From: Mycobacterium saskatchewanense
GTDB taxonomy: Bacteria > Actinomycetota > Actinomycetes > Mycobacteriales > Mycobacteriaceae
DNA length: 64,000 bases
Direction: 5' to 3'
NCBI RefSeq assembly: GCF_010729105.1
Contig: NZ_AP022573.1
Location: 372,001 to 436,000, forward strand
How positions within the stretch are numbered: position 1 is the stretch's first letter; every line of letters starts with the position of its first letter. The translations under genes and the position numbers were made by a program. Shown piece by piece: positions 1-64,000 of this stretch. The notes below the pieces were generated by a model. That model saw nothing but the letters and a program-made list of their open reading frames with translations, had not been told where the DNA came from and ran no database searches.

Positions 1-462
1 GGCCATCAGCACGCCGCCGACCGGCGCATGCCAGTCACGTGTGATGCGCACGGCCGCCGGTCCGGGCTTGTCGAACGGCAGGACGATCGCCACCATCCCC
101 GCCAGGAACACACCGAACAGCCCGATGATGATGAAGTAGTGCGCGGGGTTCGCCAACGGGCCAGGGTCGCGGCCGTTGCCGATGTGCCAGCTGACGTCCC
201 AGATGAACCCGAACAGCGCGCAGATGATCGACGTCGTGAAGATCAGCACGGGCAGCGCTACCCAGTTGGGGCGGTGGAACTTCTCGCCCGTTCTGTCGGC
301 GATCCGCGTCAGCCACTCGATGCGGCGGGTGCGATGCGCGTGGCCCACCCACAGCATCAGCAGGGTGACCACGACCGCGGCGATCGACAGCCCGATCACC
401 TGGTTCAGTCCGGCGCCGCGCGCCGATGGCTCCGCGACAAACGTGAGCTCCGTCGATCCCAT
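1..462 (-). CDS. Membrane protein, N-terminal part (cut by window edge)
   Basis: The first 154 codons read as an integral membrane protein; the C-terminus lies outside the window. The ATG at 460-462 follows a strong GGGAGGGG ribosome site. Hydrophobic segments lie at about residues 23-42 (ending VTLLMLWVG), 67-90 (LIFTTSIICALFGF) and 108-128 (FIIIGLFGVFLAGMVAIVLPF), separated by basic and His/Trp-containing loops. A separate small membrane gene lies 87 nt upstream on the same strand, so the two are probably co-transcribed away from bioB. I recognise no family and assign no function. Confidence 0.7.
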   Translation of the reverse strand, partial: MGSTELTFVAEPSARGAGLNQVIGLSIAAVVVTLLMLWVGHAHRTRRIEWLTRIADRTGEKFHRPNWVALPVLIFTTSIICALFGFIWDVSWHIGNGRDPGPLANPAHYFIIIGLFGVFLAGMVAIVLPFDKPGPAAVRITRDWHAPVGGVLMA

Positions 463-549
463 TTGTTTGGCCCCTCCCAGTCGCGCCGGTTCGATCCGGG
501 GAGATGTGATCCAGCTTGCAGGAACCGGAATGCCCGGATTGGAGGCCGG

Positions 550-795
550 TCAATCACCCTTTTGTTCGGTCCCACCGGTTCGCTGCCCAGGCTCGCGCGG
601 TTTGCCACCGGGAGCCCGCGGCGCCGCCTCGGTGGGCTGGTCGACGGCCCGCAACGCCGGCGGAGGCCGGTCACCGCGGCGATCCCGCAGCGCGACATAC
701 AGGATCACGGCGACGACGATGATCGCCGGCAGGAAGGCGGGGATCGCCAGCAGGATCATGTGGTGCGCCACGAGCGTGACGTGCGGGTCGGTCAT
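550..795 (-). CDS. Small single-pass membrane protein
   Basis: An 81-residue reading frame starts [12 protein letters not shown] and contains one strongly hydrophobic helix at about residues 13-36 ([20 protein letters not shown]). A basic stop-transfer RDRR and a Pro/Arg/Gly-rich cytoplasmic tail follow. It sits upstream of another membrane gene on the same strand and divergent from bioB. The hydrophobic helix and its position suggest a real small gene, but its ribosome site is poor and no family is recognised. Confidence 0.5.
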
Positions 796-926
796 CCTGC
801 TGGCATACCCCCAGGGGCCCCATGTTCAGCGGCCGTTACCCTACTTTGAACCGTTTTATTCACGCTGCCACGACCAGGTGGCGGGTGCGGCCGCGTGCCG
901 ACGAACAAGATGCAGGGGAGTACCTG

Positions 927-1961
927 GTGACTCAAGCGGCAACTCGACCGACAACCGGCGCCGACGGCACGGACATCCTGGCCGAAGCCCGGCAGCAGGT
1001 ACTCGAGCGCGGCGAGGGGCTGAGCCGGGAGCAGGTGCTGCAGGTACTCCGGTTGCCCGACGACCGGCTCGACGAGCTGCTGGCGCTGGCCCACGAGGTG
1101 CGGATGCGCTGGTGCGGGCCCGAGGTGGAGGTCGAGGGCATCATCAGCCTCAAGACCGGGGGCTGCCCCGAGGACTGCCACTTCTGCTCCCAGTCGGGGC
1201 TGTTCGCCTCGCCGGTGCGCAGCGCCCGGTTGGACATCCCCAGCCTGGTGGAGGCCGCCAAGCAGACCGCCAAGTCGGGCGCCACGGAGTTCTGCATCGT
1301 CGCCGCGGTGCGCGGCCCCGACGAGCGGCTGATGGCCCAGGTCGCCGCCGGTATCGAGGCGATCCGCAACGAGGTCGAGATCAACGTGGCCTGCTCGCTG
1401 GGGATGCTCACCGCCGAGCAGGTGGAGCGGCTCGCCGCGATGGGCGTGCACCGCTACAACCACAACCTGGAGACCGCGCGCTCGTTCTTCACCAACGTCG
1501 TCACGACCCACACCTGGGAAGAGCGCTGGGAAACGCTGTCGATGGTGCGCGACGCCGGCATGGAGGTCTGCTGCGGCGGCATCCTCGGCATGGGGGAGAC
1601 GCTGGAGCAGCGCGCCGAATTCGCGGCGGAACTGGCCGAGCTCGGCCCGGACGAGGTGCCGCTCAACTTCCTCAATCCCCGGCCCGGAACGCCGTTCGGC
1701 GACCTCGAGGTCATGCCGGCCACCGAGGCGCTGAAGTCGGTGGCCGCCTTCCGGCTCGCGTTGCCGCGGACCATCCTGCGATTTGCCGGGGGCCGCGAGA
1801 TCACGCTGGGTGACCTCGGCGCGAAGCAGGGCATCCTAGGCGGCATCAACGCCGTGATCGTCGGCAACTACCTGACCACGCTCGGCCGGCCCGCCGAGGC
1901 CGACCTGGGACTGCTCGACGACCTGCAGATGCCGATCAAGGCCCTCAACGCCACCCTGTAA
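927..1961 (+). CDS. bioB: Biotin synthase
   Basis: BioB is the radical-SAM enzyme that inserts sulfur into dethiobiotin, the last step of biotin synthesis. The 344-residue product has the radical-SAM cluster motif C80-x3-C84-x2-C87 ([10 protein letters not shown]), the substrate segments YNHNLETA and [14 protein letters not shown], and ends close to the M. tuberculosis protein. The GTG at 927 is chosen because it gives the family N-terminus MTQAATRP and has GGGGAG 7 nt upstream; an in-frame start at 822 would add 35 unconserved residues. bsaP follows after 13 nt, giving a biotin-specific pair. Other biotin genes are not in the window. Confidence 0.97.
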
Positions 1962-1974
1962 GAGACTGGGAACC

Positions 1975-2202
1975 GTGGGTCACGAGTTGGGCGCTGCGGT
2001 CAGCGCCGGTGTGTACAACGTCTACACCGGGGAACTGGGGGGGACGGCGATGCCCACGGCCGCCCAGCTGGGCCTGGAACCGCCCCGGTTCTGCGCGCAG
2101 TGCGGGCGCCGGATGGTGGTGCAGGTCCGGCCCGACGGGTGGCATGCACAATGCTCGCGGCACGGCCAGGTCGACTCGGCCGATCTGGAGGCGCAGCGAT
2201 GA
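1975..2202 (+). CDS. bsaP: Biotin synthase auxiliary protein (Rv1590 type)
   Basis: This 75-residue protein matches the small gene that follows bioB throughout mycobacteria (Rv1590 in M. tuberculosis). That family was recently described as BsaP, an iron-sulfur accessory protein without which mycobacterial BioB does not turn over. The frame shows a compact metal-ligand set, C40-x2-C43 (FCAQCGRRM) and C60 with H63 (AQCSRHG), in a rubredoxin-like arrangement. The start is GTG at 1975, 13 nt after bioB, and the stop overlaps the next gene in ATGA. The name rests on family memory and position; the Cys pattern is directly visible. Confidence 0.85.
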
Positions 2203-2825
2203 CCGAACAGCCGACGCCGCCGGCGGTGACCCGCCCGCCGCGGGCGCGCGCGATCGTGCTCGCCGGCCTGGGCCTGTCGGTGGTCGGCGCGGTGCTCGGC
2301 GGGGTGTGGGCGTGGATCGCCCCGCCCATCCACGCGGTGGTGGCGATCACCCGCGCGGGCGAGCGCGTTCACGACTACCTGGGCAACGAGTCCGAGCATT
2401 TCTTCGACGCGCCCTGCCTGATGCTCGGCCTGCTGACCGTGCTCGCGGTGGTGGGGGCGGTCCTGGTGTGGCAGTGGCGCGACCACCGCGGCCCGGGCAT
2501 GGTCGTCGGCCTGTCGGTCGGCATGCTGGTCGCGGCGGCCGCCGCGTCGGCGGTCGGGGCCGTGCTGGTCCGGCTCAGCTATGGAACCCTGGACTTCGAT
2601 GCGGTGCCGCTGGTGGGCAAACCGGCGGTGGCCTACGTCATCGAGGCGCCGCCGGTGTTCTTCTCGGATCAGCCGCTGCAGGCGGCGGCGACCCTCGTCT
2701 GGCCGGTCGCTATCGCGGCCCTGGTCTACGCCGTGCTGGCGGCCTCGGACGTGCGTGACGACCTGGGAGCCCTTCCGGTGCACGCTCAGCCCGGGCCCAT
2801 GGAGCCCGAAGCCGCCGTCTCATAG
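2199..2825 (+). CDS. DUF2567 family membrane protein (Rv1591 type)
   Basis: The 208-residue membrane protein has about four hydrophobic segments: about residues 16-40 ([21 protein letters not shown]), 70-90 ([18 protein letters not shown]), 98-122 and 172-190. Its ATG overlaps the bsaP stop in ATGA, so translation is coupled to the biotin pair. The family is conserved behind bioB/bsaP in mycobacteria but has no assigned role; a link to biotin is only positional. The C-terminus is short and cytoplasmic. It converges on the lipase gene with a 5-nt gap. Confidence 0.85.
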
Positions 2826-2830
2826 CCGTC

Positions 2831-4171
2831 TCATAGCGGTCGGCGGTCGATCCTCCGGCCGGTGATGACCTTGGCCGCGATCTTGACCAGCCGCGCCATG
2901 CCGACGTAGGTCATCGGGTTGAACATCGTCGGCCAGGTCGTCCTGATGAGGTGCTCGGTCAGCGGGCGGCGGTCGAAGCGGTCGGTGAGCCAGCGCAGCG
3001 TCATCGGGGCGGACAGCGGGTGCAGGAGTATGTGCTCGTTGAACGCGTCCCGGTGGTAGGTGACCCTGGCGCCGCCGGCCGAATAGGCGTCGGCGAGCTC
3101 GTCGATGTCGTCGACGCTGATCAGGTAGTCGTGCACGGCCTGCACGATCAACACCGGCGGCGTCGGTACCGCGGCGCCGAGCTTGATGTGATCGAAGACG
3201 TAGGTGACCTCGGGCGTCGACAGGATCTCCTCGAGCGGCTCGTCGAGGTAGTCGCCCATGTCCTTGCCCGCCATCCGCACGACGGCCTGCACCGTCGTCA
3301 TGTCCTCCAGTGACTCGAGCAGGGCGCGACCCTCCTCGTTGGTGTGTTGCTTGATCACCCGGTCCAGGTCGGGGTAGGCGTGGGCGAGCGCGGCCACCAC
3401 CAGGGCGGGCAGGCCCGCCAGGAAGCTGCCGTTGAGGCGGCGGAAGGTGTGGCCGAGGTCGCCCACGGGCGAGCCCAGCACCGCGCCGACGATGTCCAGC
3501 TCGGGCGCGTAGGCCCCGCACATCTCGGCCGCCCAGGCGCTGGCCAGCCCGCCGCCGGAGTAGCCCCACAGGCCGATCGGCGCCGACGGGGACAGCCCGA
3601 GCCGTTCGGAGCCCAGCGCGGCCCGGATCCCGTCGAGTGTGCGATATCCGGGTTCGTAAGGTGCGCCCCAGATGCCCCGCAGGCCCTCGTGGTCGGGCAC
3701 CGACACGGCCCACCCCTCGGCGACCGCCGCGGTGATCAGCAACAGCTCCAGCTGCCCCATCGACCCGAGCGCCTTTGCCCGCCGCCGCAGCGCGTACGAC
3801 GGGAAGCAGCGCGACGACATGGCGTCGATCGCGCACTGGTACGACAGCAGCGGGCACGGGCGTTCCGGGGCCAGCTGCGCCGGCACGATGACCGTGGTGA
3901 CGGTCGCCTCGGGCTCGCCGTTCATGTCCATCGTCCGGTAGAGCAGCTGCACGGCCTTGACGGGCTGCGGGATCAGGCCCAGGAACGCGAGCTCGACGTC
4001 GCGCGACCGAAGGACCGTGCCCGGTTCCGCGTGCTGGTAGCCGAGAGGTGGCTGGTAGAACGGGTCGTCCGATGGCAGCAGCGGGCGCACCTTGCGCTGC
4101 AGCTCCTCGTGCGGCGGCTGACCGATCCACTGCGCGCCACGGGTGTCCGCCAGATTGCCGAGCTCAACCAT
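2831..4171 (-). CDS. Secretory-lipase family alpha/beta hydrolase (Rv1592c type)
   Basis: This 446-residue protein has the same length as M. tuberculosis Rv1592c and resembles it along its full length. It belongs to the LIP secretory lipase family (alpha/beta hydrolases related to fungal lipases). The nucleophile elbow is G203-Y204-S205-G206-G207. Likely acid/base partners fall in the segments around [10 protein letters not shown] and [12 protein letters not shown] ribosome site (AAGGGAG) precedes the ATG at 4171, which gives MVELGNL as in the homologue. No clear signal peptide is visible. Its natural ester substrate is unknown; acylglycerol hydrolysis is the family expectation. Confidence 0.9.
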
Positions 4172-4308
4172 TCGGGCTCCCTTCAGGGCCAACCGGCATT
4201 GTCGCGCATGAACGTGCGGTAGCCAAAACGTAATCGCCGCACTGTGAGCTAGTTCTGGCCGACGGCGGGCAGGTCAGACCCGTCACGAGAGGGGCGTTCG
4301 CGGCGTGG

Positions 4309-5019
4309 TCAGGGCTGCCCCGGGGGCCGCAGCGCGGCGAATTCGTCGGTGACTCGCAGTTGTGAGTCGGTGAACTGGTACAGCGCGGCGGGCCGGCCGC
4401 CGCTCCGCCCGGACTGCGCGACGGTGCCCGTCGGCGAGATCACCCCGCGGCGCGCCAGCACCCGCTGCAGGTTCGTCGCGTCGACCTGGTAGCCCAGCGC
4501 GGCGCCGTAGATGTCGCGCAGCGTGGAGAGCGCGAATTCCCTTGGTGCCAAGGCGAACCCGAGATTGGTGTACGACAGCTTGGCGACCAGCCGGGTGCGC
4601 GCGTGGGCCACCATGGTGCCGTGGTCGAACGCCATGGGCGGCAGCGAATTCACCGGGTGCCAGCGGGTGTCCGGGGGCAGCTCGGGGGTGGCGGGGGAGG
4701 GCACGAGTCCGAGGAAGGTCGAGGCGATCGTCCGGGAGCCGGGCACCCGGTGCGGGTCGGAGAAGACCGCCAGTTGCTCGAGATGCGCCAGCTCTTTGAG
4801 ATCCACCTTTTCGGCCAACTGGCGCAGGACCGACGCGGTCATGTCCTCATCGGTGCGCAGCCGCCCGCCCGGCAATGCCCAGGAGCCCTTCTGCGGATCC
4901 TGGGCACGTTGCCATAACAGGACGTTCAGCTGCGGTTTTTGTGCTCGGGGGCCGGGCGTTACCTGGCGGACCTGAAACACCACGGCAAGCACTTCGTGTT
5001 CAGTGCTAGTATGGCCCAT
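4309..5019 (-). CDS. nrtR: NAD biosynthesis repressor, Nudix-related (NrtR)
   Basis: NrtR represses de novo NAD genes and senses ADP-ribose-type ligands. The 236-residue protein has an N-terminal Nudix-like domain with a degenerate Nudix box at about 51-73: [10 protein letters not shown] is followed by RQLAEK where catalytic enzymes have REUxEE. This fits a ligand sensor rather than a hydrolase. A C-terminal winged-helix region spans about 150-236 ([15 protein letters not shown], then [12 protein letters not shown]). The gene is divergent from nadA with 46 nt between starts, and a palindromic operator fills that gap. The ATG at 5019 is preceded by a perfect -10 element that predicts leaderless transcription. 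Confidence 0.9.
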
Positions 5020-5042
5020 GTTTTCGATTATAAGTCGAAAAC
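5020..5042. promoter_or_regulatory. NrtR operator between nrtR and nadA
   Basis: A 23-bp imperfect palindrome has perfect 8-bp arms, GTTTTCGA and TCGAAAAC, separated by TTATAAG. It touches the nrtR start codon and ends 23 nt before the nadA GTG. Position and symmetry fit an NrtR box controlling both directions. Binding would cover the nrtR -10 element, implying autorepression. Confidence 0.75.
5027..5032 (-). promoter_or_regulatory. -10 element of a leaderless nrtR promoter
   Basis: On the minus strand this is TATAAT, the ideal sigma-A -10 hexamer. Seven nucleotides separate it from the nrtR ATG, so transcription should begin at or one base before the start codon. No Shine-Dalgarno sequence could then be used, a situation common in mycobacteria. 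Confidence 0.6.
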
Positions 5043-5065
5043 CTCTTGGGCTGAAAGGAGCCGCC

Positions 5066-6115
5066 GTGACGGTTATGAATCGCATGGACCTGCTCGCCGA
5101 AGACATGATGGCCGACGTCACCGACTCACCCACCGGCTACGCCGGCGTTGAGGGCGACGCGCAGTGGGCCGCCGAGATCCGCCGCCTGGCCAAGCTGCGC
5201 GGCGCCACCGTGCTCGCGCACAACTACCAGCTGCCCGCGATCCAGGACGTCGCCGACCACGTGGGGGATTCGCTAGCCCTGTCGCGGATCGCCGCCGAGG
5301 CGCCCGAGGACACCATCGTGTTCTGCGGCGTGCACTTCATGGCCGAGACCGCGAAGATCCTCAGCCCGGACAAGACCGTGCTCATCCCGGACCAGCGGGC
5401 CGGCTGCTCGCTGGCCGACTCGATCAACGCCGACGAGCTGCGCGCCTGGAAGGACGAGCACCCCGGCGCCGTTGTCGTCTCTTACGTCAACACCACGGCG
5501 GCGGTGAAGGCGCTCACCGACATCTGCTGCACGTCGTCCAACGCCGTCGACGTGGTGAACTCCATCGACCCCGACCGCGAGATCCTGTTCTGCCCGGACC
5601 AATTCCTCGGGGCCCACGTCCGCCGGGTGACCGGCCGCACCAACCTGCACGTGTGGGCGGGCGAATGCCACGTCCACGCCGGGATCAACGGCGACGAGCT
5701 GTCCGAGCAGGCCCGCGCGAACCCCGACGCCGAGTTGTATGTGCACCCCGAATGCGGTTGTGCCACTTCGGCGTTGTACCTCGCCGGCGAGGGCGCCTTC
5801 CCGGTGGACCGGGTGAAGATCCTGTCCACGGGCGGAATGCTCGACGCCGCGCACGAGACCCGGGCCCGCAAGGTGCTGGTGGCCACCGAGGTCGGGATGC
5901 TGCATCAGCTGCGCCGAGCCGCCCCACAAGTCGACTTCCAGGCGGTCAATGACCGCGCGTCGTGCAAGTTCATGAAGATGATCACCCCGGCGGCGCTGTT
6001 GCGGTGCCTGGTCGAGGGCGCCGACGAAGTGCACGTCGACCCCGACGTCGCCGCGGCCGGCCGGCGCAGCGTGCAGCGCATGATCGAGATCGGCCAACCG
6101 GGCGGCGGCGAATGA
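5066..6115 (+). CDS. nadA: Quinolinate synthase
   Basis: NadA condenses iminoaspartate with dihydroxyacetone phosphate to quinolinate using a 4Fe-4S cluster. The 349 residues match the M. tuberculosis protein in length. Conserved cysteines lie in [12 protein letters not shown] (C87), [19 protein letters not shown] and RASCKFMKM; the substrate segment [19 protein letters not shown] is present. The GTG at 5066 is preceded by GAAAGGAG with a 5-nt spacer. It heads nadABC, with 4-nt or similar overlaps to nadB, and the NrtR palindrome lies just upstream. Confidence 0.97.
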
Positions 6116-7689
6116 TGGCCCGCCCGGCCTGGACCGACAGCGCCGACGTCGTCGTCATCGGCACCGGGGTGGCCGGACTGGCCGCCGCGCTGGCCGCCCA
6201 CCGCGCCGGGCGCAGCGTCGTCGTGCTGAGCAAGGCCGAGCAGTCGCGGATGACGGCGACCCACTACGCCCAGGGCGGCATCGCGGTGGTCTTGCCCGAC
6301 GGCGACGACTCCGTGGCGGCCCACGTGGCCGACACCGTGGCCGCGGGCGCCGGGCTGTGCGATCCCGACGCGGTGGCATCGATCGTCGCCGACGGCTTCC
6401 GGGCGGTGTCCGAATTGGTCGGTGGCGGAGCGCGATTCGACGAGGCTGCCCCGGGACGCTGGGACGTGACGCGCGAAGGCGGACATTCGCGGCGGCGGAT
6501 CGTGCACGCCGGGGGCGACGCCACCGGCGCCGAGGTGCAGCGCGCGCTCGACCACGCCGCCCGGCTGCTGGACATCCGCACCAGCCACGTCGCGCTGCGC
6601 GTGCTGCACGACGGCACGGCCGTGACCGGTGTGTCCGTTGGCAACCCGGACGGCTACGGGATCATCAGCGCGCCCGCGGTGATCCTGGCCTCCGGCGGCC
6701 TCGGTCACCTCTACGGCGCGACCACCAATCCCGAGGGCTCCACGGGCGACGGCATCGCGTTGGCGCTGTGGGCCGGTGTCGCGGTCAGCGACCTCGAGTT
6801 CATCCAGTTCCACCCGACGATGCTCTTCGGAGGGGGCGGCGGCCGGCGCCCGCTGATCACCGAGGCCATCCGCGGTGAGGGCGCGATACTGATTGACCGG
6901 CAAGGCAATTCGGTCACCGCCGGCGTTCACCCGATGGGCGACCTGGCGCCGCGTGACGTCGTCGCCGCCGCCATCGACACGCGGCTGAAGGCGACCGGCG
7001 ACCCGTGCGTCTTCCTCGATGCGCGCGGCATCGAGGGCTTCGCCACCCGGTTCCCGACCGTGACCGCCGCCTGCCGGGCCGCCGGCATCGACCCCGTCCG
7101 CCAACCCATCCCGGTCGTGCCGGGAGCGCATTACAGCTGCGGGGGCGTCGTCACCGACGTGCACGGGCAGACCGAACTCCCGGGGCTCTTCGCCGCCGGC
7201 GAGGTGGCGCGCACCGGCATGCACGGCGCCAACCGGCTGGCGTCCAACAGCCTGCTGGAGGGCCTGGTGGTCGGGGGCCGCGCCGGTAAGGCCGCTTCCG
7301 CGCATGCGGCGGCGGCGGGCCGCGTCGTGGCGTCGGAGTGTGAGCCGTCCGCCCACACCGCCCCGGAGCGTGGCCAATTGCAGGCCGCGATGAGCCGCGA
7401 CGCCTCGGTGGTGCGCGATGCCGCCGGGCTCAACCGGTTGTCCGACACGCTGTCGGGGGCGCCGGTACGCGCCATCGCCGGCCGTCGCGATTTCGAAGAC
7501 GTCGCGTTGGCCGTGGCCGCCCGCGCGGTGACGGCCGCGGCACTGGCCCGCGACGAGAGCCGGGGCTGCCACCACCGGGCCGAATACCCCGGCCCCGCGC
7601 CGGATCAGGTGCGCAGCAGCGTGCTGCGGCTGGCCGACGACCGCAACTCGGTGGCGGTGGAGACGCTGGCGGCGGTGGGCTGCGGATGA
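6112..7689 (+). CDS. nadB: L-aspartate oxidase
   Basis: NadB is the FAD enzyme that oxidises L-aspartate to iminoaspartate for NadA. The 525-residue protein starts with the dinucleotide-binding fold [17 protein letters not shown]. It also contains [30 protein letters not shown] and [15 protein letters not shown], all typical of the succinate dehydrogenase flavoprotein/NadB group. Two adjacent ATGs (6112 and 6115) overlap the nadA stop; homologues suggest either could be used. A C-terminal helical part with [14 protein letters not shown] is the usual capping region. It overlaps nadC by 4 nt. Confidence 0.96.
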
Positions 7690-8540
7690 TGCTGCCCGAC
7701 GAACGCAACGCCGCTCAGGACACGATCCGGCGCGCTCTCGAAGAGGACCTGCGGTACGGGCCCGACGTCACCACGCTCGCGACGGTGCCCGCCGGCGCGG
7801 TGGCCACGGCATCGATGGTGCCCCGGGAGCCCGGCGTCATTGCCGGGGTGGACATCGCCCTGCTGGTGCTGGACGAGGTGCTCACCGCCGACGGATACCG
7901 GGTGCTGCATCGGGTCGAGGACGGTGCCCGGCTGCAGCCGGGGGAGCCGCTGTTGACGGTGGCCGCCCAGACCCGCGGCCTGCTGACCGCCGAGCGGACG
8001 ATGCTCAATCTGGTCTGCCACCTGTCGGGCATCGCCACCACGACGGCGGCCTGGGTCGACGCCGTGCACGGCACCAAGGCCAAGGTCCGCGACACCCGCA
8101 AAACCCTGCCCGGGCTGCGTGCACTGCAGAAATACGCGGTGCGGGTGGGCGGGGGCGTCAACCACCGGATGGGCCTGGGGGACGCAGCGCTGATCAAGGA
8201 CAACCATGTGGTGGCCGCCGGATCGGTGGTGGACGCGCTGCGGGCGGTGCGCGACGCGGCCCCGGATCTGCCCTGTGAGGTGGAGGTGGACTCCCTCGAG
8301 CAGCTCGACGAGGTGCTGGCCGAAAAGCCCGAACTGGTGCTGCTGGACAACTTCCCGGTGTGGCAGACGCAAATGGCCGTGCAGCGCCGGGATTCGCGCG
8401 CGCCGGCCGTCCTGCTCGAGTCCTCCGGCGGGCTCAGCCTGGACAACGCCGCCACCTACGCGGCGACCGGGGTGGACTACCTGGCCGTGGGCGCGCTGAC
8501 GCACTCGGTGCGCGCCCTGGACGTCGGCCTGGACATGTAG
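7686..8540 (+). CDS. nadC: Nicotinate-nucleotide pyrophosphorylase (quinolinate phosphoribosyltransferase)
   Basis: NadC makes nicotinate mononucleotide from quinolinate and PRPP, completing the de novo branch encoded here. The 284-residue protein carries the type II phosphoribosyltransferase motifs TRKTLPGLR, NHRMGLGDAALIKDNH, EVEVDSLEQ and LLESSGGLS, with catalytic Lys and Arg residues in the first two. It starts in an ATGA overlap with nadB. The gene ends at a convergent junction holding an inverted-repeat element. M. tuberculosis has an extra gene here (Rv1597, from memory) that is missing in this window. Confidence 0.96.
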   Translation: MMLPDERNAAQDTIRRALEEDLRYGPDVTTLATVPAGAVATASMVPREPGVIAGVDIALLVLDEVLTADGYRVLHRVEDGARLQPGEPLLTVAAQTRGLLTAERTMLNLVCHLSGIATTTAAWVDAVHGTKAKVRDTRKTLPGLRALQKYAVRVGGGVNHRMGLGDAALIKDNHVVAAGSVVDALRAVRDAAPDLPCEVEVDSLEQLDEVLAEKPELVLLDNFPVWQTQMAVQRRDSRAPAVLLESSGGLSLDNAATYAATGVDYLAVGALTHSVRALDVGLDM

Positions 8541-8560
8541 CTCGGTGGTGCCGGCCGGGG

Positions 8561-8664
8561 CGCGTTGAGTGTGCATCGTGGGCGTTGGGTGTGAAGTCTG
8601 GGCGGTGATTTCGTCGAGATTCCGCCCTTAGTGCACACTCGACGCCTTCAGCGCACACCCAAGG
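8561..8664. repeat. Interleaved inverted-repeat element between convergent genes
   Basis: Two word pairs are repeated in inverted orientation: TGAGTGTGCA (8566-8575) against TGCACACTCG (8632-8641), and GTTGGGTGTG (8584-8593) against CACACCCAAG (8654-8663), each 9 of 10 matched. Between them a GGGCGG/CCGCCC pair (8600-8605 and 8622-8627) can form a hairpin with a 16-nt loop. The block fills the gap between nadC and the opposite gene. It could be a dispersed intergenic repeat, a bidirectional terminator, or both. Confidence 0.5.
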
Positions 8665-8672
8665 CAGGCCTC

Positions 8673-9095
8673 TCAGGCGATGTCGCCGACGAAGACGCCT
8701 ATCCGGCGCAGCTGCATGCGTGCGAGCCGCGGCAGCTTCTCGGCCTCGGGCCCCTCGGTGCCCGCCGACAACACCCGCGGGTTGGTGATGTGCACCACGC
8801 GATTGCGGCTGAACTGCACGTCTGCCTCGCCGGCCGCCAGCACGTTCTTGACCCAGTTGGTCTTCCCGTGGCCCAGCGCGATGGCCAGGACGTTGCCCTT
8901 GCGGTACGGGGTGATGACGGTCTCGTACGGCGTGCCGGACGCGCGACCACGGTGCTTGATGGTGGCGGTGCCGGGCATGAACCGGGCAATCGGCTTGATC
9001 GCCGAATTGATGTATTTGATCTGAATGCGCTCGAACCAAGGCGGGAACACCATCGGGACGCCCGGTGCGTTGTTGGGGTGATCCTTCGCGGACAT
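8673..9095 (-). CDS. Nitroreductase-like deazaflavin (F420)-dependent protein (Rv1598c type)
   Basis: The 140-residue protein belongs to the mycobacterial DDN/PF04075 split-barrel family that binds F420. Typical features are the N-terminal [16 protein letters not shown] helix, the core [20 protein letters not shown] (the GR.SG..Y..P stretch), and [22 protein letters not shown]. The start at 9095 gives MSAKDHPNN and has AGGGAG about 6 nt upstream; a start six codons earlier is possible. It is divergent from hisD. The reaction is unknown; family members reduce quinones or nitro compounds. Confidence 0.87.
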
Positions 9096-9185
9096 GACGG
9101 CTCCCTCTGCCAAGCGGTGTGGGCCTGCTCACCGGCACTGTACCGGTCGGATAAGTACTTGAGCTGCTCTGGGAGAATGGGGAAC

Positions 9186-12281
<3,096 letters not shown>

Positions 12282-12285
<4 letters not shown>

Positions 12286-12914
12286 CAGCGGTGTCCCCTA
12301 AAAAGACGATTGTGGTGCTCGACTACGGTTCGGGCAACCTGAGGTCGGCGCAACGCGCCCTGGAGCGGGTGGGTGCGTCGGTCGAGGTGACCGCCGACGC
12401 GGACGCGGCCGCCGCCGCCGACGGGCTGGTGGTTCCGGGCGTCGGCGCGTACGAGGCCTGCATGACCGGGCTGCGGAAGATCGGGGGCGACCGCATCATC
12501 GCCGACCGCGTCGCCGCAAGCCGTCCGGTCCTGGGGGTGTGCGTCGGCATGCAGATCTTGTTCGCCCGTGGCGTCGAATTCGGGGTGGAGACGACCGGCT
12601 GCGGGCAGTGGCCCGGGGCGGTCACCCGTTTGGACGCGCCGGTGATCCCACACATGGGTTGGAACGTCGTCAACGCCGGGGCGGACACGGTCTTGTTCAA
12701 GGGGTTGGACGAGGACACCCGGTTCTACTTCGTGCATTCCTATGCCGCGCAGCGTTGGGAGGGATCACCGGCGGCGGTGCTCACCTGGGCCACCCACCAG
12801 GTGCCGTTCCTGGCCGCCGTCGAGGAGGGGCCGTTGTCCGCCACCCAATTCCACCCGGAAAAGAGCGGAGACGCCGGCGCGGCCGTGCTTAGCAACTGGG
12901 TGGAGGGACTGTAA
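12282..12914 (+). CDS. hisH: Imidazole glycerol phosphate synthase, glutaminase subunit
   Basis: HisH releases ammonia from glutamine and channels it to HisF. The 210-residue class I amidotransferase contains the nucleophile region [12 protein letters not shown] (Cys near residue 86), the oxyanion region DYGSGNLRS, and the His-Glu pair in [10 protein letters not shown]. It starts at GTG 12282 in overlap with hisB, and its TAA shares one base with the hisA ATG. HisF, its partner, is encoded two genes downstream. Confidence 0.96.
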
Positions 12915-13660
12915 TGCCATTGATTCTCTTGCCGGCGGTCGACGTGGTCGACGGGCGGGCCGTGCGTCTGGTGCAGGGCAAGGCCGGCAGCGAAACCGAG
13001 TACGGGACCGCGCTGGACGCCGCCCTGGGCTGGCAGCGCGACGGGGCCGAGTGGATCCATCTGGTGGACCTCGACGCCGCCTTCGGCCGCGGCTCCAACC
13101 GCGAGCTGCTTGCCGAGGTGGTCGGCAAGCTCGACGTGCAGGTCGAGCTCTCCGGCGGCATCCGCGACGACGAGTCGCTGACGGCGGCGCTGGCGACGGG
13201 CTGCGCCCGGGTCAACCTCGGGACGGCCGCCCTGGAGAACCCGCAGTGGTGCGCGCGGGCGATCAGCGAGCATGGCGACAAGGTCGCCGTCGGCCTGGAC
13301 GTCCAGATCGACCCGACCCATCCCCAAGGCCAGCACCGGCTGCGCGGCCGTGGCTGGGAGACCGACGGCGGTGACCTCTGGGAGGTGCTGGAACGCCTTG
13401 ACAGCCAAGGGTGTTCGCGATTCGTGGTCACCGACGTCACCAAGGACGGCACCCTGGGCGGCCCCAATCTCGAGTTGCTCGCCGGAGTCGCCGAGCGCAC
13501 CGAGGCGCCGGTGATCGCGTCCGGCGGCGTGTCCAGCCTGGACGACCTGCGTGCGATCGCCACGCTCACCGACCGCGGGGTCGAGGGGGCCATCGTGGGC
13601 AAGGCCCTCTACGCCGGGCGGTTCACCCTGCCGCAGGCCCTGGCCGCGGTGCAGGGGTGA
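12914..13660 (+). CDS. priA: Phosphoribosyl isomerase A (HisA/TrpF dual enzyme)
   Basis: In actinobacteria without trpF this beta/alpha barrel isomerises both ProFAR (histidine) and phosphoribosyl-anthranilate (tryptophan). The 248-residue protein has [19 protein letters not shown] with its catalytic Asp early, [30 protein letters not shown] with the second Asp, and the phosphate loop [11 protein letters not shown]. The gene lies in the his operon, where it is usually called hisA. The trp genes 4 kb downstream lack trpF, which fits the dual role. That role is inferred from family and context rather than from a diagnostic residue. Confidence 0.93.
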
Positions 13661-14469
13661 GCGACGCGATGGACTTGGACGCGCTGGTCGAGACGGCGTC
13701 GGCGATCCTCGACGACGCGACCGAGCCCTTTCTCGCCGGCCACCGGGCCGAGTCGGCCGTGCAGAAGAAGGGCAACGACTTCGCCACCGACGTCGACCTG
13801 GCGATCGAGCGGCAGGTCGTCGCCGCCCTCACCGAGACCACCGGAATCGGTGTGCACGGCGAGGAATACGGCGGCGAAGACGTCGACGCGGAGTGGGTGT
13901 GGGTGCTCGACCCCGTAGACGGCACGTTCAACTACGCGGCGGGTTCGCCGATGGCCGGCATCCTGCTCGGGTTGCTGCATGACGGCGAGCCGGTCGTCGG
14001 ACTGACCTGGTTGCCCTTCACCGGCCAGCGTTACACCGCGACCGTCGGCGGGCCCTTGGTGAAAAACGGTAAGCCCCAGCCACCGCTGGGCCGGGTCGAG
14101 CTGGCCGACGCCCTCATCGGCGCCGGCTCGTTCAGCGCGGACGCCCGGGGCAGATTCCCCGGCCGCTATCGGGTCGCGCTGCTGGAGAACCTGAGCCGGG
14201 TGTCGTCGCGGCTGCGCATGCACGGCTCCACGGGGCTGGACCTGGCGTATGTTGCCGACGGAATCCTGGCGGCCTCAATAAGTTTCGGCGGACACGTGTG
14301 GGACCATGCCGCGGGCGTCGCGCTGGTGCGGGCCGCGGGTGGCGTCGTCACGAACCTGGCAGGCGAAGCGTGGACGCCCGATTCGGAGTCCGCGCTCGCC
14401 GCGGCGCCGGGCGCGCACGACGAGATCCTCGAAATCCTGCGCAGCACGGGCGAACCGGGAGACTACTGA
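13657..14469 (+). CDS. impA: Inositol-monophosphatase family protein ImpA
   Basis: The 270-residue protein belongs to the Mg-dependent, Li-sensitive phosphatase superfamily. Metal ligands are visible in [10 protein letters not shown] (Glu), [15 protein letters not shown] (the DPxDGT motif) and [19 protein letters not shown] (WDxAAG). The GTG at 13657 overlaps the hisA stop by 4 nt and gives the family length. Its place between hisA and hisF hints at a histidinol-phosphatase role, since no other phosphatase gene is present in this operon, though M. tuberculosis HisN is encoded elsewhere. Inositol phosphate is the other candidate substrate. Confidence 0.9.
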
Positions 14470-14471
14470 CG

Positions 14472-15257
14472 ATGTGCGCGAGTAACGGCCTCGCGGTGCG
14501 GGTGATTCCCTGCCTGGACGTCGACGCCGGCCGGGTGGTCAAGGGCGTCAACTTCGAAAACCTCCGCGACGCGGGAGATCCCGTCGAGCTGGCCGCCGCC
14601 TACGACGCCGAGGGGGCGGACGAGCTGACGTTCCTCGACGTCACCGCCTCGTCGTCGGAACGCGGCACCATGCTCGACGTCGTGCGGCGCACCGCCGAGC
14701 AGGTGTTCATCCCGCTGACCGTGGGCGGGGGAGTGCGCACGGTGGCCGACGTCGACGTCCTGCTGCGCGCGGGGGCCGACAAGGTGTCGGTCAACACCGC
14801 CGCGATCGCGCGCCCCGACTTGCTGGCCGAGATGGCGCGGCAGTTCGGGTCGCAGTGCATCGTCTTGTCCGTCGACGCCCGCACGGTCCCGGCCGGCTCG
14901 GCCCCGACCCCGTCGGGCTGGGAGGTCACCACCCACGGCGGCCGGCGCGGCACAGGGATCGACGCCGTCGAGTGGGCGGTGCGCGGCGCCGAGCTCGGGG
15001 TGGGGGAGATCCTGCTCAACTCGATGGACGCCGACGGCACGAAGGCCGGGTTCGACCTGGCGATGCTGCGGGCGGTCCGCGCCGCGGTCACGGTGCCCGT
15101 GATCGCCAGCGGGGGTGCCGGAGCGGCGGCGCACTTCGCGCCCGCCGTCGCCGCCGGCGCCGATGCGGTGTTGGCGGCCAGCGTCTTTCACTTCCGCGAG
15201 CTGACCATCGGCCAGGTGAAGGCCGCCATGGCCGCCGAAGGGATCACCGTGCGATGA
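14472..15257 (+). CDS. hisF: Imidazole glycerol phosphate synthase, cyclase subunit
   Basis: HisF uses HisH-derived ammonia to close the imidazole ring. The 261-residue barrel has the catalytic Asp in [19 protein letters not shown], the second Asp in [16 protein letters not shown], and phosphate loops [11 protein letters not shown] and [11 protein letters not shown]. The ATG at 14472 follows the impA stop by 2 nt; alternative upstream starts are not conserved. Its stop overlaps hisI in ATGA. Confidence 0.96.
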
Positions 15258-15601
15258 CGCTCGACCCACGGATCGCGGCGCGGCTCAAGCGCAATGCCGA
15301 CGGGCTGTTCGCCGCCGTCGTGCAGGAGCGGGACAGCGGCGACGTGCTGATGGTCGCGTGGATGGACGACGACGCGCTGGCCCGGACATTGGAAACCCGT
15401 GAGGGGACGTACTATTCGCGGTCGCGTGGCGAGCAGTGGGTGAAGGGGGCGACGTCTGGCCACACGCAGCGCGTCCACTCGGTGCGGCTCGACTGCGACG
15501 GCGACGCGGTGCTGCTGACCGTCGACCAGGTCGGCGGCGCCTGCCACACCGGCGACCACAGCTGTTTCGACGCCGACGTGCTCCTGGAGCCCGAAGGTTA
15601 G
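15254..15601 (+). CDS. hisI: Phosphoribosyl-AMP cyclohydrolase
   Basis: HisI opens the adenine ring of PR-AMP. The 115-residue single-domain protein (no HisE fusion) contains [25 protein letters not shown] and the Zn/Mg-binding [26 protein letters not shown] with its Asp and Cys ligands. It is the last gene of the his operon. hisG and hisE are not in the window, which matches their separate location in mycobacteria. Confidence 0.95.
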
Positions 15602-15659
15602 CTCCGGCGCCCCACCGAGATTGCGGTGTGGGTGGTGGTTTGGCGCGGGTCGCGCCCAC

Positions 15660-15886
15660 TGCGGCAATTTGGTAGAGGCTGGCCGCGAGGTCGGCTTCGC
15701 GTAGGAAGCGCTGGCGGAACTCGTCGTCCGCGGTCAGGTCGCGGGGAGGATCTTCAGGGCGTCCGTGCGGGGCAGCCGCGGGTGCTGCGCCAGGTACATC
15801 TCGCCCATTCCGCCGGCGCCCAGGCGCCGCACGATCGTGTACCCGGCGAACACCTCCCCTTCGGTGAGGCCTTCCACTCGCGGCAT
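15660..15886 (-). pseudogene. Decayed Ser/Thr protein kinase N-terminus
   Basis: Reading the minus strand from an ATG at 15886 gives [19 protein letters not shown], then [20 protein letters not shown] and [11 protein letters not shown]. This is the glycine-rich loop and VIK-like lysine strand of a PknF-type kinase. The frame then stops; a different frame continues DDEFRQRFLREADLAASLYQ, the expected next segment. A single-base indel near 15736 therefore breaks it, and everything after about residue 75 (HRD, DFG, membrane helix) is gone. It lies between hisI and chaA and resembles the intact kinase at 55863. Confidence 0.8.
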
Positions 15887-15986
15887 GTGAGCATGCTACT
15901 GAGGCCGTGCGCACGGCAACCGTGATTCGCCTGGATGGCGCCCCTCAGGGCGCACCGCCGCCGGCCTTCCGTGAGAATGGCGGGCG

Positions 15987-17078
15987 ATGATCAAACCGGT
16001 GACGTGGACCGCGGTCATGCCCCTGCTCGCCCTCGTCGTGTTGGCACTGATCTGGGGGACTCAGCTCGGCCCGCTGCTCGTCGCGCTGGCGGCCGCCCTC
16101 CTGGTCGGCGCGGTGCTGGCCGCGGTCCATCACGCCGAGGTGGTCGCGGCCCGGGTGGGCGAACCGTTTGGCTCGCTGGTCCTGGCCGCCGCCGTCACCG
16201 TGATCGAGGTTGCGCTGATCGTCGAGCTGATGGCGTCCGGCGGCAGCGAAACCGCGACGCTGGCCCGGGACACGGTGTTCGCCGCGGTCATCATCACCAC
16301 GAACGGGATCGCCGGATTGTCGCTGCTGATGGGGTCGCGGCGGTACGGCGTGACGCTGTTCAACGCCGAGGGAAGCGGGGCGGCACTGGCGACGATCACG
16401 ACGCTGGCGACGTTGAGCCTGGTACTGCCCGCGTTCACGACAAGCCATGTGGGCCGGGAATTTTCGCCCGGCCAGCTGGCCTTCGCCGCCGTCGCCTCGC
16501 TGGGCCTGTATCTGCTGTTCGTGTTCACCCAAACCTTCCGGCATCGCGACTTTTTCCTGCCGGTCGCGCAGCGGGGCCAGAAGCGCCTCTTCGAGGATGA
16601 GAGCCACGCCGAGCCGCCGAGCGTCCGGTCGGCGCTGACCAGCCTCACGCTGCTGGTCGTCGCGCTGTTCGCCGTGGTGGGCCTCGCCGAGCAGGAGTCG
16701 CCGGCGGTCGAGCGGGCGGTGACCGCGGCCGGATTCCCGCAGACGTTCGTCGGCGTGGTGATCGCGGCGTTGGTCCTGCTGCCGGAGACCCTGGCGGCGC
16801 TACGCGCGGCGCGACGGGGCCGGATCCAGATCAGCCTGAACCTGGCCTACGGCTCGGCGCTGGCCAGCATCGGCCTGACCATTCCGGCGATCGCGCTGGC
16901 AAGCATCTGGCTGAGGGGGCCGCTGGTGCTCGGCCTCGGTCCGGTCCAGCTGGTGCTGCTCGCGCTGACCGTCGTGATCAGCATGCTGACGGTGGTGCCG
17001 GGGCGGGCCACCCGGCTGCAGGGCGAATTGCACCTGGTGCTGCTCGCCGCGTACATCTTTCTCGCGGTCAACCCGTAG
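15987..17078 (+). CDS. chaA: Ca2+:H+ / cation antiporter family protein ChaA
   Basis: The 363-residue integral membrane protein belongs to the CaCA cation antiporter superfamily. It has about eleven hydrophobic helices and the two inverted alpha-repeat motifs: AAAVTVIEVALIVELM with Glu in the first half, and ALVLLPETLAALRAARRG in the second. The acidic linker FEDESHAEPP lies between the halves. The ATG at 15987 is used. Its last 11 nt overlap the convergent bcpB gene. Exchange of Ca2+ or Na+ for protons is the family role; the actual ion is not deducible. Confidence 0.88.
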   Translation: MIKPVTWTAVMPLLALVVLALIWGTQLGPLLVALAAALLVGAVLAAVHHAEVVAARVGEPFGSLVLAAAVTVIEVALIVELMASGGSETATLARDTVFAAVIITTNGIAGLSLLMGSRRYGVTLFNAEGSGAALATITTLATLSLVLPAFTTSHVGREFSPGQLAFAAVASLGLYLLFVFTQTFRHRDFFLPVAQRGQKRLFEDESHAEPPSVRSALTSLTLLVVALFAVVGLAEQESPAVERAVTAAGFPQTFVGVVIAALVLLPETLAALRAARRGRIQISLNLAYGSALASIGLTIPAIALASIWLRGPLVLGLGPVQLVLLALTVVISMLTVVPGRATRLQGELHLVLLAAYIFLAVNP

Positions 17079-17532
17079 GCAGGGCGCGCAGGGTCTCGAG
17101 CGCCTTGTCGGCATGGGTGTCCATGCTGAATTCGCTGGCGATCACGTCGAGCACCTTGCGGTCGGTGCCGATGACAAAGGTGGTGCGCTTGACCGGCATG
17201 ACCTTGCCGAGCAGGCCGCGCTTGACCCCGAACTGCTTGGCCACCGCGCCGTCGGCGTCCGACAGCAACGGGTAGTCGAAGTGCTGGGTCTCGGCGAACT
17301 TGGCCTGCTTCTGCACGGGATCGGTGCTGATGCCGACCCGGCTGGCGCCCACCGCGGCGAATTCGGCCGCGAGGTCACGGAAGTGGCAGGCCTCCTTGGT
17401 GCAGCCGGGCGTCATCGCGGCGGGGTAGAAGAACAGGACGACGGGCCCGTCGGCGAGCAGGCCGCTGAGCGTGCGGGGCGTGCCCGCCTGATCGGGAAGT
17501 TCGAAGTCCGCGACGGTGTCACCAGGTTTCAT
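17068..17532 (-). CDS. bcpB: Peroxiredoxin, bacterioferritin comigratory type
   Basis: This 154-residue thiol peroxidase reduces peroxides. It carries the peroxiredoxin signature [20 protein letters not shown] with the peroxidatic Cys in TPGCT and a second Cys five residues later, as in atypical BCP enzymes. The start at 17532 ([14 protein letters not shown]) matches the M. tuberculosis BcpB length; a GTG three codons upstream is also in frame. It converges on chaA with an 11-nt overlap and is divergent from trpE with 59 nt between starts. Confidence 0.92.
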
Positions 17533-17591
17533 GGCGGTCACGCTACGCCCAGGCAGCGAGCCCCCGGGCGTGGATCTGCGAGGATGGTTCG

Positions 17592-19130
17592 GTGCACGAC
17601 CACCTCGCCGCTACCACCTCACGGGAGCACTTCCGCCGGCTGGCGGCGGAGCACCGCGTGGTGCCGGTGACCCGCAAGGTGCTGGCCGACAGCGAGACGC
17701 CGCTGTCGGCGTACCGCAAACTGGCCGCCAACCGCCCGGGCACATTCCTGCTCGAGTCCGCCGAGAACGGCCGGTCCTGGTCGCGTTGGTCGTTCATCGG
17801 CGCGGGCGCGCCCTCGGCGCTGACGGTGCGCGACGGCGAAGCGGTGTGGCTGGGCGCCGTGCCGCAGGACGCCCCGACCGGGGGGGACCCCCTGCTGGCG
17901 CTGCGCGCCACCCTCGAGCTGCTGGCCACGGCCGCGCTGCCCGGCCTGCCCCCGCTGTCGGGCGGGATGGTCGGATTCTTCGCCTACGACCTGGTGCGGC
18001 GCCTGGAACGCCTGCCGGACTTGGCTGTCGACGACCTGCGCCTCCCGGACATGTTGTTGCTGCTGGCGACGGACCTGGCGGCGGTCGACCATCACGAGGG
18101 GACCATCACCCTGATCGCCAACGCCGTCAACTGGAACGGCACCGACGAGCGCGTCGACGAGGCCTACGACGACGCCGTCGCCCGGCTGGACGTGATGACG
18201 ACGGCGCTGGGCCAGGCGCTGCCGTCGACGGTCGCGACGTTCAGCCGCCCCGAGCCCCGGCAGCGCGCGCAGCGCACGGTCGAGGAGTACACCAAGATCG
18301 TCGACTACCTCGTCGAGCAGATCGCGGCCGGCGAGGCCTTCCAGGTGGTGCCTTCGCAGCGCTTCGAGATGGACACCGCGGTCGACCCCATCGACGTGTA
18401 CCGGATGCTGCGGGCGACCAACCCGAGCCCCTACATGTACCTGCTGCACGTGCCGAACGGGCAAGGCGCGACGGACTTCTCGATCGTCGGATCCAGCCCG
18501 GAGGCGTTGGTCACCGTCGCCGACGGCTGGGCGACGACGCACCCGATCGCCGGAACGCGGTGGCGCGGCAAGACCGAGGAAGAGGACCAGCAGCTGGAAA
18601 AAGACCTGCTGGCCGACGCCAAGGAGCGCGCCGAGCACCTGATGCTGGTCGACCTCGGCCGCAACGACCTGGGCCGGGTCTGCACGCCGGGCAGCGTGCG
18701 CGTCGAGGACTACAGCCACATCGAGCGCTACAGCCACGTGATGCACCTGGTGTCGACCGTCACCGGGATGCTCGGTGAGGGCCGCACCGCCCTGGACGCG
18801 GTGACCGCATGCTTCCCGGCGGGAACGCTGTCGGGCGCCCCCAAGGTGCGGGCCATGGAGCTCATCGAAGAGGTCGAAAAGACGCGCCGCGGCCTCTACG
18901 GCGGCGTGGTCGGCTACCTGGATTTCGCCGGCAACGCCGACTTCGCGATCGCCATCCGCACCGCGCTGATGCGCGACGGCACCGCGTACGTTCAGGCCGG
19001 TGGCGGCGTGGTCGCCGACTCCAACGGCCCGTACGAATACACCGAGGCGTCCAATAAGGCGCGCGCGGTGCTCAACGCGATCGCCGCGGCCGAGACGCTG
19101 ACCGCCCCGCGGCCGGGTCGCGATGGCTGA
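17592..19130 (+). CDS. trpE: Anthranilate synthase component I
   Basis: TrpE aminates chorismate to anthranilate with ammonia from a glutaminase partner encoded elsewhere. The 512-residue chorismate-utilising enzyme has the N-terminal [16 protein letters not shown] (tryptophan-binding LLES-like region), [59 protein letters not shown] and [13 protein letters not shown]. The GTG at 17592 gives [17 protein letters not shown]. trpG and trpD are absent from the window. The next gene overlaps by 8 nt. Confidence 0.96.
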
Positions 19131-19791
19131 CCGCCGCCCGGGCCGGTTCACGATCGTGCCGGCCCAGTTCCTGCTGGTGGTCGCCGCGGGGGCGTTGTGG
19201 GCGGCGTCGCGGCTGCCATGGGTTGTGGTCCGGTCCTTCGACGGGCTGGGGCCGCCGAAGGCGGTGACGCTGTCCGGCGCCGCGTGGTCCACGGCCCTGC
19301 TCCCGTTGGCCCTGCTCCTGGCCGCGGCGGCCGCGGCCGCCCTGGCCGTGCGCGGTTGGCCGCTGCGCGTGCTGGCGGTGCTGGTGGCGGTGGCCGGCCT
19401 CGCGGCCGGGTATCTGGGCATCAGCCTCTGGGTGCTCCCCGATGTGGCCGTGCGCGGTGCCGAGCTGGCGCGCATTCCGTTGATGACGCTGGTGGGCAGC
19501 GAGCGGCACCGTTGGGGAGCCGGCATCGCGGTGGCCGCCGCCGGGTGCAGCGTGATCGCCGCCGTGTTGTTGATGCGCTCGGCGTCGATCCTCGGCTCGG
19601 ACGGCTCGGACGTCGCCAAATATGCGGCTCCGGCGACCCGTCGGTCGAAAGCCCTGCGCGAAAGCGCAAATGGGGTGATGCTTGAGGAGCCGGAGAAGCC
19701 GAAGATGTCCGAACGGATGATCTGGGATGCGCTTGATGAGGGTCGGGACCTGACCGAGCGCCCCGGTGAGGCCGACACCGAGGGTCGGTGA
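19123..19791 (+). CDS. Trp-region conserved membrane protein (TIGR02234 type)
   Basis: The 222-residue protein has four hydrophobic helices (ending near residues 33, 73, 100 and 152, the first [19 protein letters not shown]). A cytoplasmic tail with [20 protein letters not shown] follows; that short motif is the conserved hallmark of the family found between trpE and trpC in actinobacteria (Rv1610 in M. tuberculosis). The ATG overlaps trpE by 8 nt. A role in tryptophan synthesis or transport is suggested only by its constant position. Confidence 0.85.
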
Positions 19792-19887
19792 CGGGCCGCG
19801 AGCCAAAGGCCGCTACCCTTCTTCACATCGTCCAGAAGGCGGCGACGGCGGGGTGACCGTGGGCACGGCGGAAGGAAACCGAAAGGC

Positions 19888-20706
19888 ATGAGTCCGGCAT
19901 CCGTGCTTGACTCCATCCTCGAAGGAGTCAGGGCCGACGTTTCCGCGCGCGAGGCCCTGGTCAGCCTGTCCGAGATCAAGGCGTTGGCCGCGGCCGCGCC
20001 GCCGCCGCTCGACGTGATGGCCGCCTTGCGTGAGCCCGGCATCGGCGTCATCGCCGAAGTCAAGCGCGCCAGCCCGTCGGCGGGTTCCCTGGCGACCATC
20101 GCCGACCCGGCGAAGCTGTCCCGCGCCTACGAGGACGGCGGCGCCCGCATCATCAGCGTGCTGACCGAGGAGCGACGCTTCCGCGGGTCGCTCGATGACC
20201 TCGACGCGGTGCGTGCGGCGGTGTCGATCCCCGTGCTGCGCAAGGACTTTGTGGTCCAGCCGTATCAGATCCACGAGGCCCGAGCGCACGGCGCGGACAT
20301 GCTGTTGCTCATCGTCGCCGCGCTCGAGCAATCGGCGCTGGTGTCGATGCTGGATCGCACCGAATCGCTGGGCATGACGGCACTGGTCGAGGTGCACACC
20401 GAAGAGGAGGCCGACCGCGCGCTCAAGGCCGGGGCCAACGTCATCGGCGTCAACGCCCGCGACCTGACGACGCTGGCGGTGGACCGAGATTGCTTCGCGC
20501 GCATCGCACCCGGCTTGCCCAGCAACGTGATCCGCATCGCCGAGTCCGGCGTGCGCGGCACCGCAGACCTGTTGGCGTACGCCGGTGCGGGCGCCGACGC
20601 CGTCCTGGTCGGTGAAGGTCTGGTCAAGAGCGGTGACCCACGCGCCGCGGTGGCCGATCTGGTCACCGCCGGCACCCACCCGTCCTGTCCGAAACCGGCT
20701 CGCTGA
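19888..20706 (+). CDS. trpC: Indole-3-glycerol phosphate synthase
   Basis: TrpC closes the indole ring from CdRP. The 272-residue single-function barrel has [14 protein letters not shown] (catalytic Glu and Lys), [26 protein letters not shown] (Lys), [25 protein letters not shown] and ESGVRGTAD. It is not fused to TrpF, and no trpF gene follows, so its substrate must come from the PriA isomerase. The ATG at 19888 sits behind GGAAGGAAACC. Confidence 0.96.
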
Positions 20707-20765
20707 ACGTTGTTGCGCACTGAGACGTTGAATCCGATGAGCCGCCCCCGCGTTGAGCCTTGGTG

Positions 20766-22049
20766 ATGGACGACCTGACCGGTTCGGATCTTCCGCGTTC
20801 CAGTGCGGCCATCGCCGAACCCACCAGCCACGACCCCGACGCGGGCGGCCATTTCGGCGGCCCCGGTGGTTGGGGTGGTCGCTACGTCGCCGAGGCGTTG
20901 ATGGCGGTGATCGAAGAGGTCACGACCGCCTACGAGAAGGAACGTGTCAATCAGGATTTCCTCGACATCCTGGATGACTTGCAGACCCACTACACCGGTA
21001 GGCCGTCGCCGCTGTACGAGGCGACCCGGCTCAGTGACCACGCCGGCGGGGCGCGCATCTTCCTCAAACGAGAAGACCTGAACCACACCGGTTCTCACAA
21101 GATCAACAACGTCCTCGGCCAGGCGTTGCTGGCCCGCAGGATGGGCAAGACCCGGGTGATCGCCGAGACCGGGGCCGGCCAGCACGGCGTGGCAACCGCC
21201 ACGGCGTGCGCGCTGCTCGGCCTCGACTGTGTGATCTACATGGGCGCCGTGGACACCGCGCGCCAGGCGCTCAACGTGGCGCGGATGCGGCTGCTGGGGG
21301 CCGAGGTCGTCTCCGTCGAGTCCGGCTCGCAGACGCTGAAGGACGCCATCAACGAGGCGTTCCGCGACTGGGTGACCAACGCGCACAACACGTACTACTG
21401 CTTCGGCACGGCGGCGGGTCCGCATCCCTTCCCGACCATGGTCCGGGACTTCCAGCGCATCATCGGCCTGGAGGCCCGAGTGCAGATCCAGCGGCAGGCG
21501 GGCCGGTTGCCCGACGCCGTAACCGCCTGCGTGGGCGGCGGATCCAATGCCATCGGCATCTTCCACGCCTTCATCGACGACCCCGACGTGCGGCTGGTGG
21601 GGTTCGAAGCGGCCGGCGACGGCGTCGAGACGGGCCGGCATGCGGCGACGTTCGCGGGCGGTTCCCCCGGGGCGTTCCAGGGCTCGTTCTCCTACCTGCT
21701 GCAGGACGAAGACGGCCAAACCATCGAATCCCATTCGATCTCGGCCGGTTTGGATTACCCGGGAGTGGGTCCCGAACACGCCTACCTCAAGGAGACCGGC
21801 CGCGCCGACTACCGGCCGATCACCGACACCGAGGCGATGGACGCGTTCCGGCTGCTGTGCCGCACGGAAGGCATCATCCCGGCGATCGAATCCGCGCACG
21901 CGGTGGCCGGCGCTCTCCAGCTGGGCGTCGAATTGGGCCGGGGCGCAATCATTGTGGTGAACCTGTCGGGTCGCGGCGACAAGGACGTCGAGACGGCCGC
22001 CAAATGGTTCGGGCTGATGTCGCCCACCGACGATGCGGGCCGGCGATGA
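20766..22049 (+). CDS. trpB: Tryptophan synthase, beta subunit
   Basis: TrpB joins indole and serine by PLP chemistry. The 427-residue protein shows the PLP-lysine motif [30 protein letters not shown], the phosphate-binding [10 protein letters not shown] and [10 protein letters not shown]. Three in-frame start codons occur in a row (TTG 20760, GTG 20763, ATG 20766); none has a good ribosome site, and ATG is preferred. The M. tuberculosis start aligns ten codons further downstream. It overlaps trpA by 4 nt. Confidence 0.95.
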
Positions 22050-22861
22050 CGGTGGAGCAAAGCCAGGCGAGCAGGCTGGCCCCGGTCTTCGAGTCGTGCC
22101 GCAAGGAGGGCCGTGCGGCGCTGATCGGGTACTTGCCGACGGGCTACCCCGACGTCGCCACGTCGATGGACGCGATGACCGCCCTCGTCCAATCCGGCTG
22201 CGACATCATCGAGGTCGGGGTGCCGTATTCGGACCCCGGGATGGACGGCCCGACCATCGCCAGGGCCACCGAGGCCGCCCTGCACGGGGGAGTGCGGGTG
22301 CGGGACACCCTCGCCGCCGTCGAGGCCATCAGTTCGGCCGGTGGGGACGCCGTGGTGATGACGTACTGGAATCCGGTGCTGCGGTACGGCGTCGACGCCT
22401 TCGCGCGCGACCTCGCGGCGGCGGGCGGACGGGGCCTGATCACCCCCGATCTCATCCCGGACGAGGCCGACCGGTGGCTGGCGGCATCCGACGAGCATCG
22501 GTTGGATCGCATCTTCCTCGTAGCGCCGTCGTCGACGCCGCAACGGCTGGCGATGACAGTCGAGGCCTCGCGCGGGTTCGTCTACGCTGCCTCCACGATG
22601 GGAGTGACCGGGGCGCGTGACGCGGTGTCGCAGGCGGCGCCGGATCTGGTGGCCCGGGTGCGGGAGGTGTCTGACATACCCGTCGGGGTGGGCCTGGGGG
22701 TGCGTTCTCGCGAGCAGGCCGCGCAGATCGCCGGCTACGCCGACGGGGTCATCGTCGGCTCCGCGTTGGTGTCGGCGCTGGGCGACGGTGGCCTGCCCGC
22801 CTTGCGGGCGCTGACCGAGGAACTCGCTCACGGCGTGCGCGACGGGGTCGCCGCCTCATGA
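22046..22861 (+). CDS. trpA: Tryptophan synthase, alpha subunit
   Basis: TrpA cleaves indole-3-glycerol phosphate and passes indole through a tunnel to TrpB. The 271-residue barrel has [31 protein letters not shown] with the catalytic Glu and Asp, [32 protein letters not shown] and [12 protein letters not shown]. Its ATG overlaps trpB and its stop overlaps lgt in ATGA, so lgt may be read from the trp message. Confidence 0.96.
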
Positions 22862-23976
22862 CGTTGGCGCCCACCTACTTCCCGAGCCCGCCGCAGGGCG
22901 TGTGGCACCTCGGGCCGTTGCCGATCCGCGCCTACGCGCTGTTCATCATCACCGGCATCGTGGTCGCGCTCATCATCGGTGACCGGCGCTGGGAGGCCCG
23001 CGGCGGCCAGCGCGGCGTGATCTACGACGTGGCGCTGTGGGCCGTGCCGTTCGGGTTGATCGGCGGCCGGCTCTACCACCTGGCCACCGACTGGCGAACC
23101 TACTGGGGACCCGGCGGCGCGGGGTTCGGCGCGGCGCTGCGGATCTGGGACGGCGGCCTGGGCATCTGGGGCGCGGTGGCGCTCGGCGGCGTGGGCGCGT
23201 GGATCGCCTGCCGGCGTCGGGGAATCCCGTTGCCCGCCTTCGGCGACGCGATCGCCCCGGGAATCGTGCTGGCTCAGGCGATCGGGCGGCTGGGCAACTA
23301 CTTCAACCAGGAGCTCTACGGCCGCGAGACCACGCTGCCGTGGGGGCTGGAGATCTTCTACCGCCGCGACCCATCGGGTTACGTCGACCCGCATTCGCTC
23401 GACGGCGTCTCGACGGGGCAGGTGGCGCTCGTCGTGCAGCCCACGTTCCTCTACGAACTGATCTGGAACGTGCTGGTTTTCGCCGCACTGATCTACTTGG
23501 ACCGGCGGTTCACGCTGGGACACGGGCGGCTGTTCGCCCTCTACGTGGCCGGCTACTGCATCGGGCGCTTCGGTGTCGAGCTGCTGCGCGACGACACCGC
23601 GACCCACATTGCCGGCATCCGGATCAACTCGTTCACCTCGACTTTCGTGTTCATCGGGGCGGTGGTGTATTTCATCGTCGCGCCGAAGGGTCGGGAGGAT
23701 CCCGAGAGCCTGCGTGGCAACGAAGGCGTCGTCGAGGTGTCGCCGGAACCGGAGCCGGTGGTCGCCGCAGATGTGCCCGAGTCGCCGGACGCGGATGCCG
23801 CGGCCGCCGAGCCCGAAGAGCCCGAAGCCGGAGAGCCCGAAGCCGAAGTAGCGCCCGAGGCGGGCGAGGCCGAGTCGCCCACCAGCGCCGACCCCGAACC
23901 CGGCGAAAGCGCAGCGGATGCCGCCGGCGACGGCGAGGCGCCCCGCGGGCGCTGGAGCCTGCGCCGAAACCGATAG
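22858..23976 (+). CDS. lgt: Prolipoprotein diacylglyceryl transferase
   Basis: Lgt transfers diacylglycerol from phosphatidylglycerol to the lipobox cysteine of prolipoproteins in the plasma membrane. The core (residues about 1-285) has seven helices, the FGLIGGRLYHLATDW region, and the signature AIGRLGNYFNQELYGRETT. An acidic, Ala/Glu/Pro-rich cytoplasmic tail of about 85 residues (repeats like EPEEPEAGEPEAE) follows and ends with a basic RGRWSLRRNR. Such tails occur on mycobacterial Lgt; the M. tuberculosis one is longer. It is coupled to trpA by ATGA. Confidence 0.94.
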   Translation: MTLAPTYFPSPPQGVWHLGPLPIRAYALFIITGIVVALIIGDRRWEARGGQRGVIYDVALWAVPFGLIGGRLYHLATDWRTYWGPGGAGFGAALRIWDGGLGIWGAVALGGVGAWIACRRRGIPLPAFGDAIAPGIVLAQAIGRLGNYFNQELYGRETTLPWGLEIFYRRDPSGYVDPHSLDGVSTGQVALVVQPTFLYELIWNVLVFAALIYLDRRFTLGHGRLFALYVAGYCIGRFGVELLRDDTATHIAGIRINSFTSTFVFIGAVVYFIVAPKGREDPESLRGNEGVVEVSPEPEPVVAADVPESPDADAAAAEPEEPEAGEPEAEVAPEAGEAESPTSADPEPGESAADAAGDGEAPRGRWSLRRNR

Positions 23977-24031
23977 CGGGGCGTCGAAAATCTTTTAGGG
24001 CGCGCGGCGGCCGATCTGTCATGCTGGCACG

Positions 24032-24427
24032 GTGACCGAACCGTCGTCGCCCGACCCCGCGAGTTTCGGCGCCCCGCCGCCCCCGCCGCCGGGTTATCAC
24101 GCCGGCTACCCGCCGCCCTATCCGCAGTATCCGGTTCCGGGCGGCTACTACGACCCGTCCGCCCCATTCGGCCGTCACCCCGTGACCGGTCAGCCGTATT
24201 CGGACAAGTCGAAGACGATCGCGGGCCTGCTCCAGCTGCTGAGCCTGATCGGCATCGGCGGGATCGGCCGGTTCTACATCGGTGACATCGGCATCGGTGT
24301 CGCGCAGCTGCTGGTCGGCTGGCTCACCTGCGGATTCGGTCTCGTCTGGAGCATCGTCGACGCGATCCTCATCCTCACCGACAAGGTGCCCGACTCGCAC
24401 GGTCGCCCCCTGCGTGAGGGGACCTGA
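24032..24427 (+). CDS. TM2-domain membrane protein (Rv1615-like position)
   Basis: The 131-residue protein has an N-terminal Pro/Tyr/Gly-rich stretch (PPPPPGYHAGYPPPYPQYP). A TM2 domain follows: two helices around LLSLIGIGGIGRFYIGD and VAQLLVGWLTCGFGLVWSIVDAILIL, joined by the short G.GRFYIG turn typical of the family. The GTG at 24032 gives MTEPSSPDP. Function is unknown. It is followed after 7 nt by another small membrane gene. Confidence 0.85.
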   Translation: MTEPSSPDPASFGAPPPPPPGYHAGYPPPYPQYPVPGGYYDPSAPFGRHPVTGQPYSDKSKTIAGLLQLLSLIGIGGIGRFYIGDIGIGVAQLLVGWLTCGFGLVWSIVDAILILTDKVPDSHGRPLREGT

Positions 24428-24434
24428 GCCGGTG

Positions 24435-24839
24435 ATGCACGAGCGCGGCGCGGTTGGTCAGCGCCTCTTCCCGGCCGTCGGCACCGGAGCGCTTCTGGGG
24501 GGCGCGCTGGTCTACATCGGTCTCGTCGACCCGCACAACGCGAGTTCCGTCTACCCGCTGTGTCCATTCAAATGGCTCACCGGCTGGAATTGCCCGTTCT
24601 GCGGCGGGCTGCGAATGACCCACGACCTGCTGCACGGCGACCTGCTGGCCGGCATCAACGACAACGCCTTCCTGGTGGTCGGCCTCCCGCTGTTGGCCGG
24701 TTGGGTGCTGTTCGGCCGCCGAAACAAGGGGTCGTCGCTGCCGATGCCGGCGGTGCTGGCGATCGCTGTCGCGGCGACTCTGTGGACGATTCTGCGAAAT
24801 CTGCCCGGATTCCCGTTGATTCCGACCAACAGTGGGTAG
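24435..24839 (+). CDS. DUF2752 membrane protein (Rv1616 type)
   Basis: The 134-residue protein has about three helices and the DUF2752 hallmark CPFKWLTGWNCPFCGGLRMTH, in which Cys residues surround a Trp-Asn-Cys-Pro core followed by G.R. The remainder is LLAGINDNAFLVVGLPLLAG and a final helix. An adjacent GTG at 24432 is an equally possible start. It directly follows the TM2 gene, and such pairs recur in actinobacteria. No biochemical role is known. Confidence 0.82.
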   Translation: MHERGAVGQRLFPAVGTGALLGGALVYIGLVDPHNASSVYPLCPFKWLTGWNCPFCGGLRMTHDLLHGDLLAGINDNAFLVVGLPLLAGWVLFGRRNKGSSLPMPAVLAIAVAATLWTILRNLPGFPLIPTNSG

Positions 24840-24904
24840 CCCGGGCGTTAAGCCCGGCGGTCAACAAGCGCCCCGGGCTGCGCACGCGACTATGCTGGGT
24901 CGGC

Positions 24905-26323
24905 GTGACTAGACGCGGGAAGATCGTCTGCACCCTTGGTCCTGCCACCGCCTCAGATGAGCTGATCACAGCGCTTGTCGATGCCGGAATGGACGTCGCC
25001 CGACTGAACTTCAGTCACGGTGACTACGCCGATCACAAGGCCGCCTACGAGCGAGTGCGGGCCGCCTCCGATGCCACCGGTCGCGCGGTCGGTGTGCTCG
25101 CCGACCTGCAGGGCCCCAAGATCAGGTTGGGCCGCTTCGCCACCGGGTCCACCTACTGGGCCGACGGCGAGGTGGTGCGGATCACCGTCGCCGAGTGCGA
25201 GGGCACCCACGACCGCGTGTCGACCACCTACAAGACGCTGGCGAAGGACGCCGCCGTCGGCGACCGGGTTCTGATCGACGACGGGAAGGTCGGCCTGATG
25301 GTCGATGCCATCGAGGGCGACGACGTCGTCTGCACCGTCACCGAGGGTGGGCCAGTCAGCAACAACAAGGGCATGTCGCTGCCCGGCATGAACGTGTCCG
25401 CGCCTCCCCTGTCGGAGAAGGACATCGACGATCTCACCTTCGCGCTGGACCTCGGCGTCGACCTGGTCGCGCTGTCCTTTGTGCGCTCGCCGTCGGACGT
25501 CGAGCTGGTCCACGAGGTGATGGACCGGATCGGTCGGCGGGTTCCCGTGATCGCCAAGCTGGAGAAGCCCGAAGCGGTCGACAACCTGGAAGCGATCGTG
25601 CTCGCGTTCGACGCCATCATGGTGGCGCGCGGCGATCTGGGTGTCGAGCTGCCGCTCGAAGAGGTCCCGCTGGTCCAGAAGCGCGCCATCCAGATCTCCC
25701 GGGAAAACGCGAAACCCGTCATCGTGGCCACGCAGATGCTCGACTCGATGATCGAGAACTCGCGGCCGACGCGGGCCGAGGCCTCCGACGTCGCCAACGC
25801 GGTGCTCGACGGCGCCGACGCGGTGATGCTGTCCGGCGAGACCTCGGTGGGGAAGTATCCGCTGGCGGCCGTACGCACGATGTCACGCATCATCTGCGCC
25901 GTCGAGGAGAACTCCACGGCCGCGCCGCCGCTGACCCATGTGCCGCGTACCAAGCGCGGGGTGATCTCTTACGCGGCCCGCGACATCGGCGAGCGGCTGG
26001 ACGCCAAGGCGCTGGTCGCGTTCACCCAGTCCGGCGACACGGTCAAGCGGCTGGCGCGGTTGCACACCCCCCTGCCGCTGCTCGCGTTCACCGCGTGGCC
26101 CGAGGTGCGCAGCCAACTCGCCATGACGTGGGGCACCGAGACATTCATCGTCCCGATGATGACGTCGACGGACGGCATGATCCGTCAGGTCGACAAGTCG
26201 CTACTGGAACTCGGTCGCTACAAGCGCGGTGACCTGGTGGTGATCGTGGCCGGCGCGCCACCTGGCACAGTAGGGTCGACCAACCTGATCCATGTGCACC
26301 GGATCGGGGAGGACGACGTCTAG
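24905..26323 (+). CDS. pyk: Pyruvate kinase
   Basis: Pyruvate kinase makes pyruvate and ATP from phosphoenolpyruvate. The 472 residues match the M. tuberculosis length. Motifs include KIVCTLGPATAS, ARLNFSHGDY, LADLQGPKIRLG, the catalytic IAKLEKPEAVDN with its Lys and Glu, IMVARGDLGVELP, and ATQMLDSMI. The B domain (ITVAECEGTHD onward) is intact and the C-terminal allosteric domain starts near 350. The GTG at 24905 gives MTRRGKIV. It is separated from tesB by 77 nt. Confidence 0.96.
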   Translation: MTRRGKIVCTLGPATASDELITALVDAGMDVARLNFSHGDYADHKAAYERVRAASDATGRAVGVLADLQGPKIRLGRFATGSTYWADGEVVRITVAECEGTHDRVSTTYKTLAKDAAVGDRVLIDDGKVGLMVDAIEGDDVVCTVTEGGPVSNNKGMSLPGMNVSAPPLSEKDIDDLTFALDLGVDLVALSFVRSPSDVELVHEVMDRIGRRVPVIAKLEKPEAVDNLEAIVLAFDAIMVARGDLGVELPLEEVPLVQKRAIQISRENAKPVIVATQMLDSMIENSRPTRAEASDVANAVLDGADAVMLSGETSVGKYPLAAVRTMSRIICAVEENSTAAPPLTHVPRTKRGVISYAARDIGERLDAKALVAFTQSGDTVKRLARLHTPLPLLAFTAWPEVRSQLAMTWGTETFIVPMMTSTDGMIRQVDKSLLELGRYKRGDLVVIVAGAPPGTVGSTNLIHVHRIGEDDV

Positions 26324-26400
26324 CCGCCCGATCGTCCGGCCCGGTCCGGGGTTCCCTTCCTGTGGAAAAGAGGCGCGCAATCGAGACCTGAGGAGAGCCC

Positions 26401-27306
26401 GTGCCGGCAGGCGATGAGCCGAATGTCCGGGAGGACACCTACTCGGATTTCGAGGAACTGCTGGCGATACTCGACCTCGAGCGCGTCGGCGATGACCGGT
26501 TCGTCGGTAGCCACCCGAGCAAGAACCCGATGCGGACGTTCGGTGGTCAGCTCATGGCCCAGTCATTCGTCGCCAGCGCCCGCACGCTGACCCGCGAGGG
26601 CCTGCCGCCCGGCGCGCTGTCGGTGCACTTCGTCAACGGGGGCGACACCGGCAGGGACATCGAGTTTCACGTGACGCGGTTGCGCGACGAGCGGCGCTTC
26701 GCCAACCGGCGGGTGGACGCGGTGCAGGACGGCGTGCTGCTGTCCTCCGCGCTGATCTCCTATATGTCCGGTGGTCCCGGACTCGAGCACGCCGTCGACC
26801 CGCCCACGGTGCCCGGGCCGCACACGCAGCCGCGGATCGCCGAGCTACTGCGCGGGTACGAAGACACCGTCCCGCACTTCGTCAACGCCCTGCAGCCGAT
26901 CGAGTGGCGCTACACCAACGACCCCGCGTGGGTGATGCGAGACAAGGGCGAGCGGCTCCCATACAACCGGGTGTGGGTCAAGGCGCTCGGGACCGTGCCC
27001 GACGATCCGATGCTGCACACCGCGGTGATGGTGTACACCTCGGACACCACCGTCCTGGACTCGGTGATCACCACGCACGGGCTGTCGTGGGGTTTCGACC
27101 GCATCTTCGCCGCGTCCGCCAACCACTCCGTCTGGTTCCACCGGCAGGTGGACTTCAACGACTGGGTGCTGTACTCGACGTCGTCCCCGGTGGCCGCCGA
27201 TTCCCGCGGGCTGGGCACGGGCCACTTCTTCGACCCGGCCGGGCAGCTCCTCGCCACCGTCGTGCAGGAGGGTGTCCTGAAATACTTCCCGCCGCCGCGC
27301 CGATAG
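26401..27306 (+). CDS. tesB: Acyl-CoA thioesterase II
   Basis: TesB hydrolyses acyl-CoA to free acid and CoA. The 301-residue double hot-dog protein has RTFGGQLMAQSFVASART in the first half and the catalytic region of the second: AVMVYTSDTTVLDSV, SANHSVWFHRQVDFNDWVLY, LGTGHFFDPAGQLLATVVQEG. The Asp-Thr/Gln catalytic set can be seen in SDTTVLD and HFFDPAGQ. The GTG at 26401 follows GAGGAGAGCCC. The M. tuberculosis counterpart is Rv1618 (tesB1). Confidence 0.93.
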   Translation: MPAGDEPNVREDTYSDFEELLAILDLERVGDDRFVGSHPSKNPMRTFGGQLMAQSFVASARTLTREGLPPGALSVHFVNGGDTGRDIEFHVTRLRDERRFANRRVDAVQDGVLLSSALISYMSGGPGLEHAVDPPTVPGPHTQPRIAELLRGYEDTVPHFVNALQPIEWRYTNDPAWVMRDKGERLPYNRVWVKALGTVPDDPMLHTAVMVYTSDTTVLDSVITTHGLSWGFDRIFAASANHSVWFHRQVDFNDWVLYSTSSPVAADSRGLGTGHFFDPAGQLLATVVQEGVLKYFPPPRR

Positions 27307-27333
27307 ACGGGGTGCGGAGCGCCCACCAAGCGC

Positions 27334-27400
27334 CACTGAGGAGCACTGACAGGCACTGTGACAGGCACTGAGAGGCGCTGAGAGGCACTGCAGGCACGGG
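27334..27400 (+). repeat. Seven-copy direct repeat with about 10-nt period
   Basis: The word CACTGAG and its variants start at 27334, 27344, 27354, 27366, 27376, 27386 and 27395, giving periods of 10, 10, 12, 10, 10 and 9 nt. Linkers are mostly AGG. The array sits 28 nt after the tesB stop and about 130 nt before the next start codon. A spacing of one helical turn would place every copy on one DNA face, as expected for cooperative protein binding; chance slippage is the alternative. Confidence 0.6.
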
Positions 27401-27425
27401 AGAGAGGTCTGAGAGCCTCACGAAA

Positions 27426-27440
27426 GCCCGTTCATCGGGC
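27426..27440 (+). terminator. Small GC hairpin after tesB
   Basis: GCCCG and CGGGC flank a TTCAT loop, forming a compact 5-bp hairpin just downstream of the direct-repeat array. No U-run follows, so it could be a weak mycobacterial terminator for tesB or a leader structure of the next gene. Confidence 0.35.
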
Positions 27441-27532
27441 CCTCAGCAGGCGTAAGTTGCAGCTTGCCGGGTACGCGGTGCAGAGGCGGCGACTGGCCGC
27501 CCAGCTGATTTCAGCGCATCGGGAGGTGAGAG

Positions 27533-28930
27533 TTGAACCAATCACCGGTCGACGTCGCGGCGAGGCCCCGCGCCCGCGAACGGGTGGTCGTTCACGTCGA
27601 CACGCTCGCGGCCCGCTGGATCGGCGCTCTGGCCCTCCTGTGCGCCGCTGGCTGGCTCGTCGTCATACTCGTCCGCCACCACCACAACCCCGGTTGGCAC
27701 TGCGCCGACCGGCTGGGGTGGTCGCTGACGGTCCTCGGGGCGGTGGCCTTCATCGCCCGCGGCATCTTCCTGGGCCGGCCGGTGACCGCCGCGCACGCAG
27801 CGACGGCCGCGGCCTTCGTGCTGGGCGGACTCGGCGCCCATGTGCTGTCGTTCGACCTGCTCGGTGCCGTGCTGGTCGTCGGGTCCGGCCCGGCGCTGAT
27901 GTGGCCGACGTCGGCCCGCCCGCGGCCCGACGACCTACGCCGGGCCTGGGCCCTGATCGAGGCCACTCGGGACGATCCGCTGGCACCGTTCGCGATGCAG
28001 ACGGGCAAGTGCTACCACTTCACCGCAGACGGTGCCGCCGCGCTCGCGTACCGGACTCGGCTGGGATTCGCCGTGGTCGGCGGCGATCCGATCGGTGACG
28101 AGGACAAATTCCCCGAGCTGGTCGCCGACTTCGCGGCCACCTGCCACGCGCACGGCTGGCGGATCGCGGTCGTGGGCTGCGGCGAGCGCCGGCTCGGGCT
28201 GTGGACCGACCCGGCGGTGATCGGGCAGTCGCTGCGGCCGGTGCCGATCGGCCGCGACGTCGTGATCGACGTGTCGGGCTTCGACATGGCGGGGCGCAAG
28301 TTCCGCAACCTGCGCCAGGCGGTCAAGCGCACCCACAACTGCGGCATCACCACCGAGATCGTCTCGGAGCAGGCGCTCGATGACGGGCTTCTCGCCGAGC
28401 TGACCGACGTGGTGCGGGCATCGTCCCGGGGGGCGGGGACGCAGCGTGGCTTCTTCATGAACCTTGACGGCGTGCTGGAGGGCCGGTTCCCCGGGATTCA
28501 GCTCATCATCGCCAGGGACTCCTCGGGTCGGGCGCAGGGCTTCCACCGCTACGCCACCGCCGGCGGCGGCAGCGACGTCAGCCTCGACGTGCCGTGGCGC
28601 CGCCGCGGGGCACCCAACGGCATCGACGAACGGCTCAGCGTCGACATGGCGATGGCGGCCAAAGAAGCCGGCGCGCGGCGCGTTTCGCTGTCGTTTGCGG
28701 CCTTTCCGGAGATCTTCGACGAGCGGAACCGCAGCCGCATCCAGCACGTCTTTTACCGATTGATCCATGTGCTGGACCCGTTGATCGCGTTGGAGTCGTT
28801 GTACCGGTACGTCCGCAAGTTCCACGCTCTGGATTCCCGGCGGTACGCGCTGATCTCGATGACCCAGCTGATTCCGCTGCTGTTCGTGTTGCTGTCGGTG
28901 GAGTTCATGCCGCGCCGGCGACACCTCTAG
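27533..28930 (+). CDS. DUF2156 / LPG-synthase-like membrane protein (Rv1619 type)
   Basis: The 465-residue protein has a short N-terminal membrane part (helices near 30-49, 64-80 and 90-118) followed by a large cytosolic GNAT-like DUF2156 domain. That domain resembles the aminoacyl-transferase half of MprF/LysX (GFAVVGGDPIGDEDKFPELV, GRKFRNLRQAVKRT, GFHRYATAGGGSDVSLDV). A final hydrophobic stretch is TQLIPLLFVLLSVEF. The start is TTG at 27533 behind a strong GGGAGGTGA ribosome site. Transfer of an aminoacyl or acyl group to a lipid is a family-level guess; the substrate is unknown. Confidence 0.8.
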   Translation: MNQSPVDVAARPRARERVVVHVDTLAARWIGALALLCAAGWLVVILVRHHHNPGWHCADRLGWSLTVLGAVAFIARGIFLGRPVTAAHAATAAAFVLGGLGAHVLSFDLLGAVLVVGSGPALMWPTSARPRPDDLRRAWALIEATRDDPLAPFAMQTGKCYHFTADGAAALAYRTRLGFAVVGGDPIGDEDKFPELVADFAATCHAHGWRIAVVGCGERRLGLWTDPAVIGQSLRPVPIGRDVVIDVSGFDMAGRKFRNLRQAVKRTHNCGITTEIVSEQALDDGLLAELTDVVRASSRGAGTQRGFFMNLDGVLEGRFPGIQLIIARDSSGRAQGFHRYATAGGGSDVSLDVPWRRRGAPNGIDERLSVDMAMAAKEAGARRVSLSFAAFPEIFDERNRSRIQHVFYRLIHVLDPLIALESLYRYVRKFHALDSRRYALISMTQLIPLLFVLLSVEFMPRRRHL

Positions 28931-29001
28931 GCGGCCGGTTGGCTTTCTGATCACCGCGATCCGGCAGGAATGGCCGCCGACCGGGGCGCGTTGGTTGCGG
29001 C

Positions 29002-29920
29002 ATGCCCACCGGAACCTTCCTGATGCCCCGTCCCGACGCCCTCAACCTCGTCGACGACGCGATCGAACAAGCCAGGCGCGCCAACGAACTCGGGGTGCGC
29101 CAGATCTGGCTGGCCCAGCAATCCACGTACGACGCGATCGCGCTGGCCGGGCTGATCGGGGCGGCGGTGCCCGGGCTTGGGGTCGGCACCTCGGTCGTGC
29201 CGATCAACCCGCGCCACCCGTTGATCGTCGCCGCACTGGCACAGACGGCGCAGGCCGCCGCGCACGGCAATTTCAGCCTCGGGCTCGGCCTGGGTGCGCG
29301 GGCGCTCGAACGGCAGATGTTCGGCGTCGACTGGACCAACACCATTCAGCGGCTGCGCGAACATCTGACGATCTTGAACTCCGTCTTCGACACCGGGGGC
29401 GTCGACGTTCACGGCACCGAGCTGACCGCCAGGCCCTTCTGGCCGGTGCGCGTCGCGGGGGGGCTCCCCGGTGCCGGTCTATGTGGCAGCGATGGGTCCG
29501 AAGGCGTTGCAAGTCACCGGCGAACTGGCCGACGGCACGCTGCCCTACCTTGCCGGGCCGCGCACCATCAGCGAATTCATCGCCCCGACGATCACCGCGG
29601 CGGCCGCGGCGGCGGGCCGCCCGGCGCCGCGCATCATCGCGGCGGTGCCCGTGTTGCTGACCGACGACGTCGACTCCGGGCGGGCCTTCGCCGCCGAGCA
29701 CCTGAGTTTCTACGCGAACATCCCCTCGTACCGGAAAGTGATCGCCCGCGAGGCCGTCACCAGCATCACCGACCTGGCCGCGATCGGGTCCGAGGTCGCC
29801 GTGCGCAATCAGTTGCGCCGCTACCTCGATGCGGGCGCGACCGACGTGGTGATCAACCCGGTGGACCGCTCGGAATCGGTTGACCGAGAGGCGCTTTGGC
29901 GGCTTGCCGCCTCCGTGTGA
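29002..29920 (+). pseudogene. LLM-class F420-dependent oxidoreductase, frameshifted
   Basis: The first frame runs MPTGTFLMPRPDALNLVDDA to ARPFWPVRVAGG and then leaves homology. The adjacent frame resumes with PVPVYVAAMGPKALQVTGEL and ends LWRLAASV. Dropping one G from the seven-G run at 29457-29463 restores an approximately 305-residue luciferase-like monooxygenase with the typical GVGTSVVPINPRHPL and NFSLGLGLGA strands. The break is therefore a +1 G in a homopolymer, either a real inactivation or a sequencing error. M. tuberculosis has no gene here. It converges on cydC with a 17-nt gap. Confidence 0.85.
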
Positions 29921-29937
29921 CGGGACGCCGGGCCGGC

Positions 29938-31602
29938 TCAGGTCGCGGATGGCGGGCCGACGTGCAGTAGTCGACAGCCGAGGCTCGCGGGGAGGTGGTG
30001 GGTGGCCACGACCACGGTGCGGTCGGCTCCCATGGGTCCGCCCCCCGGCCCCAGCAGGTCGGCGAGGAGACGAGAGGCGTCGGCCGCGTCGAGGTGCTCG
30101 GTGGGCTCGTCCAGGAGGACGATCCGCGCGGGTGAAAGCACCGCCCGGGCCAGCAGCAACCTGCGGCGCTGGCCGGCCGACAGGGCTTGCGCACCGCCGG
30201 TCAGCACCGTCGACAAGCCGTCGGGCAATGTGGCGGCCCAGCCGCCCAGCCCGACCGTGTCGAGGGTGACGGCCAGTTCGTCGTCGCAGCAGTCCCCGCG
30301 GGCCACCAGCAGGTTGTCGCGGACGGTGGTGGCAAAAACGTGCGCGTCCTCGGCGAAGAAGCTCACGGCGCAACGCAATTCGTCTTCGTCGAAGTTGCTT
30401 AGTTCGGTCCCGTCCAGCGTCACGCGGCCGTCCAGCGGCGCGACGAGCCCGGCAAGCGTCATCAGCAACGTCGTCTTCCCGGAGCCGCTCGCGCCGGTGA
30501 CGGCCAGCCGCGCGCCGGGGGGCAGGTCCAGCGCCACCCGGGTCGACCGCGTCGAATCGTCGTGACCGGAGCGCACGTCGGCCACCAGCCGGCCGGTGCC
30601 GTCGGGCGGCCGCGCGGTTGGCTTCGGGGCCCGGTTGGCCCGTTGGGGCGGGGCCAGCTCCAGGAGGCGACGCGCGGCGATCCGCGAGCGTGTCAACTGG
30701 ACGGCGGCGCCCGGCAGCGGGGTCGTCGCCTCGAAGGCCGAGAGGGGCAACAACATCAGTACGGCCAGCGTGGTCGGCGCGACCGTGGGCGCCAGCGCGA
30801 GCGCGGCCACCACGGCGCCGATCACGCTCGCCCCGATCGCGGCGGTCGGGATCGCCTCGGCGATCGCGGCCGGCCTGACGGCGGCGTCGAGCGCACCGGC
30901 CCACGCGCGCTGCCGGCGTTGCGCTTCGGCGATGACCTCGGGAAGGACGCCGGCGACGCGCAGCTCCGGCGCGTGTTCCAGGGCGGTCATCGCCGCGGCG
31001 TCGCGCTGCGAATGATGTTGCCTGGCAACCTCTTCCTGCGTGGCGGCCGCCTTTGCGGCGAGCCGGGGCGCGACGAAGCCGGCGAGCAGCAGGCAGATCG
31101 CCAGGACCGCCGCGGCCGGCACCGAGATCAGCGCCACGACGGCGACTGCCGCCACCCCCAGCACCGTGGCGACCCCGATCGGTACCAGGGCGCGCACCAA
31201 AACGTTGGCCAGTTCGTCGACGTCGGCGCCGACCCGCGCCACCAACTCGCCGCTGGGTAACCGGACGGCGGTAGCCGCCGGCCCCCGCGCGAGCCGGCGA
31301 TAGATCTGCGCCCGGGCGGTGCCCGCCGCGCGCAGCGCGGCGTCGTGAGTGGCCAGCCGCTCGCAGTAGTGCAGTACCCCGCGAGATATCGCGAAGGCGC
31401 GCACCGCGACGGCCGCGACCGACAAGTCCAGGACGGGCGGCATCTGCCAGGCCCGCGTGATCAGCCATGCCGACACGCCGGCCAGGGCCAGGGCACTGCC
31501 CAGCGACAGCACGCCCAGCGCGATGGCCGCCAGAATGCGGGACAGCCGCGGGCGCAGCAGACTTGCGGCCGCCTGCAGGGGTTGAAGCTCAGGTGGCCAC
31601 AT
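29938..31602 (-). CDS. cydC: Cytochrome bd assembly ABC exporter, CydC subunit
   Basis: CydC pairs with CydD as a heterodimeric ABC exporter (thiol or heme related) needed to assemble cytochrome bd. The 554-residue protein has six N-terminal helices (residues about 20-300) and a C-terminal ATPase: Walker A GASGSGKTTLL, signature LSAGQRRRLLLARAV, Walker B IVLLDEPTEHLD. The H-loop is ATHHLPA. The ATG at 31602 lies inside the 3' end of cydD (14-nt overlap). The ABC signature LSAGQ is a mild variant of LSGGQ. Confidence 0.93.
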   Translation of the reverse strand: MWPPELQPLQAAASLLRPRLSRILAAIALGVLSLGSALALAGVSAWLITRAWQMPPVLDLSVAAVAVRAFAISRGVLHYCERLATHDAALRAAGTARAQIYRRLARGPAATAVRLPSGELVARVGADVDELANVLVRALVPIGVATVLGVAAVAVVALISVPAAAVLAICLLLAGFVAPRLAAKAAATQEEVARQHHSQRDAAAMTALEHAPELRVAGVLPEVIAEAQRRQRAWAGALDAAVRPAAIAEAIPTAAIGASVIGAVVAALALAPTVAPTTLAVLMLLPLSAFEATTPLPGAAVQLTRSRIAARRLLELAPPQRANRAPKPTARPPDGTGRLVADVRSGHDDSTRSTRVALDLPPGARLAVTGASGSGKTTLLMTLAGLVAPLDGRVTLDGTELSNFDEDELRCAVSFFAEDAHVFATTVRDNLLVARGDCCDDELAVTLDTVGLGGWAATLPDGLSTVLTGGAQALSAGQRRRLLLARAVLSPARIVLLDEPTEHLDAADASRLLADLLGPGGGPMGADRTVVVATHHLPASLGCRLLHVGPPSAT

Positions 31603-33268
31603 ACCGCACCGCACCCTCGAAGGCCACCTCGACCACCCGATCGCCGATGGCGACGACGGGCTCGCGATGGCCGACGACGACCACCGTCGCGCCGGCCCGC
31701 GCGCGCTCGACGACGGCCCGCAACACCCGCTCCTCGGTCTGTGCGTCCAGGTGCGCGGTGGGCTCGTCGAGCAGCAGGACCGCGGCGGTCGATCCGAGAG
31801 CCCGGGCCAGGCCGAGGCGTTGGCGCTGCCCTAGGGAGAGCCCCACGCCGCCCCGCCCCAGCTGGGTGTCCATCCCGTCCGGCAACTCGGCCAGCACGGA
31901 GTCGAACCCCGATGCGCGGCAGGCGGATTCCACGTCACGCAGCTCGCCGAACAGCGCAAGGTTGTCGCCGACGCTGCCGGGGACCAGCACCGGCCGCTGC
32001 GGCAGCCACGACAACTGTCGCCACCAGGCGGTCGGCTCGAGCTCGGTGACGTCCGCGCCCGCCACGGTGACCCGGCCCGACGAGGGCGGGGTGAGCCCCG
32101 CGATCGCCTGCAGCGCCGTGCTCTTCCCGGCGCCGTTCGGCCCGGTCAGCACGGTCACGGATCCGGGGGAGATCACCGCGTTGAGCGCGTGCGGTGCGCG
32201 ACCGTCCCGCCCGGCGACGCTGAGGCTTTCCAGTCGGATCTCCGCGCCGCGCGCCGGGACGGTCCGGTGGCGTGGCGTGGGGGAGGACGGGTCTCCGATG
32301 AGGGCGAACGCGCTGTCGGCGGCGGTGCGACCGTCCTGTGCGGCATGGAATTCCACACCGATCCGGCGCAGCGGCCAGTAGACGTCGGGCGCCAGCAGCA
32401 GCACCGTCAGACCGGTTGCGAGCGTCATTTCGCCGAACACGAGGCGCAGGCCGATGCTGACCGCGATCAGCGCCACGCCCAGGGTGGCGAGCAGCTCGAG
32501 CACCAGCGCCGACAGAAAGGCGATCCGCAGGGTCGCCATCGCCGAACGGCGGTGCGCTGCCGAAAGTTCGGCGATCCGCTTTTCCGGGCCGCGCCCGCGC
32601 CCCAGCGCCCGCAACGTGGGGATGCCCGCGATGAGGTCGAGTAATCGCGCCTGCAACGTGGTCATGGCGGTCAGGGCCGCGGCCGAGCGCTCGGCCGTCG
32701 CCAGCCCGATCAGCACCATGAAGATGGGAATGAGCGGCAGGGTGATCAACACGATCACCGTCGATTTCAGGTCGTAGAGCGCGATCACCGCGACCGTCGC
32801 CGGGGTCAGGATCGCCGCCAGCAGCAATGTCGGCAGATAACCGGCGAAATACGGGCGCAGCCCGTCGAGGCCCCGCGTGACCACCACGCCGGCGGCATCG
32901 CGTTGCGCCGCCAGCTCGCGCGGCTGCCGCGCGGTCACCGCCGCCAGCACCTGACCGGACAGTTCGGCGATGACGGCGCCGGCGCCCCGCTGACCCAACC
33001 GCGCCTGAAGCCAGTGCGCGGCCGTCCGAATCGTCCAGACTGCCAGCAGGATTGCCAGGGGCGCCGACCAGACGCGCAGGCTTCGTGCCCCGGGGTCACC
33101 GACCACGCCCGCGACGATGTTGGCCAGCACGATCGCCGAGCCGATCGCGCAACCGGAGATCACGACCCCGCAGCCCACCGAGGCGAGCAGATATCGCCGC
33201 AACGCGGTCGACGCCCGCCACAGCCGCGGGTCCAGGGGCGCCCGCCGGGTGGAGTCGCCTGCACTCAG
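31589..33268 (-). CDS. cydD: Cytochrome bd assembly ABC exporter, CydD subunit
   Basis: CydD is the partner of CydC. It has six helices (about residues 25-300) and an ATPase with GPNGAGKSTAL, LSLGQRQRLGLARAL and AVLLLDEPTAHLD. The start is uncertain: no ATG, GTG or TTG lies where homology to PLDPRLWRAS begins. A CTG at 33268 overlaps the cydB stop in CTGA, the layout used by coupled genes here, and is chosen. Alternatives are an internal TTG (33202), GTG (33178), or a GTG far inside cydB. The LSLGQ signature deviates from consensus, as in other actinobacterial CydD. Confidence 0.88.
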   Translation of the reverse strand: MSAGDSTRRAPLDPRLWRASTALRRYLLASVGCGVVISGCAIGSAIVLANIVAGVVGDPGARSLRVWSAPLAILLAVWTIRTAAHWLQARLGQRGAGAVIAELSGQVLAAVTARQPRELAAQRDAAGVVVTRGLDGLRPYFAGYLPTLLLAAILTPATVAVIALYDLKSTVIVLITLPLIPIFMVLIGLATAERSAAALTAMTTLQARLLDLIAGIPTLRALGRGRGPEKRIAELSAAHRRSAMATLRIAFLSALVLELLATLGVALIAVSIGLRLVFGEMTLATGLTVLLLAPDVYWPLRRIGVEFHAAQDGRTAADSAFALIGDPSSPTPRHRTVPARGAEIRLESLSVAGRDGRAPHALNAVISPGSVTVLTGPNGAGKSTALQAIAGLTPPSSGRVTVAGADVTELEPTAWWRQLSWLPQRPVLVPGSVGDNLALFGELRDVESACRASGFDSVLAELPDGMDTQLGRGGVGLSLGQRQRLGLARALGSTAAVLLLDEPTAHLDAQTEERVLRAVVERARAGATVVVVGHREPVVAIGDRVVEVAFEGAVRYVAT

Positions 33269-34305
33269 GACGGACGCCTGGCCAGACCGATGGACGGCGG
33301 TATCCGGTCGGCCGAAATCCGTTGGCGGAACACATAATACGTCCACGCCTGGTACACCACCGTCAACGGGGCCATGAACAACGTCACCCATGTCATGACC
33401 TTGAGGGTGTACGGGGTCGACGATGCGTTGTAGATGGTGAGGCTCCACTGCTTGTTAAGCGTGGAGGGCACCAGGTTCGGGTAGAGGGAGCCGAACAGCA
33501 GGATCACGACGGCGGCCACCACGACGGCGGTGCAGGCGAACGTCCAGCCGTCGGATACCCGCCGCCAGACCAACAGCACCGCCGCGAGCTGCGCGACCAC
33601 CGCGACGCCCAGCACCAACCAGGTCCAGGGCTTGCCGTAGGCCAGCTGCGTCCACAGCCCGAAGGCCGCAACCACACCCGTGACCGGGAGGGACAACCAC
33701 ACCGCGAACCGGTGCGCGTCGTCGCGGATGGCGCCGTAGGTCTTCAGCGAGATGAACACCGCGCCGTAGAACCCGAAGAGCCCGGCGGTGGCCAGGCCGC
33801 CCAGCAGCGTATAGGCGTTGAGCACGTCGGTGATCGACAGGTGCACGTGGCCGGTGGCATCCACGGGCAGGCCGCGCACCAGGATGGCGAACGCGACACC
33901 CCAGAGCACCGCGGGCAGCCAGGAGCCGGCCGCGATGCCGACATCGGCCCAGCCGCGCCACTTCGTGTCGTCGACCTTGCCGCGCCACTCGATGGCCACG
34001 GCGCGCACGATCATCCCGAACAGGATCGCCAGCAGCGGCAGGTACAGCGTCGAGAACACCGTGGCGTACCAACCCGGATAGGCGGCGAACATCGCGGCCC
34101 CGCCCACGATGAGCCAGACCTCGTTCCCGTCCCAGACCGGCCCGATGGTGTTCAGGGCGGTGCGGCGGTCGGGCTCCGGGTCGCCGCTGCCGATGCGGGC
34201 GAGTGGCTCCATCAACATGCCCACGCCGAAATCGAAGCCCTCCAGGACGAAGAAGCCAAGGAACAGCATCCCGATGATCCCGAACCACAACTCCTGCAGT
34301 TGCAT
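33265..34305 (-). CDS. cydB: Cytochrome bd ubiquinol/menaquinol oxidase subunit II
   Basis: CydB is the second membrane subunit of the high-affinity bd oxidase. The 346-residue protein has about nine helices, the conserved start MQLQELWFGIIGMLFLGFFV with EGFDFGVGM, and TIGPVWDGNEVWLIVGGAAMFAAYP, the family signature. It follows cydA after 29 nt with GGAAAGGAG ahead of its ATG. The small subunit CydX is not recognisable nearby. Confidence 0.95.
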   Translation of the reverse strand: MQLQELWFGIIGMLFLGFFVLEGFDFGVGMLMEPLARIGSGDPEPDRRTALNTIGPVWDGNEVWLIVGGAAMFAAYPGWYATVFSTLYLPLLAILFGMIVRAVAIEWRGKVDDTKWRGWADVGIAAGSWLPAVLWGVAFAILVRGLPVDATGHVHLSITDVLNAYTLLGGLATAGLFGFYGAVFISLKTYGAIRDDAHRFAVWLSLPVTGVVAAFGLWTQLAYGKPWTWLVLGVAVVAQLAAVLLVWRRVSDGWTFACTAVVVAAVVILLFGSLYPNLVPSTLNKQWSLTIYNASSTPYTLKVMTWVTLFMAPLTVVYQAWTYYVFRQRISADRIPPSIGLARRPS

Positions 34306-34334
34306 CGGTCAGCTCCTTTCCGGGTCGGTGGGCC

Positions 34335-35807
34335 TTAGTACGCGAAGGAGAGGGGGGCGACCTCGTCGTCGCTGGGCGCCTTGGGTGGGGCCGGTTCGGC
34401 GTCGTGTTCCTGCGGCCCCTCGACGATGTAGCGCCGTTGCAGCCAGAACCAGATGACTGCCAGCAGCGCGTAGACCAGCGTGAACGTCACCAGCGACGTG
34501 ATCACCATCCCCGGCGCGTGGTCGGAGACCGCTTCGTGCACCGTGAACCGGACCTGCTGGTCACCCGTCGGGTTCGGCGCGACGATCCACGGCTGGCGGC
34601 CCATCTCGGTGAACACCCACCCGGCGATGTTGGCGAGGAAGGGGGCGGGGATCGTCACCAGCGCGAACCGGGAGAACCATCGCTGATCGGGAACGCGTCC
34701 GCCCCGGGTGAGCCACAGCGCCGCCAGCGCGAACAACACCGGAATCGCGAGCAGGCCGATCATTGCGCGGAACGACCAGTACGTGACGAACATGTTCGGC
34801 CGGTAATCGTTTGGGCCGAAACGCTGTTCGTAGTCGTGCTGAAGGTTACGCACGCCCTGCAACGTCACGTCGCTGGTGCGCCCTTCGGCGAGGAACGGCA
34901 GCACATAGGGCACCTCGATGACGCCCTTGACCCCGTCGCAGTTGTTGTGCCGGCCGACGGTGAGGATCGAGAAATCCGGATCCGTTTCGGTGTCGCAGAG
35001 CGTTTCGGCCGACGCCATTTTCATGGGTTGCTGGACGAACATGAGCTTGCCCTGGTGGTCGCCGGTGAAAAACAAGCCGACCGCGGCGAGCAGCACCACC
35101 CAGCAGCCCAGGATGGTCGCCGGGCGGAACATGGTGCGGGCGTCCGACTCGGCCACCGGCGTGGCGGAGGCGGGCGTGCGGGAACGAACCAGCCACCACG
35201 CGCTGACGGCGGCGACGAAGGCGCCGGCGGTGAGCAAGGCTCCCGTCACCGTGTGCGTAAAGGCCGCGCGTGCAGTGTTATTGGAGAGCAGGGCGCCGAT
35301 ACTGTCGAGCTCGGCGCGGTGTGTGGTCGGGTTGTAGTGGGCGCCGACGGGGTGCTGCATGAACGAGTTCGCCACGATGATGAAGAACGCGGACGCGTTG
35401 ACTCCGAGGGCGACGATCCAGATGCAGGCCAGGTGCACGAGCTTGGGCAGGCGCCCCCACCCGAAGATCCACAACCCGATGAACGTGGATTCGAAGAAGA
35501 ATGCGAACAGGCCCTCCATGGCCAGTGGGGCGCCGAAGATGTCGCCGACGAACCGGGAGTACTCGCTCCAGTTCATGCCGAACTGGAATTCCTGCACGAT
35601 CCCGGTGGCCACACCGATGGCGAAGTTGATCAGGAACAACTTGCCGAAGAACTTGGTGAGGCGGTACCACGCGGTATTGCCGGTCGCCACCCACACCGTC
35701 TGCATGACGGCGAGCAAGGGCGCCAAACCGATGGTGAGCGGTACGAAAATGAAGTGGTAGACGGTGGTGATACCGAACTGCCACCGCGAAATATCGACGA
35801 CATTCAT
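34335..35807 (-). CDS. cydA: Cytochrome bd oxidase subunit I
   Basis: CydA carries hemes b558, b595 and d and the quinol site. The 490-residue protein begins with DISRWQFGITTVYHFIFVPL (heme-ligand His), continues GKLFLINFAIGVATGIVQEFQFGMNW and GLFAFFFESTFIGLWIFGWGRL, and has the short-type Q-loop as in Gram-positive enzymes. KMASAETLCDT and WSFRAMIGLLA hold conserved residues. It leads the cydABDC unit; GGGAGATGACAG precedes its ATG. In mycobacteria bd oxidase rises under respiratory stress. No clear CRP site was found upstream. Confidence 0.96.
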   Translation of the reverse strand: MNVVDISRWQFGITTVYHFIFVPLTIGLAPLLAVMQTVWVATGNTAWYRLTKFFGKLFLINFAIGVATGIVQEFQFGMNWSEYSRFVGDIFGAPLAMEGLFAFFFESTFIGLWIFGWGRLPKLVHLACIWIVALGVNASAFFIIVANSFMQHPVGAHYNPTTHRAELDSIGALLSNNTARAAFTHTVTGALLTAGAFVAAVSAWWLVRSRTPASATPVAESDARTMFRPATILGCWVVLLAAVGLFFTGDHQGKLMFVQQPMKMASAETLCDTETDPDFSILTVGRHNNCDGVKGVIEVPYVLPFLAEGRTSDVTLQGVRNLQHDYEQRFGPNDYRPNMFVTYWSFRAMIGLLAIPVLFALAALWLTRGGRVPDQRWFSRFALVTIPAPFLANIAGWVFTEMGRQPWIVAPNPTGDQQVRFTVHEAVSDHAPGMVITSLVTFTLVYALLAVIWFWLQRRYIVEGPQEHDAEPAPPKAPSDDEVAPLSFAY

Positions 35808-35893
35808 CTGTCATCTCCCAAGGATGCGGGGCTGCCGAGCAGCTACGACACAGTGTAGTAGATGCTTCTGTGCCGTGCCACCAGCGGCCGCGG

Positions 35894-36469
35894 TCAGACG
35901 CCGAGTGTCTTCGACGCCTTGCGGATGCCGAACGAGGACACGATCTCGAAGACGCCGATCACCACGAACCAGACACCCACGACGAGGGCCAGCGTGACGA
36001 TGGATTCGAACGGCGACGCCAAGACGACGATGCCGGCGAGCAGGCTGATGACCCCGACGAAGATCGACCAGCCGCGCCCGGGCAAGTTTGGGTCACTGAT
36101 GGCCGAAACGGTCGTGGCGACACCGCGGAAGATGAACCCGACGCCAATCCAGATGGCCAGCAACAGGATTGCGTATCCCTGGCCGAAATGCCGGAAGGCG
36201 AGCAGCGCCAGGATCAGCGACGCCGCACCGCTGATGAACAACAGGATCCGGCTGCCCGCCGAGACGTGCAGGGCGAAGGCGAATGCGACCTGCGCGATTC
36301 CGGTGATCAACAGGTAGACGCCAAACGCGATGGCGGCGACCACGACGGATATTCCCGGCCACGCGAGCACCAGGACGCCGAGGATCAGCGAGAGAAGTCC
36401 GGATACCAGAGTGGATTTCCAGAGATGCGGCAACAAGCTTGGAACAGGGGTCCCAGGAGTGGTTGTCAT
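35894..36469 (-). CDS. HdeD-family membrane protein (Rv1624c type)
   Basis: The 191-residue protein has six regularly spaced hydrophobic helices in two-helix repeats (LVSGLLSLILGVLVLAWP, SIFVGVISLLAGIVVLASP). The repeats end with WPGIS- and SPFES-type turns, the pattern of the HdeD/DUF308 family linked to acid resistance in enterobacteria. The ATG at 36469 lacks a clear ribosome site. It is 86 nt upstream of cydA on the same strand and may be co-transcribed. Its role in mycobacteria is unknown. Confidence 0.82.
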   Translation of the reverse strand: MTTTPGTPVPSLLPHLWKSTLVSGLLSLILGVLVLAWPGISVVVAAIAFGVYLLITGIAQVAFAFALHVSAGSRILLFISGAASLILALLAFRHFGQGYAILLLAIWIGVGFIFRGVATTVSAISDPNLPGRGWSIFVGVISLLAGIVVLASPFESIVTLALVVGVWFVVIGVFEIVSSFGIRKASKTLGV

Positions 36470-36517
36470 GGGCGCAGTCTGACACAAAATCGAGGTCCCG
36501 GGGTAGGGCCATTCGGC

Positions 36518-37846
36518 TCAGACCCGGGCGGTGCGCGATTCGTCGGCGAGCGCGCCGCGCGGCTCCTCGGCCGGCTTACGGCCGAGGAGGTACCACGTGC
36601 GCATCAGGCCTTTGCCTTTCACCTCGATGAGACCGCGCTCCTGCAATAGGAACTCGTTCCGCAGGCGTTCCCGCATCGTCTCGGGTACCTGGATTCGTCC
36701 CACCGAATCGGTGGATTCCATGCGGGATGCGACGTTGACCGCGTCGCCCCACACGTCGTAGAAGAAGCGGCGCGAACCCACGACGCCCGCGACGACCGGC
36801 CCGGTGGCCATTCCGACGCGCAGCGGCACCGGTTGGCCGTGTGGATCCTCAAGGCCGGCAACGACCTTGGTCATGTCGAGCGCGAAGTCCGCAAGAGCCT
36901 GGGCGTGATCGGGCCGCGGGCGCGGCACGCCGCTGACGACCATGTAGGAGTCGCCGCTGACTTTGATCTTCTCCAGTCCGTACTTGTCCGCCAGTTCGTC
37001 GAAGGCCCCATAGAGGCGGTCCAGGAACCGCACCAGCTCGGCCGGCGCGGTGGTGCTGGCGCGCTCGGTGAAGCCGACGATGTCGGCGAACAGCACGGAC
37101 GCCTCGTCGAACTTGTCGGCGATGACGCTGCGATCGGGGGCTTTGAGCCGTTCGGCGATGCTGGCGGGCAGCATGTTGGCCAGCAGCGCTTCGGAGCGGT
37201 CGTACTGGGCCTCCATGACGGCCTCCGCGCGCGCGGTGTCGCGCAGGGCGAACCAGACGGTCACCACCACCATCACCACGCTGGAGACGGTCGTCACGAC
37301 GAAGCCCGCCGACTGGGCCCAGGCCGGCTGCAGCCCGGTGTCGCGCGGGACCAGGAACTCGACCGCGATGATCAGGCCGGCGGCCACGGCCGCCAGCGCG
37401 GACGCCAGGACGATGTGTTCGATGCCCAGCAGCAGCACGACGATGCAAGCGCCGACCAAAAAGAAGAACTGCGACCCCGATCCGGTGCCGACGGCGACAC
37501 AGCTGGCGACGATCGAGGCGTAGGCCGCGCCCACGAAGGTAAGCGGCGCGACGAGTTCCCCGAATCGCTGCATCCAGGGGACAAAGGCGAACATCATGGC
37601 CGCGGCGACGTTGATCGAGCTGACCTGCCACAGCCAGGACCCGCTGAGGATCTGCACCAGCACGAAGCTCACGCTGACCATCACCGCCAGCCACGCGGTG
37701 ATGGTGAGGATCCGCGCGCGGCGGGCCGCGGCGTCGGCGTAATGCTGGTTGCGGTCGCGGCTTTGTGCCCGCACCGCCGCTACACAGTCAGGGCGCGTCC
37801 CGTCGTCTTGCCGTTTCGGTGGGGCACCGCACTTCTTCGCCGCCAC
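36518..37846 (-). CDS. cya: Membrane class III adenylate cyclase (Rv1625c type)
   Basis: The 442-residue protein resembles M. tuberculosis Rv1625c along its whole length, a mammalian-like cyclase with one six-helix membrane cassette. Helices fill about residues 46-205. The catalytic domain shows the metal-binding VLFADIVGFTERAS, the substrate region KIKVSGDSYMVVSG (Lys and second Asp), and FYDVWGDAVNVASRMES with Asp, Asn and Arg of the transition state. The enzyme works as a homodimer. The GTG at 37846 matches the homologue start; GTG 37852 is an alternative. Confidence 0.93.
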   Translation of the reverse strand: MAAKKCGAPPKRQDDGTRPDCVAAVRAQSRDRNQHYADAAARRARILTITAWLAVMVSVSFVLVQILSGSWLWQVSSINVAAAMMFAFVPWMQRFGELVAPLTFVGAAYASIVASCVAVGTGSGSQFFFLVGACIVVLLLGIEHIVLASALAAVAAGLIIAVEFLVPRDTGLQPAWAQSAGFVVTTVSSVVMVVVTVWFALRDTARAEAVMEAQYDRSEALLANMLPASIAERLKAPDRSVIADKFDEASVLFADIVGFTERASTTAPAELVRFLDRLYGAFDELADKYGLEKIKVSGDSYMVVSGVPRPRPDHAQALADFALDMTKVVAGLEDPHGQPVPLRVGMATGPVVAGVVGSRRFFYDVWGDAVNVASRMESTDSVGRIQVPETMRERLRNEFLLQERGLIEVKGKGLMRTWYLLGRKPAEEPRGALADESRTARV

Positions 37847-37919
37847 GAACACAGCGTAACCGCGGACCTGGGCGTTTGTCGTCGTGCGAGCCGAGCCCGA
37901 GGGCCGCGCGTCTTAACCC

Positions 37920-38480
37920 GGCGCCCCGTTATGGGAACGAGAATTTATCGAGATGTTCTTTTCCGAGCGAACGGGGCGCTCACGCCGTGTGCTCATGGCC
38001 TGAAATTCGATATAGGCGAAATATGTCTTTAACGAAATGCGGGCGTGCCGATCACGCATTTTATTAAGTGCTTGTCTCCCAACCCGACCGAGCGCTCGAC
38101 GCACACCTGGTCCCCGGGTATCGCGTTGAAGCAGTCCTGATCGCTGCCGTGGATGGAGTCACCGGTCACCAGCAGCAACGATGATGCCCGAGCGCAGCCG
38201 GAAGCGCATGCGTCCGTCGGCGCCGCCGTGCGGGCGGAGAATTGATACGAGTCCTATTTTCCCGCTAAAAGCCGTCGTAACTTCACCCCTGCCGAGGCTA
38301 TTGCATTGTGCGCCGAACTGTATGCCGAAATATTCGGGTGGGGAAGGCTGCAAAGGCAACCCAAAGATCGATTAAAGAAGGGAAATCCAACGATTGAATT
38401 CACGATGACTGTTATATGCGTACGTCGCGGACTGTTTGCTGCCGCGCAGCTAACTCGGAGGTCGTGGAGGGGGTGAAATC
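37920..38480. other. AT-richer, non-coding island beside tRNA-Leu
   Basis: Composition drops visibly below the surroundings in stretches such as 37930-37970, 38000-38070, 38240-38290 and 38330-38430, with many A/T words unlike the neighbouring genes. No intact gene was found. Reading-frame debris occurs on both strands: a minus-strand stretch around 38010-38180 containing LLLVTGDSIHGSDQDCFNAI then GDQVCVERSVGLGDKH, and the plus-strand remnant given separately. Composition plus the adjacent tRNA suggest the scar of an acquired element. Confidence 0.55.
38246..38476 (+). pseudogene. Gene remnant, possibly ParB-like or phage-derived
   Basis: A frame without a start codon runs from just after a TGA at 38243 to a TGA at 38474. 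It reads YESYFPAKSRRNFTPAEAIA, then LCAELYAEIFGWGRLQRQ and KDRLKKGNPTIEF. The RRNFTPAEAIAL stretch recalls the segment that follows the ParB-type nuclease fold in plasmid and phage proteins, and the same frame just upstream (VTSSNDDARAQPEAH) is also open. The match is from memory and weak. Lower GC than the flanks supports foreign origin. Confidence 0.35.
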
Positions 38481-38482
38481 AT

Positions 38483-38515
38483 CCCCGCGGTCTCGTTGAA
38501 GGCGATTCCGCGGGG
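38483..38515 (-). terminator. Strong hairpin downstream of tRNA-Leu
   Basis: CCCCGCGG (38483-38490) and CCGCGGGG (38508-38515) are perfect 8-bp arms with a 17-nt loop. The stem can be lengthened with TCA/TGA across a one-base bulge. It lies 30 nt beyond the tRNA 3' end in the tRNA's direction and is a good transcription-end candidate. A second, smaller GCCC/GGGC hairpin sits at 38527-38539. Confidence 0.5.
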
Positions 38516-38545
38516 TGACGCCGTGTGCCCGCGCGGGGCTTGACG

Positions 38546-38619
38546 TGCCCTCGGTGAGATTCGAACTCACACTGGACGGGTTTTGAATCCGTTTCCTCTG
38601 CCAGTTGGGATACGAGGGC
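38546..38619 (-). tRNA. tRNA-Leu (anticodon CAA), class-I shaped
   Basis: On the minus strand the acceptor arms are GCCCTCG and CGAGGGC, followed by discriminator A (38546). The D stem TCC/GGA, anticodon stem ACGGA/CCCGT (one A-C mismatch), loop TTCAAAA with anticodon CAA, and T arm GTGAG-TTCGAAT-CTCAC are all present. CCA is not encoded. The total is 74 nt because the variable region is only 5 nt (CCAGT), whereas leucine tRNAs normally have a long extra arm. A73 is the leucine discriminator. The identity is set by the anticodon; the shape is unusual. Confidence 0.85.
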
Positions 38620-38735
38620 TTTCGCTCGGCCTCCTAGGTTAGAGGAGGCATCCCACCATAGAGGATGAGGTGGCCTGCCCCCGCTGACCGCCCCCGAGGT
38701 CGCTGGTCGCAGCCATTCAGGACAGAATATCCGTC

Positions 38736-39353
38736 ATGACAGGCCCCACGACCGACACCGACGCCGCTGTGCCGCGCCGGGTCCTGATCGCTGAAGACGA
38801 AGCGCTCATCCGAATGGACCTAGCCGAGATGCTGCGAGAGGAGGGGTATGACATCGTCGGCGAGGCCAGCGATGGCCAGGAGGCCGTCGAGCTCGCCGAA
38901 CGCCACAAGCCCGATCTCGTCATCATGGATGTGAAGATGCCGCGCCGCGACGGGATCGACGCGGCCTCGGAGATCGCCAGCAAACGGATTGCGCCGATCG
39001 TGGTGCTGACTGCGTTCAGCCAGCGCGATCTGGTTGAGCGGGCGCGGGATGCCGGGGCGATGGCTTATCTGGTGAAGCCGTTCACGATCAGCGACCTGAT
39101 CCCGGCGATCGAACTAGCCGTCAGCCGGTTCGGCGAGCTCAGCGCGCTCGAGCGCGAGGTGGCCAGCCTGTCCGACCGGTTGGAGACCCGCAAGCTCGTC
39201 GAGCGCGCCAAGGGCCTGCTACAGACGCAGCAGGGCATGACCGAGCCCGAGGCGTTCAAGTGGATCCAGCGCGCCGCCATGGACCGCCGGACCACGATGA
39301 AGCGGGTCGCGGAAGTGGTCCTGGAGACCCTCGACACCGGCAAGGACGAGTAG
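38736..39353 (+). CDS. pdtaR: Response regulator with ANTAR RNA-binding domain (PdtaR)
   Basis: The 205-residue protein has a receiver domain (residues about 14-130) with acidic pocket IAEDE at 18-22, phosphoacceptor D65 in VIMDVKMPR, Thr in VVLTAFS, and Lys in YLVKPF. An ANTAR domain follows (about 140-195: ETRKLVERAKGLLQTQQGM, EAFKWIQRAAMDRR). In mycobacteria PdtaR (Rv1626) is phosphorylated by the unlinked kinase PdtaS and acts on RNA hairpins to control terminators. No kinase gene is adjacent. It is divergent from the tRNA with 116 nt between. Confidence 0.95.
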   Translation: MTGPTTDTDAAVPRRVLIAEDEALIRMDLAEMLREEGYDIVGEASDGQEAVELAERHKPDLVIMDVKMPRRDGIDAASEIASKRIAPIVVLTAFSQRDLVERARDAGAMAYLVKPFTISDLIPAIELAVSRFGELSALEREVASLSDRLETRKLVERAKGLLQTQQGMTEPEAFKWIQRAAMDRRTTMKRVAEVVLETLDTGKDE

Positions 39354-39441
39354 GCGGGACGCCGAGCCTGCGCCCGGATCGCGATTCGGGCGCAGGGTTC
39401 AGGCTCGAAAGGCGACAGGCAAGCAGCCGCCAAGCGCCGCG

Positions 39442-40641
39442 CTAGCGAGCCACGATGACCGACGAGCCGTGCCCGAACAGCCCCTGGTTGGCGGTGACGC
39501 CGACGGTGGCGTTGTCCACCTGCCGGCCGGTGGCCTGTCCGCGCAGCTGCCACGTCAGCTCGCAGACCTGCGCGATGGCCTGCGCGGGGATGGCCTCGCC
39601 GAAGCACGCCAGCCCACCCGACGGGTTGACAGGCACCTTGCCGCCGAGGGCGGTCGCGCCGCTGCGCAGCAGCCCCTCGGCTTCCCCCTTCGCGCACAGG
39701 CCGAGGTGCTCGTACCAGTCGAGCTCCAGCGCGGTGGACAGGTCGTACACCTCGGCCAGGCTGACGTCCTCGGGCCCGATGCCCGCCTCGGCGTAGGCCG
39801 CGTCCAGGATCTGGTCCTTGAACACCCGGTCGGGGGCCGGCACGGCGGCGGTGGAATCCGTTGCGATGTCCGGCAATTCGGGCAGGTGCTGCGGGTAGCG
39901 CGGGGTGACCGTGCTGACCGCTCGCACGGATGGCACGCCGTCGAGCGAGCCCAGGTGCTTGCGGGCGAAGTCCGCACTGGCGACGATCAGCGCCGCGGCG
40001 CCGTCGGAGGTGGCGCAGATGTCGAGCTGCCGCAGCGGGTCGGAGACCACCGGGCTGGCCAGTACGTCCTCGACCGAGGCCTCCTTGCGGTAGCGGGCGT
40101 TCGGGTTCTGCAGCCCGTGCTGTGAGTTCTTCACCTTGACCCTGGCGAAGTCCTCGGACGTCGCGCCGTAGAGGTCCATCCGGCGGCGCGCCAGCAGCGC
40201 GAAGTACACCGGGTTCATCGCGCCGATCAGGTGGAACCGCTGCCAGTCCGGGTCGTTCTTGCGCTCGCCGCCGACCGGGGCGAACGCCCCCTTCGGTGTC
40301 GTGTCGGCGCCGATCACCAGCGCGACGTCGCAGAACCCGGCCAGGATCTGCGCCCGCGCGCTCTGCAGCGCCTGGGATCCGCTGGCGCAGGCAGCGTAGC
40401 TGGAGCTGACCGGCACGCCGTTCCACCCGAGCTTCTGGGCGAACGTCGACCCGGCGATGAAGCCCGGGTAGCCGTTGCGGATGGTGTCCGCCCCGGCGAC
40501 CAGCTGGATCTGCCGCCAGTCGAGCCCGGCCTCGGCCAGCGCGGCCCGCGCGGCGACCACGCCGTATTCGGTGAAGTCGCGGCCCCACTTGCCCCAGGGG
40601 TGCATGCCCGCGCCCAGGATGTACAGCGGTTCGGGACTCAT
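39442..40641 (-). CDS. Thiolase-like lipid-transfer protein (Rv1627c type)
   Basis: The 399-residue thiolase-fold protein keeps a Cys in the first catalytic loop (SSSYAACASGSQAL), but the usual GHP His motif reads NPSGGLACFGEAIPAQAI, with Glu where His is expected. This variation is typical of Ltp/SCP-2 type thiolase homologues that work with DUF35 partners, some of which are retro-aldolases of steroid side-chain degradation. The partner gene overlaps its start by 4 nt. Substrate and reaction are not deducible; the pair suggests CoA-ester chemistry on lipids or sterols. Confidence 0.88.
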   Translation of the reverse strand: MSPEPLYILGAGMHPWGKWGRDFTEYGVVAARAALAEAGLDWRQIQLVAGADTIRNGYPGFIAGSTFAQKLGWNGVPVSSSYAACASGSQALQSARAQILAGFCDVALVIGADTTPKGAFAPVGGERKNDPDWQRFHLIGAMNPVYFALLARRRMDLYGATSEDFARVKVKNSQHGLQNPNARYRKEASVEDVLASPVVSDPLRQLDICATSDGAAALIVASADFARKHLGSLDGVPSVRAVSTVTPRYPQHLPELPDIATDSTAAVPAPDRVFKDQILDAAYAEAGIGPEDVSLAEVYDLSTALELDWYEHLGLCAKGEAEGLLRSGATALGGKVPVNPSGGLACFGEAIPAQAIAQVCELTWQLRGQATGRQVDNATVGVTANQGLFGHGSSVIVAR

Positions 40642-41081
40642 GATGCGATCCTCCAGGCGTGCACGATGCGCTCCACGCCGTCGTCGTCGGTGAACAGCGG
40701 CATCGTGGTCAGTTCCATCTCCATCCCGACCTTCAGGTCGGCGGCCAGGGTGCCCTCGACCACCTTGCCCAGCACGATGATGCCCTCGTCGGCGAGCTCG
40801 ACCGCGGCGATGGCGAACGGCTCGAAGGGATCCGCCGCCGGGTAGGGCGCGGGCGGGGGATAGCGGTTTTCGGTGTAGCTCCACAGCGTGCCCCGGGTCG
40901 ACAGCGCGACGGCGTCGAGCGTGTCGCTGGCGCAGGCCGGATTGGGGCAATTGTTCTCGCGCGGCGGGAACACGTAGGTGCCGCACTCGGGGCATTTGCT
41001 GCCGATCAGATGGGGGCGGCCGCCCTCGTCGGTGGCGAACCACCCGTCGATCGCGGGTTCGTGGCTGGTGACCTCTGGCAC
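40638..41081 (-). CDS. DUF35 Zn-ribbon/OB-fold CoA-binding protein (Rv1628c type)
   Basis: The 147-residue protein has an N-terminal rubredoxin-like zinc ribbon with C30, C33, C45 and C50 (SKCPECGTYVFPPRENNCPN), then an OB-fold (LWSYTENRYPPPAPYP, FAIAAVELADEGIIVLGKV). DUF35 proteins bind acyl-CoA and form complexes with thiolase-like enzymes, and this gene's stop overlaps the thiolase start (ATGA). It starts at GTG 41081, divergent from polA with 95 nt between starts. Confidence 0.9.
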   Translation of the reverse strand: MPEVTSHEPAIDGWFATDEGGRPHLIGSKCPECGTYVFPPRENNCPNPACASDTLDAVALSTRGTLWSYTENRYPPPAPYPAADPFEPFAIAAVELADEGIIVLGKVVEGTLAADLKVGMEMELTTMPLFTDDDGVERIVHAWRIAS

Positions 41082-41176
41082 CGGGCCAGCGTACCCAGCC
41101 GTCGAGCAAAACTGAAACGTGTTGCAGTTTCGCGGCAGCGAGTGAGGCGTCGTACCGGATGCCTAGAGTGAGAGCC

Positions 41177-43909
41177 GTGACTGCCGCGAAAACCGCCAGT
41201 AAGGCCCCCGGGTCTATCGAAGCGGAACCCGCCAAGCCCACGCTGATGTTGCTGGACGGCAATTCGCTGGCGTTCCGGGCGTTCTATGCGCTGCCCACCG
41301 AGAACTTCAAGACCCGCGGCGGCCTGACCACCAACGCGGTCTACGGCTTCACCGCCATGCTGATCAACCTGCTGCGCGACGAGGCGCCCACGCACATCGC
41401 GGCGGCGTTCGACGTGTCGCGGCAGACATTCCGCTCCGAGCGCTACCCCGAGTACAAGGCCAACCGGTCGACGACGCCCGACGAGTTCCACGGCCAGATC
41501 GACATCACCAAGGAAGTCCTGGCCGCGCTGGGCATCACGGTGCTCGCCGAGCCGGGATTCGAGGCCGACGACCTGATCGCGACGCTGGCCACCCAGGCCG
41601 AGAACGAGGGCTACCGCGTGCTGGTGGTCAGCGGTGACCGCGATTCCCTGCAGCTGGTCAGCGACGACGTGACCGTGCTTTACCCGCGCAAAGGCGTCAG
41701 CGAACTGACCCGCTTCACCCCCGAGGCCGTCGTCGAGAAGTATGGCCTGACGCCCACGCAGTACCCCGATTTTGCCGCGCTGCGTGGCGATCCCAGCGAC
41801 AACCTGCCCGGCATTCCCGGCGTCGGGGAGAAGACCGCATCGAAATGGATCATCGAGTACGGCTCGCTGCAGTCCTTGGTCGACAACGTCGACTCGGTGC
41901 GCGGCAAGGTCGGCGACGCGCTGCGCGCGCACCTGGCCAACGTGATCCGCAACCGCGACCTCACCGAGCTGATCCGCGACGTGCCGTTGGCCCAGACGCC
42001 GGACACGCTGCGGATGCAGCCCTGGGACCGCGACCAGATCCACCGGCTCTTCGACGACCTGGAGTTCCGGGTGTTGCGGGACCGGTTGTTCGACACGCTG
42101 GCCGCCGTCGAGCCGGAGGTCGACGAGGGTTTCGACGTGCGCGGCGGCGCGCTCGAGCCCGGCACCGTCGGGCGGTGGCTGGCCGAGCACGCCGGCGACG
42201 GTCGCCGGGCCGGGCTGGCCGTCGTCGGGACGCACCTGCCCCACGGCGGGGATGCGACGGCGTTGGCGTTCGCCGCGGCCGACGGGGAGGGCGCCTACGT
42301 CGACACGGCGACGTTGACGCCCGACGACGAGGCCGCGCTGCAGGCCTGGTTTGCCGATCCGGCGCAACCCAAAGCGCTGCACGAGGCGAAGCTGGCCATC
42401 CACGACCTGGCGGGGCGCGGCTGGACACTGAACGGCGTCACCTCCGACACGGCGCTGGCCGCCTACCTGGTGCGGCCGGGGCAGCGCAGCTTCACCCTCG
42501 ACGACCTGTCGTTGCGCTACCTGCGGCGCGAGCTGCGTGCGGAAAAAGCTGAGCAGCAACAACTTTCGCTTCTCGACGACATGGAGGGCGTCGACGAGCA
42601 GGCCGTCCAGACGCTTGTCCTGCGGGCCCGCGCCGTCGCGGACCTCGCGGACGCGCTGGACGGCGAGCTGGATCGCATCGACTCCACCGCGCTACTGGGC
42701 GACATGGAACTGCCCGTGCAGCGGGTGCTGGCGAGCATGGAAAGCGCCGGTATCGCCGTCGATCTGCCGCTGCTGACCGAGCTGCAGAGCCAGTTCGGCG
42801 ACGAGATCCGCGACGCCGCGGAGGCGGCATACGCCGTCATCGGCAAGCAGATCAACCTCGGCTCACCCAAGCAGTTGCAGGCGGTGCTGTTCGACGAACT
42901 CGGCATGCCGAAGACCAAGCGGACCAAGACGGGGTACACCACCGATGCCGACGCCCTGCAGTCGCTGTTCGACAAGACCGGGCACCCATTCCTGCAGCAC
43001 CTGCTCGTCCACCGCGACGTGACGCGGCTGAAAGTCACCGTGGACGGGCTGCTGAACTCGGTGGCCGACGACGGCCGCATCCACACCACCTTCAACCAGA
43101 CGATCGCCGCGACCGGCCGGCTGTCGTCGACCGAACCCAACCTGCAGAACATCCCGATCCGCACGGACGCGGGCCGTCAGATCCGCGACGCGTTCGTGGT
43201 GGGGGACGGCTACTCGGAGCTGATGACCGCCGACTACAGCCAGATCGAGATGCGGATCATGGCGCACCTTTCGAAGGACGAGGGCCTCATCGAGGCCTTC
43301 AACACGGGGGAGGACCTGCACTCGTTCGTGGCCTCCCGCGCGTTCGGCGTGCCGATCGGGGAGGTCACCCCCGAGTTGCGGCGCCGGGTGAAGGCCATGT
43401 CGTACGGGCTGGCCTACGGCCTCAGCGCCTACGGGCTGTCCACCCAGCTGAAGATCTCCACCGAGGAGGCGAAAGTCCAGATGGACCAATACTTCGCCCG
43501 GTTCGGCGGGGTGCGCGACTACCTGATGGCAGTGGTCGAGCAGGCCCGCAAGGACGGCTACACGTCCACGGTGCTGGGCCGCCGCCGCTACCTCCCCGAG
43601 CTGGACAGCAGCAACCGTCAGGTCCGGGAGGCCGCCGAGCGGGCGGCGCTCAACGCGCCCATCCAGGGCAGCGCCGCCGACATCATCAAGGTGGCCATGA
43701 TCGAGGTGGACAAGGCGATCAAGGAGGCCGGGCTGGCGTCGCGGATGCTGCTGCAGGTCCACGACGAGCTGCTGTTCGAGATCGCGCCCGGCGAACGGGA
43801 GCGGGTCGAGGCGCTGGCGCGCGAAAAGATGGGCGGCGCTTACCCGCTCGACGTCCCGCTCGAGGTTTCGGTGGGTTACGGTCGCTCCTGGGACGCGGCC
43901 GCACACTAG
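41177..43909 (+). CDS. polA: DNA polymerase I
   Basis: PolA fills gaps and removes RNA primers in replication and repair. The 910-residue protein has a 5' nuclease domain (to about 300: LLDGNSLAFRAFYALP, VVSGDRDSLQLV, GVGEKTASKWI), an inactive exonuclease-like middle domain, and a polymerase domain with motif A TADYSQIEMRIMAHLS, motif B RRVKAMSYGLAYGLSAYG and motif C LLQVHDELLFEIAPGE. The GTG at 41177 gives VTAAKTASK as in the family; an ATG six codons upstream is possible. Mycobacterial PolA lacks proofreading. Confidence 0.96.
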   Translation: MTAAKTASKAPGSIEAEPAKPTLMLLDGNSLAFRAFYALPTENFKTRGGLTTNAVYGFTAMLINLLRDEAPTHIAAAFDVSRQTFRSERYPEYKANRSTTPDEFHGQIDITKEVLAALGITVLAEPGFEADDLIATLATQAENEGYRVLVVSGDRDSLQLVSDDVTVLYPRKGVSELTRFTPEAVVEKYGLTPTQYPDFAALRGDPSDNLPGIPGVGEKTASKWIIEYGSLQSLVDNVDSVRGKVGDALRAHLANVIRNRDLTELIRDVPLAQTPDTLRMQPWDRDQIHRLFDDLEFRVLRDRLFDTLAAVEPEVDEGFDVRGGALEPGTVGRWLAEHAGDGRRAGLAVVGTHLPHGGDATALAFAAADGEGAYVDTATLTPDDEAALQAWFADPAQPKALHEAKLAIHDLAGRGWTLNGVTSDTALAAYLVRPGQRSFTLDDLSLRYLRRELRAEKAEQQQLSLLDDMEGVDEQAVQTLVLRARAVADLADALDGELDRIDSTALLGDMELPVQRVLASMESAGIAVDLPLLTELQSQFGDEIRDAAEAAYAVIGKQINLGSPKQLQAVLFDELGMPKTKRTKTGYTTDADALQSLFDKTGHPFLQHLLVHRDVTRLKVTVDGLLNSVADDGRIHTTFNQTIAATGRLSSTEPNLQNIPIRTDAGRQIRDAFVVGDGYSELMTADYSQIEMRIMAHLSKDEGLIEAFNTGEDLHSFVASRAFGVPIGEVTPELRRRVKAMSYGLAYGLSAYGLSTQLKISTEEAKVQMDQYFARFGGVRDYLMAVVEQARKDGYTSTVLGRRRYLPELDSSNRQVREAAERAALNAPIQGSAADIIKVAMIEVDKAIKEAGLASRMLLQVHDELLFEIAPGERERVEALAREKMGGAYPLDVPLEVSVGYGRSWDAAAH

Positions 43910-43980
43910 CGCGGCGATCGGGGGCTGTGACCGTCCCGAAACCGTGAGGAGCGCCGTGGACGCAGCGTGGATGATCCTTC

Positions 43981-44129
43981 ATGGCTTTCACCGTCACGGC
44001 AGCGCTCGTCATGTCGCTGCTCATCGACCATTTCGGCTGGCTTCGGGTCGATGCCCACCCGATCAGCCTGGGGCGATGCCTCGCGGGCCGCTCATGGTCG
44101 GCGGGGTCGCGCTCATCGCGAAGTTCTGA
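43981..44129 (+). pseudogene. C-terminal remnant of a DMT/YdcZ-type transporter
   Basis: One frame reads MAFTVTAALVMSLLIDHFGW, then LRVDAHPISLGR. A second frame carries the natural ending PLMVGGVALIAKF and a stop at 44127. Together they give the last two helices of a DUF606 (YdcZ) drug/metabolite transporter, whose family ends with SLLIDHFG....P.S..R..G..L...GV.L. A one-base indel near 44085 splits it, and the rest of the gene is missing. It occupies the 377-nt polA-rpsA gap, which otherwise holds only the rpsA promoter region. Confidence 0.7.
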
Positions 44130-44198
44130 GGCGATCGCCAAAATTTGGCCCGGAATTCGCGCGGGCTTAACGTGGCGCGGCGCGCGCCGACGACCGGT

Positions 44199-44228
44199 TT
44201 GGCCTGCGTGTACCCAGTCGAGTAGCCT
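44199..44228 (+). promoter_or_regulatory. Putative rpsA promoter
   Basis: TTGGCC (44199-44204) and TAGCCT (44223-44228) are spaced by 18 nt, resembling a sigma-A -35/-10 pair. The start codon is 58 nt downstream of the -10, leaving a leader of about 50 nt. The assignment is by pattern only. Confidence 0.4.
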
Positions 44229-44286
44229 CAATGGGTAAATCCCAGATTTGTCCCTACGACCCAACCTGTCCGGAGCAACCCACCAC

Positions 44287-45735
44287 ATGCCGAGTCCCAC
44301 CGTCACCTCGCCGCAAGTAGCCGTCAACGACATTGGCTCCAGCGAGGACTTTCTTGCCGCAATAGACAAAACGATCAAGTACTTCAACGATGGCGACATC
44401 GTCGAGGGGACGATCGTCAAAGTGGACCGGGACGAGGTGCTCCTCGACATCGGCTACAAGACCGAAGGCGTCATCCCCGCCCGCGAGCTCTCCATCAAGC
44501 ACGACGTCGACCCCAGCGAGGTCGTCACCGTCGGTGACGAGGTCGAGGCCCTGGTTCTCACCAAGGAGGACAAAGAGGGCCGGCTCATCCTCTCCAAGAA
44601 GCGCGCGCAGTACGAGCGCGCCTGGGGCACCATCGAGGCGCTCAAGGAGAAGGACGAGGCCGTCAAGGGCACGGTCATCGAGGTCGTCAAGGGTGGTCTG
44701 ATCCTCGACATCGGGTTGCGCGGCTTCCTGCCCGCCTCGCTGGTCGAGATGCGCCGCGTCCGCGATCTGCAGCCGTACATCGGCAAGGAGATCGAGGCCA
44801 AGATCATCGAGCTGGACAAGAACCGCAACAACGTGGTGCTCTCGCGCCGCGCCTGGCTGGAGCAGACCCAGTCCGAGGTGCGCAGCGAGTTCCTCAACCA
44901 GCTGCAGAAGGGCGCCATCCGCAAGGGCGTGGTCTCGTCCATCGTCAACTTCGGCGCGTTCGTCGACCTCGGCGGTGTCGACGGCCTGGTGCACGTGTCC
45001 GAGCTGTCCTGGAAGCACATCGATCACCCGTCCGAGGTCGTCCAGGTCGGCGACGAGGTGACCGTCGAGGTGCTCGACGTCGACATGGATCGCGAGCGGG
45101 TGTCGTTGTCGCTCAAGGCGACTCAGGAAGACCCGTGGCGGCACTTCGCCCGTACCCACGCGATCGGCCAGATCGTCCCGGGCAAGGTCACCAAGCTGGT
45201 GCCGTTCGGCGCGTTCGTCCGCGTCGAGGAGGGCATCGAGGGCCTGGTGCACATCTCCGAGCTGGCCGAGCGGCACGTCGAGGTTCCCGACCAGGTGGTC
45301 GCCGTCGGCGACGACGCCATGGTCAAAGTCATCGACATCGACCTGGAGCGCCGCCGGATCTCGTTGTCGCTCAAGCAGGCGAACGAGGACTACACCGAGG
45401 AATTCGACCCGGCGAAGTACGGCATGGCCGACAGCTACGACGAGCAGGGCAACTACATCTTCCCCGAGGGTTTCGATGCCGAGACCAACGAGTGGATGGA
45501 AGGGTTCGACGCTCAGCGCAACGAGTGGGAGGCCCGCTACGCGGAGGCCGAGCGCCGGCACAAGATGCACACCGCGCAGATGGAGAAGTTCGCCGCGGCC
45601 GAGGCCGCCGGGCACGGCGCCGGAGACCAGTCGTCGGGCAGCGGCGGGGCACGCGAGGAGAAGGCGGCCGGTGGGTCCCTGGCCAGCGACGCTCAACTGG
45701 CCGCCCTGCGGGAGAAGCTCGCCGGCAACGCTTAA
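44287..45735 (+). CDS. rpsA: 30S ribosomal protein S1
   Basis: RpsA binds mRNA on the small ribosomal subunit. The 482-residue protein contains four S1 RNA-binding repeats, starting near residues 37 (GDIVEGTIVKVDRDEVLLDI), 124 (AVKGTVIEVVKGGLILDI), 211 (IRKGVVSSIVNFGAFVDLGG) and 297 (IVPGKVTKLVPFGAFVRVEE). A flexible acidic/Ala tail ends LREKLAGNA. In M. tuberculosis the C-terminus is implicated in pyrazinoic acid and trans-translation effects; here that tail differs in the DQSSGSGGAREEK stretch. coaE follows after 12 nt. Confidence 0.97.
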   Translation: MPSPTVTSPQVAVNDIGSSEDFLAAIDKTIKYFNDGDIVEGTIVKVDRDEVLLDIGYKTEGVIPARELSIKHDVDPSEVVTVGDEVEALVLTKEDKEGRLILSKKRAQYERAWGTIEALKEKDEAVKGTVIEVVKGGLILDIGLRGFLPASLVEMRRVRDLQPYIGKEIEAKIIELDKNRNNVVLSRRAWLEQTQSEVRSEFLNQLQKGAIRKGVVSSIVNFGAFVDLGGVDGLVHVSELSWKHIDHPSEVVQVGDEVTVEVLDVDMDRERVSLSLKATQEDPWRHFARTHAIGQIVPGKVTKLVPFGAFVRVEEGIEGLVHISELAERHVEVPDQVVAVGDDAMVKVIDIDLERRRISLSLKQANEDYTEEFDPAKYGMADSYDEQGNYIFPEGFDAETNEWMEGFDAQRNEWEARYAEAERRHKMHTAQMEKFAAAEAAGHGAGDQSSGSGGAREEKAAGGSLASDAQLAALREKLAGNA

Positions 45736-45747
45736 CAGCGTTCTCCC

Positions 45748-46962
45748 ATGCTGCGCATCGGGTTGACCGGCGGCATCGGCGCCGGCAAGTCGGCACTCTC
45801 GGCCACCTTCGCGCAACGCGGTGCCGTCGTCGTCGACGGCGACGTCATCGCGCGCGAGGTGGTCGAGCCGGGGACCGAGGGGCTGGCGTCGCTCGTCGAG
45901 GCGTTCGGTGCGGACATCCTGCTCCCCGACGGGTCGCTGAACCGGCCGGCCCTGGCCGCCAAGGCGTTTCGGGATGACGAGGCCCGTGCGAAACTCAACG
46001 GGATCGTGCATCCCCTGGTGGGCAAACGCCGCGCCGAGATCATCGCGTCGGTGCCCGACGATTCCGTTGTCGTGGAAGACATTCCATTGCTGGTGGAGTC
46101 GGGGATGGCGCCATTTTTCCCGCTCGTGGTAATCGTGTACGCCGACGTCGAGGTCCGGCTGCGGCGGTTGGTCGACCAGCGCGGCATGCCGGAGGAGGAC
46201 GCCCGCGCGAGGATCGCCGCGCAGGCCAGCGACGAGCAGCGCCGCGCCGTCGCCGACATCTGGCTGGACAATTCGGGCAGCCCGGAGGACTTGGTGCGGC
46301 GGGCCCACGACGTGTGGGACCACCGCATCGTGCCGTTCGCCCGTAACCTGAGCGCGCGCGAGTTCGCCAGGGCGCCAGCGCGACTGGTGCCGGCCGACCC
46401 GAGTTGGCCTGCGCAGGCGCGGCGGATCGTCAACCGGTTGAAGACGGCGTGCGGCCACCGGGCGATTCGAGTGGATCACATCGGCTCGACCGCTGTGCCG
46501 GACTTTCCGGCCAAGGACGTCATCGACATGCAGATCACCGTCGAATCACTCGCGGTCGCCGACGAACTCGCCGAGCCGCTGCTCGCGGTGGGCTACCCGC
46601 GCATCGATCGGATCACGCAGGACGTAGCGAAGCCCGACGCCCGCAGCCGCGTCGAGCGCTACGACCACAACGCGGACGCATCGTTGTGGCACAAGCGGAT
46701 TCATGCGTCTGCGGACCCAGGCCGGCCGACCAACGTGCACATCCGGGTGGGCGGTTGGCCCAACCAGCAGTTCGCGCTGCTGTTCGCCGACTGGCTGAGG
46801 GCCAACTCCGATGCGCGCGCCGAGTACCTGGCCGTCAAGCGCGAGGCCGAACGGGGTGCGGGCGGTGACACCTCGCCCTATGTCGAGGCCAAGGAGCCGT
46901 GGTATCCCGGCGCCTACCGCCGGGCGTGGCAGTGGGCCGATTCAACCGGATGGCAGCCCTAA
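45748..46962 (+). CDS. coaE: Dephospho-CoA kinase fused to a GrpB/UPF0157 domain
   Basis: CoaE phosphorylates dephospho-CoA in the last step of CoA synthesis. The first about 200 residues are the kinase: P-loop GLTGGIGAGKSAL (5-17), VVVDGDVIAREVV with the catalytic Asp, and the CoA lid RRLVDQRGMPEEDARARIAAQ. Residues about 212-400 form a GrpB-like nucleotidyltransferase-fold domain (VDHIGSTAVPDFPAKDVIDM, WHKRIHASADPGRPTNVHIR). This fusion is the normal mycobacterial arrangement; the added domain is reported to help folding or regulation. Confidence 0.95.
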   Translation: MLRIGLTGGIGAGKSALSATFAQRGAVVVDGDVIAREVVEPGTEGLASLVEAFGADILLPDGSLNRPALAAKAFRDDEARAKLNGIVHPLVGKRRAEIIASVPDDSVVVEDIPLLVESGMAPFFPLVVIVYADVEVRLRRLVDQRGMPEEDARARIAAQASDEQRRAVADIWLDNSGSPEDLVRRAHDVWDHRIVPFARNLSAREFARAPARLVPADPSWPAQARRIVNRLKTACGHRAIRVDHIGSTAVPDFPAKDVIDMQITVESLAVADELAEPLLAVGYPRIDRITQDVAKPDARSRVERYDHNADASLWHKRIHASADPGRPTNVHIRVGGWPNQQFALLFADWLRANSDARAEYLAVKREAERGAGGDTSPYVEAKEPWYPGAYRRAWQWADSTGWQP

Positions 46963-47104
46963 CCGGTTCTGCGGCGCCCCGCACCGCCGGCGATGGCTCG
47001 ACCGCAGGCCTTCGGCGCCTCCGCCGGGCTCTCCGCGCCGCCGCCCGGCATGGGCGCAGTGCCCGCCGCGCCAACCGGCACAGCGGGCACTGCTGAGCCT
47101 GCCG

Positions 47105-47719
47105 TTACAGCGGGACCCAAACCCCGAAGAAATTGAAGCCCCACTGGTTGAATCCTTGATTCCACGTGGGGGTTTCTTGGTATCCGTAGTAGTTGAGGGG
47201 GCCACCCGTCCACTGCCCTCCGGGCGGGGGTAGGGGTCTGCCCCATGCGGGCCGCGGCGGTTCGCCCGCACCCCACGGGGCGGCGCCATCTCCCCACGGG
47301 GCGCCGTGGAAGTAGCCGCGTTGGGCGTCCCCGTGCCACGGCCCTGCCGGTCCGCCGGGCCCGCCCGGCCCACGGGGCGCGGGTCCACCGGGCCCTCCCG
47401 GCCCACGGGGCGCCGGTCCGCCAGGGCCGCCCGGGCCATGTTCGCCGGGTCCGCCCGGTCCGCCCGGCCCACGGTCGCCTGGCTCGCCCGGTCCGCGCGG
47501 GGCGGGCCCGTCCGGGCCATGGTCGCCGGGTCCGCGTGGCCCACCGGGTCCGCCGGGTCCGCCCGGCGGCGGTCCGGCCGGCCCCCCCGGATCATGCGGT
47601 CCGGGGGCCAGCGGTGCGGATGCCGGATCGGCGTTTGCAACGCCGGCTCCCACACCCATGGCCGCGGCGCCAACCGCGCCGGCGAGTGTCAACCCGCCGA
47701 CCAGTTGTTTCAGTTTCAT
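47105..47719 (-). CDS. Secreted Gly/Pro-rich collagen-like protein
   Basis: The 204-residue product starts with a clear signal peptide MKLKQLVGGLTLAGAVGAAA...GVANA, predicted to be cut before DPAS. Residues about 45-130 are low-complexity Gly-Pro with collagen-like G-x-y triplets (GPGGPGGPGEHGPGGPGG, GPAPRGPGGPGGPAPRG), charged at intervals by E, D, R and H. The C-terminal about 60 residues are different: Trp/Tyr/Asn-rich, ending QGFNQWGFNFFGVWVPL. The ATG at 47719 is chosen because it begins the signal peptide. I do not recognise a function; cell-surface exposure is inferred. Confidence 0.8.
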   Translation of the reverse strand: MKLKQLVGGLTLAGAVGAAAMGVGAGVANADPASAPLAPGPHDPGGPAGPPPGGPGGPGGPRGPGDHGPDGPAPRGPGEPGDRGPGGPGGPGEHGPGGPGGPAPRGPGGPGGPAPRGPGGPGGPAGPWHGDAQRGYFHGAPWGDGAAPWGAGEPPRPAWGRPLPPPGGQWTGGPLNYYGYQETPTWNQGFNQWGFNFFGVWVPL

Positions 47720-47904
47720 CTGCTTGCCTGTCTGTTCGAGAATCCTTCGGGCCTCCGCCCCCAACGGACCTGACGCTATTGAACGTATGTATCGGTCAGC
47801 TCTCGATCGGATACGATCGCCACCTGTGGGACGACCGGATTTCGCCGTATCACGGCTGATAGGAGAGATTTCGGGGTGGGCCAGTCAATCGGTAGGCCTT
47901 AGTG

Positions 47905-47919
47905 GATTGTTCGACAATC
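47905..47919. promoter_or_regulatory. 15-bp palindrome, possible operator
   Basis: GATTGT and ACAATC flank TCG in the 298-nt gap upstream of the secreted Gly/Pro protein (185 nt from its ATG). Surrounding sequence is AT-richer than average. The symmetry suits a dimeric repressor such as a GntR or TetR type, but no regulator gene is adjacent. Apart from this site I see nothing in the gap. Confidence 0.3.
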
Positions 47920-48017
47920 GTTATGTAAGCAAACGAAAGATCGGGAGGATGCCGTCACTTCCCGGGCGGCCTTGGTTCTCCACTCGGCCCCGCGCATCGG
48001 CAACACGGACCGCCCCG

Positions 48018-48908
48018 TTAGGCACGCAGCTTCGCCAGCCGCCGCATCGGGCCGGCCAGTGAGCGGGCGTGCCGGGACATGCCCACCCACGGATCGGGTT
48101 GTCGTGTCAGACGTTTGGAGACGTCACGGACGGTGAAGCGGTCCGCCCGCAGGCCTGGGACGTCCAGTTCGTCCCACTCCAGCGGCGTCGCCACCGGGGC
48201 ACCGGCCCGGGGCCGCACGGAGTAGGGCGCTACCGCCGTCTGCGCGTAGGCGTTTCGCATGACGTCGAGGTACACCCGGCCGCCCCGCTTCTGCTTGCGG
48301 ACTTCGACGGTCCGGTGCACGGGGTCGTCGGCCGCCACCAGCTCCGCGACGTCGCGGGTGAACTGGCGGGCGGTGTCGAAGTCGGTGTCCGGGCGCACCG
48401 GCGCCACCACGTGCACCCCGCGGGACCCGGTCACCTGCACATAGGCGACAAGCCCGAGGTCTTGCAGCACTCCGGCCACCGTGCGGGCCGTCGCCCGCAC
48501 CACCGCGAAGTCGGAGTCGGACGGGTCCAGGTCGAACACCAGCCGATCGGGGTGATTCAGCCCGTTTCGGCGGGACTGCCAGGCGTGCAAGGTGATGCAG
48601 TTCTGGTTGGCGAGCCAGCGCAACGCCTCCGGGCTTTCGGCCACCGGATGCACCACGGTGCCCTGTTCTTTGACGACCTCCACACGGCCCATCCAGTCCG
48701 GCAGCGAATCGGCGAAATCTTGTTGCAAGAAGCCTGGTTCGGCGATGCCGCGCGGGAATCGCTGCGCGTTGAGCGGCCGCCCCTTCAGGTGTGGGAGCAT
48801 GGCGCCGGCCACTGCTGCGTAGTAGTCGACGAGGTCGCTCTTGGTGATGCCGTCGGCCGGAAACAACACCCGGTCCGGGTGGGTGACCTCGACCGCGGTC
48901 CGGCCCAT
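48018..48908 (-). CDS. LigD-type primase-polymerase (stand-alone)
   Basis: The 296-residue protein is the archaeo-eukaryotic primase-like polymerase of bacterial end joining and gap repair. It shows THPDRVLFPADGITKSDLVDYY, FPRGIAEPGFLQQDF, the metal-binding DLD at 126-128 (RLVFDLDPSDSDF), TGSRGVHVVAPV with catalytic Ser/Arg/His, and KRGGRVYLDVMRNAYAQTAVAPYSVR. It is separate from the ligase domain, as in mycobacterial Prim-PolC/PolD proteins, rather than fused as in LigD. Its ATG overlaps the ligase stop (TGATG), so the two are made together. Confidence 0.92.
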   Translation of the reverse strand: MGRTAVEVTHPDRVLFPADGITKSDLVDYYAAVAGAMLPHLKGRPLNAQRFPRGIAEPGFLQQDFADSLPDWMGRVEVVKEQGTVVHPVAESPEALRWLANQNCITLHAWQSRRNGLNHPDRLVFDLDPSDSDFAVVRATARTVAGVLQDLGLVAYVQVTGSRGVHVVAPVRPDTDFDTARQFTRDVAELVAADDPVHRTVEVRKQKRGGRVYLDVMRNAYAQTAVAPYSVRPRAGAPVATPLEWDELDVPGLRADRFTVRDVSKRLTRQPDPWVGMSRHARSLAGPMRRLAKLRA

Positions 48909-49906
48909 CAGCGGGACTCCCGCACGACCTCGGCGGCGTCCTTGTCGGTGCGCAGCCCCAGATAGCGCGGGTGGCGCAGCTTCCCGTCGCGGGTCCACTC
49001 GGTGAAACCGATTTGGACCACCAGGTCCGGGCGCACCCAGTGGGCGCCCGGCGCGCGCCCGAGGCCGCGGGTGAACGGCGGGGTGTCCCGGGTGATCGTT
49101 GACAGCCGGTCGTGCAGACGGTGCAGCGTCGGCTCGTCGAAGCCGGTGCCGACCTTGCCCGCATACACCAGGTCGGGGCCGTCGTAATAACCGAGCAGTA
49201 GCGCCCCCAGCTCGACCCGGCTGCCTTTCGGGCTGGTGTAGCCCCCGACCACCAGCTCCTGGTCGCGGACGCACTTGAACTTCAGCCAATTCGGCGAGCG
49301 GCGACCGTCGTATGTGGAATCGGCGAGCTTGGCGATCACGCCCTCGTCGCCGCGTTCGCACGCGGCCCGGTAGGCCCCGAGACCGTCTGCGATGCGGTGC
49401 GGCGTGTAGCGAAGCGGGCCGCCGAATTCGATGGATCTACGCAACAACCGTTTTCGCCAGACCAGCGGCACGTCGACAGTTGACTTCCCGTCGACGTGCA
49501 GCAGGTCGAACAGGTAGTAGTAGACGCGAACCGGCGATGCCCGGGCCACCTGTGGGTCGGTGATGCCCAGCCGGCCCTGCAGCCGCTCGAAGCTCGTGCG
49601 GCGCCCGTCGAACGCCACCACTTCGCCGTCGACCACGAACCGCGTCGTGTGCTGGGTGCCGAGCGCGTCGACTAGCTCGGGATACGTGCCGTTGAGCGAC
49701 AAGCGGTTTCGTGACAGCAGCCGCATCCGGTCGCCGTCACGGAAGGCCAGGCAGCGCATGCCGTCGAACTTGCGCTCGAAGATCCATTTCGGATCGGAGA
49801 ACCGCTTGTCGGTGAGGGTGGCCAGCGTCGGGGCGGACCAGTCCGGGACGGGCTCGTCGCGCAACACCGCGCGGACCGGCGCGGGCAGACCGGTGAAGTC
49901 CATCAT
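48908..49906 (-). CDS. ATP-dependent DNA ligase (stand-alone, NHEJ/LigC-like)
   Basis: The 332-residue enzyme has the adenylation lysine K46 in ERKFDGMRC (motif I KxDG), LLSRNRLSLNGTYPEL (Ia), FVVDGEVVAFDG (III-like), YYLFDLLHVDG, RGDEGVIAKLADSTY (IV) and WLKFKCVRDQELVVGGY (V). An OB-fold C-terminus (GALLLGYYDGPDLVYAGKVGTGF) follows. There is no nuclease or polymerase fusion. It is 90 nt downstream of the HAD-ATPase gene and overlaps the polymerase gene by one base. Nick sealing with the polymerase partner in excision or end-joining repair is expected; no ku gene is in the window. Confidence 0.93.
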   Translation of the reverse strand: MMDFTGLPAPVRAVLRDEPVPDWSAPTLATLTDKRFSDPKWIFERKFDGMRCLAFRDGDRMRLLSRNRLSLNGTYPELVDALGTQHTTRFVVDGEVVAFDGRRTSFERLQGRLGITDPQVARASPVRVYYYLFDLLHVDGKSTVDVPLVWRKRLLRRSIEFGGPLRYTPHRIADGLGAYRAACERGDEGVIAKLADSTYDGRRSPNWLKFKCVRDQELVVGGYTSPKGSRVELGALLLGYYDGPDLVYAGKVGTGFDEPTLHRLHDRLSTITRDTPPFTRGLGRAPGAHWVRPDLVVQIGFTEWTRDGKLRHPRYLGLRTDKDAAEVVRESR

Positions 49907-49996
49907 GACAATTCGTCCGGATCGATCGCAGGGTCGCTCGCGCCCATGGAGATAAGGTACCCGACGGGGCGGCGCCGTCCCGCGGACGACGGAGAC

Positions 49997-51658
49997 CTAT
50001 CGCTCGGACAAGAGGTACCGCTCCTGCACGGCATGGACGAGTTGACGCCGCACGCGCTCCACGTCGGCGGCGTGCCGCGCCATGACCTCGTCCTCCCAGG
50101 CCGCGACCTGCCTGGCGAAGTCCCGGTCGGCGATGGTGCCCTCCAACCAGCGGGAGAAGTCACCGCGATCGAGATGGTATTGCAGTGCTCGCTGATCGAG
50201 ATGGCTTATGGCAGAGCGGAATTCGTCCATCGTTGCGGCGGGTCGCACGAATTGCCCGTCAACGCCGTGGAAATAGAATCGGCGTTCGTCGGGAAGGCGG
50301 ACGTCGGCGTACTTCCGGCGGTGCCGCACGTGTTCGGTTTGGCGGTCGGCGACGGCGAAAGGGCGCGCCGGCCCGGAGCCCAGACGCATCACGGCCCGCC
50401 GCAGGGCGCCCATCTCGGTCCCGTTGTTGTCGTTTTCGTTGTCGGCCAATGTCAACGACACGTCGCTGCTGTCGATTTCGCCGGCGGGCAACGCGGCAGG
50501 GGCGAACGAGCACAACACGTAGCCGCCGCGCCGAGCCCAGTGCGCCTCCTCGTCGATGCCCAGGAGGTGCGCCTCGTCGTAGATGACCCAGTGCGGGAAG
50601 CCATGCTGCTCGCGGTGCGCCTCGGCCGTGGACCGCAGGCGGTGCAGGTATTCCATCTTGGTTGGGTCCGGCACCCCGGACAGGTCCACCACGAGGCTGG
50701 TGCGCGGATCCAGGTTGGTGACGAGCTCGGTCGGCTCGGGAAGGTGGTGGCCCCCGTCCACCACCCGCACGCCGTTGAGCTGCTGCAGCTGCACGTGGTC
50801 GCCTTCCGGGTCGATCACCAGCACGCAGTAGTGAGCCTGAATCCATCGCTCGGCCATCAGGCCAACCAGGTAGCTCTTCCCCGAACCCGCCGGGCCGGTG
50901 ACGAGGATGCGGCCCTGGCTCCCCGGAATGCGGGCCGGTGATTGATCATCGAAGGTGCCTATGTCGACCCACCGCCGCCGTGGACAGAACCGTCGCGCTC
51001 CGGTGAGATACGGGCCGGTCAACAAGCCGGCCAGCCCGGTGCCGTCCGCGTCGTCGAGGACGAGATCGGCGTGCCGCAGCACCGATGGGACGGCATCGGA
51101 GACCGCCACGCCAACTTCGGCGACACCGAACATCGACAAGTCGTTCTCCGCATCGCCGACCGCCAGGGCGTTGTGCGGCGAGAGATTGACCTCGGATAGC
51201 ACGGCGCGCAATCCGGTGCCCTTGGTGACGCCCGCCGGCAGCACCATGAGCGCATCCCGGTTCCGGATGATCTGGCAGTCCAGTCCCAGTTCGCCGATCA
51301 GGTCGACGACGATCGTGGCGTGCTCACCGTCAATCGCCACCAGCGCCTCGCCTCGGCGGAATGGCAACCGGCGCTCGAGGAGCGCATCGTCGAGGGCGCC
51401 GTCCACCGGCTCCGCCAGCACGCGCGCGCATCCCCTGATCACCATCACCGACCCGTTTTCGAGCACTACGGCGTCGAAGTAGTCGGCAATGCCCGGGAAA
51501 TCGGCCTGCAGCTCCGCTTCGATGCGGCCCGTCACCAGGACGACCGTCAGCCCTTTGCGCCGAGCATCGGAGATGGCGTCCAGCGCCTCGTGCGACAGCC
51601 GATCCCGCGATGTCAATGTGCCGTCGAGATCGACAGCCACGACTTGGAAAAACGCCAC
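49997..51658 (-). CDS. HAD-IIB phosphatase fused to a HerA-like P-loop ATPase
   Basis: This 553-residue fusion has three parts. Residues 1-220 are a Cof-type HAD hydrolase: DLDGT (10-14), T43 in VTGR, K146 in GVTKGTG, and GDAEND (168-173). Residues 240-450 form a P-loop ATPase with Walker A GPAGSGKS (255-262), IDPEGDH (282-288), and Walker B VIYDEAH (358-364), a DUF87/HerA-like pattern. Residues 455-553 contain FYFHGVDGQFVRP and QYHLDRGDFSRWLEG (493-507), then a charged coil, resembling the small domain attached to sugar-phosphate enzymes. The GTG lies 22 nt after hrp1. Substrate and purpose are unknown. Confidence 0.88.
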   Translation of the reverse strand: MAFFQVVAVDLDGTLTSRDRLSHEALDAISDARRKGLTVVLVTGRIEAELQADFPGIADYFDAVVLENGSVMVIRGCARVLAEPVDGALDDALLERRLPFRRGEALVAIDGEHATIVVDLIGELGLDCQIIRNRDALMVLPAGVTKGTGLRAVLSEVNLSPHNALAVGDAENDLSMFGVAEVGVAVSDAVPSVLRHADLVLDDADGTGLAGLLTGPYLTGARRFCPRRRWVDIGTFDDQSPARIPGSQGRILVTGPAGSGKSYLVGLMAERWIQAHYCVLVIDPEGDHVQLQQLNGVRVVDGGHHLPEPTELVTNLDPRTSLVVDLSGVPDPTKMEYLHRLRSTAEAHREQHGFPHWVIYDEAHLLGIDEEAHWARRGGYVLCSFAPAALPAGEIDSSDVSLTLADNENDNNGTEMGALRRAVMRLGSGPARPFAVADRQTEHVRHRRKYADVRLPDERRFYFHGVDGQFVRPAATMDEFRSAISHLDQRALQYHLDRGDFSRWLEGTIADRDFARQVAAWEDEVMARHAADVERVRRQLVHAVQERYLLSER

Positions 51659-51679
51659 AGAGAACGGCCTGTAGCGCGG

Positions 51680-52114
51680 TCAGCGGCTGGTGATGGCCGG
51701 CTGGGCGCAGACCGCTTTGACGAACTGGGCGATGGCGTGTTCCGGAAGATGACGTGCGATATCCGCTTCGGTGACTATGCCGACCAACCCGTGGTTGTCG
51801 ATCACGGGCAGCCGGCGAACCTGATGCTCCTCCATGACGGTGAGCATCTCCTCGATGCCGGCACTCCCGTCGACGTGGTAGGCGCTGCCCTGTGCCAGTG
51901 CACCTGTGTGGACGGAATTCGGATCACGTTCGGCGGCAATGCATCTGACCACTATGTCGCGGTCGGTGATCATGCCGTGTAGGCGGTCGTCGTCGCCACA
52001 GATCGGCAGGGCGCCCACCCCGAGATCGCGCACCTGCCGGGCGGCGGCGGTCAGTGTTTCGTGTTCACCGATACAGGCAGCGCCGGCGTGCATGATGTCG
52101 CGCGCAGTGGTCAT
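51680..52114 (-). CDS. hrp1: CBS-domain hypoxic response protein 1 homologue
   Basis: The 144-residue protein closely resembles M. tuberculosis Hrp1 (Rv2626c), a DosR-regulon CBS protein. Two CBS motifs are visible: DIMHAGAACIGEHETLTAAA to LPICGDDDRLHGMITDRDIV, and DGSAGIEEMLTVMEEHQVRR to GLVGIVTEADIARHL. C14 and C39, which form the disulfide in Hrp1, are both present. The ATG at 52114 follows AAGGGAGAAACGC. It is not at the M. tuberculosis hrp1 position, and it heads a different gene set (HAD-ATPase, ligase, polymerase). Confidence 0.93.
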   Translation of the reverse strand: MTTARDIMHAGAACIGEHETLTAAARQVRDLGVGALPICGDDDRLHGMITDRDIVVRCIAAERDPNSVHTGALAQGSAYHVDGSAGIEEMLTVMEEHQVRRLPVIDNHGLVGIVTEADIARHLPEHAIAQFVKAVCAQPAITSR

Positions 52115-52180
52115 GCGTTTCTCCCTTGCCCAAATGCCGATGTGTCTCAGCCGAAACTAGGGCGGCGGCGTCCCGACCTG

Positions 52181-52196
52181 TAGGGCCGTTAGACCT
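52181..52196 (-). promoter_or_regulatory. DosR-like box upstream of hrp1
   Basis: On the minus strand this reads AGGTCTAACGGCCCTA. It matches 10 of 14 core positions of the dormancy-regulon consensus GGGACTWWAGTCCC, and the GGCCCT end is common among real DosR sites. It lies 66 nt before the hrp1 ATG, a usual distance. The gene downstream is a classical DosR target, which raises the likelihood. Confidence 0.5.
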
Positions 52197-52202
52197 TGGT
52201 TC

Positions 52203-52219
52203 CCGACGCCGAGCGTCGG
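52203..52219 (-). terminator. Tight hairpin after the DUF402 gene
   Basis: CCGACGC and GCGTCGG form a perfect 7-bp stem around a CGA loop, between the DUF402 gene stop and the hrp1 promoter. It would end the upstream minus-strand message and insulate hrp1. There is no U-tract, as is common in mycobacteria. Confidence 0.5.
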
Positions 52220-52291
52220 CGCCCCGCGACCGTCCGTCGTGTCGTCGACCCTGGGGCCGGCCGGACGCATGCGGGGCGGATCGACTGGCAC

Positions 52292-52804
52292 TCAGCCGCT
52301 GACGCCCCGCCACGACAGCGTCACACCTTCGCCCGCCAGCCACCGCGACAGGTCATAGCCGTTGCGGGCCAGGCCGTCCACGGCCGCCACCGCGCGCCGC
52401 ACCGCCCGCTCGGCCACGTCCGGGGGCAGCAACCCGTGCCGAACGGCCTCGAGCAACTCGTCGATGTCGGTCAGCGCCGCTCTCGTGCCGGTGCGAACCT
52501 CGATGTCGAGGTAATGGTCCTCGGAGTGCCACGCGTCGGCGGCGGGGGTGAATTCTCCGACATCCAGGTAATAGTCGTGGTCGGGTTCGTGGCCGGGATT
52601 GAAGTGGAACACCGTGGCGCGCAGCCCGAGTGAGGGCAACAGCCACGACTCGAGGTAGTGGAACTGCGCCCGTCCCGGGGTCGGCCGGGCCATGTAGAGA
52701 CCCCACGGCCGCCGCACGTACTCGTCGACGGCCCGCACGATGCCCTTCGGATCGGTGTTGGTGCGGGTCGTGAGATCGAACGTCTCGCGCTTGGGCGGGT
52801 GAAT
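52292..52804 (-). CDS. DUF402 family protein
   Basis: The roughly 170-residue protein has the DUF402 core: VFHFNPGHEPDHDYYLDVGE, then EDHYLDIEVRTG and DIDELLEAV, with acidic and His residues clustered as in FAU-1/YgaC-like phosphatases or RNases. The start is unusual. The conserved N-terminus IHPPKRETFD begins at an ATT (52804) that has AGAGGG 6 nt upstream; the nearest ordinary in-frame start is an ATG at 52855, which would overlap the transporter gene by 41 nt and add MPASCGGRSGCVGKRDS. Nucleotide or RNA hydrolysis is only a family guess. Confidence 0.75.
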   Translation of the reverse strand: MHPPKRETFDLTTRTNTDPKGIVRAVDEYVRRPWGLYMARPTPGRAQFHYLESWLLPSLGLRATVFHFNPGHEPDHDYYLDVGEFTPAADAWHSEDHYLDIEVRTGTRAALTDIDELLEAVRHGLLPPDVAERAVRRAVAAVDGLARNGYDLSRWLAGEGVTLSWRGVSG

Positions 52805-52814
52805 GCTGTCCCTC

Positions 52815-55574
52815 TTACCTACGCAACCGGATCTTCCACCGCACGAAGCCGGCATAGAGCAGCGACAGGGCGGCGAGCATGCCCATGTCCAGCAGCCAGG
52901 TCTTGGACGTGTGCTCCCAGAATCGGTCCTGGGATACCAGCGAACCCGGCACCAGGTTGCGCAGGTCGACCGTCGAGGCCGCCGCCGCGTAGCCCCACCG
53001 CGCCGGCATCTCGAAAGACAGTTGGTCGAGCCCGAGGCGGCCGGTCACCGGCACCATCCCGCCGCACAGCACGAGCTGCGCCATGACAGTCACCACGAAC
53101 AGCGGCATGATCTGCTCACTGGACCGCACCAGCGACGAAATCGCCAGTCCGAGAATGGCCGAGGCGACGCAGGTCGCCGCGACGGTGGCGAACAGTTCGG
53201 CGGTCGCGCCGACAGTCGAGTGACCCAGCAGGACGCCGCCCCGCGTAGGCGCGCTCTTGCCGATCACCACGATCGCCGTGACGATCGCCGACTGCACGAC
53301 GGCAAAGCCGCAGAAGACCGCGGTCTTCGCCAGCAGGTACGCCGTGGTAGACAGCCCGACCGCCTGCTCGCGCTGGAAGATCGCACGTTCGCCGACCAGG
53401 TCGCGGATCGTCAGCGCCGTCCCCATGAAGGCGGCCGCCGGCATCAACAGCGCGAGTATCTGGGCGGCTTCGTCCGGGGTGCCGGCGTTCGGGCCGGGAG
53501 CGTGGAATCCGTTGCTGCCCGGAACCGTCAGCGACAGCGAGCCCAGGATGAACGGCAACAGCGCCAGGAAGATGAAGTAGGCCCGGTCGGCGATCACCAG
53601 GCGGACCTGCCGCCGCGCGATGGTCGAGATCTGCCGCCGCACACTGGTGTGCACCGGTTCTCCCAGGTCCTCCGCCGCGTCGGCCCTCGCCGGCGCCCGT
53701 TTCTGGGACCGCTCCTGAGCCTCCGTCTGGGCCAGGAAGCGCCGGTTGGCTTCCTCGGGGTCGGCGCCGACGTTGGTGAAGATCTTGGCCCAGTTGGTGG
53801 TGCCCATCGCCTCGCCGATCTGGTCGGGAGAGCCGCAGTAGGCGATCTTGCCGCCGGGGGCCATCAGCAGCACCTGGTCGCAGACGTCGAGGTAGGACAG
53901 CGAGTGGGTCACGACGAGCACGACGCGGCCGGCGTCGGCCAGCTGGCGCAGCATCGTCATGACCTGCAGGTCCAGCGCCGGGTCCAGGCCGGACGTCGGC
54001 TCGTCGAGGATCAACAACGAAGGGCCGGTGAGCAATTCGAGCGCGACGGAAGCGCGTTTGCGTTGACCGCCGGACAACTTGTCCACCCGGGTCTCGGCGT
54101 GCTTGGTCAGGTCGAGTTCTTCGAGCACCCTGGCGACCACCTTGGCGCGGTCGGCCTTGCCGGTGTCCGGCGGCAACCGCAGTTCGGCCGCATAACCGAG
54201 GGCCTGATTCACGGTCAACTGCCGATGCACGACGTCGTCCTGCGGCACCATGCCGATCCTGCTGCGCAGCGACGCATACTCGGAGTGGACGTCGTGGCCC
54301 TCGAAGCTGACCGATCCGGACGTCGGGCGGGCGTAGCCGGCGATCAACCGGGCCAGCGTGCTCTTCCCGGCGCCCGAGCCGCCGATCACCGCGGTGAGGG
54401 TGCCGGGCCTGGCGGTCAGCGAGATGTTGTCGAGCAGCTGTTTGCCGTTGTCGACGACGTACTTGACGTTGCGCACCTCCAGACCGCCGCTGCGCGTTGC
54501 GGCTTCGCTGCGCTGGATCAGGGTGCCGTTGCGGAACACCAGGTCGACGTTGCCGATGGTGACGACGTCGTCCTCGGACAGGATCGCCGATCCCACCCTG
54601 GTGCCGTTGACGAATGTGCCATTGACGCTTTTGTCCCGGATCTCGGTGCCGAGCCGCGTCGGCACCAACGTCGCGTGCTCGCGCGAGGCCAACACGTCGG
54701 ACACGACGATGTCATTGTCGGCGGCGCGGCCGATCGTGACGGCGCCGGCTTGATCGGTTGGCGCCGCCCGGGGTGAGAGGAATTTCACCATTCTGGTCGC
54801 GAGGTTCGACACGTCGGCCGTCTTGGCGTCGATGACGGTGAACTCGGCGGCCGGCGTGGGGTCCGGGGTGTCGCTTGCCTCGGACGCTGCCGCATATGAC
54901 CTCGCCGCCTGGTCCGCGTTGACCACGGTCAGCTGGTCGGGCGGTGTCTCGGACGGCATTGGCGTCGATGACGTCGGCGCTCGGCGTGGCGGCGGCGCCG
55001 GCCGTGGCGGCGGAACCGGCTGCCGCGGCGGCGCACTTGGTGGCCGCCCGGGCTGGTTGTCCGGCCGGCCGCGTGGCGCAGCGCGCGGCGGCGCCCCGTG
55101 CGGCCCGTTGCGGGCGGGGCCGGGGGCCCGGCCGCCGGGCCGGCCCCGCCCCGGCATCGGGGGCTGCGTGGGATTGGTTTGCTCGGGCGGCGCGGACCAG
55201 GACTGGGTGGGCGGCCCGGAGTCGTGGGTCAACCGGGTCTGGCGCGGGCGGCTGATCGGGCCCTGCGGCGGACCGATCGCGAAGGTCAGCCGCGGTCCCT
55301 GCGGGTTTCCGACGTGGATGCTCTGGCCATCATGGATGTCGATGACGGGCATCCGATATCCGTTCAGGTAGGTCCCGTTCAGTGAGCCGTTGTCGATTGC
55401 CAGCCATCGGCCCTGGTCGAATCGCACCAGCAGGTGCGCCCGCGAGATTCGCGGGTCGGCGACTCGCACGTCGGCGTGCACGTCGCGCCCGATGACGACC
55501 TCGTACCCGGCCGCGAAGGAACGTTGGGACCCGTCGTACCGAACTGTCAGGACAGGCGGGGCGGGTCGATTCAC
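52815..55574 (-). CDS. FHA-FHA-ABC transporter (Rv1747 type)
   Basis: The 919-residue protein has FHA domain 1 (about 10-95: VVIGRDVHADVRV, SRAHLLVRF, NGSLNGTYLNG), a 150-residue Pro/Arg linker with Thr/Ser sites, FHA domain 2 (about 270-345: VTIGRAADNDIVV, SREHATLVPT, VNGTFVNGT), an ABC ATPase (GGSGAGKSTLARLI, LSGGQRKRASVAL, LLILDEPTSGLD) and six C-terminal ABC-2 helices. In M. tuberculosis, Rv1747 exports a phosphatidylinositol-mannoside-related product and is phosphorylated by the neighbouring kinase PknF, whose equivalent here is divergent. GTG 55574 gives MNRPAPPVLTV and is probably leaderless. Confidence 0.92.
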   Translation of the reverse strand: MNRPAPPVLTVRYDGSQRSFAAGYEVVIGRDVHADVRVADPRISRAHLLVRFDQGRWLAIDNGSLNGTYLNGYRMPVIDIHDGQSIHVGNPQGPRLTFAIGPPQGPISRPRQTRLTHDSGPPTQSWSAPPEQTNPTQPPMPGRGRPGGRAPGPARNGPHGAPPRAAPRGRPDNQPGRPPSAPPRQPVPPPRPAPPPRRAPTSSTPMPSETPPDQLTVVNADQAARSYAAASEASDTPDPTPAAEFTVIDAKTADVSNLATRMVKFLSPRAAPTDQAGAVTIGRAADNDIVVSDVLASREHATLVPTRLGTEIRDKSVNGTFVNGTRVGSAILSEDDVVTIGNVDLVFRNGTLIQRSEAATRSGGLEVRNVKYVVDNGKQLLDNISLTARPGTLTAVIGGSGAGKSTLARLIAGYARPTSGSVSFEGHDVHSEYASLRSRIGMVPQDDVVHRQLTVNQALGYAAELRLPPDTGKADRAKVVARVLEELDLTKHAETRVDKLSGGQRKRASVALELLTGPSLLILDEPTSGLDPALDLQVMTMLRQLADAGRVVLVVTHSLSYLDVCDQVLLMAPGGKIAYCGSPDQIGEAMGTTNWAKIFTNVGADPEEANRRFLAQTEAQERSQKRAPARADAAEDLGEPVHTSVRRQISTIARRQVRLVIADRAYFIFLALLPFILGSLSLTVPGSNGFHAPGPNAGTPDEAAQILALLMPAAAFMGTALTIRDLVGERAIFQREQAVGLSTTAYLLAKTAVFCGFAVVQSAIVTAIVVIGKSAPTRGGVLLGHSTVGATAELFATVAATCVASAILGLAISSLVRSSEQIMPLFVVTVMAQLVLCGGMVPVTGRLGLDQLSFEMPARWGYAAAASTVDLRNLVPGSLVSQDRFWEHTSKTWLLDMGMLAALSLLYAGFVRWKIRLRR

Positions 55575-55580
55575 CCTTCG

Positions 55581-55586
55581 ATTATC
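55581..55586 (-). promoter_or_regulatory. -10 element of a leaderless FHA-ABC transporter promoter
   Basis: Minus-strand GATAAT lies 6 nt before the GTG start codon, so transcription would begin on the start codon itself. The remaining 288-nt gap to the divergent kinase holds no other gene; a purine-rich GGGAGAGGAGGGG at 55839-55851 is the kinase ribosome site. Confidence 0.5.
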
Positions 55587-55862
55587 GGTCCGCGCGGCGA
55601 GTGCTCCCCATGGGACCCGCCTGTGATTTGGTTTTATCTCGATTTGGCGACTCATAGCTATCTCATAGCTCGCGGAGACCAATTGCCTACGGCCATCCGG
55701 CATCATTCGAACGTGGGGCTGCCGGCACACGTGCGGCCGGACGCGCGGTCCGCGTCCACGCCGGCCGCCGGCGTCGAGACGAAGGGGTGGGCCCCGATCC
55801 GCACGCGGTCGGGTGCGGCGATGCTTGACGGGTAGAGCCGGGAGAGGAGGGGACGACCATCG

Positions 55863-57929
55863 ATGGATGACCACAAGGGGACTACGCGGCGCCTGGACGC
55901 CGGACGGCGACTGCTGAGCAACCCGCGGCAGGCCCGTGAGGCGTTACGCGCGGGCTTCCAGTCGTTGCCCTCGGCGACGGTCGCGCATCTCTTCCGTCGT
56001 GTGCCCCCGGTGAGCTCTATCCCGGCCGCGGAGCCGGAGGCGCCGCACCCGCAGGGCGACGTGAGTGGGTCCCGGCTCGCGGTGGCCAACGGCGCGCCGT
56101 TCGCGGGCTACACAATCTTGCGGCAGCTGGGCGCAGGCGGGATGGCCGAGGTGTACCTCGCTCTGCATCCCAGGTTGCCCCGTCGCGACGTCATCAAGGT
56201 GCTCGCCGAGGCCGTCACGGCGGACCGAGAGTTCCGCGAAAGGTTCAACCGGGAGGCCGATCTCGCCGCGACGCTGTGGCACCCGCACATCGTCGGCGTC
56301 CACGATCGCGGCGAGTTCAACGGTCAGCTCTGGATCTCCATGGACTACGTCGAGGGCACCGACGCCGCCCGGCTGGTGAAGGAGCGCTTTCAGGACGGGA
56401 TGGCGATCGAGGACGTCTGTGCCATCCTCCAGGCGGTTGCCGGCGCGCTCGACTACGCCCACGATCGCGGCCTGCTGCACCGCGACGTCAAGCCCGCCAA
56501 CATCCTGCTCACCCACCCAGAAGACGGTGAGCGCCGAATCGTGTTGGCGGACTTCGGTGTCGCGCGCCACCTCGGCGACATCAGTGGAATCACCGAGACC
56601 AACGTCGCCGTGGGAACTGTGGCCTACGCCGCGCCGGAACAGCTGACGGGCGGCAAGATCGACGGGCGGGCGGACCAATATGCTTTGGCCGCAACGGCTT
56701 TCCACCTTCTCACCGGTGCACCACCGTTCCAGCACTCCAACCCAATCGCCGTGATCAGCCAGCACCTGCACGAGGACCCGCCGCTGCTCAGCGACTTCCG
56801 CCCGGAGTTGGCGGACCTCGACGACGTGTTCGCCAAGGCCCTGGCCAAGCAGCCCGAGGACAGGTTCGAACGGTGCCGGGCCTTCGCCGCCGCGTTCAAC
56901 GAACGCGTCGAGGCAATGGGCGACGTCGAACCAGACGCCGAGGCAGCCGTTGTCGCGGCGCCGAGGTCGCGCGGTGCCCTCTCCGCTTTGAGCCGCCGCT
57001 TCTCGTCGCGGGCGCGGTGGGCCGCGGCGCTGGTGTGCGCGGTGCTCATCGCGGTGGCCACGACGTGGTCGCTGTTGTACTCCTTCCAGCCCGACGGCTC
57101 GCCGAGCAATCCCGCGCTCGCCTCGAAGCCGTCCGTCCCGGCGCCCAGCGCCGCCGTGCGATCTGGGGGCCCGGCGCTGAACGGCACCTACCAGTTGACG
57201 TACGACCGCAGCAAGCAGACCGCCAACGGCATCCCGATCCGGCACGACGGAATCAAGAGCGATTGGTGGGCCTTCCGCTCCGTCTGCACCACGACCAATG
57301 GTTGTGCCGCGACGGCGGTCCAACTCGACGACGGCAACCACCAGGTGGCCAGCACCGCCGACGGCGGGCACACCGACACGCTGAGATTCGTCGGCGGCTA
57401 CTGGCAGGGCACGCCTCAGCAGCAGCGGGTGGGCTGCACGCAGCCGAACGGGCAGGTTCAGGCGACCCAGCAGGAGACCATCGCATGGTCGCTGGCCCCG
57501 CAGTCCGACGGCACGCTGCGCGGCACAGTCACCGAGACCGTGCTGAGCAACGAGTGCGGCGCGCAGGGCGCGGTGGTTCGAGTTCCGGTGGTCGCCACCC
57601 GCGCGGGTGATGTGCCCGCGGGCCTGAAGATGGCCGACCCCGCCCAGGCGATCGCGACGACCAACCCGCCGACGACTCCGGGTTCGCCGCCCGTCCTCGG
57701 CGGCCTGTGCAGCGACATCGACAAGCTGTCCTACGACCCGACCAACAACGAGCAGATCGTCTGCGAGGGCAACAGCTGGGCCCGCGCGCCCATCACCACC
57801 GGGGTGCACGCGTCCGGCAGCTCGTGCGACCGGCCCGGGCTTCCGGTGTTCGCCATGTCGACGTCGAACGACGGGCACCTGCTCGAATGCGATCCCGTCA
57901 CCCGGACCTGGACGCGCCCGGCGGGCTAG
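55863..57929 (+). CDS. Transmembrane Ser/Thr protein kinase, PknF type
   Basis: The 688-residue kinase has a G-loop [11 protein letters not shown] (89-99), K112 in VIKVLAE, H206-R207-D208 in [14 protein letters not shown] 230-232 and APE 257-259. A juxtamembrane basic stretch, one helix (about 386-406) and a 280-residue Cys-containing outer domain follow ([38 protein letters not shown]). It is much longer than M. tuberculosis PknF (476). The ATG at 55863 follows a purine-rich ribosome site but adds 78 residues before the kinase fold; a GTG at 56061 with AGGG upstream would remove most of them. Divergent from its likely substrate, the FHA-ABC transporter. Confidence 0.88.
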
Positions 57930-58104
57930 GGGCTTTCCTTCCTGCGGGGCTCTTCGCGTGTTCCCCCCGCGAGCGTGCGTGTCCGCACGGCGGCACGCCG
58001 CTGGCCGCGTACATTTGCGCACGCTCGCGGGCGGTCGGTGGGACCGCTGCGCTCCACCGACCGGCCCGGAAGCACTTGTCGGTGAGTCGCTCTACCCTGG
58101 TGCC

Positions 58105-60260
<2,156 letters not shown>

Positions 60261-60264
<4 letters not shown>

Positions 60265-61700
60265 CGCATCCGTCCGGTAGTTGGCGTGAGCTGCTCGACG
60301 GCAGGTATCTGGGAACTTCGGTCGTGCTGGCCGGTGGGGTCGCGCTGTATGCCACCAACGAGTTCCTGACCAGCAGCCTGCTCCCTAATACCGTCGCCGA
60401 GATCGGCGGCAGCCGCCTCTACGCCTGGGTGACCACCCTGTACCTCGTCGGGTCGGTGGTGGCGGCGACGTTGGTCAATCCGGTCCTGCTGCGCGTCGGG
60501 GCGCGATCGTCATACCTGGCGGGGTTGGCGCTCTTCGGGCTGTCCAGCCTGTTGTGCGGGGCGGCGCCCACCATGGAGGTCCTGATCGCGGGACGCACCC
60601 TCCAGGGCGTGGCGGGCGGGCTCCTCGCCGGCCTCGGGTACGCCGTGATCAATGCCGCCCTGCCGCGCGCGCTGTGGACGCGCGGCTCGGCGGTGGTGTC
60701 GGCGATGTGGGGCGTCGCCACCGTGGTCGGCCCCGCGACGGGCGGCTTGTTCGCCGAGTTCGGCCTGTGGCGCTGGGCCTTCGGCGTGATGACCCTGCTG
60801 GCGGCGGCGATGGCCCTGCTGGTTCCGGTCGCGCTGCCCGCCGGCCAGGGCGACCCGACCGCCGCGGCCCCCGCCCGCAAAGTGCCGGTGCTGTCATTGG
60901 TGCTGGTCGGCGCCGCGGCGCTGGCCATCAGCGCCGCCCAGGTGCCGCACGCCACCGCCGCGACCGCCGGCCTCCTGGCCGTCGGTGTGGCGCTGGTCGG
61001 GCTGTTCGTGGCGGTCGACTGGCGGACGCGCGCCGAGGTATTGCCGCCTAGCGTCTTCAACCGCGGCCCCTTGAAGTGGATCTACCTCACCCTCGGGGTG
61101 CTGATGGCCGGGGCGATGGTGGACATCTACGTGCCGCTGTTCGGCCAGGAGTTGGCGCACCTGACGCCGGTCGGGGCCGGGTTCCTGGGCGCGGCGGTAG
61201 CGATCGGCTGGACGGTCAGCGAGATCGTGAGCGCTTCGCTGGAGAACCCGCGCACCGTCGGGCGGGTCATCGCGGCGGCGCCGCTGGTGGTGGCGTCGGG
61301 GCTGGCCCTCGGAGCCCTCACGCAGCGCGACAACGCCTCGGCGTGGACCGTCGCGCTATGGGCGCTGGCCCTGCTGGTCGACGGGATCGGCATCGGGATG
61401 GCGTGGCCCCACTTGTCGGCGCGCGCGATGGGTTCCGTCGACGACCCCGACGAGGGCGGTGCCGCCGCGGCGGCCATCAATACCGTGCAGCTGATCTCCG
61501 CGGCCTTCGGCGCCGGGCTGGCGGGGGTCGTCGTCAACACGGCCCATGGCGGTGACGCGGTGGCGGCCCGCTGGCTGTTCACCGTGTTCAGCGCGTTGAC
61601 CGCCGCGGGAGCGGTCGCCAGCTACCTTGCGACCCGCGGCAGCGGCCGGGCGGAGCGCGTCGACATGCCGCTGAATCAGTCGGAGTCGTCCTCGGCGTGA
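60261..61700 (+). CDS. MFS multidrug-type exporter (Rv1634 type)
   Basis: The 479-residue protein has about 14 hydrophobic helices as in the DHA2 family (EmrB/QacA). Motifs include [21 protein letters not shown] in helix 1, [20 protein letters not shown] (motif C-like region) and [21 protein letters not shown]. The GTG at 60261 overlaps the uvrB stop by 4 nt. Rv1634 in M. tuberculosis has been linked to fluoroquinolone efflux; the natural substrate is not known. Its last 25 nt overlap the convergent mgtC-like gene. Confidence 0.9.
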
Positions 61701-62395
61701 ATGACCGCCACCACCCCGTCGACATCGGAGAAGATGTCCTTCGCGTTGGCGATTTTTTGCCCGGAGAGCGTCATCGTCACCGCGACTTCACCGTTGTCGA
61801 TGTCGTGGGGATCGGCATCGAGCTCGGTGAGCTGCCAGTCTCGTTGCCCACAGAGGCGGAGCACTTCGCGCAGCACCCCGCGTCCGTTGGTGTAAATGAT
61901 CTGCAGCCGGACGGTGCCGCGCAGCCGGGCCGTCAGCTGGCGTTCGACCCCGTTGAAGGCGAGCGCACTGACGAAGTGCAGCGCCACGACGGCGGCGCCG
62001 AGCAGGAGCAGACCGGCGCCGGCCGCCATGCCGATCGCGGCGGATTCCCAAACGGCCGCCGCGGTCGTCAGGCCATGCACCGCGCCGCGCCGGGTGATGA
62101 TGATCCCCGCTCCCAGAAAGCCGATGCCGGAGACGATCTGGGCCGCGACCCGGGAGGGGTCCAGCACGATCCGTCCGGGCGCCAGGACGTCGTCGAAGCC
62201 GTACTTGCTGATCAGCATGATCAGCGCGGCCGCGGTGCCGACGATGGTCTGGGTGCGCAGGCCTGCACTCTTGCCCTGGATGGTCCGTTCCAGGCCGATG
62301 AGCGCCGTCAACCCAAATGCGGCGAACAGCTTGACGACGTGGCGCAGGCCCTGCACGTCGCCGCCGAACAGCGGGTTGGCCAGCCAGGTGTGCAT
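61676..62395 (-). CDS. MgtC/SapB family membrane protein
   Basis: The 239-residue protein has the MgtC core: FAAFGLTALIGLERTIQGKSAGLRTQ, LIMLISKYGF, and RVAAQIVSGIGFLGAGIII in about four helices. A C-terminal soluble ACT-like domain (LQIIYTNGRGVLREVLRL to VAVIHAEDD) completes it. MgtC proteins support growth in low Mg2+ and in macrophages, acting on ATP synthase or phosphate balance in other bacteria. M. tuberculosis MgtC is Rv1811 at another locus. It lies 38 nt downstream of capA and overlaps the MFS gene by 25 nt. Confidence 0.9.
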   Translation of the reverse strand: MHTWLANPLFGGDVQGLRHVVKLFAAFGLTALIGLERTIQGKSAGLRTQTIVGTAAALIMLISKYGFDDVLAPGRIVLDPSRVAAQIVSGIGFLGAGIIITRRGAVHGLTTAAAVWESAAIGMAAGAGLLLLGAAVVALHFVSALAFNGVERQLTARLRGTVRLQIIYTNGRGVLREVLRLCGQRDWQLTELDADPHDIDNGEVAVTMTLSGQKIANAKDIFSDVDGVVAVIHAEDDSD

Positions 62396-62433
62396 GCCCT
62401 CAATTACCCCCCAGTCGACATTTCACGCGCCCA

Positions 62434-63999
62434 TTACCGCGTCGATCTGACCACTTGCGAGTAGTGGAATTGCCACCGCTCGACAATGTGGAACCCGAGA
62501 TAGCCCGGGAATCGGTAGGCGGGCGATCGTCCGAAGACCCCAGGATTCAGCGATTGTCCGGTCTGATGATCCGGTAGCGATTTGTCCTTGTCGGTGATGG
62601 TCCAGATGGTCGGGCACTTGTTGATCCTGGCGGTCGTCAGCCAGACGGCGACGTGGCCGTCCCATAGCGTGCCGACCTTGGGCCCGTAGGCGCCTCGCTC
62701 CACGTCGATCAGCGCCCGGAACGCGGCCGGCCGGGTCGCCAGCAGGGCTCGGATCGGGCCCGGCCGCCACGGCACGGTGTTGTCCACCATCAAGCAGTCG
62801 CCGGGTGCGGCGTGCGAGCCGATCAGGTCGGCCACCTGGCTGTAGTCCCAGCCCTCCTTGGCGTACGGCCAGCGCTGCGTGAACAGGTAGTTCGGCAGCG
62901 CGGCCGCCGCGCACGCGACGACGAGGCCGGCGATCAGCCACGGCTTGCGGGCGACCGTCACGATCGACACGGCCAGGACGATGGCCGCGGCCGGGGCGGT
63001 GAAGATCAGGTAGCGCGGATAGTAGATCGGTTCGTCGATCGCGGAGTAGATGACGACGAGGGCGGTCGGGACGACGATCCACGCGACGCAGACGACGAGC
63101 AGGCGGCGCATGTCGCCCTCGGGGGCCGGCGCTCCGGCGAGCCGCGCGACGACCGCGGCGGCGACGACGACGCCCGCGAGCACGGCGAACGGAATGCTGT
63201 GGTCGAAGTACTGGCGTTGGATGATGTCGAACGCGTAATGCCAGCTGACCGGATAGATCCAGTTCACCTGCCATACCTGGCCATGCGCGAACATGATGAA
63301 CGGCGTCATGATCCCGATGGCGACGGCGGACGCGGCAACCCACCGAACGATCGCGGACTTACGGATGCCGTTGGGCGCCAACAGCGGAACCATCACGGCA
63401 TAGACGGGCACCAGCAGGATCGAGTTGATGTTCAGCAAAATCGTGAGCGCGAAGGCGAGCGCGTAACACACCCACGGCCGGGCCCTGTTGCTCCGGAGGG
63501 CGGCGAGCAGCAACACGGTCAGCCAGATGGTCGCGGCCGCCGCGAAGGCGTACGACCGCGCTTCCATGCCCGCCCAGGTGGTCCGGGGCAGGATGGCGAA
63601 CACCACTCCCGCACACACGGCCGTCACGCGGGTCGAGAAGAGCTTGGTGAACACGGTGACGCCGGCGGCGGCGATACCGATCGCCAGGGCGCTGGGCAGC
63701 CGGGACCAGAACTCGGTGGGGGGGAAGATCGCGAACCAGCCGTGCATCACCAGGTAGTAGAGGCCGTGGACGGCGTCGATGTGGCTGAGCAGGTGCCACA
63801 GCTCGGGCAGGGTGCGGCTGGCCGAGGCGGAGATCGTCGCACCCTCGTCGAACCAGAGCGACGGCCGGCAGGCCCACGCCGCGCTGACGACGGCGGCGAG
63901 GGCGCCGATCGCCCACGGGTCGAGCCTGCTGCCGCGCGGGCGCGCGGGCGCGGGCTCGCCGACCTCGGCGGTAGCGAGCTGCTCAACGGTGGTGGGCAT
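62434..63999 (-). CDS. capA: ManLAM-capping alpha-mannosyltransferase (Rv1635c type)
   Basis: The 521-residue GT-C protein resembles M. tuberculosis Rv1635c (CapA), which adds the first mannose caps to lipoarabinomannan using polyprenyl-phosphomannose. It has the GT-C signature D51-E52 in RPSLWFDEGATISASAS after the first helix, a second loop with HIDAVHGLYYLVMHG, about 9-10 further helices (to near 380) and a C-terminal periplasmic domain (PGDCLMVDNTVPWRPGP, IVERWQFHYSQVV). The ATG at 63999 is just inside the window edge and gives MPTTVEQLAT, matching the homologue. Confidence 0.92.
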   Translation of the reverse strand: MPTTVEQLATAEVGEPAPARPRGSRLDPWAIGALAAVVSAAWACRPSLWFDEGATISASASRTLPELWHLLSHIDAVHGLYYLVMHGWFAIFPPTEFWSRLPSALAIGIAAAGVTVFTKLFSTRVTAVCAGVVFAILPRTTWAGMEARSYAFAAAATIWLTVLLLAALRSNRARPWVCYALAFALTILLNINSILLVPVYAVMVPLLAPNGIRKSAIVRWVAASAVAIGIMTPFIMFAHGQVWQVNWIYPVSWHYAFDIIQRQYFDHSIPFAVLAGVVVAAAVVARLAGAPAPEGDMRRLLVVCVAWIVVPTALVVIYSAIDEPIYYPRYLIFTAPAAAIVLAVSIVTVARKPWLIAGLVVACAAAALPNYLFTQRWPYAKEGWDYSQVADLIGSHAAPGDCLMVDNTVPWRPGPIRALLATRPAAFRALIDVERGAYGPKVGTLWDGHVAVWLTTARINKCPTIWTITDKDKSLPDHQTGQSLNPGVFGRSPAYRFPGYLGFHIVERWQFHYSQVVRSTR

Positions 64000-64000
64000 G

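What the first reader, a model, noticed from the sequence alone, without database searches (positions are those of the whole stretch)
48018..52200. Possible dormancy-linked DNA repair operon: hrp1, HAD-ATPase fusion, DNA ligase, primase-polymerase
Four minus-strand genes are packed with gaps of 22 nt, 90 nt and a one-base overlap. The first is a close homologue of the hypoxia protein Hrp1 with both disulfide cysteines, and a DosR-like box lies 66 nt upstream. The last two are a stand-alone ATP ligase and a LigD-type polymerase, enzymes known in mycobacteria (LigC, Prim-PolC) to do gap repair in non-growing cells. In M. tuberculosis, hrp1 is not near ligase or polymerase genes. The set suggests repair enzymes put under hypoxic control together with an uncharacterised ATPase. 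This combination is new to me.
Basis: partly seen in the sequence, partly recalled or inferred. Interest (0 to 1): 0.8.

Follow-up and report, generated by a model that had tools for sequence, protein, structure and literature searches.

The report
Dormancy gene pair inserted beside repair genes
A mycobacterium carries a pair of predicted low-oxygen genes, one of them an enzyme that seems unstudied and joins a phosphatase to a DNA-pump-like motor, and the pair appears to have landed next to two older DNA-repair genes, so the pair looks like the discovery and the repair link looks accidental.

Summary
The four genes, their spacing and the DosR-like box are real. A DosR-site model trained on other genes in other genomes scores the box (52180-52199) 18.0; the best of 63,782 other window positions scores 11.3. 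The genome encodes DosR.

The "repair operon" reading is not borne out. The ligase and polymerase are not LigC/Prim-PolC, whose orthologues lie elsewhere. They belong to a split-LigD locus, DUF402-(3'-phosphoesterase)-ligase-polymerase, that has a DosR-like site at the ligase in 1 of 40 distinct loci. In one clade the box and HAD/HerA fusion, with or without hrp1, follow DUF402 instead. The full four-gene order was seen only here; in five such relatives no polymerase was found in the stretches read.

The interest lies in the cassette. The HAD phosphatase-HerA ATPase fusion is sporadic (28 of 297 genus genomes), predicted DosR-controlled in 16 of 28 loci, often set in dormancy islands, and preceded by a CBS gene in 15 of 32 loci from Nitrospirota and one Melainabacterium. 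I propose an energy-gated small-molecule phosphatase acting with its CBS partner; the chemistry is inferred.

The parts
52180..52199 (-). DosR/DevR box (CCAAGGTCTAACGGCCCTAC), ends 65 nt before the hrp1 start codon
   Evidence: Site model trained on other genes and genomes: 18.0; best elsewhere in the window 11.3. A site of 16.4 or more also precedes hrp1 or the fusion in L114, L115, L116, L131, L039.
51680..52114 (-). hrp1-like protein, two CBS domains, Cys14 and Cys39
   Evidence: Pfam CBS 81.3 bits; 194 bits to Rv2626c structures; only close copy in this genome
49997..51658 (-). HAD-IIB phosphatase (about res. 1-220) fused to a HerA-type P-loop ATPase (about res. 227-452) and a DUF5752-like C-terminal segment
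49907..49996 (-). 90-nt interval where eight loci of other genomes carry alignable sequence that in L215 is a LigD 3'-phosphoesterase gene
   Evidence: Interval comparison; L215 ORF is LigD_N PF13298 and matches solved PE domains
48908..49906 (-). Stand-alone LigD-type ATP-dependent DNA ligase (not LigC)
   Evidence: TIGR02779 273.4 bits over cut-off 227.75; LigC model PRK08224 131.2 under cut-off 296
48018..48908 (-). Stand-alone LigD-type primase-polymerase (not Prim-PolC)
   Evidence: PF21686 291 bits; best solved match 5dmu 271 bits, Prim-PolC 6sa0 151 bits
52292..52855 (-). DUF402 protein (start codon uncertain), upstream neighbour of the ligase in other genomes
   Evidence: PF04167; next to or one gene before the ligase in 17 of 20 loci without the cassette
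52815..55874 (-). FHA-ABC transporter (Rv1747-like by recall), locus anchor; 5' end uncertain
   Evidence: Pfam FHA, ABC_tran

Best explanation
A DosR-regulated dormancy cassette (box, hrp1, HAD-HerA fusion) entered the split-LigD locus DUF402-PE-ligase-polymerase once in a mycobacterial clade, at the place of the 3'-phosphoesterase gene. Shown by sequence: genes, box, the locus without the cassette in other species, the single clade, and missing or broken polymerase and ligase in relatives. Inferred: low oxygen or NO activates DosR, which drives hrp1 and the fusion. The CBS protein reads the adenylate or redox state and gates the fusion, whose ATPase (probably a ring, by analogy with HerA) controls a HAD-IIB phosphatase that removes phosphate from a small metabolite (sugar phosphate, phosphoglycolate or a ribose-phosphate compound) as cells shut down growth. 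In this species the ligase and polymerase may receive read-through transcription from the DosR promoter, a by-product of the insertion and not a conserved repair circuit.
For: Box; loci not used for training: WIN 18.0, L036 15.3, L039 19.9, L114 17.4, L115 18.0, L116 17.5, L131 16.4; 16 of 28 loci at 12 or more (17 of 28). Island context with DosR/DosS, USP, Hsp20, M50-CBS protease, WS/DGAT, ribonucleotide reductase. CBS gene directly upstream in 15 of 32 loci from Nitrospirota and one Melainabacterium, where the HAD-ATPase is 31-36% identical. Locus without the cassette: DUF402 next to or one gene before the ligase in 17 of 20; ligase-polymerase adjacent in 35 of 35 distinct loci where both were seen (41 of 41 before removing 6 repeats); DosR-like site at the ligase in 1 of 40 (46 with repeats). 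Five copies at this locus form one side of a branch, 99/99. PE-type interval in 8 loci. Catalytic motifs of both domains kept.
Against: No expression or binding data. Twelve of 28 loci have no site of 12 or more directly upstream (in L123, L126 and L127 the gene follows a WS/DGAT gene). A CBS gene is not always adjacent, and three of the six loci of the window's group lack hrp1. Some copies (L132, L134) had few recognised dormancy neighbours. Families outside the genus show modest context (USP in 4, CBS in 2 of 13 loci; controls 1 USP and 1 DosR-like match in 20 stretches), and no matched control was made for Nitrospirota. That this was an insertion rests on parsimony. The CBS-fusion contact, ring assembly and substrate are untested.
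Confidence: 0.6

Rival explanations
1. A true dormancy repair operon: DosR drives all four genes; the HerA-type motor and HAD phosphatase clean DNA ends for the ligase and polymerase, replacing the lost 3'-phosphoesterase.
For: Same strand, 90-nt gap, no terminator-like site in the gap; the cassette sits where a 3'-phosphoesterase gene sits elsewhere; the ATPase is HerA-type; L114 keeps hrp1-HAD-ligase.
Against: No polymerase found beside the fusion in 5 of 5 relatives with it at this locus; ligase not found or truncated in 3 of 5. In the six other genomes with both fusion and polymerase they lie on different contigs or 400 kb apart. The HAD domain matches small-molecule HAD-IIB phosphatases. 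PE is also missing in loci without the cassette (L210, L213, L214, L218).
Confidence: 0.12
2. Two unrelated units side by side: the ligase-polymerase pair has its own promoter in the 90-nt gap and is not induced by hypoxia at all.
For: The pair elsewhere has a DosR-like site in only 1 of 40 distinct loci; variable content of the gap among relatives, including a 3-kb interval in L115.
Against: The consensus scan finds no sigma-70-like promoter in the gap, though it would miss many mycobacterial promoters.
Confidence: 0.35
3. The fusion is a DNA-processing or defence enzyme of HerA type that hitch-hikes in stress islands.
Against: The match spans 226 model residues against 358 of HerA 4d2i, so much of HerA has no counterpart. 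I noticed no nurA gene beside the copies inspected but did not search for one. Recurrent partners are USP, CBS, Hsp20, PRTase.
Confidence: 0.15

Closest known systems
DosR/DevR dormancy regulon and its islands (M. tuberculosis hrp1/Rv2626c; M. avium; M. abscessus; OsdR of Streptomyces coelicolor, PMC5069765, passages read)
   Same: DosR box, hrp1, and in other genomes neighbouring USP, Hsp20, M50-CBS protease, nitroreductase and WS/DGAT genes
   Different: Carries a HAD-HerA fusion that is not named in the M. avium hypoxia table read (PMC11876180, section 3.1; that table also lists hypothetical proteins), and here lies outside any island
Split NHEJ apparatus of Methanocella paludicola type (structures 5dmu polymerase, 5dmp phosphoesterase; organism of 5dmp from PMC8656161 passages, of 5dmu recalled)
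   Same: Stand-alone ligase, polymerase and phosphoesterase; the window polymerase is closest to 5dmu among solved structures
   Different: Mycobacterial locus beside DUF402; no phosphoesterase gene in the window; Ku was not looked for
LigC/Prim-PolC repair pair of mycobacteria (PMC5663958, passages read)
   Same: Ligase plus primase-polymerase of the LigD superfamily
   Different: Different orthologues; that pair is at C1:3.33 Mb of the same genome
HerA hexameric translocase and HAD-IIB phosphatases (PH1421/1wr8)
   Same: Fold and catalytic motifs of each half
   Different: The two are fused; much of HerA outside the core is not aligned; substrate unknown

Membership tests
DosR regulon | DosR-type box in the promoter | tested here: met
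   18.0 against 11.3 for the best of 63,782 other positions; present in relatives. The literature consensus alone gives no signal.
DosR regulon | Genome encodes DosR | tested here: met
   85% match at C1:5284695 to the response regulator that lies beside a GAF-GAF-HisKA_3 kinase in L127
DosR regulon | Induction by hypoxia or NO dependent on DosR | not testable with these tools
   No expression data for this genome
Hrp1 (Rv2626c) | Two CBS domains and Cys14/Cys39 | tested here: met
HAD-IIB phosphatase | DxDGT, T/S, K and GDxxND motifs on a HAD-IIB fold | tested here: met
HerA/FtsK-type ATPase | Walker A and B in a HerA-like core | tested here: met
HerA/FtsK-type ATPase | Hexameric DNA translocation with a NurA partner | not tested
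   No search for nurA was made; assembly and translocation need experiments
DUF5752 | Pfam PF19027 above its cut-off | tested here: inconclusive
   21.9 bits against cut-off 23 for the window C-terminus; the precomputed annotation of some homologues lists PF19027
LigC | NCBIfam PRK08224 above cut-off 296 (taken as LigC by recall) | tested here: not met
   131.2 bits; the L232 ligase of the same genome reaches 586.2
Prim-PolC | Closest solved relative is Prim-PolC (6sa0/5op0, so named by recall) | tested here: not met
   Window polymerase: 5dmu 271.2, 2iru 176.0, 5op0 151.0, 6sa0 150.7 bits; L232 polymerase: 6sa0 639 bits
LigD | Ligase and polymerase domain models TIGR02779/TIGR02778 above cut-off | tested here: met
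   273.4 over 227.75 and 247.4 over 214.7
LigD | Single multidomain polypeptide | tested here: not met
   Two overlapping genes, no phosphoesterase gene between DUF402 and ligase; a multidomain LigD lies at C1:2.65 Mb

The most novel reading that the evidence does not exclude
The CBS protein plus HAD-HerA fusion is an old, mobile dormancy module shared by DosR islands of mycobacteria and stress islands of Nitrospirota and other phyla: a two-part switch in which a CBS sensor of cellular energy gates a motor-coupled phosphatase. Hrp1, whose role is open, would then be the sensor half of this pair where the partner is kept, and an orphan sensor in species that lost it.
Probability: 0.35. Interest if true: 0.75.

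Novelty: new variant of a known kind. Interest (0 to 1): 0.55.

Why it matters
Hrp1 is a known hypoxia antigen, used in a recent TB vaccine candidate (PMC13414557, start of abstract in the search listing), and as far as I recall has no agreed biochemical role. A recurrent neighbour with two clear enzyme domains, seen beside CBS genes in more than one phylum, gives a testable partner and a testable activity. The locus also shows how a regulon box can arrive with a cassette and place unrelated repair genes behind a hypoxia promoter, a caution for reading operons from one genome.

Tried and rejected
Literature DosR consensus (recalled) as sole test: uninformative, replaced by learned site models (the last also drops 4 training regions shared with hrp1 or fusion promoters, and lowers the count from 17 to 16 of 28). 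Short core pattern genome-wide: 8 sites against 4 for the control, not specific. LigC/Prim-PolC identity: rejected. My first guess that cluster c31 in L114, L115, L116 and L131 was the polymerase was wrong; it is another protein. Defence-system identity: only a weak mad8 match. RNA structure in the 90-nt gap: z -1.03, nothing. The C-terminal alignment A2 contained one out-of-frame fragment (L137) and was not used. Paper searches listed no report of this fusion that I recognised (63, 'DUF5752', had no hit); the library lacks most subscription journals. Fold matches of the C-terminal segment alone, Ku and nurA were not sought.
Full report
What is there. The window holds four minus-strand genes at the stated places: a two-CBS-domain protein close to Hrp1 (194 bits to Rv2626c structures), a 553-residue fusion protein, a 332-residue ATP-dependent DNA ligase and a 296-residue LigD-type primase-polymerase. 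Gaps are 21 nt, 90 nt and a one-base overlap. This is the only close hrp1 copy found in the 6.0-Mb genome.

The box. I learned a 20-base site model from upstream regions of genes other than hrp1 and the HAD-ATPase in 22 loci of other mycobacterial genomes, leaving out each tested locus in turn and dropping 4 regions shared with promoters of those two genes. The site at 52180-52199 scores 18.0; the best of 63,782 other window positions scores 11.3. In 400 kb of this genome six sites reach 17, four of them in the 20-kb stretch around the dosR orthologue. Six further loci that did not train the model have a site at the same kind of place: L114 17.4, L115 18.0, L116 17.5, L131 16.4, L039 19.9, L036 15.3. 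An earlier, less strict version gave the same picture. Against: the textbook consensus, as I recall it, gives nothing unusual here, and a short core pattern is not specific.

The ligase-polymerase pair is a different story. The genome has four LigD-type Prim-Pol matches. The LigC/Prim-PolC pair lies at C1:3.33 Mb: its ligase scores 586 bits on NCBIfam PRK08224 (cut-off 296; taken as LigC by recall) and its polymerase 639 bits to 6sa0 (Prim-PolC by recall). The window ligase scores 131 on that model but passes the LigD ligase-domain model; the window polymerase is closest to 5dmu. In the genus the polymerase has an orthologue at 1e-90 in 66 of 396 genomes. Ligase and polymerase are adjacent in 35 of 35 distinct loci where both were seen (41 of 41 before removing six repeats); some loci have only one of the two (ligase alone in L210, L213, L214, L226, L227; polymerase alone within the short stretch in L326, L335; L220 keeps a polymerase fragment). 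DUF402 stands next to or one gene before the ligase in 17 of 20 loci. In eight loci the DUF402-ligase interval holds 460-635 nt of alignable sequence; the one ORF tested there, in L215, is a LigD 3'-phosphoesterase (PF13298, 148 bits; solved PE domains 3n9b and 5dmp). So other genomes show a split LigD. A DosR-like site of 12 or more lies upstream of the ligase in 1 of 40 distinct loci (46 with repeats; the one is L310).

The insertion. In the window and in L114, L115, L116, L131 and L039 the HAD-ATPase, with the box and in three of the six also hrp1, stands after DUF402. The five unbroken HAD-ATPases of this group form one side of a branch, 99/99, beside the island copies (broken L131 left out). 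No phosphoesterase gene remains in the window interval. In the five relatives no polymerase was found in the 6-9 kb read downstream (tblastn E up to 1); the ligase is whole in L114 and L115, truncated in L116, not found in L131 and L039. The four-gene order was thus seen only in the window. The six other genomes that appear in both hit lists (G051, G058, G083, G165, G223, G250) have fusion and polymerase on different contigs or about 400 kb apart.

Where the fusion occurs. It is found at E 1e-100 or better in 28 of 297 genus genomes (one of them only 42% identical, two partial or broken), in 14 of 396 genomes drawn from the phylum at 1e-60, two of them in the genus, and in Nitrospirota and a Melainabacteria genome (best 80 loci kept). 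In many mycobacterial loci it lies among genes of the DosR type: USP, Hsp20, M50-CBS protease, WS/DGAT, ribonucleotide reductase, and in L123, L126 and L127 within 10 kb of dosR- and dosS-type genes. A site of 12 or more stands directly upstream of it, or of the CBS gene just before it, in 16 of 28 loci (L139 without a start and L140, L141 at about 40% identity were left out). A CBS gene is directly upstream in 15 of 32 loci outside Actinomycetota; 31 of the 32 are Nitrospirota, so they are not independent. Other neighbours: a CNNM-CBS gene (L133, L135, L136), a PRPP synthetase-like gene (L117, L120), KaiC-like genes (L140, L141), USP (L042), Acg-like nitroreductase (L040, L339) (Acg and L339 by inspection and recall). 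In other actinobacterial families 13 loci gave USP in 4, CBS in 2, PRTase in 1, and 20 control stretches from the same genomes gave one USP and one DosR-like match, a modest excess. No matched control was made for Nitrospirota.

How it most likely works. DosR control of hrp1 and the fusion is well predicted. The recurring company of adenylate-binding families (CBS, USP; recalled property) suggests an energy-sensing switch: the CBS protein gates the fusion, and its ATPase couples to a HAD phosphatase acting on a small phosphometabolite. The last step is inference. Ligase and polymerase may be read through from the same promoter in this species, but nothing I found suggests that selection keeps this.

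Literature. I saw search listings; abstract plus section 3.1 of PMC11876180; passages of PMC5663958, PMC10034137, PMC8022548, PMC5069765 and PMC8656161. None of what I read describes this fusion.

Noticed in passing
L140 9137-13164, L141 9063-13073: A second type of HAD-ATPase, about 40% identical, lies behind KaiC-like genes in two mycobacterial genomes.
   Followed up: partly
L117 7372-10642, L120 9069-12470: CBS gene, PRPP synthetase-like gene and HAD-ATPase in a row, hinting at ribose-phosphate metabolism.
   Followed up: partly
L215 4313-5889 and alignable intervals in L211, L212, L216, L217, L219, L225, L229: Mycobacterial split-LigD locus: DUF402, stand-alone 3'-phosphoesterase (tested in L215 only), ligase, polymerase.
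   Followed up: partly
L310 (G165): The only ligase pair without the cassette that has a DosR-like site (14.2) upstream of the ligase.
   Followed up: no
L131 8840-10530: HAD-ATPase in two frames in a contig that appears to equal the Mycobacterium bohemicum locus L070; a DosR-like box is still present.
   Followed up: no
L059 5581-10470, L052 5998-10456: In some Nitrospira the HAD-ATPase is followed by an AMP-binding/acyltransferase protein of a kind also found in mycobacterial dormancy islands.
   Followed up: partly
L339 20-4368: In another family of the same order the HAD-ATPase sits between an M50-CBS-like protease and an Acg-like nitroreductase.
   Followed up: partly
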